This document shows positions 1 to 64,000 of a stretch of DNA of 64,000 bases, one piece after another. Both the position numbers and the translations under genes were made by a program. The notes beneath the pieces are model-generated. The model searched no databases. It was not told the DNA's origin and was given only the letters and a program-made list of their open reading frames with translations. Source of the stretch: Ochromonas danica (Eukaryota > Sar > Chrysophyceae > Chromulinales > Chromulinaceae); NCBI GenBank assembly GCA_015146655.1, contig VKHL01000017.1, positions 1-64,000 of the forward strand. Direction: 5' to 3'. Within the stretch, counting starts at the first letter, position 1. Each line of letters begins with the position of its first letter.

Positions 1-256
1 CACGTCAACTCTGGTCGTGAGCTCTTTCTTAAGATCAAGAATTTTAGAGGATAAAGAATCGGCAACGTTTAAAATCACGTTAATCACTTCTTATGCGGAG
101 AGACTGGCGCGAGCGAGCGAAGAAGAGCCCATCGCCGAATTAAAATCTTGGGTAGAGCAACACCAGCTTCACATACCCAATGACGCAACCACGATTTCTA
201 CCGAAGACTCTGTCGAAGACTCTACCGAGGAGTTTCCGGAAGAAAACCGAACATAG
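1..256 (+). CDS. 3' end of an unidentified gene (cut by left edge)
   Basis: An open frame enters from the left edge (codons start at base 2) and ends at a TAG at 254-256. It encodes about 84 residues, rich in Glu, Asp, Ser and Thr towards the C-terminus, which is common for a disordered acidic tail. A GTG at 17 is not a credible eukaryotic start, so this is probably the last exon of a gene lying mostly outside the window. No domain is recognised. A GT...AG pair (263/342) lies just after the stop and could be an intron in the 3' UTR or belong to the next gene. Confidence 0.4.
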   Translation, partial: TSTLVVSSFLRSRILEDKESATFKITLITSYAERLARASEEEPIAELKSWVEQHQLHIPNDATTISTEDSVEDSTEEFPEENRT

Positions 257-317
257 TTGGAGGTACATTTGAAATCGGGTGCTGTTGTTGTTCCATTTTG
301 TGCTTACTCCTTACCTA

Positions 318-933
318 ATGTTATTCGCATTTTTTATTATAGACGCGACAGTCACTTCGATTGCTAAGGAACGAAAAAAAGCTAATGCGCTTAATAAAAG
401 GTTGGGAATGTTACCCAACAACAAACTGCTTTCGGAAAATGCTAAATGTGAGACAGACAGTGAGAGACTGTACCATCTATACACGTCGAAACTGGGGTTA
501 TTTGCGTTTTCTCGGCTTGTTTTGGATAAAACCCAAATTGATAATATTGGCTTTATGCGCGAATTAGAGTTCGATATGCGTGGTGAAGTTTCTCTGCACC
601 AGCGGCCAGTGGCAACGCCATCTGAAGTTCATACAATGACAACAAATACCGAGCTGCTATTGCAGATCAATCGCCGAAATAAAGTGTGGCAACGACCGTT
701 CAAAAGCTATTCAGCAAATCTTGAAGCGAGCTTTGTTGCTGTTGTCTGAGGCCGCTAAATGGATTATTGGCGTAAACAATCATTTGGCCGTCGAAGTTTA
801 TGCAGAAATTGTTTGCATGAAGAGTTGGCAAGAGCCCACATTAGATGAACTGAACAAGTTATGTCAAGATTGTGGGTTGAGCTCCAAATGCCTCCCTTCG
901 TTATACTGGTGGACACTGCTGCGTATCGAATAA
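318..933 (+). CDS. possible short spliced gene of unknown function
   Basis: Two open stretches look coding. The first runs in one frame from an ATG at 318 (or from an acceptor AG at 341-342) to about 569. The second runs in another frame from an acceptor-like TTGCAG ending at 665 to the stop at 931-933. The second encodes a helical, Leu-rich segment (KRALLLLSEAAKWIIG, DELNKLCQDCGLSSKC). Joining them needs a phase-2 donor; a weak candidate lies at 569 and I found no canonical one, so the exact exon end is unsettled. It could be a real gene with one or two introns or a decayed remnant. No family recognised. Confidence 0.3.
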
Positions 934-1925
934 TCCGATTTGTAGGGTACTTGACAAACATGTTAGGTTTTGCTTTTAGGTATGATTGTTGAGTTATATG
1001 AAGTGAATATTGTGAAGCGAAACTTAACCTCTACTCCATCACATTTTGCCCCCACTCAGAATCATCGTGAAGTCACCCCCCACGTGGTGTTCGGTTTTCG
1101 GGTTAAAAAAGCAGTTTCTATAGTGTTTAATAAAGCAATTTGATTGAAATATTTTGTAGGGAATGGAGGCAGTATTTTGGCACGAACGAAGCTGCACTTG
1201 CTGGAAAGTCGTGTGATGATTACTCTGCAGTTAAAGAGATTTAGATGCTAAGGAGACTACGCAACTGCCACTGTGGGCTGCTGTGGGGGATCGAACGGAA
1301 GACCATGCAAAAGGGGGAGCTTACCACTGAGCTAACCGGGCTCGTGCTCCCCTTCCGCAGAGGCATATATCATACGTGTATGATCATATGCCACACCACG
1401 CACTTTTCTTCTCACAGATAGTTGCTAAACGCTGTCTTAAACAAACATATTTGTCATGAAAGAGTATAATAGTGTTTCATAATCCACAGATATCACGGAT
1501 ACTGCAGCTATTACCTAAAAGGCTGTTTAATACTGGCATGAAGAGTGGATCATCAGCAAAAAATATGAGTTGTAGTCCAGACAAAATCTTTTGATATTAA
1601 ACGGTTTTTCAATCAAAATTTGCACTCTATCATGTTAAATAGATAAAGAAGTATCAAATGGAGAGTCCAGAAAGAATAGAAATGTAAAAGGAGGATAAGA
1701 TCAAGAGATGAATAGAATGCAATGATTTCAAAACTTAAGCCATTTTTGCCAGTTATTATTGTGTTGCGTGTTGTCCCTCCTCGTGCACTTTCACTTCACT
1801 GGGAAGGTTGTGTGGGAGTGTGACGGTGTGGCACTGCCTGCTTTACGCTCTGCGCTGCAGCGGTGCGGCCCTTTGCATCACAATTTCATCCGATCTTTGT
1901 CTACCAAACTACCCATATCATCACC
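934..1925. other. intergenic region, AT-rich
   Basis: Nearly 1 kb with no convincing ORF. It holds the tRNA-like sequence listed separately (about 1272-1345, minus strand). The last 150 bases, GC-richer and pyrimidine-rich before the ATG at 1926, are probably the promoter and 5' UTR of the aminotransferase gene. Confidence 0.5.
1272..1345 (-). pseudogene. tRNA-like sequence (decayed tRNA or tRNA-derived SINE head)
   Basis: Read on the minus strand this has a very good box A (TTAGCTCAGTGGTAAGC, about 1320-1336) and a box B-like GTTCGATCC (1288-1296), in the order and spacing of a tRNA gene. The pieces do not fold as a working tRNA. The T-arm strands do not pair, the anticodon stem is weak, and the acceptor 3' strand does not match the 5' GAGCCCG. 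The loop region TTTTGCA would suggest Ala (UGC) or Lys ancestry. Best explained as a tRNA pseudogene or the pol III promoter part of a SINE; a non-standard functional tRNA is less likely. Confidence 0.45.
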
Positions 1926-3237
1926 ATGTCTACCAAGTGTTCGTTTCTATTTCTATTGGCAATACTACTAGCTGTATTGTTTACTACCTCTAAGGCGTTG
2001 AGTTTGAAGGGTCACAGACAATCTTTGAGAATGGTTACCACTTCTCCACAACAAGTTGTTGGCAAAGCAAATCTGGATTGGCCACATCTAGGGTTAGTAA
2101 TGCTACCACTTATCTCCCACCTTGCTTTCTCTAGCTAACAAGATTTGTTGTAGTTTTGAATATCGTCAAACAAACTCCTTTGTCGTTGGCGAATACAAAA
2201 ACGGCGCATGGAGTTCATTGCAGGTAAGAATGACTTTCTGATTAAGCTTATGCAGTGAGACTGATTTTCTTTGTCTGAATGTGTGCTTGTATGGGTGCTG
2301 AGTGTAGTCTGCTTCTGACCCCATGATCAAGATTCATATCGGAGCGACAGCACTTCATTATGGTCAAGCTTGCTTTGAGGGCCTGAAGGCATTCCATTGT
2401 AAAGATGGAAAAGTTCGTATCTTTCGACCTCAAGAGAATGCAAAGCGCATCTCTGACTCTGGTCAGAGAATATGTATGCCTGCTATCAGCGAGAGCTACT
2501 TCATCGAAGCCGCTAAGAGAGCAGTGGCTGAAAACTTGGATTTCTTACCACCTTATGGTACTGGTGGAGCACTTTATATTCGTCCTGTTCTCTTTGGATC
2601 TGGCCCTCGTATTGGCCTTCAGCCATCTGATGAGTATACCTTAGTTGTGATGGCGCTTCCTGTTGCTGACTATTACATTGGTGGATGGCATCCAGTTCAT
2701 GGCATTGTTGTGGACAGCTTCGATCGTGCTGCTCCTAAAGGTGTTGGTAATGTGAAAGTTGCTGGCAACTATGCTGCTGATATCTTGCCCAACACTTTGG
2801 CCAAGAAGAAAGGGTTCCCAATTGCTCTTTACTTGGATGCTAAAACCAATACCTTCGTGGAAGAGTTTAGCACATCCAATTTCATTGCTATCGACAAGAA
2901 TGGAGCATTCGTCACTCCTAAGAGCAATGCTATCTTGCCTTCTGTTACTAACAAGAGCTTGATGCAGATTGCTGCCGATGAAGGACACGAGGTTCAAGTT
3001 CGACCTGTGAGCATAGATGAAATTGTCAACGGCCAGTTTACCGAGATTGGTGCCTGTGGAACAGCTGTGGTCGTTACTCCAGTCGATCGCATTGTCTACA
3101 ATGACCAGGTTGTCAAGATTGGTGGTGAGAATGGTGTGCCAGAAGAGAAGTCTGTGTTGCGGAAGCTCTACAAGCGCATTCGCGCTATACAAACTGGCGA
3201 TGAGAAGGACAAGTTCGGATGGCTTGTAGACGTTTAA
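1926..3237 (+). CDS. BCAT: branched-chain amino acid aminotransferase, plastid-targeted
   Basis: Exons 1926-2092, 2154-2223 and 2308-3237 (388 aa). A fold-type IV PLP enzyme for the last step of Leu, Ile and Val synthesis, or the first step of their breakdown. Introns are 61 and 84 bp with GTTAGT and GTAAGA donors; the joins restore the family sequence DWPHLGFEYRQTNSFVV...HIGATALHYGQACFEGLKAF. The PLP lysine is K229, in GNVKVAGNYAAD, followed by the signature FVEEFSTSNFIAI. Residues 1-25 form a signal peptide ending TTSKA, with Leu next and then a Ser/Arg-rich stretch, as in presequences for plastids with extra membranes. That location is inferred. Length fits plant and algal BCATs. It is not overlapped by other genes; the next gene converges on it. 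Confidence 0.93.
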
Positions 3238-3402
3238 CATGGATCCTTACATTTTGATGATGATTTTGTGGTCTCTTGTCATTTAGGACTGTAGTTTGTT
3301 TTATGTCATAGAGTTAATGTTACGCACAGCGCTGTGCATATATTGATGCCAACAACACTCTGCTTCATTTATATCTATTATTAACAGCGAGATCAAAACT
3401 AA

Positions 3403-6166
3403 TCATATCATTGGATTGGTATCTTTTCGTTCCTTTGGGACCGCACCAGGACCCGAAGAAGAAGAGGGTTTAACACTTTTCGCACTTTCCGTCGAGGTAG
3501 GTACTATATGGAATTCGTCTTCAACGCTATCTGTCATATCGTTAGCTGGAGAAGGAACCTCACAAATGGTCACTCCAAGCTCTTCTTCCTTGAGACCCTT
3601 CTCTTGTTCAACAGAAGTTTCTTCCTCGTTTGTCTCTTCTAATGAGCTGTAATGGATAGCAGTGGGTGTCAAGGTGGGACCTAATAACCGCTTGAGCCCT
3701 CGCACGGGACCAAATGATTCAAGACGGTCTCGCAACGATCGATCCTCTTCTCCGTTTGGCTGGAAGGAGGCAGAAGAAGTGGATGGTTTCGAAATATTTG
3801 CCAATGCTGTCTTATCTTCTTCAAGGGCTTGCTTGCGAATAGCAGCTATGCTAGCTTCCACCAAATCATCTCCTCTTTTACTTGATCCACTGGCTTGAAC
3901 ATCTAATTGCTCTAATGATTGCATCAAGCTTCTTGCTAAGGAGTAGGCTGCTTCTCGCTCTACATAACAGACAACTGTAGCTCCTGCAGCCTGAAGTGCG
4001 ACAGCTTCTTCTTGAGTCGACGATCTACAAGAGAAACATTGGCAAATCCATCAAAATCTAAACTTGACAGAAACGCACCTATCAAGCTCACCTGACAAAA
4101 ATAGGAGTGTTTGGAAATGACAATCGAAGCCTTTGAACACATTTAACGGCATCTTCTCCTTCTCCATCTTTGCTGTCCTCTGCTACAGATCCCAAAACAA
4201 ATGCTCGAGGAGAGGTGACACCTGCCGTGGCGAGGACCAGAGGACGGGAACCATCTCCATACAATACTCTTAATCCCTCCTGATATGCCGAACTAACTCT
4301 CTTGGGATCCAAATCAAATGCAAGGTACTGCAAGTTGGGATGTTTCTCATTGGTTGGATCGCTATCTGTAGCATGGTTGCGATCAGCAAAGCGAATGGGC
4401 GGTCGTCCTGCAACAGATTCAGCCGATGAAGGTTCCTCATAAGATGTTTCGTCTTGAGACGTACGCAATCGATCGCGCTGCTCAAGACATAAAGCTACTT
4501 CCCTTCCCACTTCTCCAAAACCGCATATTACAACTGGATTGGGTACTTCATCGTGAAGAGACAAGATGGATGAAGCTGCAGGCAGGCTAGCACCAGGCAC
4601 GGCTGTAGACTTCTCAAGACTCTCAACTTTTTCTGCCAGCCAATCTCCTAACTTACCTAGAGCAGGTGTCAATGCCATAGAAAGCACAACTACTCCAACT
4701 AATACTTTTGCCAATTGAGAAGGTAATACTTGCAAACGATCTGCTAATGTTAACACAACAAAAGCGAATTCTCCGCCTCCAGCGAGCAAGAGACCAGTAC
4801 GAATACTATCACCTTTGGAAAGCCCAAAGAAAGGACCTAGACATGTGGTTATGATCGTCTTAAAGGACAGCAAGCCAAACAATAAGGCAAGAACTGTTGG
4901 CCAGGCCTGACCCAGAACATGAGGGTCGACAGAAGCTCCCGTGGTCAAGAAAAACAATCCTAGTAACAACCCCTTGAATGGTTTAATATCTGATTCGATT
5001 TGAGTTCGATAATTGGACTCTGCGAGCAGTGTGCCTGCTAAGAAAGCACCTAAAGTAGCTGATAGCCCAATAGAGTTGGTAAAAGCACCTAATCCAACTG
5101 CCACTAATAGACACAGTGCAATGAAAGTCTCTGATGACTTGGTACGAGCAACCATAGAGAAAAGGAAACGAATAATACGTCCACCAATAAGTTGAATAAC
5201 CGAGAGACCAAATAGGGCTTTGGCAAACGTCAGCAGCACAAACACAGCTTGTAATGTGAACGAGCTGTCACTCTTTTGCTCTAATATTGGTAACAAGACT
5301 AACAGGGGTACAACGGCCAAGTCTTGTAGCAAGAGAATACCCAAAGATGCCTCACCAGTAGCTGTACCTAGCTTACCTTTCTCTTGTAGAAGTTGTAAAA
5401 CAAAAGCTGATGATGACAGAGATAATGCAATACCTATCACTAAAGCCTCATCAACACGACTAATATCAACCATAGCTGGGTCAGCAGAACCCCATGTAAG
5501 AAATTCTAATAGATGTACTCCACCCAAGAAAGGGAAAACAAAGAATGCCGCAGAGGATAGTAACACTTGCAACGATCCCATACCAAATGCAAACTTAGAA
5601 ACACTCTTTAGTCTAGAAACAGTTAGTTCTAATCCTTGTTCAAAGAGTAAAAAGAGAACACCAAAGTCAGCTAAGGACTCCATATCGGATAGGTCAGAGA
5701 AGAGATGTAAACCAGCAGGTCCCATTAGCAATCCAGCGGAGAGGAAGCCAAGCACTGGACTAGCCTTGAGCCATTTGAAAAGTGGCACAATGCCAATAGT
5801 AGCACATAGGAAAATCAACAAGTCATTCCCAAGAAAGTCTAATGTACTCGAAGTGGTGGCTTCTTCTACAGGAGGTGATGCAGAGGCTAATGCTTGCTCA
5901 GCCAAGACCACAGGTTCACTATGATAGACAGCTTGGAAAGGTTGTAGAATAGTGTCAATGATTCCACTTCTTAGTGGTTGGAGACGATAGGAAGGCTTTG
6001 GTAAGCTAGCAGCATGGCATGGTATGGCAAGGTGGTGGTGACTGATGGGAGACGTCAGCAACACTCTATTGGGTAATGACCGCTGCCATGCAATTACTAC
6101 ATCTCTTACTAAGAGAAAACAGAAAATGTAGTAATAACATGAAAGATATGATATCTTGATCATCAT
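3403..6166 (-). CDS. KEA: K+/H+ antiporter of the KEA/KefB (CPA2) family
   Basis: Exons (transcript order) 6166-4092 and 4024-3403, intron 67 bp (GTGAGC donor), 898 aa. The join gives PIFVR-SSTQEEAVALQAAGA, continuing a nucleotide-binding domain. The N-terminus has a hydrophobic segment ending VVIA before Trp27, then a basic, hydroxylated stretch, consistent with plastid import. Residues about 110-510 form the Na+/H+ exchanger domain, including ASPVLGFLSAGLLMGP, FEQGLEL and QDLAVVPLL. Residues about 544-720 are a TrkA-N/KTN domain with the NAD-binding loop GFGEVG (549-554). The C-terminal tail is acidic and disordered. Plant KEA1-3 adjust stromal pH and K+ in chloroplasts. The open frame extends upstream to 6385, but that part is translated minisatellite, so I start at the ATG at 6166. 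Confidence 0.9.
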
Positions 6167-6254
6167 ATTTTCAAATTGTTTCTCACAATTGAAACTGATG
6201 AAATCGATTTGGTTGTCGATGAAGTGAAGCGGACGGAAAAATGACTCATTCCAC

Positions 6255-6415
6255 ATCCGAAACAACGAAACAACGAAACAACGAAACAACGAAACAACGA
6301 AACAACGAAACAACGAAACAACGAAACAACGAAACAACGAAACAACGAAACAACGAAACAACGAAACTACGAAACTACGAAACAACGAAACTACGAAACT
6401 ACGAAACTACGAAAC
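6255..6415. repeat. 8-bp minisatellite (CGAAACAA)n with CGAAACTA variants
   Basis: About twenty tandem copies of an 8-bp unit. The left two thirds are uniform CGAAACAA; the right third is mostly CGAAACTA. Just beyond, at 6427-6449, GTTTCGTTCTGTTTCGTTT is the same motif on the other strand. Because 24 bp is three units and eight codons, the minus strand stays open and would read FVVSLFRC repeated, which falsely lengthens the antiporter frame. It lies in the 323-bp gap between two divergent genes and so within their shared 5' region. Confidence 0.95.
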
Positions 6416-6489
6416 CCAAGTTGCCCGTTTCGTTCTGTTTCGTTTGATATGAGATAGATTGACAGAGGAAAGAGTGACACAGGGAAGAA

Positions 6490-7311
6490 ATGAGTAAAAA
6501 AGAAGAATTCTCAAGTAATGATGGAAGTACTATTTGTTTAGGAAGATACAAATGTAAAGAAAGTCATCCCTCTAGTCATGACACTATGCTCCTTCACTCT
6601 ATGACAGTCGAGCGTCAACAGCCAGCCAATGCCTTCCATGGCGCAGGACTAGCAAACACGAAATTTGGCAAAGGTTTTATGAGACGTCAACAACCTCAAA
6701 TAGCTGCTAATACTAAACCTTTTGTAGGGGAAGTGATTGATAGTCAAGGTAGTATCGATCAGATGAAAACAATTCGTGCTGAACGAACTGCTCAATTACG
6801 AACACAAACATTGAAAATTCGAGACAATCCTTCAGGTTATGATATCATCTCAGGTAGACCTAAAGATCCTATTCTCTCCAAAGCCTCTTCTACGAGTAGT
6901 AGTGTAGGTATTCGCACATTCTCATCAAGTCTTGGTGAGGAAGCACCTCAGAGGGGTAAATACGTCCTCCACCAGTCAGAAGGACGATATTTCTCTCCCT
7001 TACCTAGTGGAAACCATCAAGAATATCGACAAACTGTCCTCCATCATGAAGGTCTTCTCTGCCCTAAGACCACTGGCATCCTTGAAGCTCGTAAGAGAGA
7101 CCTTCCCTCTTTTGGTGTGGAAGACCAATTCAGCAAGTCTCAATACATGAAAACCTCTATCATAGCACAAACTGGATTGGTAGAGAAAAATCAACCAGGT
7201 AAATATACTCCTCGTAAGATTCCTGACCATCCTTCAGGTAATGCAGAGATTGTCAAGAAGTGGACGACTGATGCTGATCTCAATCAACGCACATTGCGAG
7301 GTATCCTATAA
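6490..7311 (+). CDS. uncharacterised protein, 273 aa
   Basis: A single open frame from ATG 6490 to TAA 7309-7311. I do not recognise a named domain. The protein is hydrophilic, without signal peptide or membrane segment, and rich in Ser, Gln, Pro and basic residues. It carries recurring short motifs with Pro-Ser-Gly (DNPSGYDII, DHPSGNAEI) and GKY/GRYF (PQRGKYVLHQ, QPGKYTPRK). Such loosely repeated proteins in algae are often microtubule-associated or ciliary, which is only a guess. It faces the antiporter gene across the minisatellite. Pieces of its 3' end recur as decayed copies downstream inside the tandem array (about 7808-7880 and 10158-10260). Confidence 0.7.
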   Translation: MSKKEEFSSNDGSTICLGRYKCKESHPSSHDTMLLHSMTVERQQPANAFHGAGLANTKFGKGFMRRQQPQIAANTKPFVGEVIDSQGSIDQMKTIRAERTAQLRTQTLKIRDNPSGYDIISGRPKDPILSKASSTSSSVGIRTFSSSLGEEAPQRGKYVLHQSEGRYFSPLPSGNHQEYRQTVLHHEGLLCPKTTGILEARKRDLPSFGVEDQFSKSQYMKTSIIAQTGLVEKNQPGKYTPRKIPDHPSGNAEIVKKWTTDADLNQRTLRGIL

Positions 7312-8247
7312 TGAGCTGATCTGACCTCACCCTCTCGCAGCTGTGATAGGTAGTAGTATGAGGGTTAGTTTGCATACAGTTGGATGATAGAATTGTCTGC
7401 CAGATCAAAGGAGAATGATTACAGAGAGAGAGAGTTGTTGTCATGGATGTATTGTTGTTATTATTATTATTTGAAATTGTAAAGAATGGAGGAAGATCAT
7501 CAAGTTCAAGGAACGAACTTAACATGTAAATAATAAGAAGCTACGTTTCATCTGTATGACCCACATAAGTACATCACCAAGCACCTACATCTACACTGTA
7601 GTATACTTCAAGTTGAACTGCCAACACTTAGTCTACTGCCAATATGGAAAATCCCGCTAATCCAGAAAAAAAATGTCGCCAGCACCGTCTCGAGCATCCA
7701 AATCAACCATCTTCTAAGGTAAGTATTCTGAATTGTGTATTGAGTGGGCAGGTTAGCAGATGTGGGTAGTCTTAACAATCTTCTTCTTGTCAAGATTGTC
7801 AACAAATGCACGACATACAGAATGCTGATCTCAATCAGAGCATACAGTGCTGCATAATATGAGTTGACCTCACACAGCCTCTAGCAGTAGCGACAAAGAT
7901 GATGTTTATTTTACAGACATATATATATTCTCATATGGAATAGGTTTGTTGGCTGCATATATAAGAGCCGGAAGAAAAGGACGACTAGATGGAGAGTTGT
8001 CGTTCGTGTATTACTTGAAGTTGCAATGAATGAAGGGGGTCGTCGGAAAACCTCGACATGCAAATGATAAGTCGCCAGGCCTCATCGATGGCCAGTGATA
8101 TATATCTAATACTAATATACTACAATACTTCTAAAATCAGTCTAATGTTGGCATGGAAATCACACTCAACAATATATATAGTAAAATCAAACATACAGTG
8201 CAATGCATGATATACAATGCTCACACTAACTACCACATACCAATAAC
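7312..8247. other. intergenic; left flank of the tandem array with a decayed copy of the preceding gene's 3' end
   Basis: From 7820 the sequence ATGCTGATCTCAATCA, followed by a TATAATATGAGTTGACCTCAC-type stretch, repeats the end of the preceding gene (7268-7330) with many changes. Further on, GAGAGTTGTCGTTCGTGTATTACTTG matches GAGAGTTGTTGTCATGGATGTATTG at 7430. These pieces recur before array copies 2 and 3. The remainder is AT-rich and is probably 3' UTR of array copy 1, which ends at 8248. Confidence 0.6.
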
Positions 8248-8991
8248 TCAAACGGCGGGGATGAACGACGGAACCAAATTCACAGTCGAAGTGATTATTT
8301 TCACTACATAACCTTCCTTATTAAAGTGAAAGGAAATCTTCACATAGAAATCAACAGATACAATTGCAGGCTGGACAATGGTATAAGATGCACTTGTCAT
8401 ATCCTCACAGTCGGGTAATTGCTGTCCTTCAGGATAGACCAACCTGGTCCCCTTTGCTTTGCCATATAACTCAACAATCGAGATGTTTTCGTATAACTTA
8501 CGTATGATACGACTGCCTAAAGGAATCAATGCATAGTCAGGGACATGAGCGAAAAAGGATGGTGCGCGGTCAGCATATTCATCAGATCCTTCATATTTCA
8601 TAAAAGGAGATCCAATTTGAGGAAGAGGTTCAAAAATATATTCACATTGTGGGGTCATAAAACGAGAAACAAATCTCGCAAAGTACTTGAAATCTCCTCC
8701 ATTCAATGCGTTGCAATACATGGTTGGAAATAACTTGCGCACATCTTTTTTCACCAAGAGCTTGAAAGTCCTTCGAAAGCTTCGATAGTGCTCTGATCGT
8801 CCAGGCATCTTTCTTCCATCCTCATTGATTGGAGAAGATAATTCAGAGTGATGATGATGTGCGACAGAGTGTTCATCTTCAGACGAGATAGTGATAGTAG
8901 CACTGTTCTCAGTTACCTGTTTGTCATCATTTCCCTCCACTGCTGGAAGATGGAAATCAAGATCCCATAAAAGTTCAATTGCTTCCTTCAT
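8248..8991 (-). CDS. array paralogue 1 of 6: uncharacterised protein, possibly NTF2-like
   Basis: 247 aa from the ATG conserved across the array (MKEAIELLWDLDFHLP). An acidic Ser/His-rich linker (residues about 25-60) precedes a basic stretch and a conserved block: KKDVRKLFPTMYCNALNGGD, EPLPQIGSPFMKYEGSDEY, PDYALIPLGSRIIRKL, then alternating strands ending VVKIITSTVNLVPSF. A helix with ALNGGD followed by beta strands resembles SnoaL/NTF2-like folds; this is a weak structural guess. The frame stays open upstream of the ATG (FIGRLGSETDSF...VLPQKRNLLA) to a good acceptor with a CTAAC branch site (CACTAACCTGAAATAG, about 9095-9110). A 5' exon may therefore exist in this copy. No operon; each copy has its own flanks. 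Confidence 0.75.
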   Translation of the reverse strand: MKEAIELLWDLDFHLPAVEGNDDKQVTENSATITISSEDEHSVAHHHHSELSSPINEDGRKMPGRSEHYRSFRRTFKLLVKKDVRKLFPTMYCNALNGGDFKYFARFVSRFMTPQCEYIFEPLPQIGSPFMKYEGSDEYADRAPSFFAHVPDYALIPLGSRIIRKLYENISIVELYGKAKGTRLVYPEGQQLPDCEDMTSASYTIVQPAIVSVDFYVKISFHFNKEGYVVKIITSTVNLVPSFIPAV

Positions 8992-9603
8992 AGCCAGGAG
9001 ATTTCTCTTTTGTGGGAGGACTTCTCTTAAGCGGTAGGTGTTGGTAAAACTGTCAGTCTCACTACCAAGACGACCAATAAAGTCAATCCTATTTCAGGTT
9101 AGTGAAAGTAACAACCAAATTGCGGAATGAGATCACTTATCTCTTATCCTTATTAATTGAGAATGCTGTGCTCGAACAGGAGACACACGCAAACACACAC
9201 AGTCATGACAGCATACTACAGGTAAGCAAATACATAACTAATTAAGTAATATATTAATTCAATGCTGAGCCATTGCTCAGAGAAGACACAATTCAACAGT
9301 AGGGCAATCAAAGAAGTAAGTTTACAAAATTGATTATCAAACCCAATCCTTGTCAGAGAGTGGAGGAAGTTGCGTGCTGCTTCTTGTCATTGTCTCTTTT
9401 CAGAAGGGTGAAGGTCGAGGTCCGGAGGTGCAGGCAGAGAGGGTGGACAAGACAACAAGGGAGAAAACAAAACGAAAACCAGCAGGGAAACTCTGCTGAT
9501 GTTGTTCGCGGCTATATAATACCTGGAATAGCCAGCAGCTGGAAAAGCCTATCGTATTGACTCATTGCAACAACCCTCATTGCTCGTCGTATTGACTCAT
9601 TAT

Positions 9604-9870
9604 TATACCTTGGTCCTTTATTTCCGGTTGAAGATGCCACTTGCATGAGCAATCCAGACTTGAACCGTTGCATCCGTTATCTCTCTTCAAGCACCAGTCG
9701 CACCTTGATATCGAAGCCGTTGATTAATATCAACTCCGGAGGGGATATTAATCGACGGCTTTGATATCAAGGTGCGACTGGCGTTTGAGGAGAGATCACG
9801 GATGTTACAGTGCCATCTACATTGCTTATGCAAGTGGCATTTGCAACCGGAAATAAAGGACCAAGGTATA
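9604..9870. repeat. long foldback (inverted repeat, two arms of about 128 bp)
   Basis: The left arm (9604-9731) starts TATACCTTGGTCCTTTATTTC and ends GATTAATATC; the right arm (9744-9870) is its near-complete reverse complement, ending GAAATAAAGGACCAAGGTATA. The 12-base loop contains the palindrome CTCCGGAG. A few mismatches and small indels separate the arms (for example near 9638-9660). No coding capacity. It could be a foldback or MITE-type element, or a template for hairpin RNA. No clear target-site duplication was seen; a 14-base direct repeat CGTATTGACTCATT sits to its left (about 9551 and 9587). Confidence 0.9.
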
Positions 9871-9995
9871 GTACACAGACAGCAGAAGTGAAAGCCGATA
9901 GCGATGACGACGAGGAGTATGATACGTTACAAGATGTTCCTATCCATGCTGAAATGATCTCCGCTGCCTCCTTTCTTCCAACTACGTCCCTGGCA

Positions 9996-10010
9996 AGGGT
10001 TAGGGTTAGG
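9996..10010 (+). repeat. interstitial telomere-type repeat (TTAGGG)
   Basis: AGGGTTAGGGTTAGG, two and a half units of the TTAGGG telomere repeat used by many eukaryotes, inside the array spacer. Short enough to be chance, but it lies in a region of rearrangement. Confidence 0.5.
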
Positions 10011-10605
10011 TCTTCCGCTATCTCTCTCGCAATGAGGACGTAGAAGGCACTGTGAATGGAGTAAAGGAGTTAGAAAAAGGAGCTGGAGTCGAATGCGTGG
10101 AAAGAAGAAATCCAAAGATCGCCTTTCATTAGTAGTGTGGAAGTGGTGTGGAAGTGCACGACATCATATAGTATGCTGATCTCAATCAGAACATACGATG
10201 CAGCATAATATGAGTTGATCCCACCCTTTTGCAGCAGTGATAAACAGTGCGAAGAGGATTATTTTACATACACATATATACATATTCCTCCTTGGAACAC
10301 GATTGGCAGCAAACTGCAGATAAGAGCCCGAAGAAAACAACCACTGGACAGAGACTTGTCATTCACGCATGACTTAGCAATGAAAGGAGGGTGTCATCAG
10401 AATAGTTCAACATGTAAATAAAACGTAGCCAGGCCTCATCCTTGGCCTGTGATATATATCAAGTACACTGTACTACAACACTTCTAAAATCAGTCTAATA
10501 ATATTGGCACGGAAATTGCACCCAACTATATATATATAGTAAAATCAAACGTATAGTGCAATGCATGATATACTATGCTCACACTAACTACCACATAAAA
10601 TTTAT

Positions 10606-11397
10606 TCAAACGACGGGGACGAACGACGGAACCAAATTCACAGTCGAAGTGACTGTTTTCACCACATATCCATCAGTATTAAAGTGAAAGGCAATCTTCA
10701 TATAAAAATCAACAGATACAATCATAGGTTGAATAAGAGCGTCAGATGCACTTGTCATCTCCTCACAGTCGGGCTGTTGTTGCCCTTCAGGATAGATCAA
10801 CCTGGTCGCCTTTGCGTTGGCGTATAACTCAACAATCGATACATCTTCGTATAGCTTACGTATGATACGACTACCTAAAGGAATCAATGCATAGTCAGGG
10901 AGATGAGCAAAAAAGGATGGAGCACGGCTAGCATATTGATCAGATCCTTCATACGTCCTATAAGTGGTCAATCCTAGCTGAGGAAGAGGTTGGAAATTAA
11001 ACTCACACTGTGAGATCATATTACTAGAAATAAGCTTGTGGAATAATTTAAAGTCACCCTTATTCAAAGCATTGCAGTACATGGCAGGAAATAACTTTCG
11101 AACATCATTCTTCATGACACGCTTGAAGGTCATCTGCATGGTTCGATAGTGTAGTAATCGTCTATGCATCTTTCTTTTGTTTTCATTAGATTCAGTAGAT
11201 AAGCCCGAGTGACAATGCGGAGGATGAGGAGTGAGAGTGTCATTATCATGAGAGGTACTGCTGCTGGACCTTGTGAGAACAATTTTCTCCATGTCACTGT
11301 TTTCCTTTTCCCCAAAAAGACAAGAGTTCTTATCGTTTCCCTTCACCGGAAGGTGGGAATAATCGAGATCGCATGGTAGTTCAATTGCTTGCCTCAT
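10606..11397 (-). CDS. array paralogue 2 of 6: uncharacterised, possibly NTF2-like
   Basis: 263 aa from the ATG matching the array start (MRQAIELPCDLDYSHLPV). This is the most divergent copy in its N-terminal half. The linker is longer (KENSDMEKIVLTRSSSSTSH, HPPHCHSGLS) and the core reads KNDVRKLFPAMYCNALNKGD, PLPQLGLTTYRTYEGSDQY, PDYALIPLGSRIIRKLYED, VVKTVTSTVNLVPSFVP. Upstream of the ATG the conserved CCACCAAAAGAGAAAT stretch is interrupted and no longer open, unlike copies 1, 3, 4 and 5, so the protein probably begins at 11397. All core positions are intact, so it looks functional. Function unknown. Confidence 0.75.
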   Translation of the reverse strand: MRQAIELPCDLDYSHLPVKGNDKNSCLFGEKENSDMEKIVLTRSSSSTSHDNDTLTPHPPHCHSGLSTESNENKRKMHRRLLHYRTMQMTFKRVMKNDVRKLFPAMYCNALNKGDFKLFHKLISSNMISQCEFNFQPLPQLGLTTYRTYEGSDQYASRAPSFFAHLPDYALIPLGSRIIRKLYEDVSIVELYANAKATRLIYPEGQQQPDCEEMTSASDALIQPMIVSVDFYMKIAFHFNTDGYVVKTVTSTVNLVPSFVPVV

Positions 11398-11538
11398 GAC
11401 GAGAAGATACAATTTAATTTAATTGTGAGTCATTTCTCTTTTGGTGGATTTGCTGTTTGCTGTTTTAGTGATTTCACCGCGCAGATAGGAGGTTTAACTC
11501 GCTTTTCTCGGGTTTCAAGCTGCCTGCTGTAGTGAAAT

Positions 11539-11883
11539 ATGATTGAAGATGTAATATCTACTTGGATTCCAGTGGTGCCAAAATCCTCGGATGCACCACA
11601 ACCTCTTCAATCCGAGGTTTTTGACACCATTAGGATTGGTCCATCTGCTGCCCCCCATGAATCATCAGTCGATGACAACAATGTTGGCAAAATAGATAAC
11701 AGGGGCAGCAAGTTGTAAGTTGTGCTCTTTGTAAGTTGCGGAGGGTCAAGTGCGACTTCCACTAATCGACATTTCTTCCCTCACCCCAACGCAAACCATC
11801 ACAAATATCGGCACAGAGTTCTTCCCGAAGCTTCAAGAGAGCAAGCAAGTCTCATCGTCATCCAAACTCGCTTGCATGAGTAA
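11539..11883 (+). CDS. putative small two-exon gene (80 aa) divergent to array copy 2
   Basis: An ATG at 11539 opens 59 codons (MIEDVISTWIPVVPKSSDAP...) to a TAA at 11716. The canonical donor TT|GTAAGT at 11715 overlaps that stop, and an acceptor CGGCACAG ends at 11816. Splicing 11539-11714 to 11817-11883 keeps the frame and gives SK-LVLPEASREQASLIVIQ and a stop at 11881-11883, 80 aa in all. The intron would be 102 bp, normal here. The protein is acidic with no known domain. No counterpart was seen in the other array spacers. Evidence is only splice fit and codon-like composition, so chance is possible. Confidence 0.35.
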
Positions 11884-12170
11884 GAGCAAGTAGAAGTGAT
11901 AGGTGCAACGCTTACTTTACACATACATAGATATTCCCACATGGGATAAGTCAGAAGTCGGGAGTTCGAAAAAAACGACGACTGGGCAGAGAGTTGTCAT
12001 CCATGTACTTACTTGAACATAGCAACGAACGGAGCAGGTTCAAGAAAAAAACTATATCATATATCACACAGAAGTAATTCTTTGCTACAACTATTTTTAA
12101 AAGAAAAGTGCAAATAATGTATAACATAATAAGAAAATAGCCATACCAAGTAGTGAGCGAAGAAGATAAT

Positions 12171-12920
12171 CTAAACCGTGATTGATGGAACTAAATTCAC
12201 AGTCGAAGTGATTGTTTTCACCACATAACCATCTCTATTAAAGTGAAAGGAAATCTTCATATAAAAATCAACAGATACAATCGTAGGTTGGACAAGAGCA
12301 CCAGGTGTACTTGTCGTCCCCTCACAGTCGGGTAATTGCTGTCCTTCAGGATAAATGAACCTGGTCGCCTTTGCATTGGCATATAACTCAACAACTGAGA
12401 TATCGTCTTCCAATAACTTACGTATGATACGACTACCTACAGGTATCAATGCATGGTCAGGGAGATGAGCGAAGAACGAGGGAGCGCGATTAGCATATTC
12501 ATCCGACCCTTCATATTTCATAAAAGGAGATCCAATTTGAGGAAGAGGTTCGAAGATATATTCACATTGTGAGGCCATACAACGAGAAACAAATCTGCTG
12601 AAGAGTTTGAAATCTCCTCCATTCAATGCATTGCAATACATGGTTGGAAATAACTTGCGCACATCATTTTTCATCAAGTGCTTGAAAGTCTTTCGAAAGC
12701 TTCTGTAGTAGTCCAATCGCCTTTGTGTCTTTCTCCTTTTCTCATTGATCGGAGAAGATAAATCAGAGTGGTGATGATGAGCGACAGAGTCTTCATCTTC
12801 AGAAGAGGTAGTGGTACCACTTTTCTCTGTGCCTGCATTAGGCATTGGCCATTTTTCATCATTTCCCTCCACTGAAATGTGGAAATCAAGATCCCATAGA
12901 AATTCAATTGCTTCTTTCAT
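12171..12920 (-). CDS. array paralogue 3 of 6: uncharacterised, possibly NTF2-like
   Basis: 249 aa (MKEAIEFLWDLDFHISVEGN). Closest to copy 1: both share the linker SSEDEDSVAHHHHSDLSSPI (SSEDEHSVAHHHHSELSSPI in copy 1), FEPLPQIGSPFMKYEGSDEY and the ending VVKTITSTVNLVPS. The frame is open upstream through IVLPPKRNILR, matching the VLPQKRN stretch of copies 1, 4 and 5, so an unseen 5' exon or upstream start is possible. The 5' flank contains GATGCGTGGGCTGCG (about 13031), shared with copies 4 and 5 (GATGCGTGGGTTGCT), a candidate promoter-proximal element. The spacing to copy 2 includes the putative small plus-strand gene. Confidence 0.75.
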   Translation of the reverse strand: MKEAIEFLWDLDFHISVEGNDEKWPMPNAGTEKSGTTTSSEDEDSVAHHHHSDLSSPINEKRRKTQRRLDYYRSFRKTFKHLMKNDVRKLFPTMYCNALNGGDFKLFSRFVSRCMASQCEYIFEPLPQIGSPFMKYEGSDEYANRAPSFFAHLPDHALIPVGSRIIRKLLEDDISVVELYANAKATRFIYPEGQQLPDCEGTTSTPGALVQPTIVSVDFYMKISFHFNRDGYVVKTITSTVNLVPSITV

Positions 12921-13505
12921 TCTCAGGATATTTCTCTTTGGTGGGAGGACAATGTCCTCGGGTCTTTCCTGGGATGTGGCGCAGAGGGTGCGGGGTGTTT
13001 TGCAACTTTTGATGCTGATTCTATTATTGTGATGCGTGGGCTGCGAAAAACAACGGAAGTGATTGGCCTATTTTATGTAATGTCTTCCAATAAAATAGCC
13101 GTCGCACACAAACTGAAAGCATTGAGGCCAATTGATCTCTAAGCAACTCCCAGGTAAATAGTTTAAGTCATAGACTATTCATCTCTCACAATATCACCAC
13201 TTGTATATTTTAAGCTTTACATCACCACATGTATCAACGAAGTATACAAAACCATGTCGTTGCTAATGATCTTGTACTCACCATGACTAACAATATACTT
13301 CACAAAACCACAGCAAACATGTATCTGCAAAAGAAATTAACATAATGATCTATATATAATATGAAAAACTAGTCAACCGCCGATATTGAAATCCTGCACT
13401 TAGCAAGGTTTCGGAATAAAACAACTTCTTGAATGAGAAGGCATTGAAAACAAAAATGGTTTTGAACAGCAGCCCAAATCTCACCGCGGGCAGATAAGAA
13501 ATAAT
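12921..13505. other. spacer between array copies 3 and 4
   Basis: Contains the 5' flank of copy 3 and, from about 13150, the 3' flank unit of copy 4 (AGGTAAATAGTTTA...CACAATATCACCACTTG). That unit recurs at 14628 and 16083 before copies 5 and 6, but here with several base and length differences. No gene seen. Confidence 0.6.
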
Positions 13506-14246
13506 TTAAACTGAGATGAATGACGGAATAGAGGTGGCAATCGAAGTTATTGCTTTCACGACAAATCCGTGCTGATTAAAATGAAATGTTTTCTTCACAT
13601 CGAAGTCAACGAATTCAGTACTAGGTTGGACAAGAGTAGCAGAGCAGCATGAAGAAGCAATAGATTCGTCAGACGATTGTGCTTCAGGATAAATCAATCT
13701 CGTCGCTTTCATATTCACATAAAACTCGACTATAGAGATGTCTTCGTCTAACAGATGGCGAATGATACGACTACCCAACGGAGTGAATGCATAGTCAGGG
13801 AGAAAGCCAAAGACAGAATGTAGAAAGCTCATATATTGGTCAGGACCTTCAAATCTCATTAAGGGTAATCCCAACTGAGGAAGAGGTTGGCAAACAAACT
13901 CACACTGTGAGGTCATAAAGCGAGTAATAAGTCTGCGAATTAAGCTGAAGTCGCCACCATTCAAAGCATTGCAGTACATCGAGGGAAACAACTTGCGCAC
14001 ATCATTCTTCGGGACGCGCTTAAAAGTCATTCGCATGCTTTTATAGTGTTCTAATCGTCTGCGCACCTTTCTTCCACTCACATTGACGTTATTGGACAAG
14101 CCAGAGTCGTGATGAGTGAGAGAGTCCTCATCGTCGAAAGAGTTGGTGAGATCAGTATTAGTAAGATTCCAGTCAGTGGATGTCTTGTCATCTTCCTTAA
14201 CAGGAAGGTGGAAGTCAAGATCCCATAGAAGTTGCATCGCTTCCTT
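13506..14246 (-). CDS. array paralogue 4 of 6: uncharacterised, possibly NTF2-like
   Basis: 246 aa from the conserved ATG (MKEAMQLLWDLDFHLPVKED). Its predicted protein is identical to copy 5. Compared with copies 1-3 the core has changed: GGDFSLIRRLITRFMTSQCE, GPDQYMSFLHSVFGFLPDYA, FTPLGSRIIRHLLDEDIS, and a Ser-rich insertion before VQPSTEFVDFDVKKTFHFN. The frame is open upstream as IVLPQKRNLLAA to an in-frame TAA. Its 3' flank differs from that of copy 5 by scattered substitutions, while its 5' flank is identical to copy 5 as far as I compared. Confidence 0.78.
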   Translation of the reverse strand, partial: KEAMQLLWDLDFHLPVKEDDKTSTDWNLTNTDLTNSFDDEDSLTHHDSGLSNNVNVSGRKVRRRLEHYKSMRMTFKRVPKNDVRKLFPSMYCNALNGGDFSLIRRLITRFMTSQCEFVCQPLPQLGLPLMRFEGPDQYMSFLHSVFGFLPDYAFTPLGSRIIRHLLDEDISIVEFYVNMKATRLIYPEAQSSDESIASSCCSATLVQPSTEFVDFDVKKTFHFNQHGFVVKAITSIATSIPSFISV

Positions 14247-14960
14247 CATAGCCGCCAGGAGATTTCTCTTTTGTGGGAGGACAATCAAACAAATTTACTG
14301 GATTGATAATCAAACCCACAGCAGAGCAACAGTACAGTGATGCGTGGGTTGCTAATAATAACGGAACCATTGTTGTCAACTTTCCCTCTCACAGAGAAGG
14401 AACAAGACAAACATTACAACAGAAACCGTGGCAAGCGAGCCGACAATAAATCAAAAGCAAATGGCTAACAAGATAGTGAGCATTAGAAAACTACTCATTC
14501 GCCTCGTGTTAACTTTATTCCCGACTATACAAAAGACTAGTTGATGATCTTAACACTGAAGGTCTTTGTATTGATTGTTAGTGTGCGTATCCAAAATTAA
14601 AGGCTCAGAATATGGTTCATGGTGTCAGGTAAATAGTTTATATCATAGACTAATCATCTCTCACAATATCACCACTTGTATATTTTAAGCTTTACATCAC
14701 CACAGGTATCCATAAAGTTATACAACACCATGTCGTTGCTAATGATCTTGTACTCACCATGACTAACAATATACTTCATTAAACCACCGCAAACATGTAT
14801 CTACACGAAAAAATGATCATAATGATCTATATAATATGAAAAACTAGTCAACCGCCGATATTGAAATCCTACACTAAGTAAGGTTTCGGAACAAACACTG
14901 AAAACAAAAATGGTTTTGAACAGCAGCCCAAATTTTCACCGTGGGCAGATAAGAAATAAT
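14247..14960. other. spacer between array copies 4 and 5
   Basis: The 5' flank of copy 4 (to about 14625) abuts the 3' flank of copy 5. The whole spacer recurs at 15702-16415. It holds the GATGCGTGGGTTGCT motif (about 14339) and no ORF of note. Confidence 0.6.
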
Positions 14961-15701
14961 TTAAACTGAGATGAATGACGGAATAGAGGTGGCAATCGAA
15001 GTTATTGCTTTCACGACAAATCCGTGCTGATTAAAATGAAATGTTTTCTTCACATCGAAGTCAACGAATTCAGTACTAGGTTGGACAAGAGTAGCAGAGC
15101 AGCATGAAGAAGCAATAGATTCGTCAGACGATTGTGCTTCAGGATAAATCAATCTCGTCGCTTTCATATTCACATAAAACTCGACTATAGAGATGTCTTC
15201 GTCTAACAGATGGCGAATGATACGACTACCCAACGGAGTGAATGCATAGTCAGGGAGAAAGCCAAAGACAGAATGTAGAAAGCTCATATATTGGTCAGGA
15301 CCTTCAAATCTCATTAAGGGTAATCCCAACTGAGGAAGAGGTTGGCAAACAAACTCACACTGTGAGGTCATAAAGCGAGTAATAAGTCTGCGAATTAAGC
15401 TGAAGTCGCCACCATTCAAAGCATTGCAGTACATCGAGGGAAACAACTTGCGCACATCATTCTTCGGGACGCGCTTAAAAGTCATTCGCATGCTTTTATA
15501 GTGTTCTAATCGTCTGCGCACCTTTCTTCCACTCACATTGACGTTATTGGACAAGCCAGAGTCGTGATGAGTGAGAGAGTCCTCATCGTCGAAAGAGTTG
15601 GTGAGATCAGTATTAGTAAGATTCCAGTCAGTGGATGTCTTGTCATCTTCCTTAACAGGAAGGTGGAAGTCAAGATCCCATAGAAGTTGCATCGCTTCCT
15701 T
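14961..15701 (-). CDS. array paralogue 5 of 6: identical protein to copy 4
   Basis: 246 aa, the same amino acid sequence as copy 4. Its 5' flank matches copy 4 and its 3' flank matches copy 6, so the gene is a structural chimera of its two neighbours. That is what unequal crossing-over within the shared coding region produces. All core motifs (NDVRKLFPSMYCNALNGGDF, PLPQLGLPLMRFEGPDQY) are intact. Function is as unknown as for the others; higher dosage of the same protein is the plain consequence. Confidence 0.78.
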   Translation of the reverse strand, partial: KEAMQLLWDLDFHLPVKEDDKTSTDWNLTNTDLTNSFDDEDSLTHHDSGLSNNVNVSGRKVRRRLEHYKSMRMTFKRVPKNDVRKLFPSMYCNALNGGDFSLIRRLITRFMTSQCEFVCQPLPQLGLPLMRFEGPDQYMSFLHSVFGFLPDYAFTPLGSRIIRHLLDEDISIVEFYVNMKATRLIYPEAQSSDESIASSCCSATLVQPSTEFVDFDVKKTFHFNQHGFVVKAITSIATSIPSFISV

Positions 15702-16415
15702 CATAGCCGCCAGGAGATTTCTCTTTTGTGGGAGGACAATCAAACAAATTTACTGGATTGATAATCAAACCCACAGCAGAGCAACAGTACAGTGATGCGT
15801 GGGTTGCTAATAATAACGGAACCATTGTTGTCAACTTTCCCTCTCACAGAGAAGGAACAAGACAAACATTACAACAGAAACCGTGGCAAGCGAGCCGACA
15901 ATAAATCAAAAGCAAATGGCTAACAAGATAGTGAGCATTAGAAAACTACTCATTCGCCTCGTGTTAACTTTATTCCCGACTATACAAAAGACTAGTTGAT
16001 GATCTTAACACTGAAGGTCTTTGTATTGATTGTTAGTGTGCGTATCCAAAATTAAAGGCTCAGAATATGGTTCATGGTGTCAGGTAAATAGTTTATATCA
16101 TAGACTAATCATCTCTCACAATATCACCACTTGTATATTTTAAGCTTTACATCACCACAGGTATCCATAAAGTTATACAACACCATGTCGTTGCTAATGA
16201 TCTTGTACTCACCATGACTAACAATATACTTCATTAAACCACCGCAAACATGTATCTACACGAAAAAATGATCATAATGATCTATATAATATGAAAAACT
16301 AGTCAACCGCCGATATTGAAATCCTACACTAAGTAAGGTTTCGGAACAAACACTGAAAACAAAAATGGTTTTGAACAGCAGCCCAAATTTTCACCGTGGG
16401 CAGATAAGAAATAAT
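15702..16415. other. spacer between array copies 5 and 6
   Basis: A repeat of the 14247-14960 spacer, with no difference found in the stretches compared. No gene seen. Confidence 0.6.
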
Positions 16416-17165
16416 TTAAACTGAGATGAATGACGGAATAGAGGTGGCAATCGAAGTTATTGCTTTCACGACAAATCCGTGCTGATTAAAATGAAATGTT
16501 TTCTTCACATCGAAGTCAACGAATTCAGTACTAGGTTGGACAAGAGTAGCAGAGCAGCATGAAGAAGCAATAGATTCGTCAGACGATTGTGCTTCAGGAT
16601 AAATCAATCTCGTCGCTTTCATATTCACATAAAACTCGACTATAGAGATGTCTTCGTCTAACAGATGGCGAATGATACGACTACCCAACGGAGTGAATGC
16701 ATAGTCAGGGAGAAAGCCAAAGACAGAATGTAGAAAGCTCATATATTGGTCAGGACCTTCAAATCTCATTAAGGGTAATCCCAACTGAGGAAGAGGTTGG
16801 CAAACAAACTCACACTGTGAGGTCATAAAGCGAGTAATAAGTCTGCGAATTAAGCTGAAGTCGCCACCATTCAAAGCATTGCAGTACATCGAGGGAAACA
16901 ACTTGCGCACATCATTCTTCGGGACGCGCTTAAAAGTCATTCGCATGCTTTTATAGTGTTCTAATCGTCTGCGCACCTTTCTTCCACTCACATTGACGTT
17001 ATTGGACAAGCCAGAGTCGTGATGAGTGAGAGAGTCCTCATCGTCCGAAGAATTCGAGTTGGTGATACTGGTATTAGTCAGGTCCCAGTCATTGGATGTC
17101 TTGTCATCTTCCTTAACAGGAAGGTGGAAATCAAGATCCCATAGAAGTTGAATCGCTTCTTTCAT
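16416..17165 (-). CDS. array paralogue 6 of 6: uncharacterised, possibly NTF2-like
   Basis: 249 aa from the ATG at 17165 (MKEAIQLLWDLDFHLPVKED). Residues from about 45 onward equal copies 4 and 5; the linker before that differs (NDWDLTNTSITNSNSSDDED against TDWNLTNTDLTNSFDDED). Its upstream region is unrelated to the other copies and GC-richer. The frame stays open upstream to 17342 with a Pro/Ala-rich stretch lacking family similarity, so I use the conserved ATG. It is the outermost member, and its different promoter suggests different regulation. Confidence 0.75.
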   Translation of the reverse strand: MKEAIQLLWDLDFHLPVKEDDKTSNDWDLTNTSITNSNSSDDEDSLTHHDSGLSNNVNVSGRKVRRRLEHYKSMRMTFKRVPKNDVRKLFPSMYCNALNGGDFSLIRRLITRFMTSQCEFVCQPLPQLGLPLMRFEGPDQYMSFLHSVFGFLPDYAFTPLGSRIIRHLLDEDISIVEFYVNMKATRLIYPEAQSSDESIASSCCSATLVQPSTEFVDFDVKKTFHFNQHGFVVKAITSIATSIPSFISV

Positions 17166-18109
17166 GATAATAGGATATCTCAGGAGGCACTTGACCAAAT
17201 TTCGGTCTTGAGCAATCAGAATAGAATATGAGCCGATTGTAAAGACAGGTGAGTCGGCCCGATGCGGTGCTGCTGCAGCACTTCCGTTTTGCCACTGTGG
17301 GACACCCTGTGGGTTGTGTGGTGGTGCAGCGTGTCCACGCACTTCCCCTTGTGGACTTCAAGAGAGGGTTTTGTTGAAGATTGCCCACTTTTTGCAGTTG
17401 CAGCGGGTTGGATTGATGCTGTGAAACGGGAAAGGCGTTTCTTCTGACACAAGCAGAGACAGCATGTTGCTTTTCCCAGATCTCTTAATAAATACCTTCA
17501 AGATCGTCAAGTTAGAATTCGATAGGCGGTAGTGAAAACTGCTCCAAGAGAAAGACTATTATAATAATAATATCCGAAATCCATTATCGCAATGCATCCA
17601 TCCTCTGATAACGTATACTGTGCTCACCAGTTTCAAGGCAAATACTGCAGACAGAAGTAATTTTCTACTAGCAACCCTGCCAAGACATGATGCATAATCA
17701 CTATGATCCGGCTCATCAAAGAGTCGCAAGTTTTGGGACGCACTAGAATTGGAAAATAGTGACGGTTGCTAGAACTTAATTAGTTTATATAATAGATAGA
17801 TAGATATTTAGCAAGGCAAGTGTCGCTCATTTCGATAGACGACTGAATGCCGGTAAAATTAACAAGAAATTAAACAAAACTTGGATCACAACCCCAAATC
17901 ATGATCACCCACCTTATGGTGGCGCTAATCTAATGACAACGATGGTGCCAATTTAGTTGTCTTCACTCAACTCTGGGCTGCAATAGCTCAGCTTAGAAAT
18001 GTGATCTGAGAGTCCCAAACGGGCCAGAAGCCATTGCTTCGCATCGCAAACCAATTGCTCGAAGTACATCCCCAGAGATACGATCCAGTCGGATCCAATA
18101 AGATCAGAT
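17166..18109. other. intergenic; upstream of array copy 6 and 3' flank of the ankyrin gene
   Basis: The left part is the unique upstream region of copy 6. From about 17500 it is AT-rich. It contains TATGGTGGCGCTAATCTAA (17915-17933), the exact reverse complement of 18121-18139 in the last ankyrin exon. Overlapping short ORFs on both strands at 17130-17450 show no consistent coding character. Confidence 0.55.
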
Positions 18110-18139
18110 TTATGTCGTACTTAGATTAGCGCCACCATA
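17915..18139. repeat. 19-bp perfect inverted repeat spanning the ankyrin gene's 3' end
   Basis: Arms TATGGTGGCGCTAATCTAA (17915-17933) and its reverse complement (18121-18139), 187 bp apart. One arm is in the last coding exon just before the stop, the other in the expected 3' UTR, so the transcript could form a stem. Confidence 0.7.
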
Positions 18140-19526
18140 CGCGCGCAAGAGATCCTTGATTTCGCTTATCTTCGCAACATCGAGAGCAGTTTTCCCATCC
18201 TATGCAACGAACAAACACAGGAAGAGAACATACGTTTCGTGAGACATTCGCACAATGTTCATGTATGTGCATCATAAATCATAATAAACAAAGCAGCATT
18301 ATTCATTCTTACTCGAGCAGGTTTGTTCGCATCTACACGGCCATCTGACAATAGCGTTTCCACCACCTTCATATGTCCATTTCGACTTGCAGCAAACAAA
18401 GCGGTCCATTTGTGCTACAGCAATCGTGTATCACCAAGACAGTTATACCAAGATCCTAGATGTTGGCAAGCTTTAAAACAATGTCGGCACCAACCTTTGT
18501 AAGGGCATTAATATTCAAGCAACGATCGGATAGTAAAGCCTTTACCACTTCCACATGACCATTTCCACAAGCAGCATGGAGTGCTGTCCATCCATTCTAC
18601 TCATGAAGGCGGGTTTCATCAAAACGGACATCACCAATACCAAATATCCAAAGTAAATCATACCACACTTACCATATCGCCTATGTTCACCTCTAAACGA
18701 TCGTCTGACAATAGTGCTTGTACCGCCTCAATATTGCCTCGGCTGCATGCAACATGGAATGGACACCAACCGAACTATTTATCAAAGTTAGCATCATAAT
18801 TACACAGCACAAATAACAAGTAATTTCATCATTCATAATGCCAAACCACACAAAACCTTACCTTGTTTGGCTTATTTACCTCTACTCGGCGGTCATTGAG
18901 TAAAGCCTTTATCACACCCGCATGACCATTTTCACAAGCTCTGTACAAAGCGCTGTTCAAGCTCTATTATTCAACAAGATACCAAACATTAGAGCAATGC
19001 AGTGATATAACCAATACCATATAAAGCTGACCACGCTGTTCTGTGCATTGACGTTTATTTCAGGGTGAAGCAAGAGTAGTTTCACCATCTCTTCATAGCC
19101 ATTCTCAGCGGAGATCTCCAATGCCGTCAAACCCTAAAGACAATTCAAGAGAAGAGTTAGCATTAGACTACAAGCAACAACAACAACATCCTAGCATTTT
19201 ACCTTGGTGTTTCGATCTTTTTCATCTTCTTGACTTGGCGTTGCGGTGGGCTTTGGTTGATTGATGACTTCCTCAGGAATTCGATCAATTGCTTGGAGAA
19301 ACTCCAGCACTTTCAATATTGTCATATCCTCAGACTCAGCCATTTTATGGATATTTTCTTTGACCTTGAGTACTAGGAAGGATACAATTTTTTCATAATT
19401 CCACAAATAACAGAAAAACTTCCAGAGCACTATAAAGGGGAGGAATAATGTTTTGAAGATTGCTACCAACTCTTCTAAGAAATCTCTTAACAAGCCTTGC
19501 ATTATTGTAGTAATCGTCGTCATCAT
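18110..19526 (-). CDS. membrane-anchored-like ankyrin repeat protein
   Basis: Seven exons in transcript order: 19526-19203, 19133-19032, 18963-18862, 18774-18673, 18596-18495, 18414-18313 and 18199-18110; 307 aa. Exons 2-6 are each exactly 102 nt, phase 0 at both ends, and each encodes one 34-residue ankyrin repeat (NGWTALHAACGNGHVEVVKA, HKWTALFAASRNGHMKVVET). Exon 7 adds a partial last repeat (DGKTALDVAKISEIKDLLRA). Exon 1 encodes a hydrophobic region (IFKTLFLPFIVLWKFFCYLW), perhaps a membrane anchor or hairpin, then an acidic linker. Ankyrin repeats bind other proteins; the partner is unknown. Introns are 68-113 bp. Donors are mostly GTAAG-type, with one GTTGGT and one GTCAGC that are less certain. 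Confidence 0.85.
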
Positions 19527-20050
19527 ATTCTTCTTTCCTTCTGATTGAGATGTGATTCTTCTTGATCTTGATCTTGATCTTGATCTACTGATCCACAGTA
19601 TAAATGTGCTCTTCTTGGAGAGGAGCGTCAGGAGGAATTGATTTCTTCATCTTCTCTCAACAAAAGTGAGAGAGGTCCCGGAACCGGGTTGCTGGGAACC
19701 ATACCACATGTCAGAAAAGCCTTACTTTATGAGTTTGAAGTCGCAATTCATATTCAATCATCACGGTCGATTCATTGAAGGATTACATTGAGCATCCATC
19801 CAATCATCCCTCCATTTCATGGAATATGAATTAATTTAGTGCGGAGAGGAGTTCGTTTCTAGTGGATAGAGCAAAGCAACAAACAGTAAACCTGGTGGGA
19901 AAAGTACATGCAAAGCAGGGATCATAAATATTTGTTGTGAGCATCATCAACTAAGTTATGATTAACAAAACTTCATCAATTTCCTATAGTTTGGCCTTTT
20001 AGGCAACCCTTCCACCAAGGACGGTGTCATCAAGAATTTGGTAGTGACAG
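19527..20050. other. intergenic between ankyrin and CS-domain genes
   Basis: Begins with about five copies of the hexamer CTTGAT (19557-19588), in the 5' leader of the ankyrin gene on the minus strand. The rest is AT-rich promoter and 3' UTR-type sequence. No gene seen. Confidence 0.5.
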
Positions 20051-20827
20051 TTATTCCTCTTCAACCACTTCAATCGGTTGATTCTTTGCAATCTTTTCAC
20101 GAAACAATCGATGAGCTTCCTCATATACCTCAGCAAATCCCTTGTGATCAAATTCTCTTCTTCCAACTAAATTGTTGATGTCAATTTCTTCTTCTTCCTC
20201 AATAAACACTTTTCTCCACCAAATAGTAGTGTTAGGTAAGGGAGACTTTTTCTTCAACGTTATCTGCAGCAGCTTCTCATCTGCAACTGTGGAGTTACTG
20301 CTCCAAGGGATTGGTTTGAATTCCCAATCACACACGCTATCATAAGGATTGTCAGCCTCCCCGGTGGGTTCAATCGGATATTGCAGCCGACCATCAAGAA
20401 GGACTAGCTGGTCGCTTCTTTTTAGCACTTTCAACACATTCTTCTCTTCTCCAACTAATAGGATCTGAACCTCTGGTCCCAGTAGATTGGCTTGGACAAA
20501 GAGGGAAAGTGTTACAGAGTATCGATCTTGTGACCAGAGGTAACGATAGGAATCTCTTCGAACCTCGCCACCATTGAGACAAATAGCTTGCCATTCTTTC
20601 GACTGCTTCATTGCTGCAGTAGGTTCACTGATAATTGCAGAGGATGAGGAAGGAGCAGTCGCTGGGGATGAGGAGCTAGAGGGTTGTTGGGGATTGATTG
20701 AATAACCATGTGGTCCAATCGTCACTTTGCCTGGTTGAGCTAGAGTGGTGGTTGTAAAAGAACTCTCAATGTCTTCTTCATCTGATAAATCAGCTGCCAG
20801 CCGATCCCATTTGCTGTAATCAACCAT
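20051..20827 (-). CDS. CS-domain protein, NudC/p23-like
   Basis: 258 aa, single exon. After an acidic N-terminus (MVDYSKWDRLAADLSDEED) and a Ser/Pro/Ala-rich linker, residues about 90-215 form a CS (HSP20-like) beta-sandwich. Visible elements are YLWSQDRYSVTLSLFV, VLLDGRLQYPI, DWEFKPIPW, LLQITLKKKS and TIWWRKVFIEE, the last being the typical strand with paired Trp. The C-terminus is helical and acidic. CS-domain proteins act as Hsp90 co-chaperones or stabilise dynein and other client proteins. The exact subfamily (NudC, NUDCD or other) cannot be fixed from sequence alone. Confidence 0.75.
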   Translation of the reverse strand: MVDYSKWDRLAADLSDEEDIESSFTTTTLAQPGKVTIGPHGYSINPQQPSSSSSPATAPSSSSAIISEPTAAMKQSKEWQAICLNGGEVRRDSYRYLWSQDRYSVTLSLFVQANLLGPEVQILLVGEEKNVLKVLKRSDQLVLLDGRLQYPIEPTGEADNPYDSVCDWEFKPIPWSSNSTVADEKLLQITLKKKSPLPNTTIWWRKVFIEEEEEIDINNLVGRREFDHKGFAEVYEEAHRLFREKIAKNQPIEVVEEE

Positions 20828-22040
20828 TTCGACCAGAGCGAATCAGCTGTAATCAACCATTTTGTTCCATTCACAGGACGAGGGTGATCAGTATTAACTT
20901 AGTAAGTTCGTAGGCTGTGTCACTGGAACACTGGAACGAAGGCGGGAAACCCTGTGAAACACCCGTTTCCCAACAAAAAACTCCAGTTTAAAATCCAATA
21001 ATGCGGTTTTGAGGAAACGATACTCAAAACCGCATTATTCGATTTTAAACTGAAGTTTTTTCCTCAAACCCGAATTATTGGATTTTAAACTGAAGTATTT
21101 TGCCGGGAAAAGGGTGTTTTTCGGTCAAAAACAGGCAATAAACCCGTTCTTTTTTCAGGGGAACGTTTGTTTCACAGGGGAACATTGATTTCCCGCCTTC
21201 GAACCAGCTTCTTGTGTTCAGGTGTTGCGAACACAACTGATTATATGCAGAATAATATACAAAGAAATAGGTTTGTGAGAAATTCAAGTGAGAACGCTCC
21301 CCACAACCTGGAATAAGCATACCCAACAAATTTGTTTTGGAAATGTGTATATTAAAACACTGACATTGACACTTTCACTAATCAACGTACTTGCGCTTCG
21401 AACGAATCAACATTTCAACTCAAAAAATTATGAAGCTAACTCTAAACATCACCGGCAAAAAACACACTAGAGTCCAGACTCCGCTCGAGCAAGCTGAGAT
21501 CTGAGCACTGGGAACGCAATAATACGAACTGCACGTGTATAACACTCACACATGAGAACGGGCTCACACACAGAAATACAAGAACAACTCGTTCACGAGG
21601 CCGACAAAACTTTAACAGTTGACTCATTGCCACTTTAAAGGAAATGTCAGCACCAGATACACAATAGAAGTGAGGGGAAATGTTTCCAAAGACAAACTTA
21701 TTGAAAGACCCGCGACTTTAACCATTTGTGGTTAATAAGTTGTGGATTAATCGACGATAGAGACCAGAAGACTAAAGTAATTGAATTCCTTTGGGGGCCA
21801 ACTATCAAAGCCTAGGGCTTAATAGCTGACCACCAGCAACGAAGAAATATAAACTCATTTGAGGAGCATGAAAGGATTTCAAGTTCAAGTTGCCCCATCA
21901 AGCAGGAAAGGAGCAAAGAAATATAGCACACTAAAATGACAACACGATACACAAATCAAAATTAAATATGGACTGCGCAAGAGAAAGTTTCACAAAAGGA
22001 GCCTGCCATGAGTATAATGTTGAAGACCAATGGATGAACT
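20828..22040. other. intergenic, 1.2 kb, with a foldback element
   Basis: Includes the foldback element at 20937-21201 immediately upstream of the CS-domain gene. From 21200 to 22040 it is AT-rich with no credible gene; short ORFs at 21288-21633 lack coding character. The right end is the probable 3' UTR of the RRM gene. Confidence 0.5.
20937..21201. mobile_element. MITE-like foldback element with nested inverted repeats
   Basis: Outer terminal inverted repeats CGAAGGCGGGAAA (20937-20949) and TTTCCCGCCTTCG (21189-21201), followed inward by CCCTGTGAAAC and its inverse GTTTCACAGGGG. Inside is a palindrome: CAGTTTAAAATCCAATAATG...GGTTTTGAG facing CTCAAAACCGCATTATTCGA...TTTAAACTG. A third, partial copy (CTCAAACCCGAATTATTGGA) follows to the right. 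At 265 bp it has no coding capacity. The shape fits a non-autonomous DNA transposon; no clear target-site duplication was found, so family and mobility are unproven. Confidence 0.65.
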
Positions 22041-23501
22041 CTAGTTAAACCCAGAATAAAAACCGTGGGAACTAAAAGGAGAATATGAAGATTTTTCAGA
22101 GGTTGACATCAAACGAGAAGCGTCTGATTTACTAGAACACGCTTCACTGTAAACTCCACCGAAAAGACTGTTGAATAGATTGTCATCCTTTTCTGAGTGG
22201 CTTGAACGCGAGAGACTCGAGGACAATAAAAGATCTTTTTGCATGTATAGATCATGGAATTGATGTGGTCTATCTTGACCAGGCATACGATGCTGTTGAT
22301 TGTTAGGCCAATGGGGGCGGGCAGCCTCCATTTCGCTTCCCTGCGAAAAAGAATCTGGACATGCTTCCATGTCATCCAAACCGTAACCATACACGGATGA
22401 CATCGGAAACGGGCCAGCATGCTGTGCAGTTCTTTTCACATCTTCAGGAACAAAAAATGGTTTAGAAAAGCTCTGGCGATTGTTTTGAAAAGCTTGCTGA
22501 CCAGTTCCCACTCCATTGTGTTTGATTGGCTGATCAGAGCGTTGAACGAAATGATGAAGATTGTGACTGTTGTGATGACTAGATCTACCTTGAAAATCAG
22601 GCTGAACTAAGCTCCGCTTACCATGAAAAACGGGCTGGGGCTGCTCGAAAGCTCCAAATCTAGGATCAACATGTTCTTTTCTAAAAGAGGGATCGAAGTT
22701 ATGAAATTGAACTGGATCTTCTCTTGCAGCAAACACCTTTCGTTGATGAGGAGGAGATAAGTCGCCAGGTAAAGCAGAAAAATCGTGAACCCCCCTTTCA
22801 GGCTCAATCGAATGCAGATGAACTTGCTGCTGTTCGATCAGCTGCTTTTCCAAGTTATGCGAGATGGAGCATTTGTAGCAGACATCTTCAATAGTGGCGT
22901 CATTCAAAGCAGCCACTGCAGCAAGCGCATTCTTCAAGCCTTCACTATTAGCAGAGAAGTGAACAAAGCCATAGCCACACTGGCGATTGATGGATTCATC
23001 CAAATAGGACTTCTTGATCGAGACATCCAAGACCACACCATAGGTGCTGAAGAGGATACGAAGAGATTCCTCGTTGATCAGCTTCTTCAGCTGGTAGGAG
23101 AGGTAAGAGACATGGACAGAAGAGGAATGGATGCGGTCATGATGGTAGGTACGAGGCTCCTTCTTGTTCTTATAGGAAGCCCAGCCAACTCTACCAGCAA
23201 GACAACAACACCAAGCAATCCATGAGCTACCATTGTCAAGGACATCGTGATAGCAGACTAATGCTAACACTCACCTCAAGTTACGACCACAGAAAAGGAC
23301 GCCATTCAGACCGTTCATCGCTTTCTGTGCAGACAGACTGTCTGCGAACTTGATGAAGCCATAGGAAAGGTTGCGATAGGAATCTTCGCTTTTCATTATT
23401 TTGATCTCCAAAATCTCACCATAAGGTGCAAAGGCCATATGAATATCTCTCTCAGAACAGAAAGTCGAAAGATCACCCAAGAACAAAGTTGTCTTATTCA
23501 T
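22041..23501 (-). CDS. two-RRM RNA-binding protein (TIA-1/UBP1-like arrangement)
   Basis: Exons 23501-23275 and 23190-22041 (458 aa), intron 84 bp with a GTGAGT donor. The join completes the first RRM: LFLGDLSTFCSERDIHMAFA, GEILEIKIMKSED, SYGFIKFADSLSAQKAMNGL, FCGRNLRVGWASYKNK. The second RRM (about residues 100-190) contains VSYLSYQ, LFSTYGVVLDVSI and GYGFVHFSA. The C-terminal 260 residues are low-complexity, rich in His, Gln, Ser and Phe, as in proteins that form RNA granules. Likely role: mRNA binding in splicing, stability or translation. Adjacent DNAAF11 lies on the same strand, 424 bp upstream. Confidence 0.88.
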
Positions 23502-23924
23502 TGTTGTATTTTAAAAATATGAAATGCTAATGATAAATATGAATGAATATTCGGAATAATTCTGCTGTATGATAAAGAGAGCACTTGATGTAAGGAATTG
23601 AGTAGTAGTTTTTGGTTATTCCTAACAGGAGAGACTTGTTCTGAGATCGTTCGATTGATTTGAGATTCGATTGTGACAGAGGATTCTGTGGCATATGAGC
23701 TGGCCATAGCCGTTCAACTGCACAGAGGAGAAAGGATGATGTGGGGGAGAAAAGTCTACATTGGCTGTGTGCAAACTCATATTTGAGGAATTCGAGAATG
23801 TGCAAGTGCATTTGCAAACAAACACAATCAACACCATCTCGAGATCTCTGCTGCTCTTGAACAATATAAACCTAATCATGAAGTTAGAATTTACCACTTC
23901 CCAACGGATTGTCAATTACAAGAA
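23502..23924. other. intergenic between RRM and DNAAF11 genes
   Basis: 423 bp that should hold the promoter and 5' UTR of the RRM gene and the 3' UTR of DNAAF11. Minus-strand ORFs here overlap in different frames and show no recognisable protein. Confidence 0.5.
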
Positions 23925-25277
23925 TTAATCCAATTCCTCTATGCTAGCTATTTTAACATTTGGGATGGAAGCAATTGCACTGGGCTCAGAAGAAACCTCT
24001 GGCTGTTTCACTATATTAGCCAACTGTGCGTGAATAGAAGCTTCTTGCATCATTTGTTCTTGTAAAGACAAAGTCTTGCTAGTGGTCTTCACGCGCACTC
24101 TATCCTCATCAGACTTTTTCTTCTGGTTTTGTTTGCCTTGTATAAAAGGTGTGAAGGCATTCCTATCATTCGATCGCTCGGGTTTGCGAGATCGGATATC
24201 TCCTCGAATGGTGACCTCGTTTTCTCTTGGATTGGTCTTTGGCATGATAATCAGCAGTGCACCATTGCTCTTCGATCGCTGGCATTTGCTGTCACTTACA
24301 TTTACTTCCGCTGGCAAACGCAACCGAAGAACTTTACTTTTGATCACCATGGAAACGTAATGTGGATGAATGTCCACATCAATCAAGGAAGAATCCAGAA
24401 ACCTCGCCACTCGAACTTCCAAGAGAACATACCCAGGACGAGACTCTTCATCCCAGAAAAATTCCCAGCCTCCTTCATTCTTTTGTTTGATTTCTTTTTC
24501 TTCCACTTCACTCTCTTTCTGACGAGTGGATTGAACTGCTTCTTGCTGTTCAGCATCAAAATCTCGCTCTTTTGGAGCATTGACTCGAGAACGATCTTCC
24601 TTCTCCTTCTTTTGCTGAGCTAATTCTTGATAGATCTTGACCCGTACTTCAGGAGTGTTTTCCGTCAATTCATTGTCGTCCTCCTGGTTTGTGGTGTCAG
24701 CGGTAATGGGGAGCTCCTCCACCTTCTTCAATCGTTTCTGCTCGGCTAGATCTTCTAATTCACATTCTAGGCGCGGAAGACTTTGCATGGCAACAATTCG
24801 CATGGATTTTGTGATTTCTGTGCCATCGAGGCTTTTGAGTTGTGGTAGCTTGGCAATGACGTAGGAATTGAAGTGTTCCCAATGTGCTTGAGCAGGATTA
24901 CCCATAAGGTAAAGCTCTTCAAGTCGTGTTCGACTTTGAAGATGTTCAATACTCTCTTTCAACTTGTCAAAGTCAATAAAATTCACTGTCAGATCTAATT
25001 TCCGCAAGAATTCACAATTTTGTAATCCTTCAATACAAGTGATATTATTCAACGCTAAGTTAAGATATTCCAAATCTTTCATATGTTGTAAATTCTCTAT
25101 CTTAGGGATGATATTGTTTTGTAAATAGAGGATTTTGAGTTTTCGACAAGTTTTGCCCAAGACTTCATTAATGCTTTCTAACTCTTCTTGATGAAGAGAG
25201 ATCTCTTCCATCGTAGAGATGATACCTTCATTATGCTCAGCTCTCTTTCTTAACAATTCACGAGTGATATGTGGCAT
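23925..25277 (-). CDS. DNAAF11: DNAAF11 (LRRC6/TILB) dynein arm assembly factor
   Basis: 450 aa, one exon, starting at MPHITRELLRKRAEHNEG; four codons upstream is another ATG (25289), equally possible. Residues about 15-150 are SDS22-type leucine-rich repeats: LKILYLQNNIIPKIENL, LEYLNLALNNI, LRKLDLTVNFIDF, LEELYLMGNPAQAHWEHF. The LRR cap LPQLKSLDGTEI follows, then a charged coiled region and a CS-like domain (YVLLEVRVARFLDSSLIDVD, RLPAEVNVSD, ALLIIMPKT). This order and these motifs match vertebrate LRRC6 closely. The family acts in the cytoplasm to preassemble outer and inner dynein arms, so this organism makes motile cilia. Head to head with the LYR gene, 161 bp apart. Confidence 0.95.
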   Translation of the reverse strand: MPHITRELLRKRAEHNEGIISTMEEISLHQEELESINEVLGKTCRKLKILYLQNNIIPKIENLQHMKDLEYLNLALNNITCIEGLQNCEFLRKLDLTVNFIDFDKLKESIEHLQSRTRLEELYLMGNPAQAHWEHFNSYVIAKLPQLKSLDGTEITKSMRIVAMQSLPRLECELEDLAEQKRLKKVEELPITADTTNQEDDNELTENTPEVRVKIYQELAQQKKEKEDRSRVNAPKERDFDAEQQEAVQSTRQKESEVEEKEIKQKNEGGWEFFWDEESRPGYVLLEVRVARFLDSSLIDVDIHPHYVSMVIKSKVLRLRLPAEVNVSDSKCQRSKSNGALLIIMPKTNPRENEVTIRGDIRSRKPERSNDRNAFTPFIQGKQNQKKKSDEDRVRVKTTSKTLSLQEQMMQEASIHAQLANIVKQPEVSSEPSAIASIPNVKIASIEELD

Positions 25278-25438
25278 GGTCAATGTCAATCAAAAACAAC
25301 AATGGAACGATGAATGATGATGAAACTCAACAGTTTCACTCTTAAGTTAATAAACTGTTTCTCATTTAAAAGCGCGTTGTTCAAAACTCTGCTTGGGTAA
25401 AGGCATTCTTGGCAGCATAGGGTTGGAGTAGAGAGAGA
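25278..25438. promoter_or_regulatory. shared promoter region of DNAAF11 and the LYR gene
   Basis: 161 bp between two divergent starts, AT-rich, no ORF. Its bidirectional use is inferred from the gene layout only; no element is recognised. Confidence 0.4.
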
Positions 25439-25711
25439 ATGAAGTTCAACTATTTCGCCAATCACAGAGCTGAAGCCATACATCTATATCGAGATATTCT
25501 GCGTGCCTGCAAGATGTTCACCTGGAGGAATGAGAAGGGTATTCCATGGAGTCTCATTCTTAAACAAAATGCACGTTATGAGTTCGAACAAGCAAGATAT
25601 GAGAAAGATCCTGAAATCATAGTTCGCATGATCATTGTTGGAAGAGATTCACTGAACAAGACCATGGAGAAGATAGCCGAGAAGTCTACTCAAATGCCCC
25701 CTCGTAGCTAA
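25439..25711 (+). CDS. LYR-motif (Complex1_LYR family) protein
   Basis: 90 aa. The Leu-Tyr-Arg tripeptide is at residues 16-18 (AIHLYRDILRACKMFTWRN), followed by the usual helices with a conserved Phe and Arg (YEFEQARYEKDPEIIVRMII) and GRDSLNKTMEKI. Length and layout fit small LYRM proteins, which bind acyl carrier protein and help Fe-S delivery or assembly of respiratory complexes in mitochondria. Which LYRM it equates to is not clear. Single exon, divergent from DNAAF11. Confidence 0.85.
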   Translation: MKFNYFANHRAEAIHLYRDILRACKMFTWRNEKGIPWSLILKQNARYEFEQARYEKDPEIIVRMIIVGRDSLNKTMEKIAEKSTQMPPRS

Positions 25712-26289
25712 CCAGTCATTCATTACAGTATTCCCTCCTCACCTCACAGTTGAGAGTGTGTTTGACACAGTGGGGTGACTGTCAAGTTCTCATTGATCCG
25801 CTCTAAACAGTGAGTGGATTTATTGTTTTAAAGCGCTGCTAGTTCATTTCGCAGTGGGTGGGTCTGCCGTGTGCAATTAGTAGCAGATAGCTTTTGTCAA
25901 CAATGTTAGAGTCTGTGTATGTGATCTTGGTGTGAGTAAGTGAGTGTGTATATATCAAGTTCAATGATTTTGCTAACCGTCTTCTACCAATGGCTTATAT
26001 ATCTCTTGCGAGAGGCTGTTCAAGATGATTCACAAAGCGCCTGACCCTGTCAGAAGCAAACTGTCTTGAATCTCACACAACCTTCTCAGTTAGACTTGCT
26101 ACACAATTGACCCATGAATTTGAGTGTTACCAGACCATAGCTATACCAAGCACTGTGAGGCAGTGGAGCGGCTAAAAACGAAAAGTTGGACGGCACAATA
26201 GTAACTGGAAAGGGGAAGGGAAGCCTTTAATTAAGGATCAACCATTACAAAGCACAAAGGAGCTAAGTAAGTTCAACACCACCGAGCGT
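25712..26289. other. intergenic between LYR and eL29 genes (convergent)
   Basis: 578 bp with the two 3' UTRs; no ORF or structured element recognised. Confidence 0.5.
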
Positions 26290-26657
26290 TTAGCTCTCTT
26301 GAGACTTGTTGGCCTTCTTGTTGTGCTTCTTGGCGAATCTCATATTGCGGAGGAACTTAGGATCAACCTGTCGTCCAATAGTTGGCATGGATAATGCATT
26401 AGACACTAGGAGGACTAACGCGAAGTTCTAATAACACTTACTCCCTTGAGAGACTTGGCAGGGTAGTCACGGGCCTTCTTGATGCCGTTTCTGTGGGCCT
26501 TGTTAGTCTGGTTACGAGCGGTGTGGTTCTTCCTCTATAAATAACCCCCAGAAAACAACAAGAAAAAAAACAAGACAACAGGTCATTAAGAAGTCTATAG
26601 GATAACGGAAGGAATCCCGCATAGAAAGATAGCTGGTCGATCACCTACCTTTCCCAT
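26290..26657 (-). CDS. RPL29: large-subunit ribosomal protein eL29
   Basis: Three coding exons: 26657-26649 (only ATG GGA AAG), 26534-26442 and 26367-26290; 59 aa, the same length as yeast Rpl29. Sequence: MGKRKNHTARNQTNKAHRNG, IKKARDYPAKSLKG, VDPKFLRNMRFAKKHNKK. These are the eL29 hallmarks (KNHTAxNQ, AHRNGIKK, GVDPKFLRN). Introns are 114 and 74 bp with GTAGGT and GTAAGT donors. It is a very basic 60S subunit protein. Because every exon is short, an ORF scan misses it. Divergent from CFAP57 with 280 bp between starts. Confidence 0.95.
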
Positions 26658-26937
26658 GGTTGATGCTTTCTTTGCTCTGACTGGTTTTGTGGTGAGAGCG
26701 CCACAAACTCTCTTTGGCAGGCTTTATTCGGGGTTCAGGACTTTAGAATATTCGTCTTTTCGAGATGTGCCTTTTCGAGACGAGTTTTCGAAAATGCCAA
26801 AGGGGTGAAACGGCTGTGATAGAGAAAGGAGCAGTTGATCGATGAGAACAAAGTTTGAGCTGTGTTATGAGATTTTAAATTAACTTGGTTATTTTTAGTT
26901 CAGTTTTGAATCTTAAGTTACTGTGATTTTGATTATC
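26658..26937. promoter_or_regulatory. shared upstream region of RPL29 and CFAP57
   Basis: 280 bp between two divergent ATGs; a pyrimidine/AG-rich leader next to RPL29 and AT-rich sequence next to CFAP57. Promoter role inferred from position. Confidence 0.4.
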
Positions 26938-29900
26938 ATGGAGAATTCGATGGTTAATCCACCTCGAGAAGGTGGTGGGGATAGTAATACAACAAGTAAT
27001 ACTCTTCGTTTACAAGTCAAACATGCTTTTGGTTGTCAACCCACACGACTTGATGCAATCCAATCCTTCTCTGCTTCCTCAGGAAATAAAGACTATTCAG
27101 ATCGTCTAGTACATAAAATAGGTAAACAACTCTGTGTGTATGATCCTGAAACAGGTCGTCAAGAGTTTTTCGAAGGTCGTGCACGAAATCTAGTGGATAT
27201 TGTACATTTCAACATTTCCACTAATGCACGTTATATCTCTATGTGTGAGAATATACGACATGAGAAAGCTAGTAATGATGCTGGATCTCAAGTTAGCATC
27301 TATTCCTTGTCGACTATGTCTCGATTGAAGACTTTACATTATTCCCTACCACGACCTTTCCTCTGTTCTACATTCTGTGGAGATGTGAAGTTAGTTGCTG
27401 CATTAAGTGATGAACCTGATCGACATATTGTTATCTGGCAATGGGAGAAAGAGAAAGTCTATAAAGTTATTGCTATCACAGTGTCGGCGTTGTTGTTACG
27501 ATCAGCACCGTGTCAGACACTCATGCTAACGACTACAGGCCATGCTGCTCTCAAGCATTGGACCATTGCTCCAGATGGAAGTTTGAAATGTGGCAACTTC
27601 TTACCACCTGCTAAAGAATCATTAGATAACTACACAGATCATGTATGGCAAGTTTCCTCATTGGGTAATCATCGTATGATTGTTCTAGTAGATCCTGATA
27701 CTAATAGTGAGATCAATCGCAATCGAAGACAATCGATTTATATCTTTGAAGGAATGGATCCAGCTCACGCTGGTGCATCCTCTACCAATGCAATGGGTAT
27801 CAGTAGTAGTAGTTCAAGTGGTTTACCTATTAGCATGGAATTAAAACAAACTTTAGCATTAAAATTAGATCCTGGATGTCGTATTGAAAAGATTATTTGC
27901 TCACCTAAGACACTTATGGTTGTTGGATATGGTGGGTTTATTGCTGCCTATGAGCGCACTGATGATAAACAAGAGCCTTATGTAGAGTCACGCAGATTGT
28001 CCCTGGGCGACAAGCATCTTATTGGTGGAGCTATTTATCCCTCAGATGAAAAGATGGTCTTATTGACCAAGCAAGGACGTCTTCTGACCATGCAATTAGA
28101 TGTCACGATCGATCAGATTAAGAAGACGGTAGCTATGTTAGGCAATAGCGCTGGAGGTGAAGATGTTGATAGTGTTCACAGTCAAGATGGTGGTGGGTCG
28201 ATTAACAATAGTTCGGCCGCGGGAACGAATGCATCAAACTCATATAATAGCTCAAGTGGTATTAGTGATATGCGCTCAGGTGGTCATCATACAGCGGCTA
28301 TCTTAGCAGCTGATATTGCCTTTGAACGACCTCTCATTGTCTCCGTTGCAGCTGATGCTACTGCCCGTATTTGGAACTATCTCACAGGGAAATGTGAAGT
28401 TGTTCATTCTTTCCGCATGGAAGAGCCTATAACAGTTGCTTTCCATCCATCAGGATATCAAATCTTAGTCTCTTTCAAAGATCGTATTCGTTCTTATCAT
28501 GTCTTGATTGACAAAATAAAACCATTCCGTGAAACTATTGTTAAAAACGCCAAATGTTTGAAATATAGTAATGGTGGTCAATATTGGGCTGCTGCTTCTG
28601 CTATTAATGTCTCTGTTTACGAAACACGTACTTTCACTCAACTTGTCAACTATCAAGGACATCAACTGACCGTAGTTCGGTTGTGTTGGGCACCAGGCGA
28701 TGAAGTGCTCTTTTCTGCTGGTATGGATGGTAATGTTTATGGTTGGCCAGTTTCTAGAGAAGGTCGAATGGAAGTGGTTGCTGCTAATACCAGATCCTCT
28801 GCTATCTTGGATATGGTGGCGGATTGTCCTTCAACGGTCTTCCTTGCCTCCACTAAAGACCAAGATGATGATGTTAGCACGGTGGGCAATCCATCAGGCA
28901 ATGTTGGACAATCTACAGGCAATAACAATATCAATTCCTTGAGTACTAATAAAGCCCAATCCAATGCGGTTGTTAATACCAAGAATGAAGATGCTCAAGC
29001 TTTAACGCAATTCCAACAAGCTGTACTTCCTGATAATCGATCTTGGTTAGTGATCTCTTCTTTAGATGGACATTTACGAATGCCTGTGTGGTCTTTACAA
29101 GCAGTAGCAAAGCAACAACCTCATCATCCTGGCCATGGTCCCAGTGCTGCCACTGTTAGCATCCTGGCATCCTCACAAAATGCACTTAGCAAATACTATA
29201 CCAATATTGATAGTATGTCTATAATGTATGGTGATTCTTCTATCAGCATGACAGCAATGGCTTTGTCAGCTGATCGTACGAAACTCTTTGTTGGTACTAG
29301 TATGGGGTCTATTAGAATCTATCCTTGGCCTCCAGACCCTAACAACATGCCAGCATATGTCCCAACAGGCGCTACAGGTAGTCATGCGACTGGCCATGAA
29401 AAAGGTCGTGCCTCTCAGCATGGAGGTACAGGAGGAGGAGAAGGAGATAGAGAGCATGGCAGCAATCATCTTCCTCCAACTGTAACACATGCTAGCTTAT
29501 GTGTAGAGTATTTCACACATTCAGCTGCTGTTGTCTCTATTGCCTTAGGTCCAGTTGAAAATACTCTTATTTCAACAGCTGCAGATGGATCCATATTTAT
29601 TCATAACTACACTAACCAACCTATCACTAATGCTAATAAGAAAACTCGAGGATCATCTCCTAATAATCAAGCAGGTGCTTTATATAGTATGGAGTTTGAA
29701 AATACAGAAGAAGGTATTCAACTTAATCGAGAAGTTGTCTTATTAGCTGTAGAAGATATTGAAGATCATATTAATGATATTGTTGATTTACATAAACTAT
29801 TAAATGAAACACGTGCTAAGAATGAATTTCAAGCAAGAAAGTTAGAAGTTGAACATAATGAAGCTCTTCGTCGAGTGACTGAAGTTCATGATCAAACATT

Positions 29901-32677
29901 AAATAAAGAGAAAGATAACTTTGAAAAACAACGAACAACATTTGATAAGAGAATACGAGAACTTATGGCAACTATTGAATCTAAAGAAAGTGATCATATT
30001 AAAGTTTTGACTGAATTAGAAAATAAATATGAACATAAACTAGCTGATCAATTAGAACGATATGATTTATTATCTGAAAAAATGCAATTATTAAAACAAA
30101 AATGTGAAGGTTTATTAGAAGCAGAGAAAATCAATTTTGATAAACAAATGACTGAATTAAAAGGTCGATTTAATAGTGAAGAAAAGAGATATAAGTTAGA
30201 GAATAAGCGTGCTGTAGAAGATAAAATTGCTAATGAAAGTGCTTTGAAAGAGATTATTAATCAACAAGAAGATGAATATGAAGATGAATTACGACAATTA
30301 ATTCAAGCAGCAGAATCTGAATTAGTTTCAGAAAGAGAGACCATTTTGAAATTACGAACATTAGTACAAACAAAAAATACGAAATTAGATCAATTAAAAA
30401 AGAAATTAATTGAATTACAAAGTGCTAGTAAAGCCAGATTAGCATTATTAAATCAAGAAAAGACAGAGAAACAGAACTTATTAGCTATTATTGAACATTA
30501 TAAGAAGAATCTAATTGAAAGAGAAGATGCATTAGCAGAAAAAGAAAAACTTGTTTTAGAATTACGATCGAAAACACGTACTTTAGAAAACTTTCGTTTT
30601 GTATTAGATCATCGTTTACAACAGTTATCATCAGAACGTGGTCCTATTACATCTCATATTGAAGGTTTAGAAAAACATATTTCTACAATGTATGAAGAAT
30701 TAGTAGAAGAATTTTCAAATAAGAAAGCTGCTACAGAAGCATCTGTTTTAAAAGATCAAAAAATTACTTGGATTTCTCAAGATTTGAATAAAATGAGACA
30801 GAATGTTCGTGAAAAAGAACAGACAATTGCTGCTTTCAAGAGAGATTTAGGTAATATTATCAGTTCTATGGTCGTGGGTAAAGAACTAGAAGAGTCTGTT
30901 AAGATGCTCTATAAGAAATTTGTTCGTGGAGAGATTACGGGTGTATCAGGGAAGAACTCAACAGTGAAGCTTAACTCACGAGTTGCAGAAGCTGTGTCTG
31001 AGCTCATGCATAGTGGGATGCAAGGCAGTTTGAATCATGGAAGTGGTGGGAAGTATATTGATGTAGATGATCAGTCCTTTCTTTCCACGGATAGTTTGGT
31101 CAACCAAAACAAACATATCGGTACAGGTGGAGTTGCTCATCTGCCAACTCTTACTGCAGGTGCTGGACATTTGATAGCAGCTGGTCAAGCAGGTGCAGCT
31201 ATCAGTGGTGGACCTAATCGAACATTAGCGAAGGATGTCGAAGAAGCATTAGTAGAGACTGCTAAAGAAGCTGAACGACAAAAGAAGTTCGTTGAGCGTC
31301 AAGCTTCCAATTTAAAGCACCGCCTTCAAGCAACACAGAAAGAAGCTCATGTCTTAATCCGTCATCGTCTACATGAAAACTCCGATCTTCTTTTCGAGAA
31401 CAATGATCTAAGAACGGAGAATAAGGAATTACATCGCAAGTTAAACATACACAAGCAACAAATTGAGCAGTTAGAACGAACAATCAAGGCACTCAAGAAT
31501 GCTCCACTAAACTCATCTGGACCTCTGCCATTCTACATGCAAGGATCACAAAATATTGCAGCTGAAGGTGCTGCACCAGCTGCAGTGTCAGCTGATAGCT
31601 TCCAATCGGTCCCCAGTGACATTGCTGCTGCCGTTAATCGTGCAGTGAACCAAAACGATCAAGATGTTGCACCTTGGGTGGTGCACAATTCGTTACCACC
31701 ACCATCACCTAATGGTGAAATAGGCGCTTTGCTTCTCCCTAATCGTCGTCCAGATGATGCTGACAGCATTCACACTCTGACAGGCAAACCTATCTCGCCT
31801 GCTATTGTTGGTTCACAGTCGATGCCCATCTTAAATGCAAATGGAGATATTGATCCATCGTCGTTAGCTTTGAACGTATTACAGAAACATCTCAACAATA
31901 CTCTATCCAATATTTCTGGGAAGCCTCAGAAGAGTGCATCTTCTTCTGTTTTGCAAGGTAGTGGAATTAATGTGGTACGTAGCTTGCAAAGCTTGCAAGG
32001 CGTTGAAAGCAAAGGACGAGGAAGCAAATCTGCTGGAAAAGAGAGAATTTCGTTGGCTTTACCACAGACCAACAAACAAATCGAAAAGCTCACGAAAGAA
32101 ATGGAAAGTCTGGCCGAGCAATTGGATAACACTTACCGCGAAAAGGAGCTCTATCGATTAGAAGTGACGAAGCTGCAACGCCAAATGCAGCAATTAAGTC
32201 AACAATCATTGAGTCATGCCAGTGGAGGAAGCGTTGGCCAACAAAGTCGTACGGATGGAATAGCAGATGGAAGTATTGAGAACAATGCCTCTGCCACATT
32301 GCCTAATCGCTCACAAGGTTCTGTTGTCTTTGTGGAAGGCAATGATTTTGATGAAGATAGTAATGTTTTGCATGCTGATCTGTACGGTTACCCGTCTGAA
32401 GAAGACCGGCAAATCATGCGTATTGATGGTTTACAGTCTGTTCCAAGCTCAAGCAGTGCTGCTTATCGTCCTACAGGATCTACTTCTTCTCAGCGATCGG
32501 TACGGTAGTCTATTATTGCTGTTTTCTTCATCTCTAACTGGTTGTTGTTCATGTTTTATACAGAGGTCTCGAAGCACAAAGAGTCGTCCTTCAAATCCTC
32601 TCAATGATAGCGGTGATGCCAATGATGGCATTATTAATAGCATTGATCAGGAACAGTTCTCTTTGCAATCAACTTAG
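26938..32677 (+). CDS. CFAP57: CFAP57 (WDR65)-like cilia and flagella protein
   Basis: Exons 26938-32499 and 32564-32677 (1891 aa), intron 64 bp; the join adds a 37-residue tail (RSRSTKSRPSNPLN...). An upstream GTG is not used; ATG 26938 gives MENSMVNPPREGGG. Residues about 1-900 are WD40 repeats with CFAP57 landmarks: VSIYSLSTMSRLKTL, IWQWEKEKVYKVIAI, ARIWNYLTGKCEVV, FHPSGYQILVSFKDRIRSYH. Low-complexity inserts rich in Asn, Ser, Gly and Gln interrupt them. A long coiled coil follows (about 920-1250, with KTRTLENFRFVLDHRLQQL), then a second near 1430-1520 and a third near 1710-1760. Chlamydomonas and human CFAP57 sit on the axoneme and help place inner dynein arms. It is longer than animal orthologues (about 1250 aa) through inserts and the C-terminus. 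Confidence 0.93.
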
Positions 32678-33058
32678 ACCGGCAGCAGTTCCATTGTGCT
32701 GTCTTTCTCATGTGTATTTAATAATACTTCATTATATCCCCCCCCCCCCCCAAATCTGGGTGTTCTTTGCTTTATTTATGTAATTGTAATTGCCTGCAAA
32801 GCTTAGGTTGTTTCACAACCAAGCATCTGTGTGGCCTTGGGTGCGGGCAACCACCAAAATCTGGCAGTTATCTTGTTGAAGTTTGGTAGTGAAGTTCCGT
32901 TGCAGCGCGGCAGAGTGAGACAGAAGTGCATGCTTGAAACACCAAAATCTGGCCGTTGTCTTGTTGAAGTTTGGTGTGAAGTTCCGCTCAAAGGCGAGCA
33001 GTGGCGGAGGTGTGACCGTCAACAACCAATAGCCTCCGCCCTGCTTGGCAAGCTTTGA
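32678..33058. other. intergenic with poly-C tract and imperfect direct repeat
   Basis: A run of 14 C (32738-32751) lies after CFAP57. Two copies of about 50 bp follow: AAATCTGGCAGTTATCTTGTTGAAGTTTGGTAG-type at about 32859 and AAATCTGGCCGTTGTCTTG-type at about 32945, each ending GTGAAGTTCCG. They lie just upstream of the GAF gene. The core CCAAAATCTGGC recurs at 48679 upstream of the DENN gene. Minus-strand ORFs here merely translate the repeat. Confidence 0.6.
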
Positions 33059-35010
33059 ATGGCAAAAGGGCCTCGCCAAGACCTGATGGAGGTATCTTCC
33101 TGTCTTATCAATAAAGAAGATCATTCAATGGAAGAGGATATTCTTCGATTAAGTACTCTTCGTGTCCCCATACCCGCTGATGAATTCGAAAGATTGAAAG
33201 TCCTCCGTCAAAGTCAAATTCTTCGACCCTCTTCGGCAGATGGTACTCTTGACCGCATCTGCCAACTAACCTATAGATTGTTTAAGGTGAGATTATCCAC
33301 CAGTTGATAATTTCTATCTCTCGTTCTCATCGTGCTGTTCCAATTCAGCCCTTGGCCGCCGCAATTTCATTCATGGAGGTGGATCGCACGTATAATAAAT
33401 GTGGTGCGGGAGTATATGGTGACTCTGTGCCGCGAAATAACAGTTTATGTGCATATACGATTCTGGATCGAAAAGTTTTCGTCGTCGCGGATTGTTCTCA
33501 AGACGACCGCTTCAAGGATACTCCCGATGTGTTGGCGGGCCTTCGATTCTATGCTGGCGCAGCCATCATTTGTGCTGGAAAGAAGATAGGTACACTCTGT
33601 ATCGGTGAACTAACTCCGAAGCATGACTTCGATGAAGGTCAGCAGGCCAAGCTAAGAGAGTTGGCAGATCTTGTGGGAGACATTGTGGAGGCAAGAAGAC
33701 AGAAAGCAATCTCTCATGACGTTGATGAGGCCAAACTAATCATTGGAGCCTTGCATAACTTGCAGCCATCTCTTCATGCATTAATGGATTTGAAGGAGAA
33801 GTTGCGGCAGATTCTGAAAAGCCCAGCGGATCTACAAACCCTGCTCCGCACCACATCGCTGTTCAAAGAGAAAGTTGGTTCACTTTGCAAACAAATAGAG
33901 TTGTCTCTTCTTGCTAGTCATTGTCCGCAGTATACAGAGAAAGAAATGAAAGATTTCTGTCAAACTACTTCAAGTCAAGCTTTGATTGACGTATTAAATG
34001 GTATTGTGCGAGAGCAAGGAGAGACTCGTGTGGAAGTGGACTCTTCCTTATCCAACGGTGCTCTAATATCCTGTGACAATGATGCCTTCAACTTGATCTC
34101 CAAGGTGATTCTCTCGTTGTGGATTGATCGTCCACGAACTGGAGCCAACGAATCAGTCAAGATTTCTCTCTCTCTATCCAATGCTAACGATAATGACCAA
34201 GCTCCCCATTCAAGCCATCACAATGGGCAACAATTGCATATTCAATTCACCCATCTTAGTTCTGAAGACAATCATGAGCTTTCGTTGGATGAAAGTGTCG
34301 TCAGTCATTGCTCCACGTTGCTATGCCAACAATTGTCTCAATCGCATCATGGCGACTTCCATCACTCCCTCTCGGCAGGTCTGAAGAGGAGGAATTGCTC
34401 CTTCTGGTTGCCGTGCGAAACCCCATCCATTGATAAGACACAGAGAGAACTTGGTGACCCGCAGGATCTTTCTGTCACCTCCACGGTAGCTACATCTGAC
34501 GATATTGATAATTGCCGCACAGTGAAATATGCCGACATTGCTGGTGGATGGTGTTCTGGACATCTCGCTGAGGCAAACTCTGAACGATCGTCTCTGCCAC
34601 AGGTTTGTTCAATAAACATAAATCACGACTGTAGTGGCCGCTGTGTTGTAGATATGAGTTGCAGCAACAGTTATGATCGTCGCAGGCATCAGATTCCATC
34701 AATTATCTTGCATCCTATCATCCCAAATAACCGTACACCCACTTCTTTTAGCAGTCGAAGACATCAACAACTTCCCAATCAAGTTCAAGCGATATCTATT
34801 GTAACATCCAGCGAGGATCTGGTGACACCTGAAAAGAGGGTCAAGAAAAGTGAAGAAGGATCTTCTTCTATTCAGTCCTTATTGGGACATCTATGTGGTA
34901 CTATTCGCCGATTGGTGACAACTCGGTCTAATAGTTATCGTCTTCATTCGAACCAATTAGTCCTTCCCGCCGCTCCTTGTGAGCACGACGATGCTGGCAG
35001 TGAAGCTTAA
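33059..35010 (+). CDS. GAF-domain protein with degenerate histidine-kinase-like region
   Basis: Exons 33059-33286 and 33349-35010 (629 aa), intron 62 bp, GTGAGA donor. The join RICQLTYRLFK-PLAAAISFM restores a GAF domain (residues about 50-200): NSLCAYTILDRKVFVVADCS, DDRF, GLRFYAGAAIICAGKKIGTL. A helical stretch follows with His212 (IIGALHNLQPSLHALMDLKE) where histidine kinases have their dimerisation helices. Then come segments that faintly resemble an HATPase fold (CDNDAFNLISKVILSLWIDR), but no clear N, G1 or G2 boxes. So it may be a pseudokinase or only a GAF sensor. The last 200 residues are Ser/His-rich and disordered. GAF domains bind small ligands or chromophores; the ligand here is unknown. 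An internal ATG at 33128 is an alternative start. Confidence 0.72.
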
Positions 35011-35640
35011 TTTTAGTCGTATATCTTAAATTGTGGTTATGCTTCTCCATAGAGTTGATTTCTTCTCGATCAAGTCTATATCTCAAGTGTGTATTGTATC
35101 TGTGTTATTGTCGCAAGTTAAGTTTGTCAAGATCCTACGAAGTCGTCGATGACAAGTAATTTTAGTTTTAGTTTATTAATGCAATGTTCGTCTTTCCGGT
35201 AGTAATTTGTTCGACACTGTAATGTTTTGGACCTGAGGGAGCGTTGTTGTGTTGAATGATGTGTTTCATCGACTCATCTATTCATGACGAGGTGGAGTTT
35301 TAATTCAATGCTGTTGATATACTCTTTGTCGTGGTTAGTTGGGCTTATAGTAATCCATATGCTATATCGGCAGATTGTTATCTATCATATACTAAATAGT
35401 AGTTTCGTAATGTAAACTATTGGATGAATGTTGTCTTAATGTCTTATTTCCTCTAATGTAGCTAAACAACGGAGTGCTTCATCTCTGGAGAGCCCCACCG
35501 TTTTGACTGGTTTTGCCTAAATTTGACCCTTTTTACCCACCCTGCCATCTTGTCTCATACAACGTACAGAGACGGAAGAGAGAGGATGTTCCACTGATTT
35601 GGATAATTGAAATATTATTGAAATAGTGTATGATACCAAG
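35011..35640. other. intergenic between GAF and ABC transporter genes
   Basis: 630 bp, AT-rich, with 3' UTR-like sequence to about 35450 and a GC-richer promoter part near 35480-35600. No ORF or repeat recognised. Confidence 0.5.
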
Positions 35641-37732
35641 ATGTTAGGAGAGCGGAAAGGTCCATCTTATCAACCATTACCTTCTAAAGATGTAGAAATG
35701 AATGATTTATTAAATAAGGTTGAAGAAGGCAAAGCCTTGTTGAAGAACAACTCTTCTTCTAAATCCCTCACTTCTTCTTCTGCTTCATCACCCCCCACAA
35801 TTGGAGCTGAATCATCTCCATCTACACTCTCTCTATACGAGCTTTTCCAAGTACTCTCACCTTACTTTTGGCCTTCTGGTGAAGGATCTGATAATGTTTG
35901 GGTGAATCGTGCTCGATCTTCCTCCACCTGGCTTATGGTGATCTTGTCCAAACTCTGCAGTCTCACTGCACCACTCTTCCTTTCTCAAGCAACTAATGCT
36001 CTTATTCAACAACAACTTTCTACCGCAACATGGAATATCTGCTTTTATTCTGGTCTTCGATTAGGTGCTTCCGTGTGTAAAGAAGCACAATCCATGCTCT
36101 ACATTAAAGTGAAGCAACAAGCTTCCATCCAGTTACAAGTTCAAGTCTTCACACATTTGCATAATCTATCACTACAATGGCATTTATCTAAGAAGACAGG
36201 CAGTGTGATGAAGTCCATGGATCGTGGTGTGGAAGCAGCCAATCAATTGATCACTTATTTGTTTCTTTATTTGATACCGGCTTTAGCCGAATGCTTAGCA
36301 GTAGTCATTCTATTCTTTGTCTCCTATGGTCAATATGGTTTAGGTGTCATTGTCTTCACTGGTGTAGCAGCATATTGTGGTGTCACTATTTGGATTACAC
36401 AATATCGTAAACGTTATCGTGAAGAAACGAATAAGCATGACAATGCTTTCCATGACCAAGCAAACGATTCTATCTTGAATTATGAGACTGTAAAGTATTT
36501 TACTAATGAAAGCTATGAAATTAACAAATATAAGTCGTCAGTGTTTCAATACCAAAAGGCAAACACGTCAACACAATATTCGCTAAGTGCATTAAACATT
36601 AGTCAACAAGTAAGTCATCACTTGATATCCCCACAGTTCTTATCATTGCTTTTATGTTAACATCTTCACATTCTATTAGGTTATTCTAGGAGGAACGTTG
36701 TTTGCCTGTATGGTTGTGGCAGGAAGATCTGTCATACATGGCAGTATGTCCATTGGTGCTTGGATTGCTGTTCAAGCCTGGGTCAACACTGTCTTCCAAC
36801 CATTAAACTTCTTAGGCTCTATCTATTCCGCTGTCTTTCAAGCTTTTATTGATATTCGTAATCTATCGGAACTGTTATCACAAAGTCCGGATATTGTGGA
36901 TGATCTGGATGCTCAGCAGTTGGCCCTTCCCTCCGCTTCAACCGTAGTAATGGGTGGCATACCACGTAGTATCAACCCTGCTGGTCAAGGCATTTCTGTG
37001 GAGTTCCGCAATGTCTCGTTCAGCTATCCTGGCCAAGGAGAAGGAAGAGGATTGAAGAATGTCTCCTTTCTTGTTCCTCCTGGTAGTACCACGGCGATTG
37101 TGGGGCCTACTGGTGCAGGCAAGACCACGATATCGCGCTTGCTATTCCGCTTTTTTGATCCTGTAAAAGGATCTGTGCTCATTCATGGCCAAGACATTCG
37201 TCACCTTACTCAGGCCAGTGTTCGAAAAGCAATCGGCATTGTTCCTCAGGATACTGTCTTGTTCAACAGCACTATAAAGCACAATGTCGGGTATGGGAGA
37301 TTAGAAGCGTCTTTCCAAGAGATTGAAGCAGCTGCCGATGCAGCACAAATTCGTTCATTTATTGAAACTGGTCTACCGCAAGGGTGGGAAACCATTGTGG
37401 GTGAAAGAGGGTTGAAACTAAGTGGAGGAGAGAAGCAGCGTGTGGCCATTGCCCGTTGTTTGTTAAAGAATCCACCTGTTGTATTGCTGGATGAAGCTAC
37501 CAGTGCCTTAGATACTATTACAGAGAATAGTATCCAAGAAGCACTGCAAACGCTTGGCAAGGCGAGAACTGTGTTGGTCATAGCACATCGCTTGTCTACC
37601 ATACGCAATGCCGATCAGATCATAGTATTAAGCCAGGGAGAAGTAGTCGAAGTGGGCAAGCATGAAGAGTTGTTAGAGCGACCAGACGGAGTCTATCGAA
37701 AACTATGGGAAATGCAATTAGGGAAAGGTTAA
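35641..37732 (+). CDS. ABC half transporter, ABCB6/HMT1 type
   Basis: Exons 35641-36609 and 36680-37732 (673 aa), intron 70 bp with a GTAAGT donor. Start is ATG 35641 (MLGERKGPSYQPLP); a GTG 15 bases upstream is ignored. An N-terminal membrane domain with six likely helices carries the subfamily motifs LSPYFWP, NYETVKYFTNESYEINKY and VFQPLNFLG. The nucleotide-binding domain has Walker A GPTGAGKTT (about residue 466), the Q-loop IVPQDTVLFN, signature LSGGEKQRVAIARCLL, Walker B VVLLDEATSALD and the H-loop IAHRLSTIR. All catalytic elements are intact. ABCB6/HMT1 and ABCB7/ATM1 proteins export glutathione or Fe-S related compounds, porphyrins or metal complexes from mitochondria or vacuoles. The short N-terminus leaves the location open. 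Confidence 0.9.
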
Positions 37733-37890
37733 TGGATGGAAAGTGTTGTGTGGGACTAGGAAAGCCTTAAGTTAAGAGATAAAAGTCGAAGTTTACCATT
37801 CGAAAAGGTGACTTTCCTCTCTCACACTATCCCGTCGTTTGCTTTGTCATCCTTGGTGTCAATCAAACAATTCCTAACAGACAATCAGAG

Positions 37891-40800
37891 ATGAACCTGT
37901 CCAAACTAGAAGATAATTGTAATGCCATAAAGTTCGGCTGGTTTTGTTCTCTATTAGAGAAAATCAGTCGAACTTCCGGCACCAATAATAAACTTCGTCT
38001 TTTCTTTAGTCGTGAGTTAAAAGCACAACTGCAAGGGCAGTCCATCTACCCCTTGATGAGATTGCTCCTCCCTTTGGTTGATAATGAACGAGGAAAGTAT
38101 GGTTTGAAACAGGCTATGGTAGCCAAGACTTACGTCCAAGCCTTGCATCTCAATAAGAATACAGAAGATGCACAACGTTTGTTAAATTGGAAAGACCCAA
38201 CCAAAAGTCAAGGTGTTGATTTATCAAAAGTCATTGTTGGTGACTTTGGATTAATCTTAGAAGAAATTCTTCGTGTACGTGTGCAAATGGAGAATTCTGA
38301 TGCGACTATAGGAGAAGTGAATAGTCTATTAGACGAAATAGCTGGTGCTGTCTCTGTAGAGGACAAGATGACTATTGTGAGGAATAAGATTCTTAATCGA
38401 TTTAATGCTTGTGAACAGAAATGGTTGATGAGAATCATCTTTCAAGATCTTAAAATTGGATTAAAGCATGAAAATGTTTTGGGTGGATATTATCCCATGG
38501 CTGTCAAACGATATGATGAATGTACAAATCTACGAATGGTTTGTGAAGAGGAAACATTGAATGCTGCCTTGTGTGGTGTTCAGCTCTTCACTCATTTCTC
38601 TCCTATGCTTGCAAAAGGCTTTCCCAATGCCACACAAGGACAACTCCATGCCGTAGAATCTGCACTGTTAAAGCAACCATTTGTCATGGATTTGAAACTT
38701 GATGGAGAGAGAACTCTAATTCATATAGCCTCAGATGGTAGATTTACCATGTTTACTCGAAAGGGTAATGACTATACAGAGAATTATTGGCCTGTGGCTC
38801 ATGATGTCATCGCGAGTGTGCGAAAACGATCGACTGGTTTGTCTGTTATCATCGATGGAGAGATTTGCGCTATGGAAGGCAGTACAAAGCAACTCTTATC
38901 CTTTGGTAAAAACTTAACAGTGGCGAAGTTAGAGCGAGAATATGGTGCAAACAAACAAGATCGACTAGGTTGGCATGTTGATCTTCCCAATTGGCTGTGT
39001 TTCATTGCCTTTGACATTGTCTATATTGATGGTGAGGGATGTGAGGAACACATTCAGGAGGCTTTGAACGCATGTGATTTATTGGGAAAGTATGAGTATG
39101 CACCTGGTGAAATTGCTCATTTACCACTGATTGTCAGACGAAAGCTTTTGGACAATTTACTCGAGCCAGTGGCTGACCGTGTGCAAATTGTTCAACACAA
39201 GTATGTCTTATCTGAGGATATTGATTTTCGTCGTAGAGAATTAGCGGATTACTTTGATACGATTGTTACACAGGGTCATGAAGGATTAGTTGTGAAGAGT
39301 TTGACTTCTCCATATGTCCTTGGTGAACGATCTCGTCGTTGTGCTCATTGGCTTAAGATGAAACCTGAATATGGTGATAGTATTGAAGATATTGATGTTC
39401 TCATTCTTGGTGGATATTATGGTGAGGCACAAAACTTTCGTGGTGATGGTATTTCCACTTTTCTGTGTGGCATTTTAGACGATGTGACGGGTGAGTATCA
39501 GACCTTCGCTAAAGTAGGAACAGGTTATTCATTCCAAGAACTTGCCAAACTACGTGAGAAACTAAATCCACATGCTATTCCATGGGATAGTAAAGATCAA
39601 CCACCTGTTCATTTGCAACATTGGAAGATTGGCAAGAAAGATGATCGTCCGGATGTCTATTTCCTACCTGAAAACTCTGTTGTCCTACAGTTACGATGTG
39701 CTGAGATTGTTCCATCCACAGCTTTCTCAGCAGGATATACTTGTCGTTTTCCAAGAGTAGCGAGGATTCGATATGATAAAGGCTACACGGAGATTGTTCA
39801 TCTTCGAGAATTAGAAGAATTACGACACAAACCAAAGATGCGAATAGTGCGATTTAAAGGTGCAACTGTTCTGGTGGATGGGAATGACTGCATCCCAGAG
39901 GAAGATGAAGGTTGTCTATCTGATGAGGTTGGACAGAAACGAAAGCAGACAGTGTCTTCATCTCATCCATCGAAAGCCAAACCTAAAGGTCCACTTGTTG
40001 ATGAGCTGTTCACTTTAGAGAAGATTGCAAAGAAGAAGAAAGAAGAAGAGGGCAAGATCTTTGCGGGTAAGACCTTTTGTGTCTTGGAGAGTGACTTCAC
40101 TATTCCCGATAGTCAGCGCAGCTTTACACGTGCTGAGTTGGTTGAGAATATTCGAAAACAAGGAGGACAAATCGTTGCGAGTGCTTCTTATCCTAATTGC
40201 CAAGTTATTGCAGGAACGAAAAGGTTAGTTTAGTGGTCGTATTCTTGTTCCTGATCTATTAAAGATGATGTGTTGGATGTTATGATGTCTTGTTGTGTTG
40301 GTGGTTTGTGATGATTGCCCAGGACATTACAACTGAAGAATTTGATTCAACAAGGAGAGAAAGACATTTTGGACTTCAGGTAATTAATGCATGACCCTAG
40401 TATAGCATAGTATACCATTCCCTTCCTCTTCTGGTTGTCTGATCTGGTTGGTGTAGTTTTATTGTGGCTTGTTTAGATGCTGGGTATTGTTTGCCAGAAC
40501 ATGTGCTAGACTTTGTGAGTGTGAGCAAAGCCAAACAACAGAGTTTTCGCAGTCAATACGACATATTTGGAGATAGTTACACGGAAGAAGTTCGTCCTGA
40601 GATATTCCAGAAGATCTTGAAATCAATTGAATCTGTCTTGTTGGGTCGCACAGCAGAAGCAGATATGGCTCGCAGTTATTACGAATGTTTGAAAAGAATG
40701 ACTTGGCGAGAGATTAAAGTGGGAGAGCTGGACTTTGAAGAATGGCTCCCACTTGAGAATGTCTTCACATGCTTATATCAACCATCTGTCGTGATCTATT

Positions 40801-41168
40801 GCGATATTTATGCCTCGCTAGGTCCGCTTCGAGATGAGAGTGAGGAAGACAGTGTAATGGCAGTGGGTTATGACCCTACGTTGAAGATGGAAGAGGTGAA
40901 TTACATGAAAGCATTGGCTTGTCGATTGCGTAGTCGCGGTGCTGTTGTTGTGAATGTCTTGGATCAAACAGTCTCACATGTTATCCTTTGTGCTCACAAG
41001 GCGACAGCGGAGGGTCGGAGTATTGTACGAGACCATCTCCACCAACTCCGTCTGAAGCGAGGAATAGGATGTGAAAAACGAATTGTTACATCTCAATGGG
41101 CTGAGAGGTGCATTGAAGAAGAGCGGTTGGTCACGCCCACCAGCGAGATGATCATCTCCTTGCTCTGA
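37891..41168 (+). CDS. LIG4: DNA ligase IV (ATP-dependent)
   Basis: Exons 37891-40223, 40323-40379 and 40457-41168 (1033 aa). Introns of 99 and 77 bp, phase 2, join as GTKRTLQLKNLIQQGEKD and DFSFIVACLDAGYCLPEHV, which rebuilds the first BRCT repeat. The N-terminal DNA-binding domain (1-240) has the LIG4 pattern (RLLLPLVDNERGKYGLKQ). The adenylation motif is LKLDGER with catalytic K269. Other motifs are IIDGEICAM, GHEGLVVKSL and HWLKMKPEY. BRCT1 spans about 720-825 and BRCT2 about 930-1033 (VSHVILCAHK, SQWAERCIEEERLV), with the XRCC4-binding linker between. It seals breaks in non-homologous end joining. Slightly longer than the human protein (911 aa), mostly from a Lys-rich segment before BRCT1. 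Confidence 0.95.
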
Positions 41169-41665
41169 TTGTTGTTACAGCAGTATTGTTTGTATTTTGG
41201 TGTATTTGCATTAAATGTATATTTTTCATGATATTACAAAACGAAGAAGATAATTAAAGTATTTCATCTTATGTCATTTTTTGATTTATCTTGTATTTCA
41301 CTAAAGATCTTGATGGTTTGTTTACCTAATCAAACTAATCCAGTGCATTAAACCTATTAAACTACCCCAACTGTAAAGTCAAACGACGAAACTGACGGTC
41401 TAGGAACTTTAGAAGTCCAAAAAGTGAACTTTCATCAGTGCCACAAGCGACTTTGTTGTCCGTTGGCTGTCCTTCTCCCTTCTCTCTCTTTGATTTTCGA
41501 CAATTTTCATACAGGCTTTAGAAACCTGAAAAGAATAGTTTCATCAGTGATAAGTATGACTTTGCCGATGCTGTGGGGGTGATATTTTCAACGTCTTATT
41601 AACAATCAAAACAAGAATTGAAATTCCTTCATCATCTTCTTTTTCCCTTTTACCATCTCTCTCTC
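41169..41665. other. intergenic between LIG4 and AMBRA1-like genes
   Basis: About 500 bp, AT-rich. Contains the LIG4 3' UTR and the promoter of the next gene; a diverged doublet of TTTCATCAGTG occurs at about 41429 and 41540 next to 'GAACTTT' and 'GAATAG'. No gene seen. Confidence 0.45.
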
Positions 41666-43946
41666 ATGACAAGATTTCAACTTCCTTTCCATGACTTATT
41701 ATTTACTCGTGAATATACTCCTTCAATAAATCTAAAAAGTCTCATAGAAGATGGATTAGAAGATTCATTTCTTCTTCATCCAGAAAATGTGCAGAAAATT
41801 GATTTACTCTTACCACCGGATGTCTCTTCTACTATTGCCATTGACATCTCACCTGATAGCTCCACCTTTGCTAGTACACATGGTGATCATACAGTGAAAG
41901 TGTTTTTAAGTCATTCATTAGAACAAATTCGCAATTTTCAAGGTCATCCGCGCACGCCATGGACGGTCAAGTACCATCCGACTAATCCTGACCTCTTGGC
42001 AAGTGGATGCTTGGGTTTTAATGTAAGTCTATCCTCTCCTGTATTGTTCCTAGTTATTACGACTATGGGGGGGTGAGGAGAGGAGGGGCTGCTGTTGTAA
42101 TGTTATTGTTAATGTTAATGTTACGGTTGTTTGTAATGTTGTTGTTATTGTTTGTTGTTGTGGTAATTTATCTGGTGGTTGTTAATGTGGTTGTTCTCAT
42201 TATCAATGCTGTCATTTGTTAATGTGGTGGTTATTGTTATTGTTGTTGTTAATGTTCTTTATTGTGGTGGTTATTATTGTCGTACTATTGTGGTGGTTAT
42301 TAATGTTGTCATGTCATGTGCTAATGTCGTTTGTTGTGGTTATTAACTTTGTTAATGTTATTGTGATGTTGTTAATGCTAATGTTGTGGTGGTTGTTGTG
42401 GTTAGGTTTGTGTTTGGAGTATTAAAGAGAATCGATGTATTCGTTCAATCGTTCTTGATGCTTGTATCATCTCTTTATCCTTCCATCCTTCAGGACAGTA
42501 TATTGCTGTCTCGAGTGGATCAAATGTTGAGATTTGGAAATGGTGGTCAGACAAGGAAGGCGGCGATCCGTCCTCCACGACAACACCTGTGCGTGTCTTT
42601 CCCACAGTCAACAACGTCGTAGCAATCCATCATAATCGTAATATCAGAGCTGTCTTCTTCCATCCTTCTGGTCAGCATCTACTTGTCGCTTGTCCATGTG
42701 GTTCAAGACAACAGAATGATTCGAGTACATTGGTTCATTCTTCACTCTTTGCATTACATGTGGATACAATATTTGAATCTTTTAATGTCGAGACAAACTT
42801 TGATTTCATTTTAGAAAGCTTTCCAATCATCCTCCCTCAGGTTAGTTAGTTAGCCATTACCATGAGGTGATGATGATGATCTGTTAATGTTATTATATTG
42901 GTGTTGGTGTTGTTGTTTAGGTTCATTTATACTCTGATGGAGGGTTAGATATCTCTCCAGATGGAGACTATCTTGTAACTTGTTCAGCTCTACCAGAAGA
43001 ACAAGTTGTTTCTCGTTCTTCTTCATCTACTAGCAGTGGTAATAGAAGTGAGGAAGCGACTGGTCCGCTGTCTCCGCTGTCCATCTCTCAACAGATTGAA
43101 GAAAGTCCTTTACTACCTCGATTAGCACTTCCCGTGGGGGTCCATGGCTCTCCATCACTTGCTTGTCCACCAAGTCTTCCTTCCTCCTCACTATCAGCGG
43201 CAGCAGCACAAGAGAAAGGCAAGCAACAGACAACCTTTGCCTTCCCCAAATGGTCGTCAAAGTCTTCTGCGGGTGAAGATGAAGACAGTCTAGCTGCTAG
43301 AACAGAAGTGATGATGAATATTACCAGTCCAACGATGACGAGGAATAGTCCATTTCGAATCATTTGCTATGAGAGAATGCTCGCAGCTCAAGCACGTTGT
43401 CGTTCCTCTGAACCTCCGCGTTTGACTGCTGCTATTCCTATCCCAACAGCTGGCGGTGGTAGCGGAGGAGCAGCAGGAACGAGTCAGTCAGCTGGTCGTC
43501 CTTCTTCGAGCAGTCCTAAGAAGAAGAACTGTGTAGCGCTATTCCGTCTCACTCTGTCTCATCAAGGGAAAGGCCTACGAGCAGATACTGTGAGTACAAT
43601 GTTTCTACCAGGCAAACTCGTTGGTGCCGTGACTTCCGTCAAACTCTCTCCAACAGGTCGTTATGTTCTTCTAGGCTATGGAGTACGTGGAGAGCATGGT
43701 ATCGTAATTGATCATGTTGATCCACTCGTTGCTTGTGAAGTTCTTGCTATTACTCCCAAGAAAAAGGATGATGACAATAATACACCTAATACTCCTGTCA
43801 TACCATCCTCTATGTCTCGTGTGTTTGTACTCACTAATGATATAGATGAAGTCAATATTGTCCAATTTAACAATCTGCCTGGTTCGGGTATTGTTTATGG
43901 GACGAAGAAAGGTAACATGCGATGTTTTCGTCGTATTGTGACCTAA
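41666..43946 (+). CDS. AMBRA1-like WD40 protein
   Basis: Exons 41666-42022, 42406-42840 and 42921-43946 (605 aa); introns of 383 and 80 bp, phase 0. The start ATG 41666 gives MTRFQLPFHDLLF. The N-terminal WD40 repeats match AMBRA1: SPDSSTFASTHGDHTVKVF, GHPRTPWTVKYHPTNPDLLA, SGCLGFN-VCVWSIKENRCI, LSFHPSGQYIAVSSG, VEIWKWW, IRAVFFHPSGQHLLVACPCG. After a Ser-rich insert the propeller closes with VTSVKLSPTGRYVLLGYGVR. In animals AMBRA1 links CUL4-DDB1 ubiquitin ligase to Beclin-1 and autophagy. Here only the propeller-like part is present and no long C-terminal tail, so a substrate receptor role for CUL4 is the safest inference. The first intron is unusually long and low in complexity. Confidence 0.85.
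42023..42405 (+). other. long, C-poor, GTT-rich intron of the AMBRA1-like gene
   Basis: 383 bp, four to five times the usual intron here. Beyond the first 60 bases it is nearly all GTTATT/GTTAATG/TGTGG repeats with very little C on the coding strand, ending in a TGTGGTTAG acceptor. Open frames across it are artefacts of low complexity. Confidence 0.85.
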
Positions 43947-44642
43947 CAGAGTAGTACAAGCCAATCAGCATGTGATCAACTGTTTCGTTTTTTTAACAAC
44001 AATTAAGGTTACTATTTGGTTACAAAGGGGGATAGTCAATCAAGTCTGTCTATCTCAATGGAAAAGGGAAATGCAACCAATCTGTGTAGTAGCATGAGTG
44101 ACTCTGTCTTATGCCATATGTCTCATACAGTAGCAGCATGATACCAACAACTGTCAACTAATGACTCTTCCTCTTATTAGGAGATCAGATGCATAGGTTG
44201 TCTAGTGCTAATGCTAATGCTAATGCTAGTGGTAGTGGTAGTAGTACTACAGTTATTACCAAACTTGTATCTCTCACACTTATTCTCATTTAACAAGTGA
44301 TGGAAAAAACTGTAACTATAACACTTTGTTTATAAATTACTACTACTTGTATTACTTTCATCATTAAACTAAACAATCTTTGAACTTTCGCATTGAACTG
44401 CGGTAGCATTATACAATAGGTTGCAAGTGCTTCTACTACATCATCAGAACAACAACTTGACTAATCTACACCTTGATTATACTTACGAAAATCAATAACG
44501 TTGTTGTTGGTGTTGTTGTTGTTGTTAACTCTATCTACAAAGGTATCGCACATCATCAGACGCAATGAAGGCAGCAGTCGCTATCTTAGCTTAGCACTCC
44601 AATCGGTCATCGTGACAATAATCCCATTAGCCTCACCTTGTC
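43947..44642. other. intergenic between convergent AMBRA1-like and DENN genes
   Basis: About 700 bp. Contains simple repeats: (CTAATG)n/(TGGTAG)n at about 44207-44245 and (GTTGTT)n at about 44500-44527. Otherwise AT-rich 3' UTR sequence. No gene seen. Confidence 0.5.
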
Positions 44643-47600
44643 TCATTTCATCTTACAGTAGTTGACTTGTTCTTCCGTCTCATCTTTGGAGATGATCTGT
44701 CGTGGCAAGAAGGTAGACGCTGCACTATTGTTACGACTACGAACAGAGCGACGATGACGTTTACGACGTAGAATACGATAAGTCAGCCATTCTCCCAAGA
44801 AGAGTCTGAAAAGAAAGCACAAACACAAGCACAAGTTGTTAGATTGATCAATTGTGTTATAGGAAGCAATAGAGAAGGAAGAAGAAGAAGAGGATGATGA
44901 TGATGATGGTAATGGTAATGTCTACTAACCTGACATGAGCAAGATCTTGATATTTTGAAAAGCATCGATCAGCATAGGATGTAAAGTGTTGTGTATTGAC
45001 TATTCCTTCTTGCATAGCAATACGTGCTCGTAGAGGAGCAATGACACGATCAACATCGACATCAAGATATCCAGAGGCGGCATTGATCGAACCAACTTTC
45101 TCCCAAGCTAGTGTATTCTCTTCCAAGCCACCTGTAAAGGATATATTAAACTGTTGAAATGTCTTAAGAATGGCACGAATAGGACGAAATAATTCCAAAT
45201 CATCTTCTGATAAGAGCTCACGTATCAAACGATGTAATGAATTTGTAGTGCTAGCTAATACAACTTGAGAAGAGGATGTGGAAGATGATGACAAAGTACT
45301 CAAAGAATTCAACAAGTGGTGAGGATAGATACGACGTAAACGAGCTTGATAACGCTCATATTGATAGGTGATTTGTCCGATTAGTTCATTCAAGAGAGGA
45401 CTATCAGGGGAAAGGATGGAATCGAGAAGCATGACATCTGATTGAGTTGCTGCCGCTGCCACTCCGTCATTATTATTGAAATGTGTATGAACCTCCAGAT
45501 AACGGCAATTCGGCAACTCTAATTCATCACCAAATAAGTGTTCCAGTTCTCGAATACTTGCACGTACTTCAAGCAGATTGGTTGCACGAGACAGCTCCGT
45601 GGCATTGTATAAAGATCCGTGATGAATGAAATCGTCCAAGTATAACACACTTGTACTACTTGCAATAGGCAATCGTTGTGAAGGACTTTGTGTTACTGTT
45701 CCTACGAATAGTTCAGGAAGACAAAGGCCAACAATGTATGGGACAGGTGCATCGAGAACTTCTTGTGCTAGAGGCGGTAAGACAGGCACAAAGATTCCAG
45801 CCCATCGAAATGGTGACAAAAGATGAAGGAAGGCAGTACAAACCAGTGATATCAAAGCAGGATCACTGCCAATCACAGCCAAAGACTGCTCTAAGAGCAA
45901 CAAGGAATGAATCTGAGCGATAACAGAAGGAGGAAGAATCTTGCAAAGCACTGCCAGACACCATTCCTAACAACATCATCATCACACACAGAGAGAGAAA
46001 GTTAGCAAGTAATAATCACAAACACAGAGAGAGAGGGGAGGAGAAGGAGGAGCAACAACAGACCTCAAGCTTGATCACTGCCTTTGGCACTCGCAGAGCT
46101 TCCTGATCGACATATCCTGGATAAGACAAGAGCATGGCTCCTTTCAGATTCGACACACTGTTAATCACTTTAGCGAAGTCTAAAGAATAGAGATAGGTGA
46201 GGTAGTCTTTCATCAGTCCTTGTTGCAGTCCCAGCAGTGAAGCATAAGAGCGCAAGGAAGAGATGGAATCATCACGAGCACGATCGACACTGACCGACTG
46301 CAGAGATCTGCTCGAAGTTGACGCGCCTTTAGGAGTTGCGCGATGAGAATGAGAAGTTCGTGATTGATCTTTACGTGCAATAGCTCGTAAGATCTGGAAG
46401 AAGAGTGCTGGTAGAGGCTTATCACTGAGGAAGATGTACGCCTTCTCCGCCACAACGACTTTCTTCTCTTTTCGAGGCAAATGTTGGTGATGTTGTTGTT
46501 GATGTTGTTGATCTTGTCGTGACGCGAAGAAGACTTTCGAATGATTAGCCTTGCCAGAGTTTGAGTTTGGATCTGTTGTTGACTCTCCGCCGTCATCAGA
46601 GATGTCAGAGAGAGAATGTGAAGATTGCACTGATTTGCGGTCTTGGCAAGACGAAGCAGGACTTGGTAAGGAATAATGGGGACTTGTTGCTGAAAATCCA
46701 AATCCAACTCGAAAGGACAGTCCATCTGAAACTAGACAAGACAAGACAAGCAGCAATCATTGTTATTATGAGAGAAGGGAAACAGAGTGATAGTAGTAGT
46801 ATTTGTTTTGTTTGTATTGTTTTGTCACCTTGATTGGTTGGTTTGGGTGAGTCAACAGCTCTCTTCAAGATATTCAAAGCATGTCTTCGACCAGACATAC
46901 GCTTTTCCTTCCCATTCATCGCCATCGTCTCTCCTCCTTTCACCTCAGTGGTACCAGGGATAGAGAGGTTCTCAATAGAGGAGTCGGAGGAGATATTCGA
47001 CAATGTTCTCACTTTCCCTGTGCTACTGCTACCACTCTTGTTGCCCAACAAACCCCACGTCCCTCCCTTGCTTGTCTTCTTCTGTAACTTGGCCATAGGG
47101 TCATTGTGCTTCTTCTTACGTGACATTAACCCCGCAATAAACCCTTTCAATCCACCTCCGCCGCCATTACTTCCTGTTCCTTTACTCGTTCTTGCTTGCC
47201 TCGGCTGTGAAAAGCGAGGATCAATAGAAGGTTCCCTCGAACGAACAATATTTTGCTCCCATTTCATTGCAATGGAAGTAGTTGTCCATGCTCTCTTTCT
47301 CTGGACATAGGTCTTGAGTTTGTGTTTGATTGTATTCGCAGCAATAATCGCTTTTTCAATTTCTTCCAATTGTTTCAATAGAATAGGTGTAGGAGAGGTT
47401 AAACGAGAGGTAGTAATCAAACAACAAGCATGATAGACACGATTGGTAGCATCAGTAAACTGTAAAAGTTGATATCGACTACCAAATCGATCATTATTAG
47501 ATCCTCTTTTCGAACGCATTGGATTAGCTTGAACACGTTCTTGAACTCCTCCTTCTGCAAGACGCCATTGACTTAACTTGACCCGTTCTAATCGAGCACC

Positions 47601-48569
47601 ATGAGGGAAACAGTATTCGTGTAGATTATCTACTATAGGAGGTGTATTTTCAGGGAATTGATAGACAGAACGTGTTGGTTGGAAATGCGCCTGGTTGAGT
47701 GTCTTCCTGCCTGTGATAAGCTCTGGTTCAATATCCACCACACAGAATTGGACAAAGAAGTTCTCCTTCTTCGTGTGCAAGGCCTGGCTTGTGAATGGTG
47801 TCCCAGGAGGCACAGAGGTAAACCGTGGCGTCGTCTCCGCGGTCAATAACGTGGGCGATGCCACGGAAGGTGAGTCAGGGACTAATCCTGAGGGACTCAC
47901 TTGAAGAAACGGCTTTGTATCCATGTGAATATTCAAACCCATCGAGTAGCGGGTAGAGCGCAACGCAATCGACATGCGCGACGACTGTCTCCTCGCAGTG
48001 GCGCTGCCCATGGCCTTGGGTGTCTCAGATAGAAGGAGAGATCGATTGGTTCCACTCATAAAAGGTCTAGCTTGTGTAATCGCTCCTGCGGGTGTTTGTA
48101 AACTGTGATTGTTAAATGTTCCGAAGCTGCCCGGCCGCAGCACAAGAGGCGATGCTCCTGTAGAAGATAGAGGTGGTTGAGGAAGGTCGAAGTGAAGGTT
48201 CAATTGTGCTGATGTCAATCCTGCCTGAATTGCTGCCACTTTGCAGTCGATGGCTGAAGTGTCAAAGTCACCAATCAATTGTCGCAATCGATCAACCAAC
48301 TCCTGCACATTGCGATCAAGTGGGTCCACTTTAAAGAAGGCCAAGTCTGAGGAGACGGTGGAGGCGGGAGCGAAGGTGGCGGGCTGGAAGGTGGAGGAGG
48401 AACTGCTCCTGACCTCCTCGTCCCCCTGCGCCTGCTGTTGGTCGTCATCCTCCTCTGTCTCGATCTTTAACGTCTTAAATCGCCAACTATTCGCATTTCG
48501 ACTGACTGGGCGATCATAACGCAAGCAATCTTCATGCTTCTCTATGATCTCTCGGAAGGGATTGCTCAT
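44643..48569 (-). CDS. DENN-domain protein (probable Rab GEF)
   Basis: Four exons in transcript order: 48569-46829, 46731-46064, 45966-44930 and 44805-44643; 1202 aa. Introns are 97, 97 and 124 bp with phases that fit (1, 0, 2). The first part has a Ser/Thr-rich region and an upstream-DENN module (about 265-400: FFVQFCVVDIEPEL, VYQFPENTPP, EYCFPHGARLE, RVYHACCLIT). Exons 2-3 carry the central DENN core: DKPLPALFFQILRAI, then IHSLLLLEQSLAVIGSDPAL, LLSPFRWAGIFVPVLPPLAQ and LDAPVPYIVGL, which is diagnostic. The rest is helical, like a downstream-DENN module. DENN proteins activate Rab GTPases on membranes; the target Rab is unknown. The C-terminus ends in a basic stretch (RRKRHRRSVRSR). Confidence 0.88.
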
Positions 48570-49052
48570 TTCTTGTCATGGAGGAATGTTGAACAGTTAG
48601 GTTCCACTTCTTCCAATTCCTCTTGGGCAGCCGACACAGCGAGTCAGTGCCAGATTCCTCTTAACTTAATCCCAAAGAGCCAAAATCTGGCCGCCTAGCT
48701 GCTAACTACTGTACAATAGTCCAGTGCAGTCTACAACCGGTAGCAGAGGGAGTCTATTATCTGGTCTATCACTTTACATTCAGTGTAACTTGTTAAGGAT
48801 AAATAAGAACGACAAATGCCATTCGAGAAAAGCTACATCATCTATTAAGACTGCTAGACTATTAAATTGCTCTAACCGAAGAGAGAGAGAGAGAGAGCGG
48901 TAGCATACAGCACCCCAAGAGCCCCTTGCAAAGCATCGAGAGCAGATCACGTGTCACCGTGAAAGTCTCCTTGTTTTCCTTTCCATCCCACAACAAGTCC
49001 CAGGACCTCTATGGTCATGCCTCTGCCTCTCCCCTTCTTGTTGTTCTAGTTG
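48570..49052. other. intergenic upstream of the DENN gene
   Basis: About 480 bp; includes CCAAAATCTGGCCGCC at 48679 (see 32678-33058) about 110 bp before the DENN start, and a GAGA run at 48881-48897. The right part is probably the 3' UTR of the small plastid-type protein. No gene seen. Confidence 0.5.
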
Positions 49053-49613
49053 TTATTGCTGCTTCATCTTCTCCGCTAGTAAGTAGGCAGGAGGTTGAGA
49101 TAGGTCGAACTGTAACAGCTGTTCCTTCATGGAGATCACTGCATAAAGTGGACCCCCAGCTGCCACCTCTGACTTGCTAATCGCCTTCTGCCAGTAGCCC
49201 TTCACAAAGGCCTTGAACTCCACCAGCTTCTCAGAGAGCCTATTCTCGATAAAGATGCATCTGCTCTCATTGGAGGCATAAGCTGCCACCATGCAGAAGG
49301 GCGTCTGATCGACGAGGTTGACGAGCGCGGAGGAGGACAGCGTGCAGACTTTGTCTCCAGGAAAGAAGTCCAGCAGGTCTCGCACATCCTCTAAAGAGAG
49401 GGCAGAGGTAGGAATGACGATTAGAGCCTGACTAGCCTGCAAGTACTTGCGAAGGGTTTGTTCTTGTTGTTGTTGTGGAGGTTGTTTGAGATAAGCGAAT
49501 CTTGTTGTCAAGGAGGAGGAATGGCGAGGAGAAGAAGAGAGAAAGAAGGAAGTGGTTGAAGAAAGAAGAGTCCAAAGCAGACAAACCAGCAGCAGAATCC
49601 AGCCAGTCGTCAT
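49053..49613 (-). CDS. small protein with plastid-type presequence; mature part vaguely uL10-like
   Basis: 186 aa from ATG 49613 (MTTGWILLLVCLLWTLLSST); a TTG further upstream is not credible. Residues 1-20 are a strong signal peptide followed by TTS-FFLSS, with Phe at the expected +1 position and a Ser/Arg-rich transit-like stretch. That is the ASAFAP-type arrangement used for secondary red plastids. The mature part has an alternating helix-strand layout (LIVIPTSALSLEDVRDLLDF, VCTLSSSALVNLVDQTPF, LVEFKAFVKGYWQKAI) that faintly recalls ribosomal protein uL10, but I would not name it so. Function unknown; targeting to plastid is the stronger inference. Confidence 0.65.
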   Translation of the reverse strand: MTTGWILLLVCLLWTLLSSTTSFFLSSSPRHSSSLTTRFAYLKQPPQQQQEQTLRKYLQASQALIVIPTSALSLEDVRDLLDFFPGDKVCTLSSSALVNLVDQTPFCMVAAYASNESRCIFIENRLSEKLVEFKAFVKGYWQKAISKSEVAAGGPLYAVISMKEQLLQFDLSQPPAYLLAEKMKQQ

Positions 49614-50247
49614 CCCCAGTCTCTGTCTTCTCTCCAGCGACTCCAATAAGCGATAGTCTATACAAAAACACTGTTTATTCTCACGTTTCTATCGCTTACA
49701 TTTATCACGCCACACTCATTGCAGAGTTATGTCAAACCAAATATGCAGAGCAGAGCAGAGCAGACCACATACATAGTCTACCCCTATAAATAGTATTGTA
49801 ACCTCATGATGTCTAAACTCCTCCGACAGGTCAAGGCGACAATGTCGGCATTCGTGATCAACTCCTATTAGTGCACACCCTTCCGACAGTCAACTGCGCC
49901 AAGAAATGGAGATATGAAGAAATCTCGGGCAAGCTGCGATATACTTTACAACGACCACCGCGCAAGCACAGCACGATAAAACGATCACTACAACACTAGC
50001 TAGCTCTACAGTCTGTCTACCAAGAGTACAATAGTGTACAGCAGAGAAGAAGAGTCTGTTACTTCTAATCACAAGGACTGGTACAACGGTTCACTGCTAA
50101 TATCACTCCAGGATGCAGAGAATTTACGAGCTGATGGACAGTTCGGGTAGCCTGCCTACCAGTCATATTAATACAGTATTTCACCCTGCGCTGCTCACAA
50201 TCTTTCGCTCGCAGTTGTTCGGCAGACATTGCATTTGTATTATGAGG
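49614..50247. other. intergenic upstream of the plastid-type gene and 3' of TRAPPC10
   Basis: About 630 bp. Contains the promoter of the small gene (with a short GCAGA run near 49745-49762) and the TRAPPC10 3' UTR. No credible ORF. Confidence 0.5.
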
Positions 50248-53200
50248 TCAAGTCAGAACTTCTTCACGCACGCAGAAGAACTGTCTCTCAAGCTTTAGTA
50301 GTACTCCTCCAGAATCAGCAGAATCCCCATCAGAACTGCCATTAGCAGTAGTAGATAACACCAGGTCGTCAACTAACGCAGGAAGAACGAGAAATTGGCC
50401 AAGTTCACCCACTGCCTCCACCCTGGCTGTGTCATAGCCAGAGGAGGAAGACAAAGCAGATGGGACAAAGTCGATCTCCAATGTTGGCAGCTGGAGAAAC
50501 CCGACGCCCACAGGAATCACCCCCAAAACAAAATGCACAACTTTCTTGTCTTTCATCTCTTCTGTGCTCTCCTCCTGCTCGAGTACTCTCAGGCCAAGGT
50601 TAATGTACTGCGGGGAGTCGGCCTGACGGACCTCAATACCTCGCAGACCCAATCCTGAACCCAAGGTGTGAGAACGAGATTCTCCTCCATTCTCTTTTGG
50701 CTGGTCGAACAAAGATAGAAAACTACTTTCTAATGGGGCGGTTTGCCCTTCGAATGAGAGAGGGCGGAAGAGAATTTCATGCTTAAAGGCTTCAAAAGAT
50801 ATGGAAAGCGTTGGAAGGACACCGCCATTCTGAGTCGAACATGAGGAAGCAGAAATTTGCAAGTCGCCGTATAGCAAGGTGACAGTGCCAACTACCGTTC
50901 TCAGAAAACCTCGTCCACGCAACAACTCATTGGTCGTCACAGCGGCTAGATCGTTTTCCAACGAGATAGACGAGGAGGATGAAGAGGGGAATGGCTGTGT
51001 GAGGATTGATCGAGACTTTCCTCCACTACCGCCTCTTTTAAGATTGCCCCCAGCAGTAGTTTCTTCTTCAACAATCTCAACAGGAGAACGAAGAACTCCA
51101 CTAAGATCAAAGCTCTCCACAGCTACGGTGGAAAGGTTGGCTAGCTTTCCTCCAGCTTCATCGTTGGCTGAACTCAATGTCTTACGGCTGTTTGCGTGAA
51201 CTGGTCGCTTTGGATAGACATTGAGGGTACATACACCTTGAGCACAGCCAATAGAGTGGCCACCCTCTGCCTCTGCACTGGCACCTGAAGCATTTTGATC
51301 TCCTTCGACAAGGGAATAAACTTCGTCTGAATCCCGCAGATAGTAGATCGATACCACCACAGGCCAATCCTCTTTTGTGACAGACAACATAAACAGGGTT
51401 AAGCATTTTGTAGATAAAGAGAAGGAGAGGAAAGGTTACCTTTGGTGGTAGAATACAAGATTTGCATCGCGTAGTTTTCATCGGGTTGTAATTGGACCAT
51501 GTCATTATTCTCTCCCGCGTTTATTCCAATTTCAACGGCACCTTGTTCAACATCGACTTGATTCTTGCGCTTCACTTCCTCCAATGGTTGCAGGTCCAAA
51601 GGTCCCATCAAGATATCAACACCATGGTCTGCATGATTTTGTGCTGAAACTTCAATCCACTGTCCATCCTTAAAGACAGCCAAAGAATAACCAACGAGGT
51701 AGAGGGTAAGTGGAGACAGGTTCTTGAGGTGGCAGTCCAGGCAAAACTGACTGACTCCTCTTTCCTCCCTATCAGCCGCAGTTACTTTCTCTCCCTCCTC
51801 ATGAGGGCTGGACGAGAAGAGTAGGTGATGTTGCGCATACCCAGCCAATCCCTGAGTGACCAAGAGGCTGTCCTGGTAGGTAATGTCGAAGGCCAACGAA
51901 CAGGTTGTCTGACGCATCTTGCCACTGATCCTCACCTCCAGAGGAATCTCATAGACTGTGTGAAGACCTGACATCGCTGGAAAGCGCCCAGAGGAAGTGA
52001 TGGAAGATCCATCAATAGCTCCTATCTTGTCCCCGTCATCATCTGCTTCTTCTAATCCCTCGTCCTCATCTTCGGATGATGGCTGAATGGCAAAAGGGAT
52101 TCTCATAGTCATAAGACGACTACCCGGAATGGAAACCGACAAATCCAATCCTTCCTTGCCATTTAACTCATCAGTGTCATCCAATGGACTACCTCCCGAG
52201 ACAGGAGAAGCGGCGGAGGTGGAGGAATCGACGATAGATAAGTCGATTTCCCAGTCTTGTGTTTTGGCTAAATCGACAAGGATGCCATCGGGCCGCTCAT
52301 TCTGTCCATCACTAGCCTTCACAGCTTCTACACCAGAGGCAGAAGTCATGGGAGCAGAGGCGGGAGCCAAAGCAGCGGGAGAATGGAAGGGGATCGGGGA
52401 GTCGGACGGAATGGGAAGAGAAGTCTTTCGCTGAGGAAGAGGGGATTGCACATCTTCTGACACAACAATGGCATCGCCTCCTCCTACACCATACTGGCTG
52501 CCGTATATACCTGCGATTGCGCAAGTTCTTTTCCTCACGGTTCTCCCCCTACTACCACCACTGCTCGTCGACCATCTCATTCTACCCTTTCCAGCAAGAC
52601 GATTAATGAGATGGTATTGCGGTTTAACATCAATGCGTATGGTCTCTAAAGCCTCGGCTGCGAGGGTTTGGAGGCGAACTACTACACAGTCTCTACCTCT
52701 CCATTCGCAAAGGCGAGGCAGGTACAGCTTGGCAGCAAGTACACCATCTGTTGCTTCACTCTCCTTCACGATTGAATCGTCGAGAGTATAATGGAGAAGT
52801 GGGTGATGGTCAAAGAAGGTCTGAAGATCTCTGTGTGTGGCAGAAAGCGCACAACTCTCGTCAATCAACTCATCCTGTGTCAGCATGAACGGTTTGGGAG
52901 AAGAGATGGAAGAGGACCAACATCGAATGCTGACATTGTTGGATGAACAAACAGATGCCGCATTGAAAGTGGGAGCATGGTTGCCAAAGGAGGAGGAAGA
53001 AGAGGATGTGTTGGAGGACGTGGTAGTGGAAGAGGAGGTTAGAACTTGATCTGTAACCTGTGCTATGGTTGAGAGAAGAGGAAGATCTATAAATGCACTT
53101 CGCCCTGAGATTAGAATGATTCGGTGGAGGAAGTAGTCACCAAGCGAAGGAGGTGTTAGAGCAAAAGTACAGACAACTTTATCACCCGGACCAATCATGC

Positions 53201-56200
53201 ACTGCTCTCCTTTACCATCTCGTGCTTCATCCTTTTGGCCTTCTATATGAACGTGCAATACAGAGCAACGAAACTCATCTTCTCCAACTGTGAGTAACTG
53301 ATTGAGGACAGCTGTGTTCATCTCTCCCTGTAGATTACGTGCTGAATCCCAGAGGCTTCCAAGTCCTTCCAGCACTGCCCACTGTCTTGGTTGTGTTTGC
53401 ACCTTGCGATACACTATGATAATATCATCCAAAAGGAAAGGACGGTGTGAGCAGGGCAGAAGGCACTGCCAGGTCAGGTGATGAAGATAGCGGTTGCGTG
53501 GATTGGCGGGATGAAATCGCACGGCATAGCGTGGCTGATCGGGTAAGAAGAGAAAGCCACGCTTCTCCTGAACTATTTCATCGCCATCGATCTCACCAAC
53601 ATCCCCTATTTTCCCTTTAACCTTCGCCACAGTTGATATGGTAGTTCGGAAAAAGAGAGACAAGGGCAAGATCAAGGTTTCTCCCCGTGACATATACTGA
53701 TAGATACTTTCTGGTCCACCCGAATTATCGGGCGGAAAGCGAAATAATCCTTGAAGACAAGCTTTCCAGAAGGCTGGAGAAGCTGTCCAGGGACCAGACG
53801 AACTTGAAGAAGAAAGTAGCTGCAGTATTAGCCGCGCCTGTACTCGTAGGATCGGCATGTTAACATTCTCAGTTCCGATTGACACCGTGGATGATGACGA
53901 CGATGATGATGCATGGTAAGCAACCAGCGCCTTTTGATGAAGCAGGAGGTGATATTGTCGCAGAGCCTCCCATGCTGTTGTGCTCGTACTACCAGCAGAG
54001 ATGCGGTGGTAATTGACCATATCTTCAGCGAACCATAGCAATTTAGCCTTTGCTAGAGAAGGAATAATAGCAACTCCTCCCGCAGTAGATCCTCCACCAC
54101 TTGCACCAGGGGAGCCTACTCCGACCCCACCACTTCCACCCACTGCTCCACCCATAAGATAGGGAGCTTCTTGTCTCCACAACAAATCAAGCATGTGCAC
54201 CGCCATAGCAAACTGTCTGCCGACCAATAACAATGGGATAGTTTGTAACTTCATAGTATAAGCAAAACGGCCACGTTGGTCGGTCTGACTGTACAGCATG
54301 CCTAATGCATCAAATAGCAGCACTGCACAAACTACTTCGAGAGAAAGACCTCGTTCCTGTTGGATATTAAGAAAGCTAGCCTTTTTACGTAGAGTTGGAT
54401 AATCTCGATCTATACGCCAGTTATCTGTTCATCAATACAGCCCGTCACAGTTGACAATTATATGAAAGCATATCATCCAAACAAACGTACCTGGGTCAGT
54501 GTAGTCAAAGGCCTGAGTAGAGTAGAGCTTAGCCCAAAAATGGGAGACAGAACGTAGACGCTGAGACAGAGAGACCAAAACCTATGCCCGAGAAACATTT
54601 TTAACGTAAATTTTAACACACCCATGTAGTTGTGGGGGCAGAATATACTCACATTAGATAGAAAGTCAGCCTTGTCTACTCGTAAGCCATCCAAATCTTG
54701 GCTGGTCATAGCTCGCAAACTATCTCCTTGGCAAGAACCAATAAAGGCAAGAACCCTTTGTTCAAATATTTTACGACTGTCAAGGCTCTCTTCAATTCCT
54801 TCATTGCTATTATTGCTGTCCCTGCTTTCTTCCTCAACTTGAAGCAAGAGTTGTCCAGATCGACCACTTTGATCACTTGTGTGCGGTAACAAAGAGTAAC
54901 AGCGTGCAAAGGAGACAATCGGGCTCAATTGTTGAAAATGCGTTGAAGCGAGCTGCAGTATATCAGCAAGGATGGCATACGCTTCCCGAATGACCACAGC
55001 TTTTCCATCTAAACTATTCGTCAACACCTCGTTGATGCTACTCCCCATCCCCGCTAGTTCTAACTCATTCTCTGTAGTAGTGGACGGTGCGGTCAAGGAG
55101 GACGTCGACAAAAGGCGCTGCAATCGAACGGTTGCCAGCACCGATTGACTTTCCACAACATTGGTTGCAATAAGATGGCTTCCACTTTTTCCATTTCCAT
55201 TGTTAGTTGCTCCATTTCCGCCACCTTGAGAATCATCGGAGTGTGTCATCTTATGGATCAGATCTTTACATACTCTCACAACTTTCACTGCAGCGTTCAA
55301 TAGCCACATCTTCAGTTGCATCATCTTCACCGCTTTATCCCTTTTGTCTTGATCAGAAGAAGCAGATACAGAAGCACTAGTAGTAGGTGGAGGAGAAGAA
55401 GACATCATAAGTCCCAATTTCTTCCACACGGCATTATAAACAAAGAGTAGAAACCCGCGGCTTTTGGTGGCACATTGAACAGGTCGTTGCAGTTGTACAA
55501 GGAAAAATATTTGTCGTGCATAGAGATAACGATGATATTCCAGTAAACTCATCTTATTGCGAAGAATTTTCATACGAGATAAGTTGATGCTGTAAGCAAC
55601 AATGTCATCACCATTCTTCACTGCATCAGAGAACAAATCCTTTTCTCGGGAGGAGCTAGGGGTTGAAAGAGGAGGTGGCGGCGGTGGTGGCGCGTCCACA
55701 TTATTAGTGCCACCATTGATTACACCATCGTTGGGTCCAGTCGTGCTGCTGCTACTGCTACTTGTAATACCCCCACTACTACCCGGTTGATTGCTATCCA
55801 CCATCGGCGAGACCATGGGCCAGTCACTATCTGGCAACGTATTCCAAGCTGCAAAGGAAAGCAATGCTTCAAGCTCTTCATATTGTGCTAATGCCATATC
55901 CGCCAACTGCATCATCTGATACATCAAAGCAAGTGATTCTTTGACAAGGAAGAGTTGTTTCAAATCAAACCCGGGCATTGCTCGACCTGCATCAAGACGG
56001 CGTATCTCATTATCATATAGTGCACAACGTTGTTGAAAGGACTTTACAATTCCCTCTCTTAATAAGGAGAACAGGTCTGGGAGATGCGACGTTGTCAACA
56101 GAGACAAACTATTCACCGCATGACTATGAGAAGACATATTTAACGAGAAAGACATACTATTACCACCATTTCCCCCTGTCTTCTTAGTAAGAATATTCAA

Positions 56201-56810
56201 CGAGTTGCTCTCATCGAGTAGAGAGGGTAAGAGCAGCATGACTGAATGATCTCCAGTCCGATCGGCATAGAAATCATTACTAACACGATAATAGATCTTA
56301 TTGTAGGTCTCTAGACTCTGAGTCCCCAGAGGCAAATAGACGATAAACCAAGGAGACTTGCCAGGAAGTGTCTTCGTGGTATTGCGTAGGTCCACCCATT
56401 TCTTGAGATTGGCCTTCGCTGTCTTGTACGCATCTAACGACTCGCTGACAAGAAGGTAAAGCTGCACATAGGGAGCTAGTAGCCATCGGAAAGCATGTTC
56501 CGTCTCTTTGAATAGACTCGCACTCGAGGGTAGAAATCGCAGGGGCAGCTTGTCAATTGTGATGAAAGAGGCGGAAATCGGACTCTTCCACGTCACATCT
56601 CGAAGTGGTAACTCATTTACCAACACAGGCTGAACCATGTCCCATTTTCCATCAGGATCTTCATAACTTATGGGACAGACTAATTGGGCTGTTGTCAGAA
56701 GAAGTCAGACAAGACAACACAAGACAAGGTGATGTGGATGTTCTGGTTTTAGTTTTGGTTTTGGTATTAGGTGATGGTGCTAAAGAGGATTTCTTACCAT
56801 CTTCTTTCAT
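50248..56810 (-). CDS. TRAPPC10: TRAPPC10 (Trs130)-like TRAPP II subunit
   Basis: Five exons in transcript order: 56810-56798 (13 nt, MKED plus one base), 56688-54653, 54581-54491, 54409-51440 and 51371-50248; 2077 aa. All phases agree (1, 0, 1, 1) and introns are 109, 71, 81 and 68 bp. The second exon opens with AQLVCPISYEDPDGKWDMV, then LPLRDVTWKSP and YVQLYLLVSESLDAYKTAKA, matching the Trs130/TRAPPC10 N-terminus, where a cargo-like domain docks in TRAPP II. Exons 3-4 continue VLVSLSQRLRSVSHFWAKLY and RDYPTLRKKASFLNIQQE. The C-terminal half is beta-rich (adhesin/Ig-like) as in the family. TRAPP II acts at the late Golgi as a Rab11-type GEF. It is nearly twice the usual length because of Ser/Gly-rich inserts. 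Confidence 0.8.
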
Positions 56811-57328
56811 CTCCACTCCCTTACCTACGACCAAGCGGAAATAGGAAAAGAATTATCAATGATCTCTACGAAAAGCAGAGGTCCCTTTTAATTGAAAGAA
56901 GCCCAGGTCAACAGGTCTGAGCAGGAATTAGGTAAATCATCATCAGCACAACAGCGAGCCTTGACAACGAACATCCCAGATTACGAATATGCGAATATAC
57001 GAAACTGTGCGGTGAGGTGGGGTGGACGATGCGGTGGTGGGTGTGCATGGAATGTGGAATGGAACTTGCTTTCCGTTGGTGGGGAGAGGGGAGGTTTAAC
57101 TATCTCTTTTGATAGTTTGACGGCGCAAAAAGTGAGTTTAGCAAGCTTTGTGCTGATTCGCTTCACCTCGCTCACCCGTGGTTGATTGACCTCATCGACA
57201 CCATATTTACATTGACATTGGTTTTGGACGATTGACTCTAGTTGGCCAACACTGCATACTTTTTTCTTGTTTCTTGGTTTTATTCTAATGATGACGATCT
57301 GTGTCGCTTTGATTGATTGAAGAAAGAA
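56811..57328. other. intergenic between divergent TRAPPC10 and unknown gene
   Basis: About 520 bp with GC-rich sequence near 57010-57090 (GGTGGGGTGG, GGGGAGAGGGG on plus). Probable bidirectional promoter. No ORF of note. Confidence 0.45.
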
Positions 57329-59815
57329 ATGAATGAGCACGTATTTTTGCAAAGTTTGGAAGTCTTGGGGCTGAAAATTGCCTCCAAGATCAATGAAGAA
57401 AATATTAGCATACTCTCCTTGTTAAAAAGGCGACTACAAGTAAGCTCATATTTAATTTTATGTCTTGGTCCATCTGACCTCATCTCAAACTACAGGCTAC
57501 CCTGGTTACTGTGGTGGAGAATAACACCAACAGAGCCCTGTTTGAGCCTTCGCCAAAAGACGACCGACCTGATGGCGGTATTCTATTGATGACAGCTGAC
57601 CTTTTGTCAGAGGAGAGTGGGCTCAAACCTTGTTGGAAGAGCGTCATGGAACAGCATCAGACGAGCGCTCGACTTCTACTTCGCGGGTATTTGGGCATTG
57701 CCATGCGATTATCCGCGATGTCCAATCGCTACTATACACTAATCGTTGGTACAGAGGAGCCTCATGTTTTTGCTAATAAAGAGATTGGCTTTGCCGTCCA
57801 TGTGCGAGCCATTTTGGAAGATCGCTATCGCTTGCGGCATGAGGCTGCAGTGGAAGCTCTCCTGGGCAATTTGTCCATCTGTACTGTTCTCTTTACCAAT
57901 GTCAAAGTAAGTCGTAATTGATTATGAGGAATATTATGTCATTGACATTCTGTGTCTCTTGTGTTTGCAGGGTTATCTGAAGAATGTGCGTCGTACCTGG
58001 CAAGCAGTGGAGGAGGGCAGGAAGTCTTCCTCTGTAGACCAGCTCCGTTCCGCTTTGAAACAATTCGAAAACGCTAAAGCGTCATTACAAGAAGTAATTC
58101 ATCGCATGAATCTTGTGGCCGCGAGCTATCACAGCGAGTCAGCTGAAGACAAGATGGGAGGATTTGCTTATGCTCATGATGGATTGGTGCAGGTTAGCCA
58201 TTTGAAAGCTTTGCCTCCATGTTATGTCTGTGATTGCTTATTATATTACTCCGTTCAATAGAGGTTGAATATTCTCTTACGACGATTAAACAGATCCTTC
58301 CCGACTCTCAGCCTGCTATGGACCTTTGATCTTGATCCTGTCTGGACTCTCTGTCCTAACAGCGTAGACATCACTTATCTCACCCTGTTTTTGGAAGGAA
58401 TGGTATTACGTTGGGTTGACTCTTGCAGTGCTGTACAGCTCACATTTACATTCCTTCCTTCTGTGCGGGTGGATTATGGATGTGACTGCCCTGTTAATAA
58501 GATCATCGGTCAAGATGAAGTTAAAACATTAAAACTATCAGAAACAAGCAATGATGAGGAAGATCACGTTGCAGAGAGAATGTGCTGGCATTGTATGAAG
58601 GAAAATCTTCCTCCATCTCTGCAATTCGAACAATATCAAATGCAAGTCGAAAAAGAGGATAGTCTGAGAAGAACTGAGATGACTATCTATGGTTTGGATG
58701 ACCAGCCTTATCGTCCGAGTGACAGCCACAGCGCCCCCATTTGTATCCAACGGTCTTCTATGGATGCATATAGACAGGGGTCTTATCCTCCCAATCGATG
58801 CATCCAAGAAGGTCATTTGCGAATTCTCTTCCAGCCATTGGACCCACAGCTTGGACCTGTTCCAGTCTCGAACAGTGAAACCCATACCACAGTAAAGAAG
58901 GCTAAGAAGGCTGGTAACGAATGCATGGCGGACAAGATGAAAGATGATGAGAAAGATCGTTATCTTGGTCAACGATTTTCATTAATCGACAACAACAACG
59001 TGAACAGTGAAATGAGTAAAGTGAAAACGCTATTTCGACGTCGTCCACCTGGCAAGGCTCAATGGATGCCAGTGGATCGTCACCATGACTCCTCTATCAC
59101 ATCCTCTTCGTCTCGCGCAGGTAATAAAGGCAAAAGCTATCGACGCTTCTTCTCCGCGAACTCGTCTGCTGTTCCTCCTCAAACCACCAGTGCAGAATTA
59201 CTTTATGTTGTTAATGACTATTTAAGAGCTATTGATGGCTCGGGAACTGCCTCTGCAGGTCTAAGCATTCACTATCCAACGGCACAAGATGGATATGAAA
59301 GAGTAGAAGCTTTTGCGATGCTCCTTCCCTGTTATCTTGCACTGCCTTGTAACAGTGCAACTTTCATCCAGCAAGCATATAAAATGAGACCTCATCAACG
59401 CAACTTGAGAGCAGTCAAAGGCAGCTTACGAGCTGCTTTAGCTCAAATGGATGAATTGGATGGCAACACGGGTGGTAAAGTATCAAGACTAAGTCAAATC
59501 GACCAAACTGGACGGCAAGGGTTGTTGAAAAATGCGAAGAAGAAGGAGATTGAAAGGATTCGTCCAGAACGTGCCTCTCCACCCACATCAACTACTACAA
59601 CTGTGGGTAGTGATGTTGTGTCATCTCTTCGAAAAGGGGTGGATATTCTGACCCAAGGACTTTGCAAAGCTGTTAATTTGGTTAGCTATCGCAAACAAGG
59701 TGTTGTTGGGATTGACAGAAGTAATTGTCTTAGTTGCAGCAGTAGCAGTCTGGCGGAAGTCAATGACAACACTGAGAGAATTTATCCTTGGTCTGCGCCC
59801 GTCAATCCAGTTTGA
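57329..59815 (+). CDS. uncharacterised four-exon protein, 765 aa
   Basis: Exons 57329-57439, 57496-57906, 57971-58192 and 58262-59815; introns of 56, 64 and 69 bp, all phase 0. I do not recognise it. The first 230 residues are mostly helical (MNEHVFLQSLEVLGLKIASK, TSARLLLRGYLGIAMRLSAM, NLSICTVLFTNVKGYLKNVR, LRSALKQFENAKASLQEVIH). A folded part follows (RLNILLRRLNRSFPTLSLLW, LFLEGMVLRWVDSCSAVQL) with a Cys/His group (CDCP, MCWHCM). The remainder is hydrophilic, Lys/Arg- and Ser-rich and probably disordered. No signal peptide or clear membrane helix. Frames are continuous across all junctions, so the gene itself is well supported though its role is not. Faces TRAPPC10 head to head. Confidence 0.75.
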
Positions 59816-60331
59816 TGTTATGCGGATCGTTTATTTTTATGATAATTATAGCAGTAAATATGCCTGTAGTGTGCATTATAACCGAATCGATCATTGTACA
59901 AGACCCATATCATGTTCCGACTCGACCACTTAAATTAGTTGAATATGTATATAGAACCATTAACTACAAGGAAGATTGTCCAAGCTATTCTTATGTGTGT
60001 TGTATCCTTTATCCTATGCTGCTCTATATGTGGTGGTAGATAAGTTTTGCCTGACAAATGTCTATAGTTATATTTAGATGTGGCCTGCTGTGCCCTGCGC
60101 AGTCTTTAGATTGTAATATGTCTGGGTGTTCTGCTGTCTGTAGCGAACCCACTTTTCTATATCGCGTGTGTGTCCCATTGCTTTTGCTTGATCAGTGATC
60201 ATCCTTCAGCTTTCTTGTCGACCAAGTTTGGTTGTGATTTGTGCGTAAAGTAGTTAACAAAACAAAAGTCTGTCTAGTTTGTCCTCGCAAGAGTTATGAG
60301 GGTTTTTTCTTGTATGTAGAAATAATTTATC
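59816..60331. other. intergenic between convergent unknown and DNLZ genes
   Basis: 516 bp of AT-rich 3' flanks; short plus-strand ORFs (59700-60039) overlap the preceding gene's end and lack coding character. Confidence 0.5.
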
Positions 60332-60871
60332 TTATGATGAAGAGGGAGGCTGGGGTGTGTAGCTACCCACGACATCTTCAGCAGATAATTCGACAACATT
60401 TTCTTCGTTGACAAACTTGACGCCTTGCCCCTCCTTCTCCGTCAAGAACTTGTTGATATCCCAGCCAGGATCTTCAAAGAGACCTAGTCGATCAGCAATG
60501 AGATGAAGACTTGAACAGTGACCACATCGTACTACAACCACTCCTTTCTCATAGGAATGCTTCGAGATTTTGCGTGCTGATCGAGTGTCACAGACTTTGC
60601 AGGTATAGACCAGGATCATCTTATCTCCTTGCGTCTTCACACCTGGCACATCCGAAAACTCATTTCCACTAGCTTGGCTGTCCACGGTGTTATTACTGTC
60701 AATGCTGGTAGCTGCTGTGGGCTGGTTGGAATTGGAGCCACCACTACTGAAGGACGACATTCCCACTCTACTCCAAGCTGGAGGCGGAACCAACTTGGAT
60801 CGACATTGAAGAGTATATGTCGAAGATCTACTACCAAATCGAACCCCCCAAGAGGCGATAGACTTGAACAT
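60332..60871 (-). CDS. DNLZ: DNL-type zinc finger protein (Zim17/DNLZ/Tim15)
   Basis: 179 aa, single exon. The N-terminus is a basic mitochondrial (or plastid) targeting sequence (MFKSIASWGVRFGSRSST) and a Ser-rich linker. The zinc finger has the paired cysteines C91/C94 (VYTCKVCDTRSARKISKHSY) and C116/C119 (VRCGHCSSLHLIADRLGLFE), ending WDINKFLTEK. This fits Zim17, which keeps mitochondrial Hsp70 soluble and so supports protein import and Fe-S assembly. It has no leading hydrophobic signal peptide, which favours mitochondria over plastid. Divergent from the ERMP1-type gene by 176 bp. Confidence 0.92.
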   Translation of the reverse strand: MFKSIASWGVRFGSRSSTYTLQCRSKLVPPPAWSRVGMSSFSSGGSNSNQPTAATSIDSNNTVDSQASGNEFSDVPGVKTQGDKMILVYTCKVCDTRSARKISKHSYEKGVVVVRCGHCSSLHLIADRLGLFEDPGWDINKFLTEKEGQGVKFVNEENVVELSAEDVVGSYTPQPPSSS

Positions 60872-61047
60872 TTCTTTCTTTTTCTTCTCTTCCAGAGAAT
60901 TCTATTTCCCGGACTACGCAGTCAGTTCTTCTTAAGTTAATTCACTCTCGTTTTTGCGCGGTGCGGTAATAATCGAGACGGGAGTGCTGAGTGTGGGAGT
61001 GCTAATGAGATGATGATGATGATCCATAACGATCATGATCGTAGGAG
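60872..61047. promoter_or_regulatory. shared promoter region of DNLZ and ERMP1-type genes
   Basis: 176 bp between divergent starts, with a (GAT)n run at about 61011-61023. Role inferred from layout only. Confidence 0.4.
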
Positions 61048-64000
61048 ATGACAGACAAGGAGAAAACAAGAAAGAATAAAAGAGAGAACTCTCTATGGGT
61101 TGTTGGTCTCCTTATTCTTCTGGGTGGGATCATTGAATGGAGTAGTTACTATTCTTTACCTCATCCTCTACGAGGAATGGAGAAGGAAGGACAAGGACAG
61201 CAGCAGCAGCTGGCTGGAGCAGACCACGCTGAGATCTCTGTGAGTCATGCCAGGAAGTATCTCCAAGATTTGACAGAGATTGGTCCTCGTGTAACAGGAT
61301 CAAACGCTAATGAATACGTCACTCCAAAATGGCTGCTGGACAGACTGCATGCTGTCAAAACCAATATCATTTCCCCAGACATCCACTTGGACATTGTCTT
61401 GCAAACCCCTTCATCCAGCTTCTACATCGACTTCCTTGGTGGTATGAATAATGTAAGCTTCATTTTAAACCATCCAGTGCATTGATCAGTTGTTAGATTG
61501 AACTGTTCTGTCTTGGTAAATCAGGTCTACTCCAATGTCACGAATGTAATTGCTCGTCTCTCTTCCAAGAACATTCCCTCCACCTCTTCTTCTATCCTTG
61601 TAAACGCTCATTTTGATAGTGTACCGGGAAGTCCTGGTGCTGCTGATGATGGTGTGGGTATTGCAATCATGCTGGAACTCATTCGTGTTTTGTCCACTAC
61701 CCCTGCTGGGAGCAACTCACCGCCACTGCTGGATAAGCCTGTCATCTTTCTATTCAATGGAGCTGAGGAATGGGTACATCATGGTGCTCATGGGTTCATC
61801 TCTCAACATGAATGGGCAAAAGATGTAGAATACCTCATCAATCTGGAGGCCATAGGCTCTGGAGGGCGAGAGTTAGTATTTCAATGCAACTCTGGGTATA
61901 TTGCTGGTCTCTATGGAGATGCAGCTCCTTATCCTCAAGCGTCTGTTTTGGCGCATGAACTATTCAAGCATTTGCTCTATAAAGTGGCTTCCACAGACTG
62001 GAAGACTTTCATCGAGTATGGCCACCAACTCTATGGAAAACACGTTCGAGGTGTGGATACAGCCTATGTGGATAATGGATATGTCTATCATACCACCTTT
62101 GACAGCATAGACATGATACCTGATGGGACTTTGATCAATACTGGTGAGAACATATTACATTTAATCAAGGCCATGGCCAAGTATGCACCATCATCACCAC
62201 GTTCGCCAGTCGATGGTACAAGCTTGGACGACCAGGAGAATGCCAAGGATAGAAGGAAATTTACCGGGGAAAAGTTGCGCAAAGTTGATGAAGTAATGAA
62301 GAAAGACGAACAAGCCGTCTTTTTCGATTTGTTCCATTTGTTTTTGGTACACTATTCGGGTAATTCGATCACTTTCTACCACAGTTTAGTTGTGATACTA
62401 GCAATATTAACAACCTGCTATATGATTCAAGTACATCATCAACGCTCGAAAGATCTTTTCTATGCGGTCTATATTGAAGGCATTACTGTATTTTATACTT
62501 ATCTATGTGGTAATGTTGTGGGGATTCTAGCTTATGCATTCTTTCCAATGCGTTGGTATGACGGTGGAGTCGGGATTGCCTTGTTGATCTTCCTCCCATC
62601 TGTCTCCTTCTTTGCGATCTACCTTCGTGCAGAATATTCTATTTCCTATTTAAAGCAAAATAAGCTACTGAAGCAGTTGGCAGTCTTAGTTCTTTGGATG
62701 GTCTTCATAATTCCATGTATCTACCTCCAAGTAATGACTGCCTATTTGGGATGCTTATGGATAGCAGCCATTGTAGTAAGTGTGTGGGTCTATCATTTTG
62801 CTGAGCGCAGTACCTGGGTATCTGCTCTTTCCTCTTCCAACTCCAAAATATCGTCTGTTGGTCCTAACAGACAAGAATTAGCGGACCATCTTTACATCTT
62901 GTCCTTGTTTCCAATCATTTTGATTTGGTGCAAGGTAATTCATGCAACCTTGGTGATGGTCGTTCCTCTCTTTGGTAAAACAGGCACAGTGGTGCCAACG
63001 GATATTGCTTTGGGTGGTATGATAGCAATTCATCTTGGCTTGCCCTTGGGCAGCTTCTTATCCAATCATCTGCATCAACGATTGCACAAGAGTACCATTC
63101 GCTCAGGAATCATGGTGCTTCTGGCAATCTATCTCTGGCTAATGTTGGGCAGATCCTCCTACTCTGTGCATCACCCTAAGAGACTGTGGATTCAGCGCGT
63201 GGAGCGATACTATCGCCATGTCGATCCTGATCTTCCTGGTCATAAATGGAGATATCTTCCTCCACATATTAGAAAACAGCTTCAAGCTCCATCGAAAAGC
63301 AATTCTGACTTTGAAGTTGTATCAGATGAGGGAGTTTGGTTATCTGGTTTTGATGAGCGAGGAATAGATTTGCTAATGCCTTATATTTATCATTATTATG
63401 ATGGTACAGCTGCGGGGACGAGTACTCCCATATTTGGGCTGCTAGGAGAAAGTCTGGCCTATTTACAAAGCATGCATCGTACATATTTATCACCTAACCC
63501 ACTTGATCTTGAACGCAATATGGATTGTTCCATGTGGAATGGTGATTGTTTTTTCTCCTTTCCTTGGTACTTTCCTGTTCCTGATGCCTTGAGGCACGGT
63601 GTATATCTTCCGCTTCACTCCGCACCCCGTCATGCGGAGGGAAAGCATTTGGATTTTGCACGAGTTCCTCTAGACAACAAATTGAAAGTTATTACCAGAT
63701 CGCATTCGCTGAACAAGGATGAGATCAACAATCTGGTTGTTGTCAACGGCGGTTTGAAGCAACAGCTTGAAAGCTGTACTTTGGATCAGAACGCTGTCTA
63801 TCGCTTGATTGAGATTGACATTTTTGGTCCCTCTCATGTTAACCTTGCTATTCGAGATGAAGAAAATGGGGAAAGAGTTACCGCTTGGTGGCTTGATGAC
63901 CTTGTCTTCCGACCTATTAGTGGAGTGGAAGATAGAGCGAATGTTCTTGACCATTTGTCTTGTTCTGCCGCGAGAAGAAATGAAGGTTTGCATTACTTCC
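61048..64000 (+). CDS. ERMP1-type M28 metallopeptidase, membrane-bound (cut by right edge)
   Basis: Exon 1 is 61048-61452, the intron 72 bp (GTAAGC donor), and exon 2 from 61525 stays open to the right edge; at least 960 residues. An N-terminal membrane anchor (VVGLLILLGGIIEW) precedes the M28 peptidase domain. Zinc-binding residues are visible: H164 and D166 (VNAHFDSVPG), D176 (GAADDGVG) and the catalytic E216 with ligand E217 (FLFNGAEE); a later His is in YVYHTTFDS. Several membrane helices follow (about 430-700) and then a lumenal beta-rich part. This is the plan of endoplasmic reticulum metallopeptidase 1 (Felix-ina). The family acts in the ER lumen; its substrates are poorly known. The catalytic set is complete. 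The C-terminal end is missing from the window. Confidence 0.92.

What the first reader, a model, noticed from the sequence alone, without database searches (positions are those of the whole stretch)
8248..17165. Six-member tandem array of an unrecognised gene family
Six intact minus-strand paralogues (246-263 aa) lie head to tail in 9 kb, in an otherwise single-copy region. All share a core (DVRKLFP.MYCNALN, PLPQ.G, GSRIIR.L, TS...PSF) that I cannot place in a named family. The pattern suggests an NTF2/SnoaL-like fold after a variable acidic Ser/His linker. The linker varies most, the core least, which looks like purifying selection on the core and drift or diversification in the linker. A lineage-specific expanding family is the best candidate here for an undescribed system.
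Basis: partly seen in the sequence, partly recalled or inferred. Interest (0 to 1): 0.72.

Follow-up and report, generated by a model that had tools for sequence, protein, structure and literature searches.

The report
Large NTF2-like gene family, tandem array
Six neighbouring genes in an alga belong to a large, scattered family of probably NTF2-like (SnoaL-type) proteins with an acidic tail and a basic stretch, whose halves seem to have been copied between family members; a similar expanded family has been reported in a diatom, so the kind is known, but this architecture and its function are not worked out.

Summary
In detail: six intact minus-strand paralogues (247-263 aa) lie at 8248-17165; copies 4 and 5 are identical proteins and nearly identical over a 1455-bp unit. 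They are no local oddity: the 31.2-Mb assembly has 108 matching places (some weak or fragments) on 52 contigs, 61 of them in 17 clusters; 76 frames were accepted by profile. Typical members have an acidic tail, a basic stretch, and a core with near-invariant K-x-D-x-R, N-x2-N and P-D positions. The core is probably NTF2-like of SnoaL type. Evidence: weak SnoaL_2 matches, a bridging group of which one gene matches SnoaL at E=2.6e-5, and fold lists (from low-confidence models) that are mostly NTF2-like; four other SnoaL_2-type proteins of the genome show no direct link. The selection reading is only partly right: in 15 of 65 close pairs silent divergence differs between tail and core, in both directions, which points to segmental gene conversion. 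Function is inferred: a nuclear regulatory adaptor is favoured over a SnoaL-type enzyme.

The parts
8248..8991 (-). copy 1, 247 aa: acidic tail, weakly basic stretch, NTF2-like core
10606..11397 (-). copy 2, 263 aa (ATG at 11397)
12171..12920 (-). copy 3, 249 aa
13506..14249 (-). copy 4, 247 aa; identical to copy 5; weak SnoaL_2 match (E 0.053, under the cut-off)
14961..15704 (-). copy 5, 247 aa; identical to copy 4
16416..17165 (-). copy 6, 249 aa; core identical in DNA to copies 4/5, tail diverged (5.5-6.5 silent differences by the two counts made)
13473..17045 (.). direct repeat of period 1455 bp (copies 4-6); the third unit is identical to the second for about its first 663 bp

Best explanation
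The array is six members of a large, probably NTF2-like (SnoaL-type) family of this alga. Shown: homology of the six, genome-wide expansion, tail-basic-core architecture in most members examined, no hydrophobic N-terminal signal in the six, unequal silent divergence of tail and core in some pairs. Probable: NTF2-like fold of the core. Inferred: the proteins enter the nucleus by the basic stretch, the NTF2-like cone dimerises and/or holds a small ligand or partner peptide, and the acidic tail contacts a transcription or chromatin partner, so that the family serves as a set of regulatory adaptors. New combinations of tail and core arise when segments are copied between paralogues by gene conversion or unequal crossing-over.
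For: Fold: SnoaL_2 E 0.053 and 0.066 on copies 4 and 6. Bridging group L011/L060/L061: L011 matches SnoaL PF07366 at 2.6e-5 and SnoaL_2 at 1.6e-4, both under the curated cut-offs; the group's profile matches the family profile at E 2.5e-5 for that one comparison, probability 75%; singly its members rank 1, 3 and 4 of 295 targets. L062 joins both (E 3.4e-4 from L011; E 4.7e-19 to the family profile). Model element order: four helices, two strands, a short helix, two strands. Foldseek: 37 of the 50 rows shown (of 889 at E<=10) are NTF2-like by my reading of their titles, partly recalled; most of the 50 VIA rows too. Architecture: net acidic tail in 51 of 62 frames with at least 30 aa there; basic segment of +5 or more in 61 of 74, basic cluster in 60 of 74; no N-terminal hydrophobic stretch in the six. 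Mosaicism: 15 of 65 pairs at BH<0.05, 8 with less silent change in the core, 7 with less in the linker; breakpoints.
Confidence: 0.4

Rival explanations
1. SnoaL-type enzymes: the core is a small-molecule cyclase, isomerase or hydrolase, and the family is a diversified metabolic set, in line with the polyketide remark of the Seminavis authors.
For: Link to SnoaL profiles; Seminavis family 19/68 annotated SnoaL-like; VIA rows include SnoaL2, ketosteroid isomerase and limonene epoxide hydrolase.
Against: An enzyme does not need the acidic tail and basic stretch; SnoaL_2 stays under its cut-off in 5 array proteins and 71 cores; no biosynthetic neighbour among the 10 window frames scanned by Pfam.
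Confidence: 0.25
2. Non-catalytic hub or transport adaptors: the core multimerises (as the CaMKII hub) or binds export factors (as NTF2 or Mtr2).
For: CaMKII hub and Mex67:Mtr2 chains among the Foldseek rows; basic stretch.
Against: No kinase or export domain in the Pfam listings for 38 members (all 15 families shown) and 71 cores (25 of 26 families shown); about a hundred copies is unlike a core transport factor (inference).
Confidence: 0.18
3. Mostly birth-and-death drift: many copies are redundant and few are expressed; mosaicism is a by-product of tandem recombination.
For: Identical copies 4/5; a broken fragment with two stops at C4:143547-143843.
Against: 82 of the 84 matches have no stop inside; dN/dS 0.2-0.5 between array copies.
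Confidence: 0.14

Closest known systems
Seminavis robusta NTF2-like tandem-enriched family (PMC7335047; passage, and part 1 of 2 of section 7)
   Same: NTF2-like, tandem-enriched, 68 copies of which 19 annotated SnoaL-like, in a diatom; [quoted passage not shown]
   Different: No sequences of it are held here, so identity of the families was not tested; the text I saw mentions neither an acidic-basic architecture nor gene conversion
SnoaL / SnoaL_2 (Pfam PF07366, PF12680)
   Same: Weak SnoaL_2 matches to the core and a bridging group that matches SnoaL at 2.6e-5
   Different: Below the curated cut-offs; K-x-D-x-R stretch, acidic tail and basic stretch in addition
Iota carbonic anhydrases of diatoms (listing and starts of abstracts only)
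   Same: NTF2-like / CaMKII-hub-like domains in marine algae
   Different: No CaMKII-hub or carbonic-anhydrase model among the 15 Pfam families listed for 38 members
Oomycete M96 mating-specific tandem family (recalled; one search gave a listing only)
   Same: Recalled as a tandemly arrayed, concertedly evolving stramenopile family
   Different: No sequence comparison was possible

Membership tests
NTF2-like superfamily | alpha+beta cone: N-terminal helices, then a curved sheet of long strands | tested here: inconclusive
   Element order fits and fold lists are mostly NTF2-like, but pLDDT 36.5-39.2 is too low to settle it
NTF2-like superfamily | Sequence link to member families by profile | tested here: inconclusive
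   For: family profile to A5 E 2.5e-5, L011 to SnoaL 2.6e-5 under the cut-off, L062 bridge, ranks 1, 3, 4 of 295. Against: four other SnoaL_2-type proteins rank 9, 15, 34, 38 of 112
SnoaL / SnoaL_2 Pfam families | Score over the curated cut-off | tested here: not met
   SnoaL_2: best 14.8 bits against 27 in 71 cores, 14.6 in 5 array proteins; SnoaL PF07366 is not among the 25 of 26 families shown
SnoaL / SnoaL_2 Pfam families | Catalytic residues of the cyclase | not testable with these tools
   No reliable model to place residues in the cone
Seminavis NTF2-like tandem family | Sequence homology to the published 68 genes | not testable with these tools
   I had no diatom genome or protein set; only text was seen
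bZIP transcription factors | Pfam bZIP match | tested here: not met
   None of the 15 Pfam families listed for 38 members at E<=1 is bZIP
bZIP transcription factors | Leucine heptads after the basic stretch | not tested
   Judged by eye only
Secreted effector-like NTF2 proteins | N-terminal hydrophobic signal | tested here: not met
   Highest 19-residue Kyte-Doolittle mean in the first 60 aa is 0.27 or less in all six copies

The most novel reading that the evidence does not exclude
The family is a recombining repertoire of nuclear sensors: acidic activation-type tails and NTF2-like ligand-binding cores are shuffled as separate modules by gene conversion, so that the alga keeps generating new sensor-output combinations among about a hundred genes.
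Probability: 0.13. Interest if true: 0.78.

Novelty: new variant of a known kind. Interest (0 to 1): 0.42.

Why it matters
A family of about a hundred places (76 frames accepted by profile) in a 31-Mb genome, whose 71 aligned cores show no Pfam match better than E 0.0027 and no NCBIfam match better than 0.006, is a sizeable unannotated part of an algal proteome. If the nuclear-regulator reading holds, it would be a large regulatory family without a recognised DNA-binding domain; if the enzyme reading holds, a hidden metabolic repertoire. The silent-site pattern also warns that core conservation in such arrays cannot be read as selection alone.

Tried and rejected
Pfam on the array (5 of 6 copies; copy 5 is identical to copy 4), on 38 members and on 71 cores gave only weak matches; NCBIfam on 71 cores gave scattered weak names. 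PDB sequence searches with copy 1, profile A1 and L011 gave chance-level rows (BtrN E 0.044, mL80 4.1, RuvB 1.2). Viral origin: no relative confirmed in IMG/VR with A1, one C120 member or A5; none in prokaryote contigs with A1. bZIP: no Pfam support. Secreted effector: no signal. A seventh, decayed copy in the window: none. Two structure jobs, full length and core, on five window sequences each, stayed under pLDDT 40. A direct link of the family to the genome's other SnoaL_2-type proteins was looked for and not found. Organism: red-type rbcL, D1/D2 and 47 light-harvesting matches put it in the red-plastid lineage, but no species was identified; a paper search for '337 contigs' with 'alga' listed two papers, neither about an algal genome by title.

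Literature: searches on NTF2-like or SnoaL with stramenopile, diatom, oomycete, Phaeodactylum and gene family expansion (listings; passages of PMC7335047 and PMC5023847; part 1 of 2 of section 7 of PMC7335047) showed the Seminavis family; I saw no description of an acidic-basic-NTF2 architecture, which holds only for those listings and passages.

Rows dropped before counts: locus L014 (duplicate of L007), frames of 150 aa or less or E over 1e-5, and identical sequences (so copy 5 is out); the 76 accepted frames still include a truncated second reading of one C11 gene. The C11 region came back cut to 10,000 bases, so the C11 genes near 308-309.9 kb are missing from the tree and the pair test. 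One frame without the core motif was left out; 4 of 75 motif-bearing frames were left out of A3 as near-copies or a fragment; two frames were left out of the pair test. Pairs share members and are not independent; misalignment of the gappy linker can inflate its silent count; the permutation p was run only on the 15 pairs already picked.

Full report
Observation. Six intact frames of 247-263 aa lie head to tail on the minus strand at 8248-17165. They are 48-100% identical to each other, and no other pair among 48 window frames of at least 120 aa matches at E<=1e-5. Copies 3-6 are spaced 1338, 1455 and 1455 bp. Copies 4 and 5 are the same protein and their 1455-bp units differ at four places near one end; copy 6 shares the downstream side and the whole core with them, about 663 identical bases, then diverges in the tail and upstream. 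No further copy or remnant was found in the window.

Genome context. The window is the start of contig C17 of a 31.19-Mb, 337-contig assembly. Copy 1 gives 84 matches at E<=1e-3 and copy 4 gives 96. With 11 further places from two more queries they merge into 108 places on 52 contigs, 61 of them in 17 clusters with gaps under 10 kb. The count includes weak matches that I did not all inspect and broken fragments. From 39 of the 40 regions fetched, the window and some earlier loci, an iterated profile accepted 76 distinct frames at E<1e-5 and over 150 aa, one of them a truncated second reading of a C11 gene. In a tree of 74 of these the array, two C11 genes and the C34 gene form one group (97/85); inside it copies 1-3 form one branch (100/99), and copies 4 and 6 have identical cores; the array as a whole is not a supported clade (54/8).

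Anatomy. In the 71-core alignment D35, R37, M43, N46, N49 and D104 are invariant and K33, C68 and T135 at least 90% conserved. Upstream lies a variable tail: net acidic in 51 of 62 frames that have at least 30 aa there, then a segment of charge +5 or more in 61 of 74. These counts use stop-to-stop frames, so some tails may include untranslated codons. The six array proteins carry net charge -4 to -11 in residues 1-60 and no hydrophobic signal.

How the copies evolve. Between array copies dN/dS is 0.20-0.50 in the linker and 0.22-0.34 in the core. Silent sites tell more. Of 65 close pairs tested, 15 differ between linker and core at BH<0.05: in 8 the core has less silent change, in 7 the linker. 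Clear cases are two C4 genes with 1.0 of 116 silent sites changed in the core and 25.7 of 46 in the linker, and two C4 genes with 0 of 48 in the linker and 20.7 of 114 in the core. Copies 4 and 6 show 0 of 109 against 5.5 of 46. Best breakpoints lie at -43 to -4 codons from the K-x-D-x-R motif in 8 pairs, +34 to +43 in 6, and +70 in one. Gene conversion or unequal crossing-over is the plain reading; the pairs share members, and the test used a split fixed at the motif.

How it may work. Acidic tail, basic stretch and an NTF2-like core without a signal peptide suggest a nuclear adaptor or regulator, with the core as dimerisation or ligand module. This is inference. A SnoaL-type enzyme is the main rival.

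Against the known. The Seminavis robusta genome paper reports an NTF2-like, tandem-enriched family, upregulated under seven or more conditions, with 19 of 68 copies annotated SnoaL-like. This is the closest published kind. Whether it is the same family could not be tested. I therefore rate this as a new variant of a known kind, of moderate interest.

Lineage. Red-type rbcL genes, photosystem II reaction-centre genes and 47 light-harvesting matches, some of them exon pieces, point to a photosynthetic red-plastid alga; an axonemal dynein assembly factor in the window suggests a flagellate stage. The assembly holds two different rbcL genes, so it may be mixed; the source of the array's contig was not tested separately.

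Noticed in passing
G000 contigs C193 and C289 (L063, L064): Two clearly different red-type rbcL genes in one assembly, and five D1/D2 matches on four contigs, suggest plastid DNA of two organisms.
   Followed up: partly
G000 C224:8673-16382: Four light-harvesting matches at an even 2407-bp spacing with equal scores, another recent tandem array.
   Followed up: no
window 23925-25289 and 26917-32508: A DNAAF11-type axonemal dynein assembly factor and a very long frame that looks like a WD-repeat coiled-coil flagellar protein (recalled, not scanned), so the alga may have a flagellate stage.
   Followed up: partly
window 37783-41168: ATP-dependent DNA ligase at 37783-40230; with the next frame possibly ligase IV (recalled).
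   Followed up: no
L020 1881-3500 (+): A 540-aa frame next to a family member scored collinearly with the family core (rank 6 of 295, E 0.04); may be chance or another NTF2-like protein.
   Followed up: no
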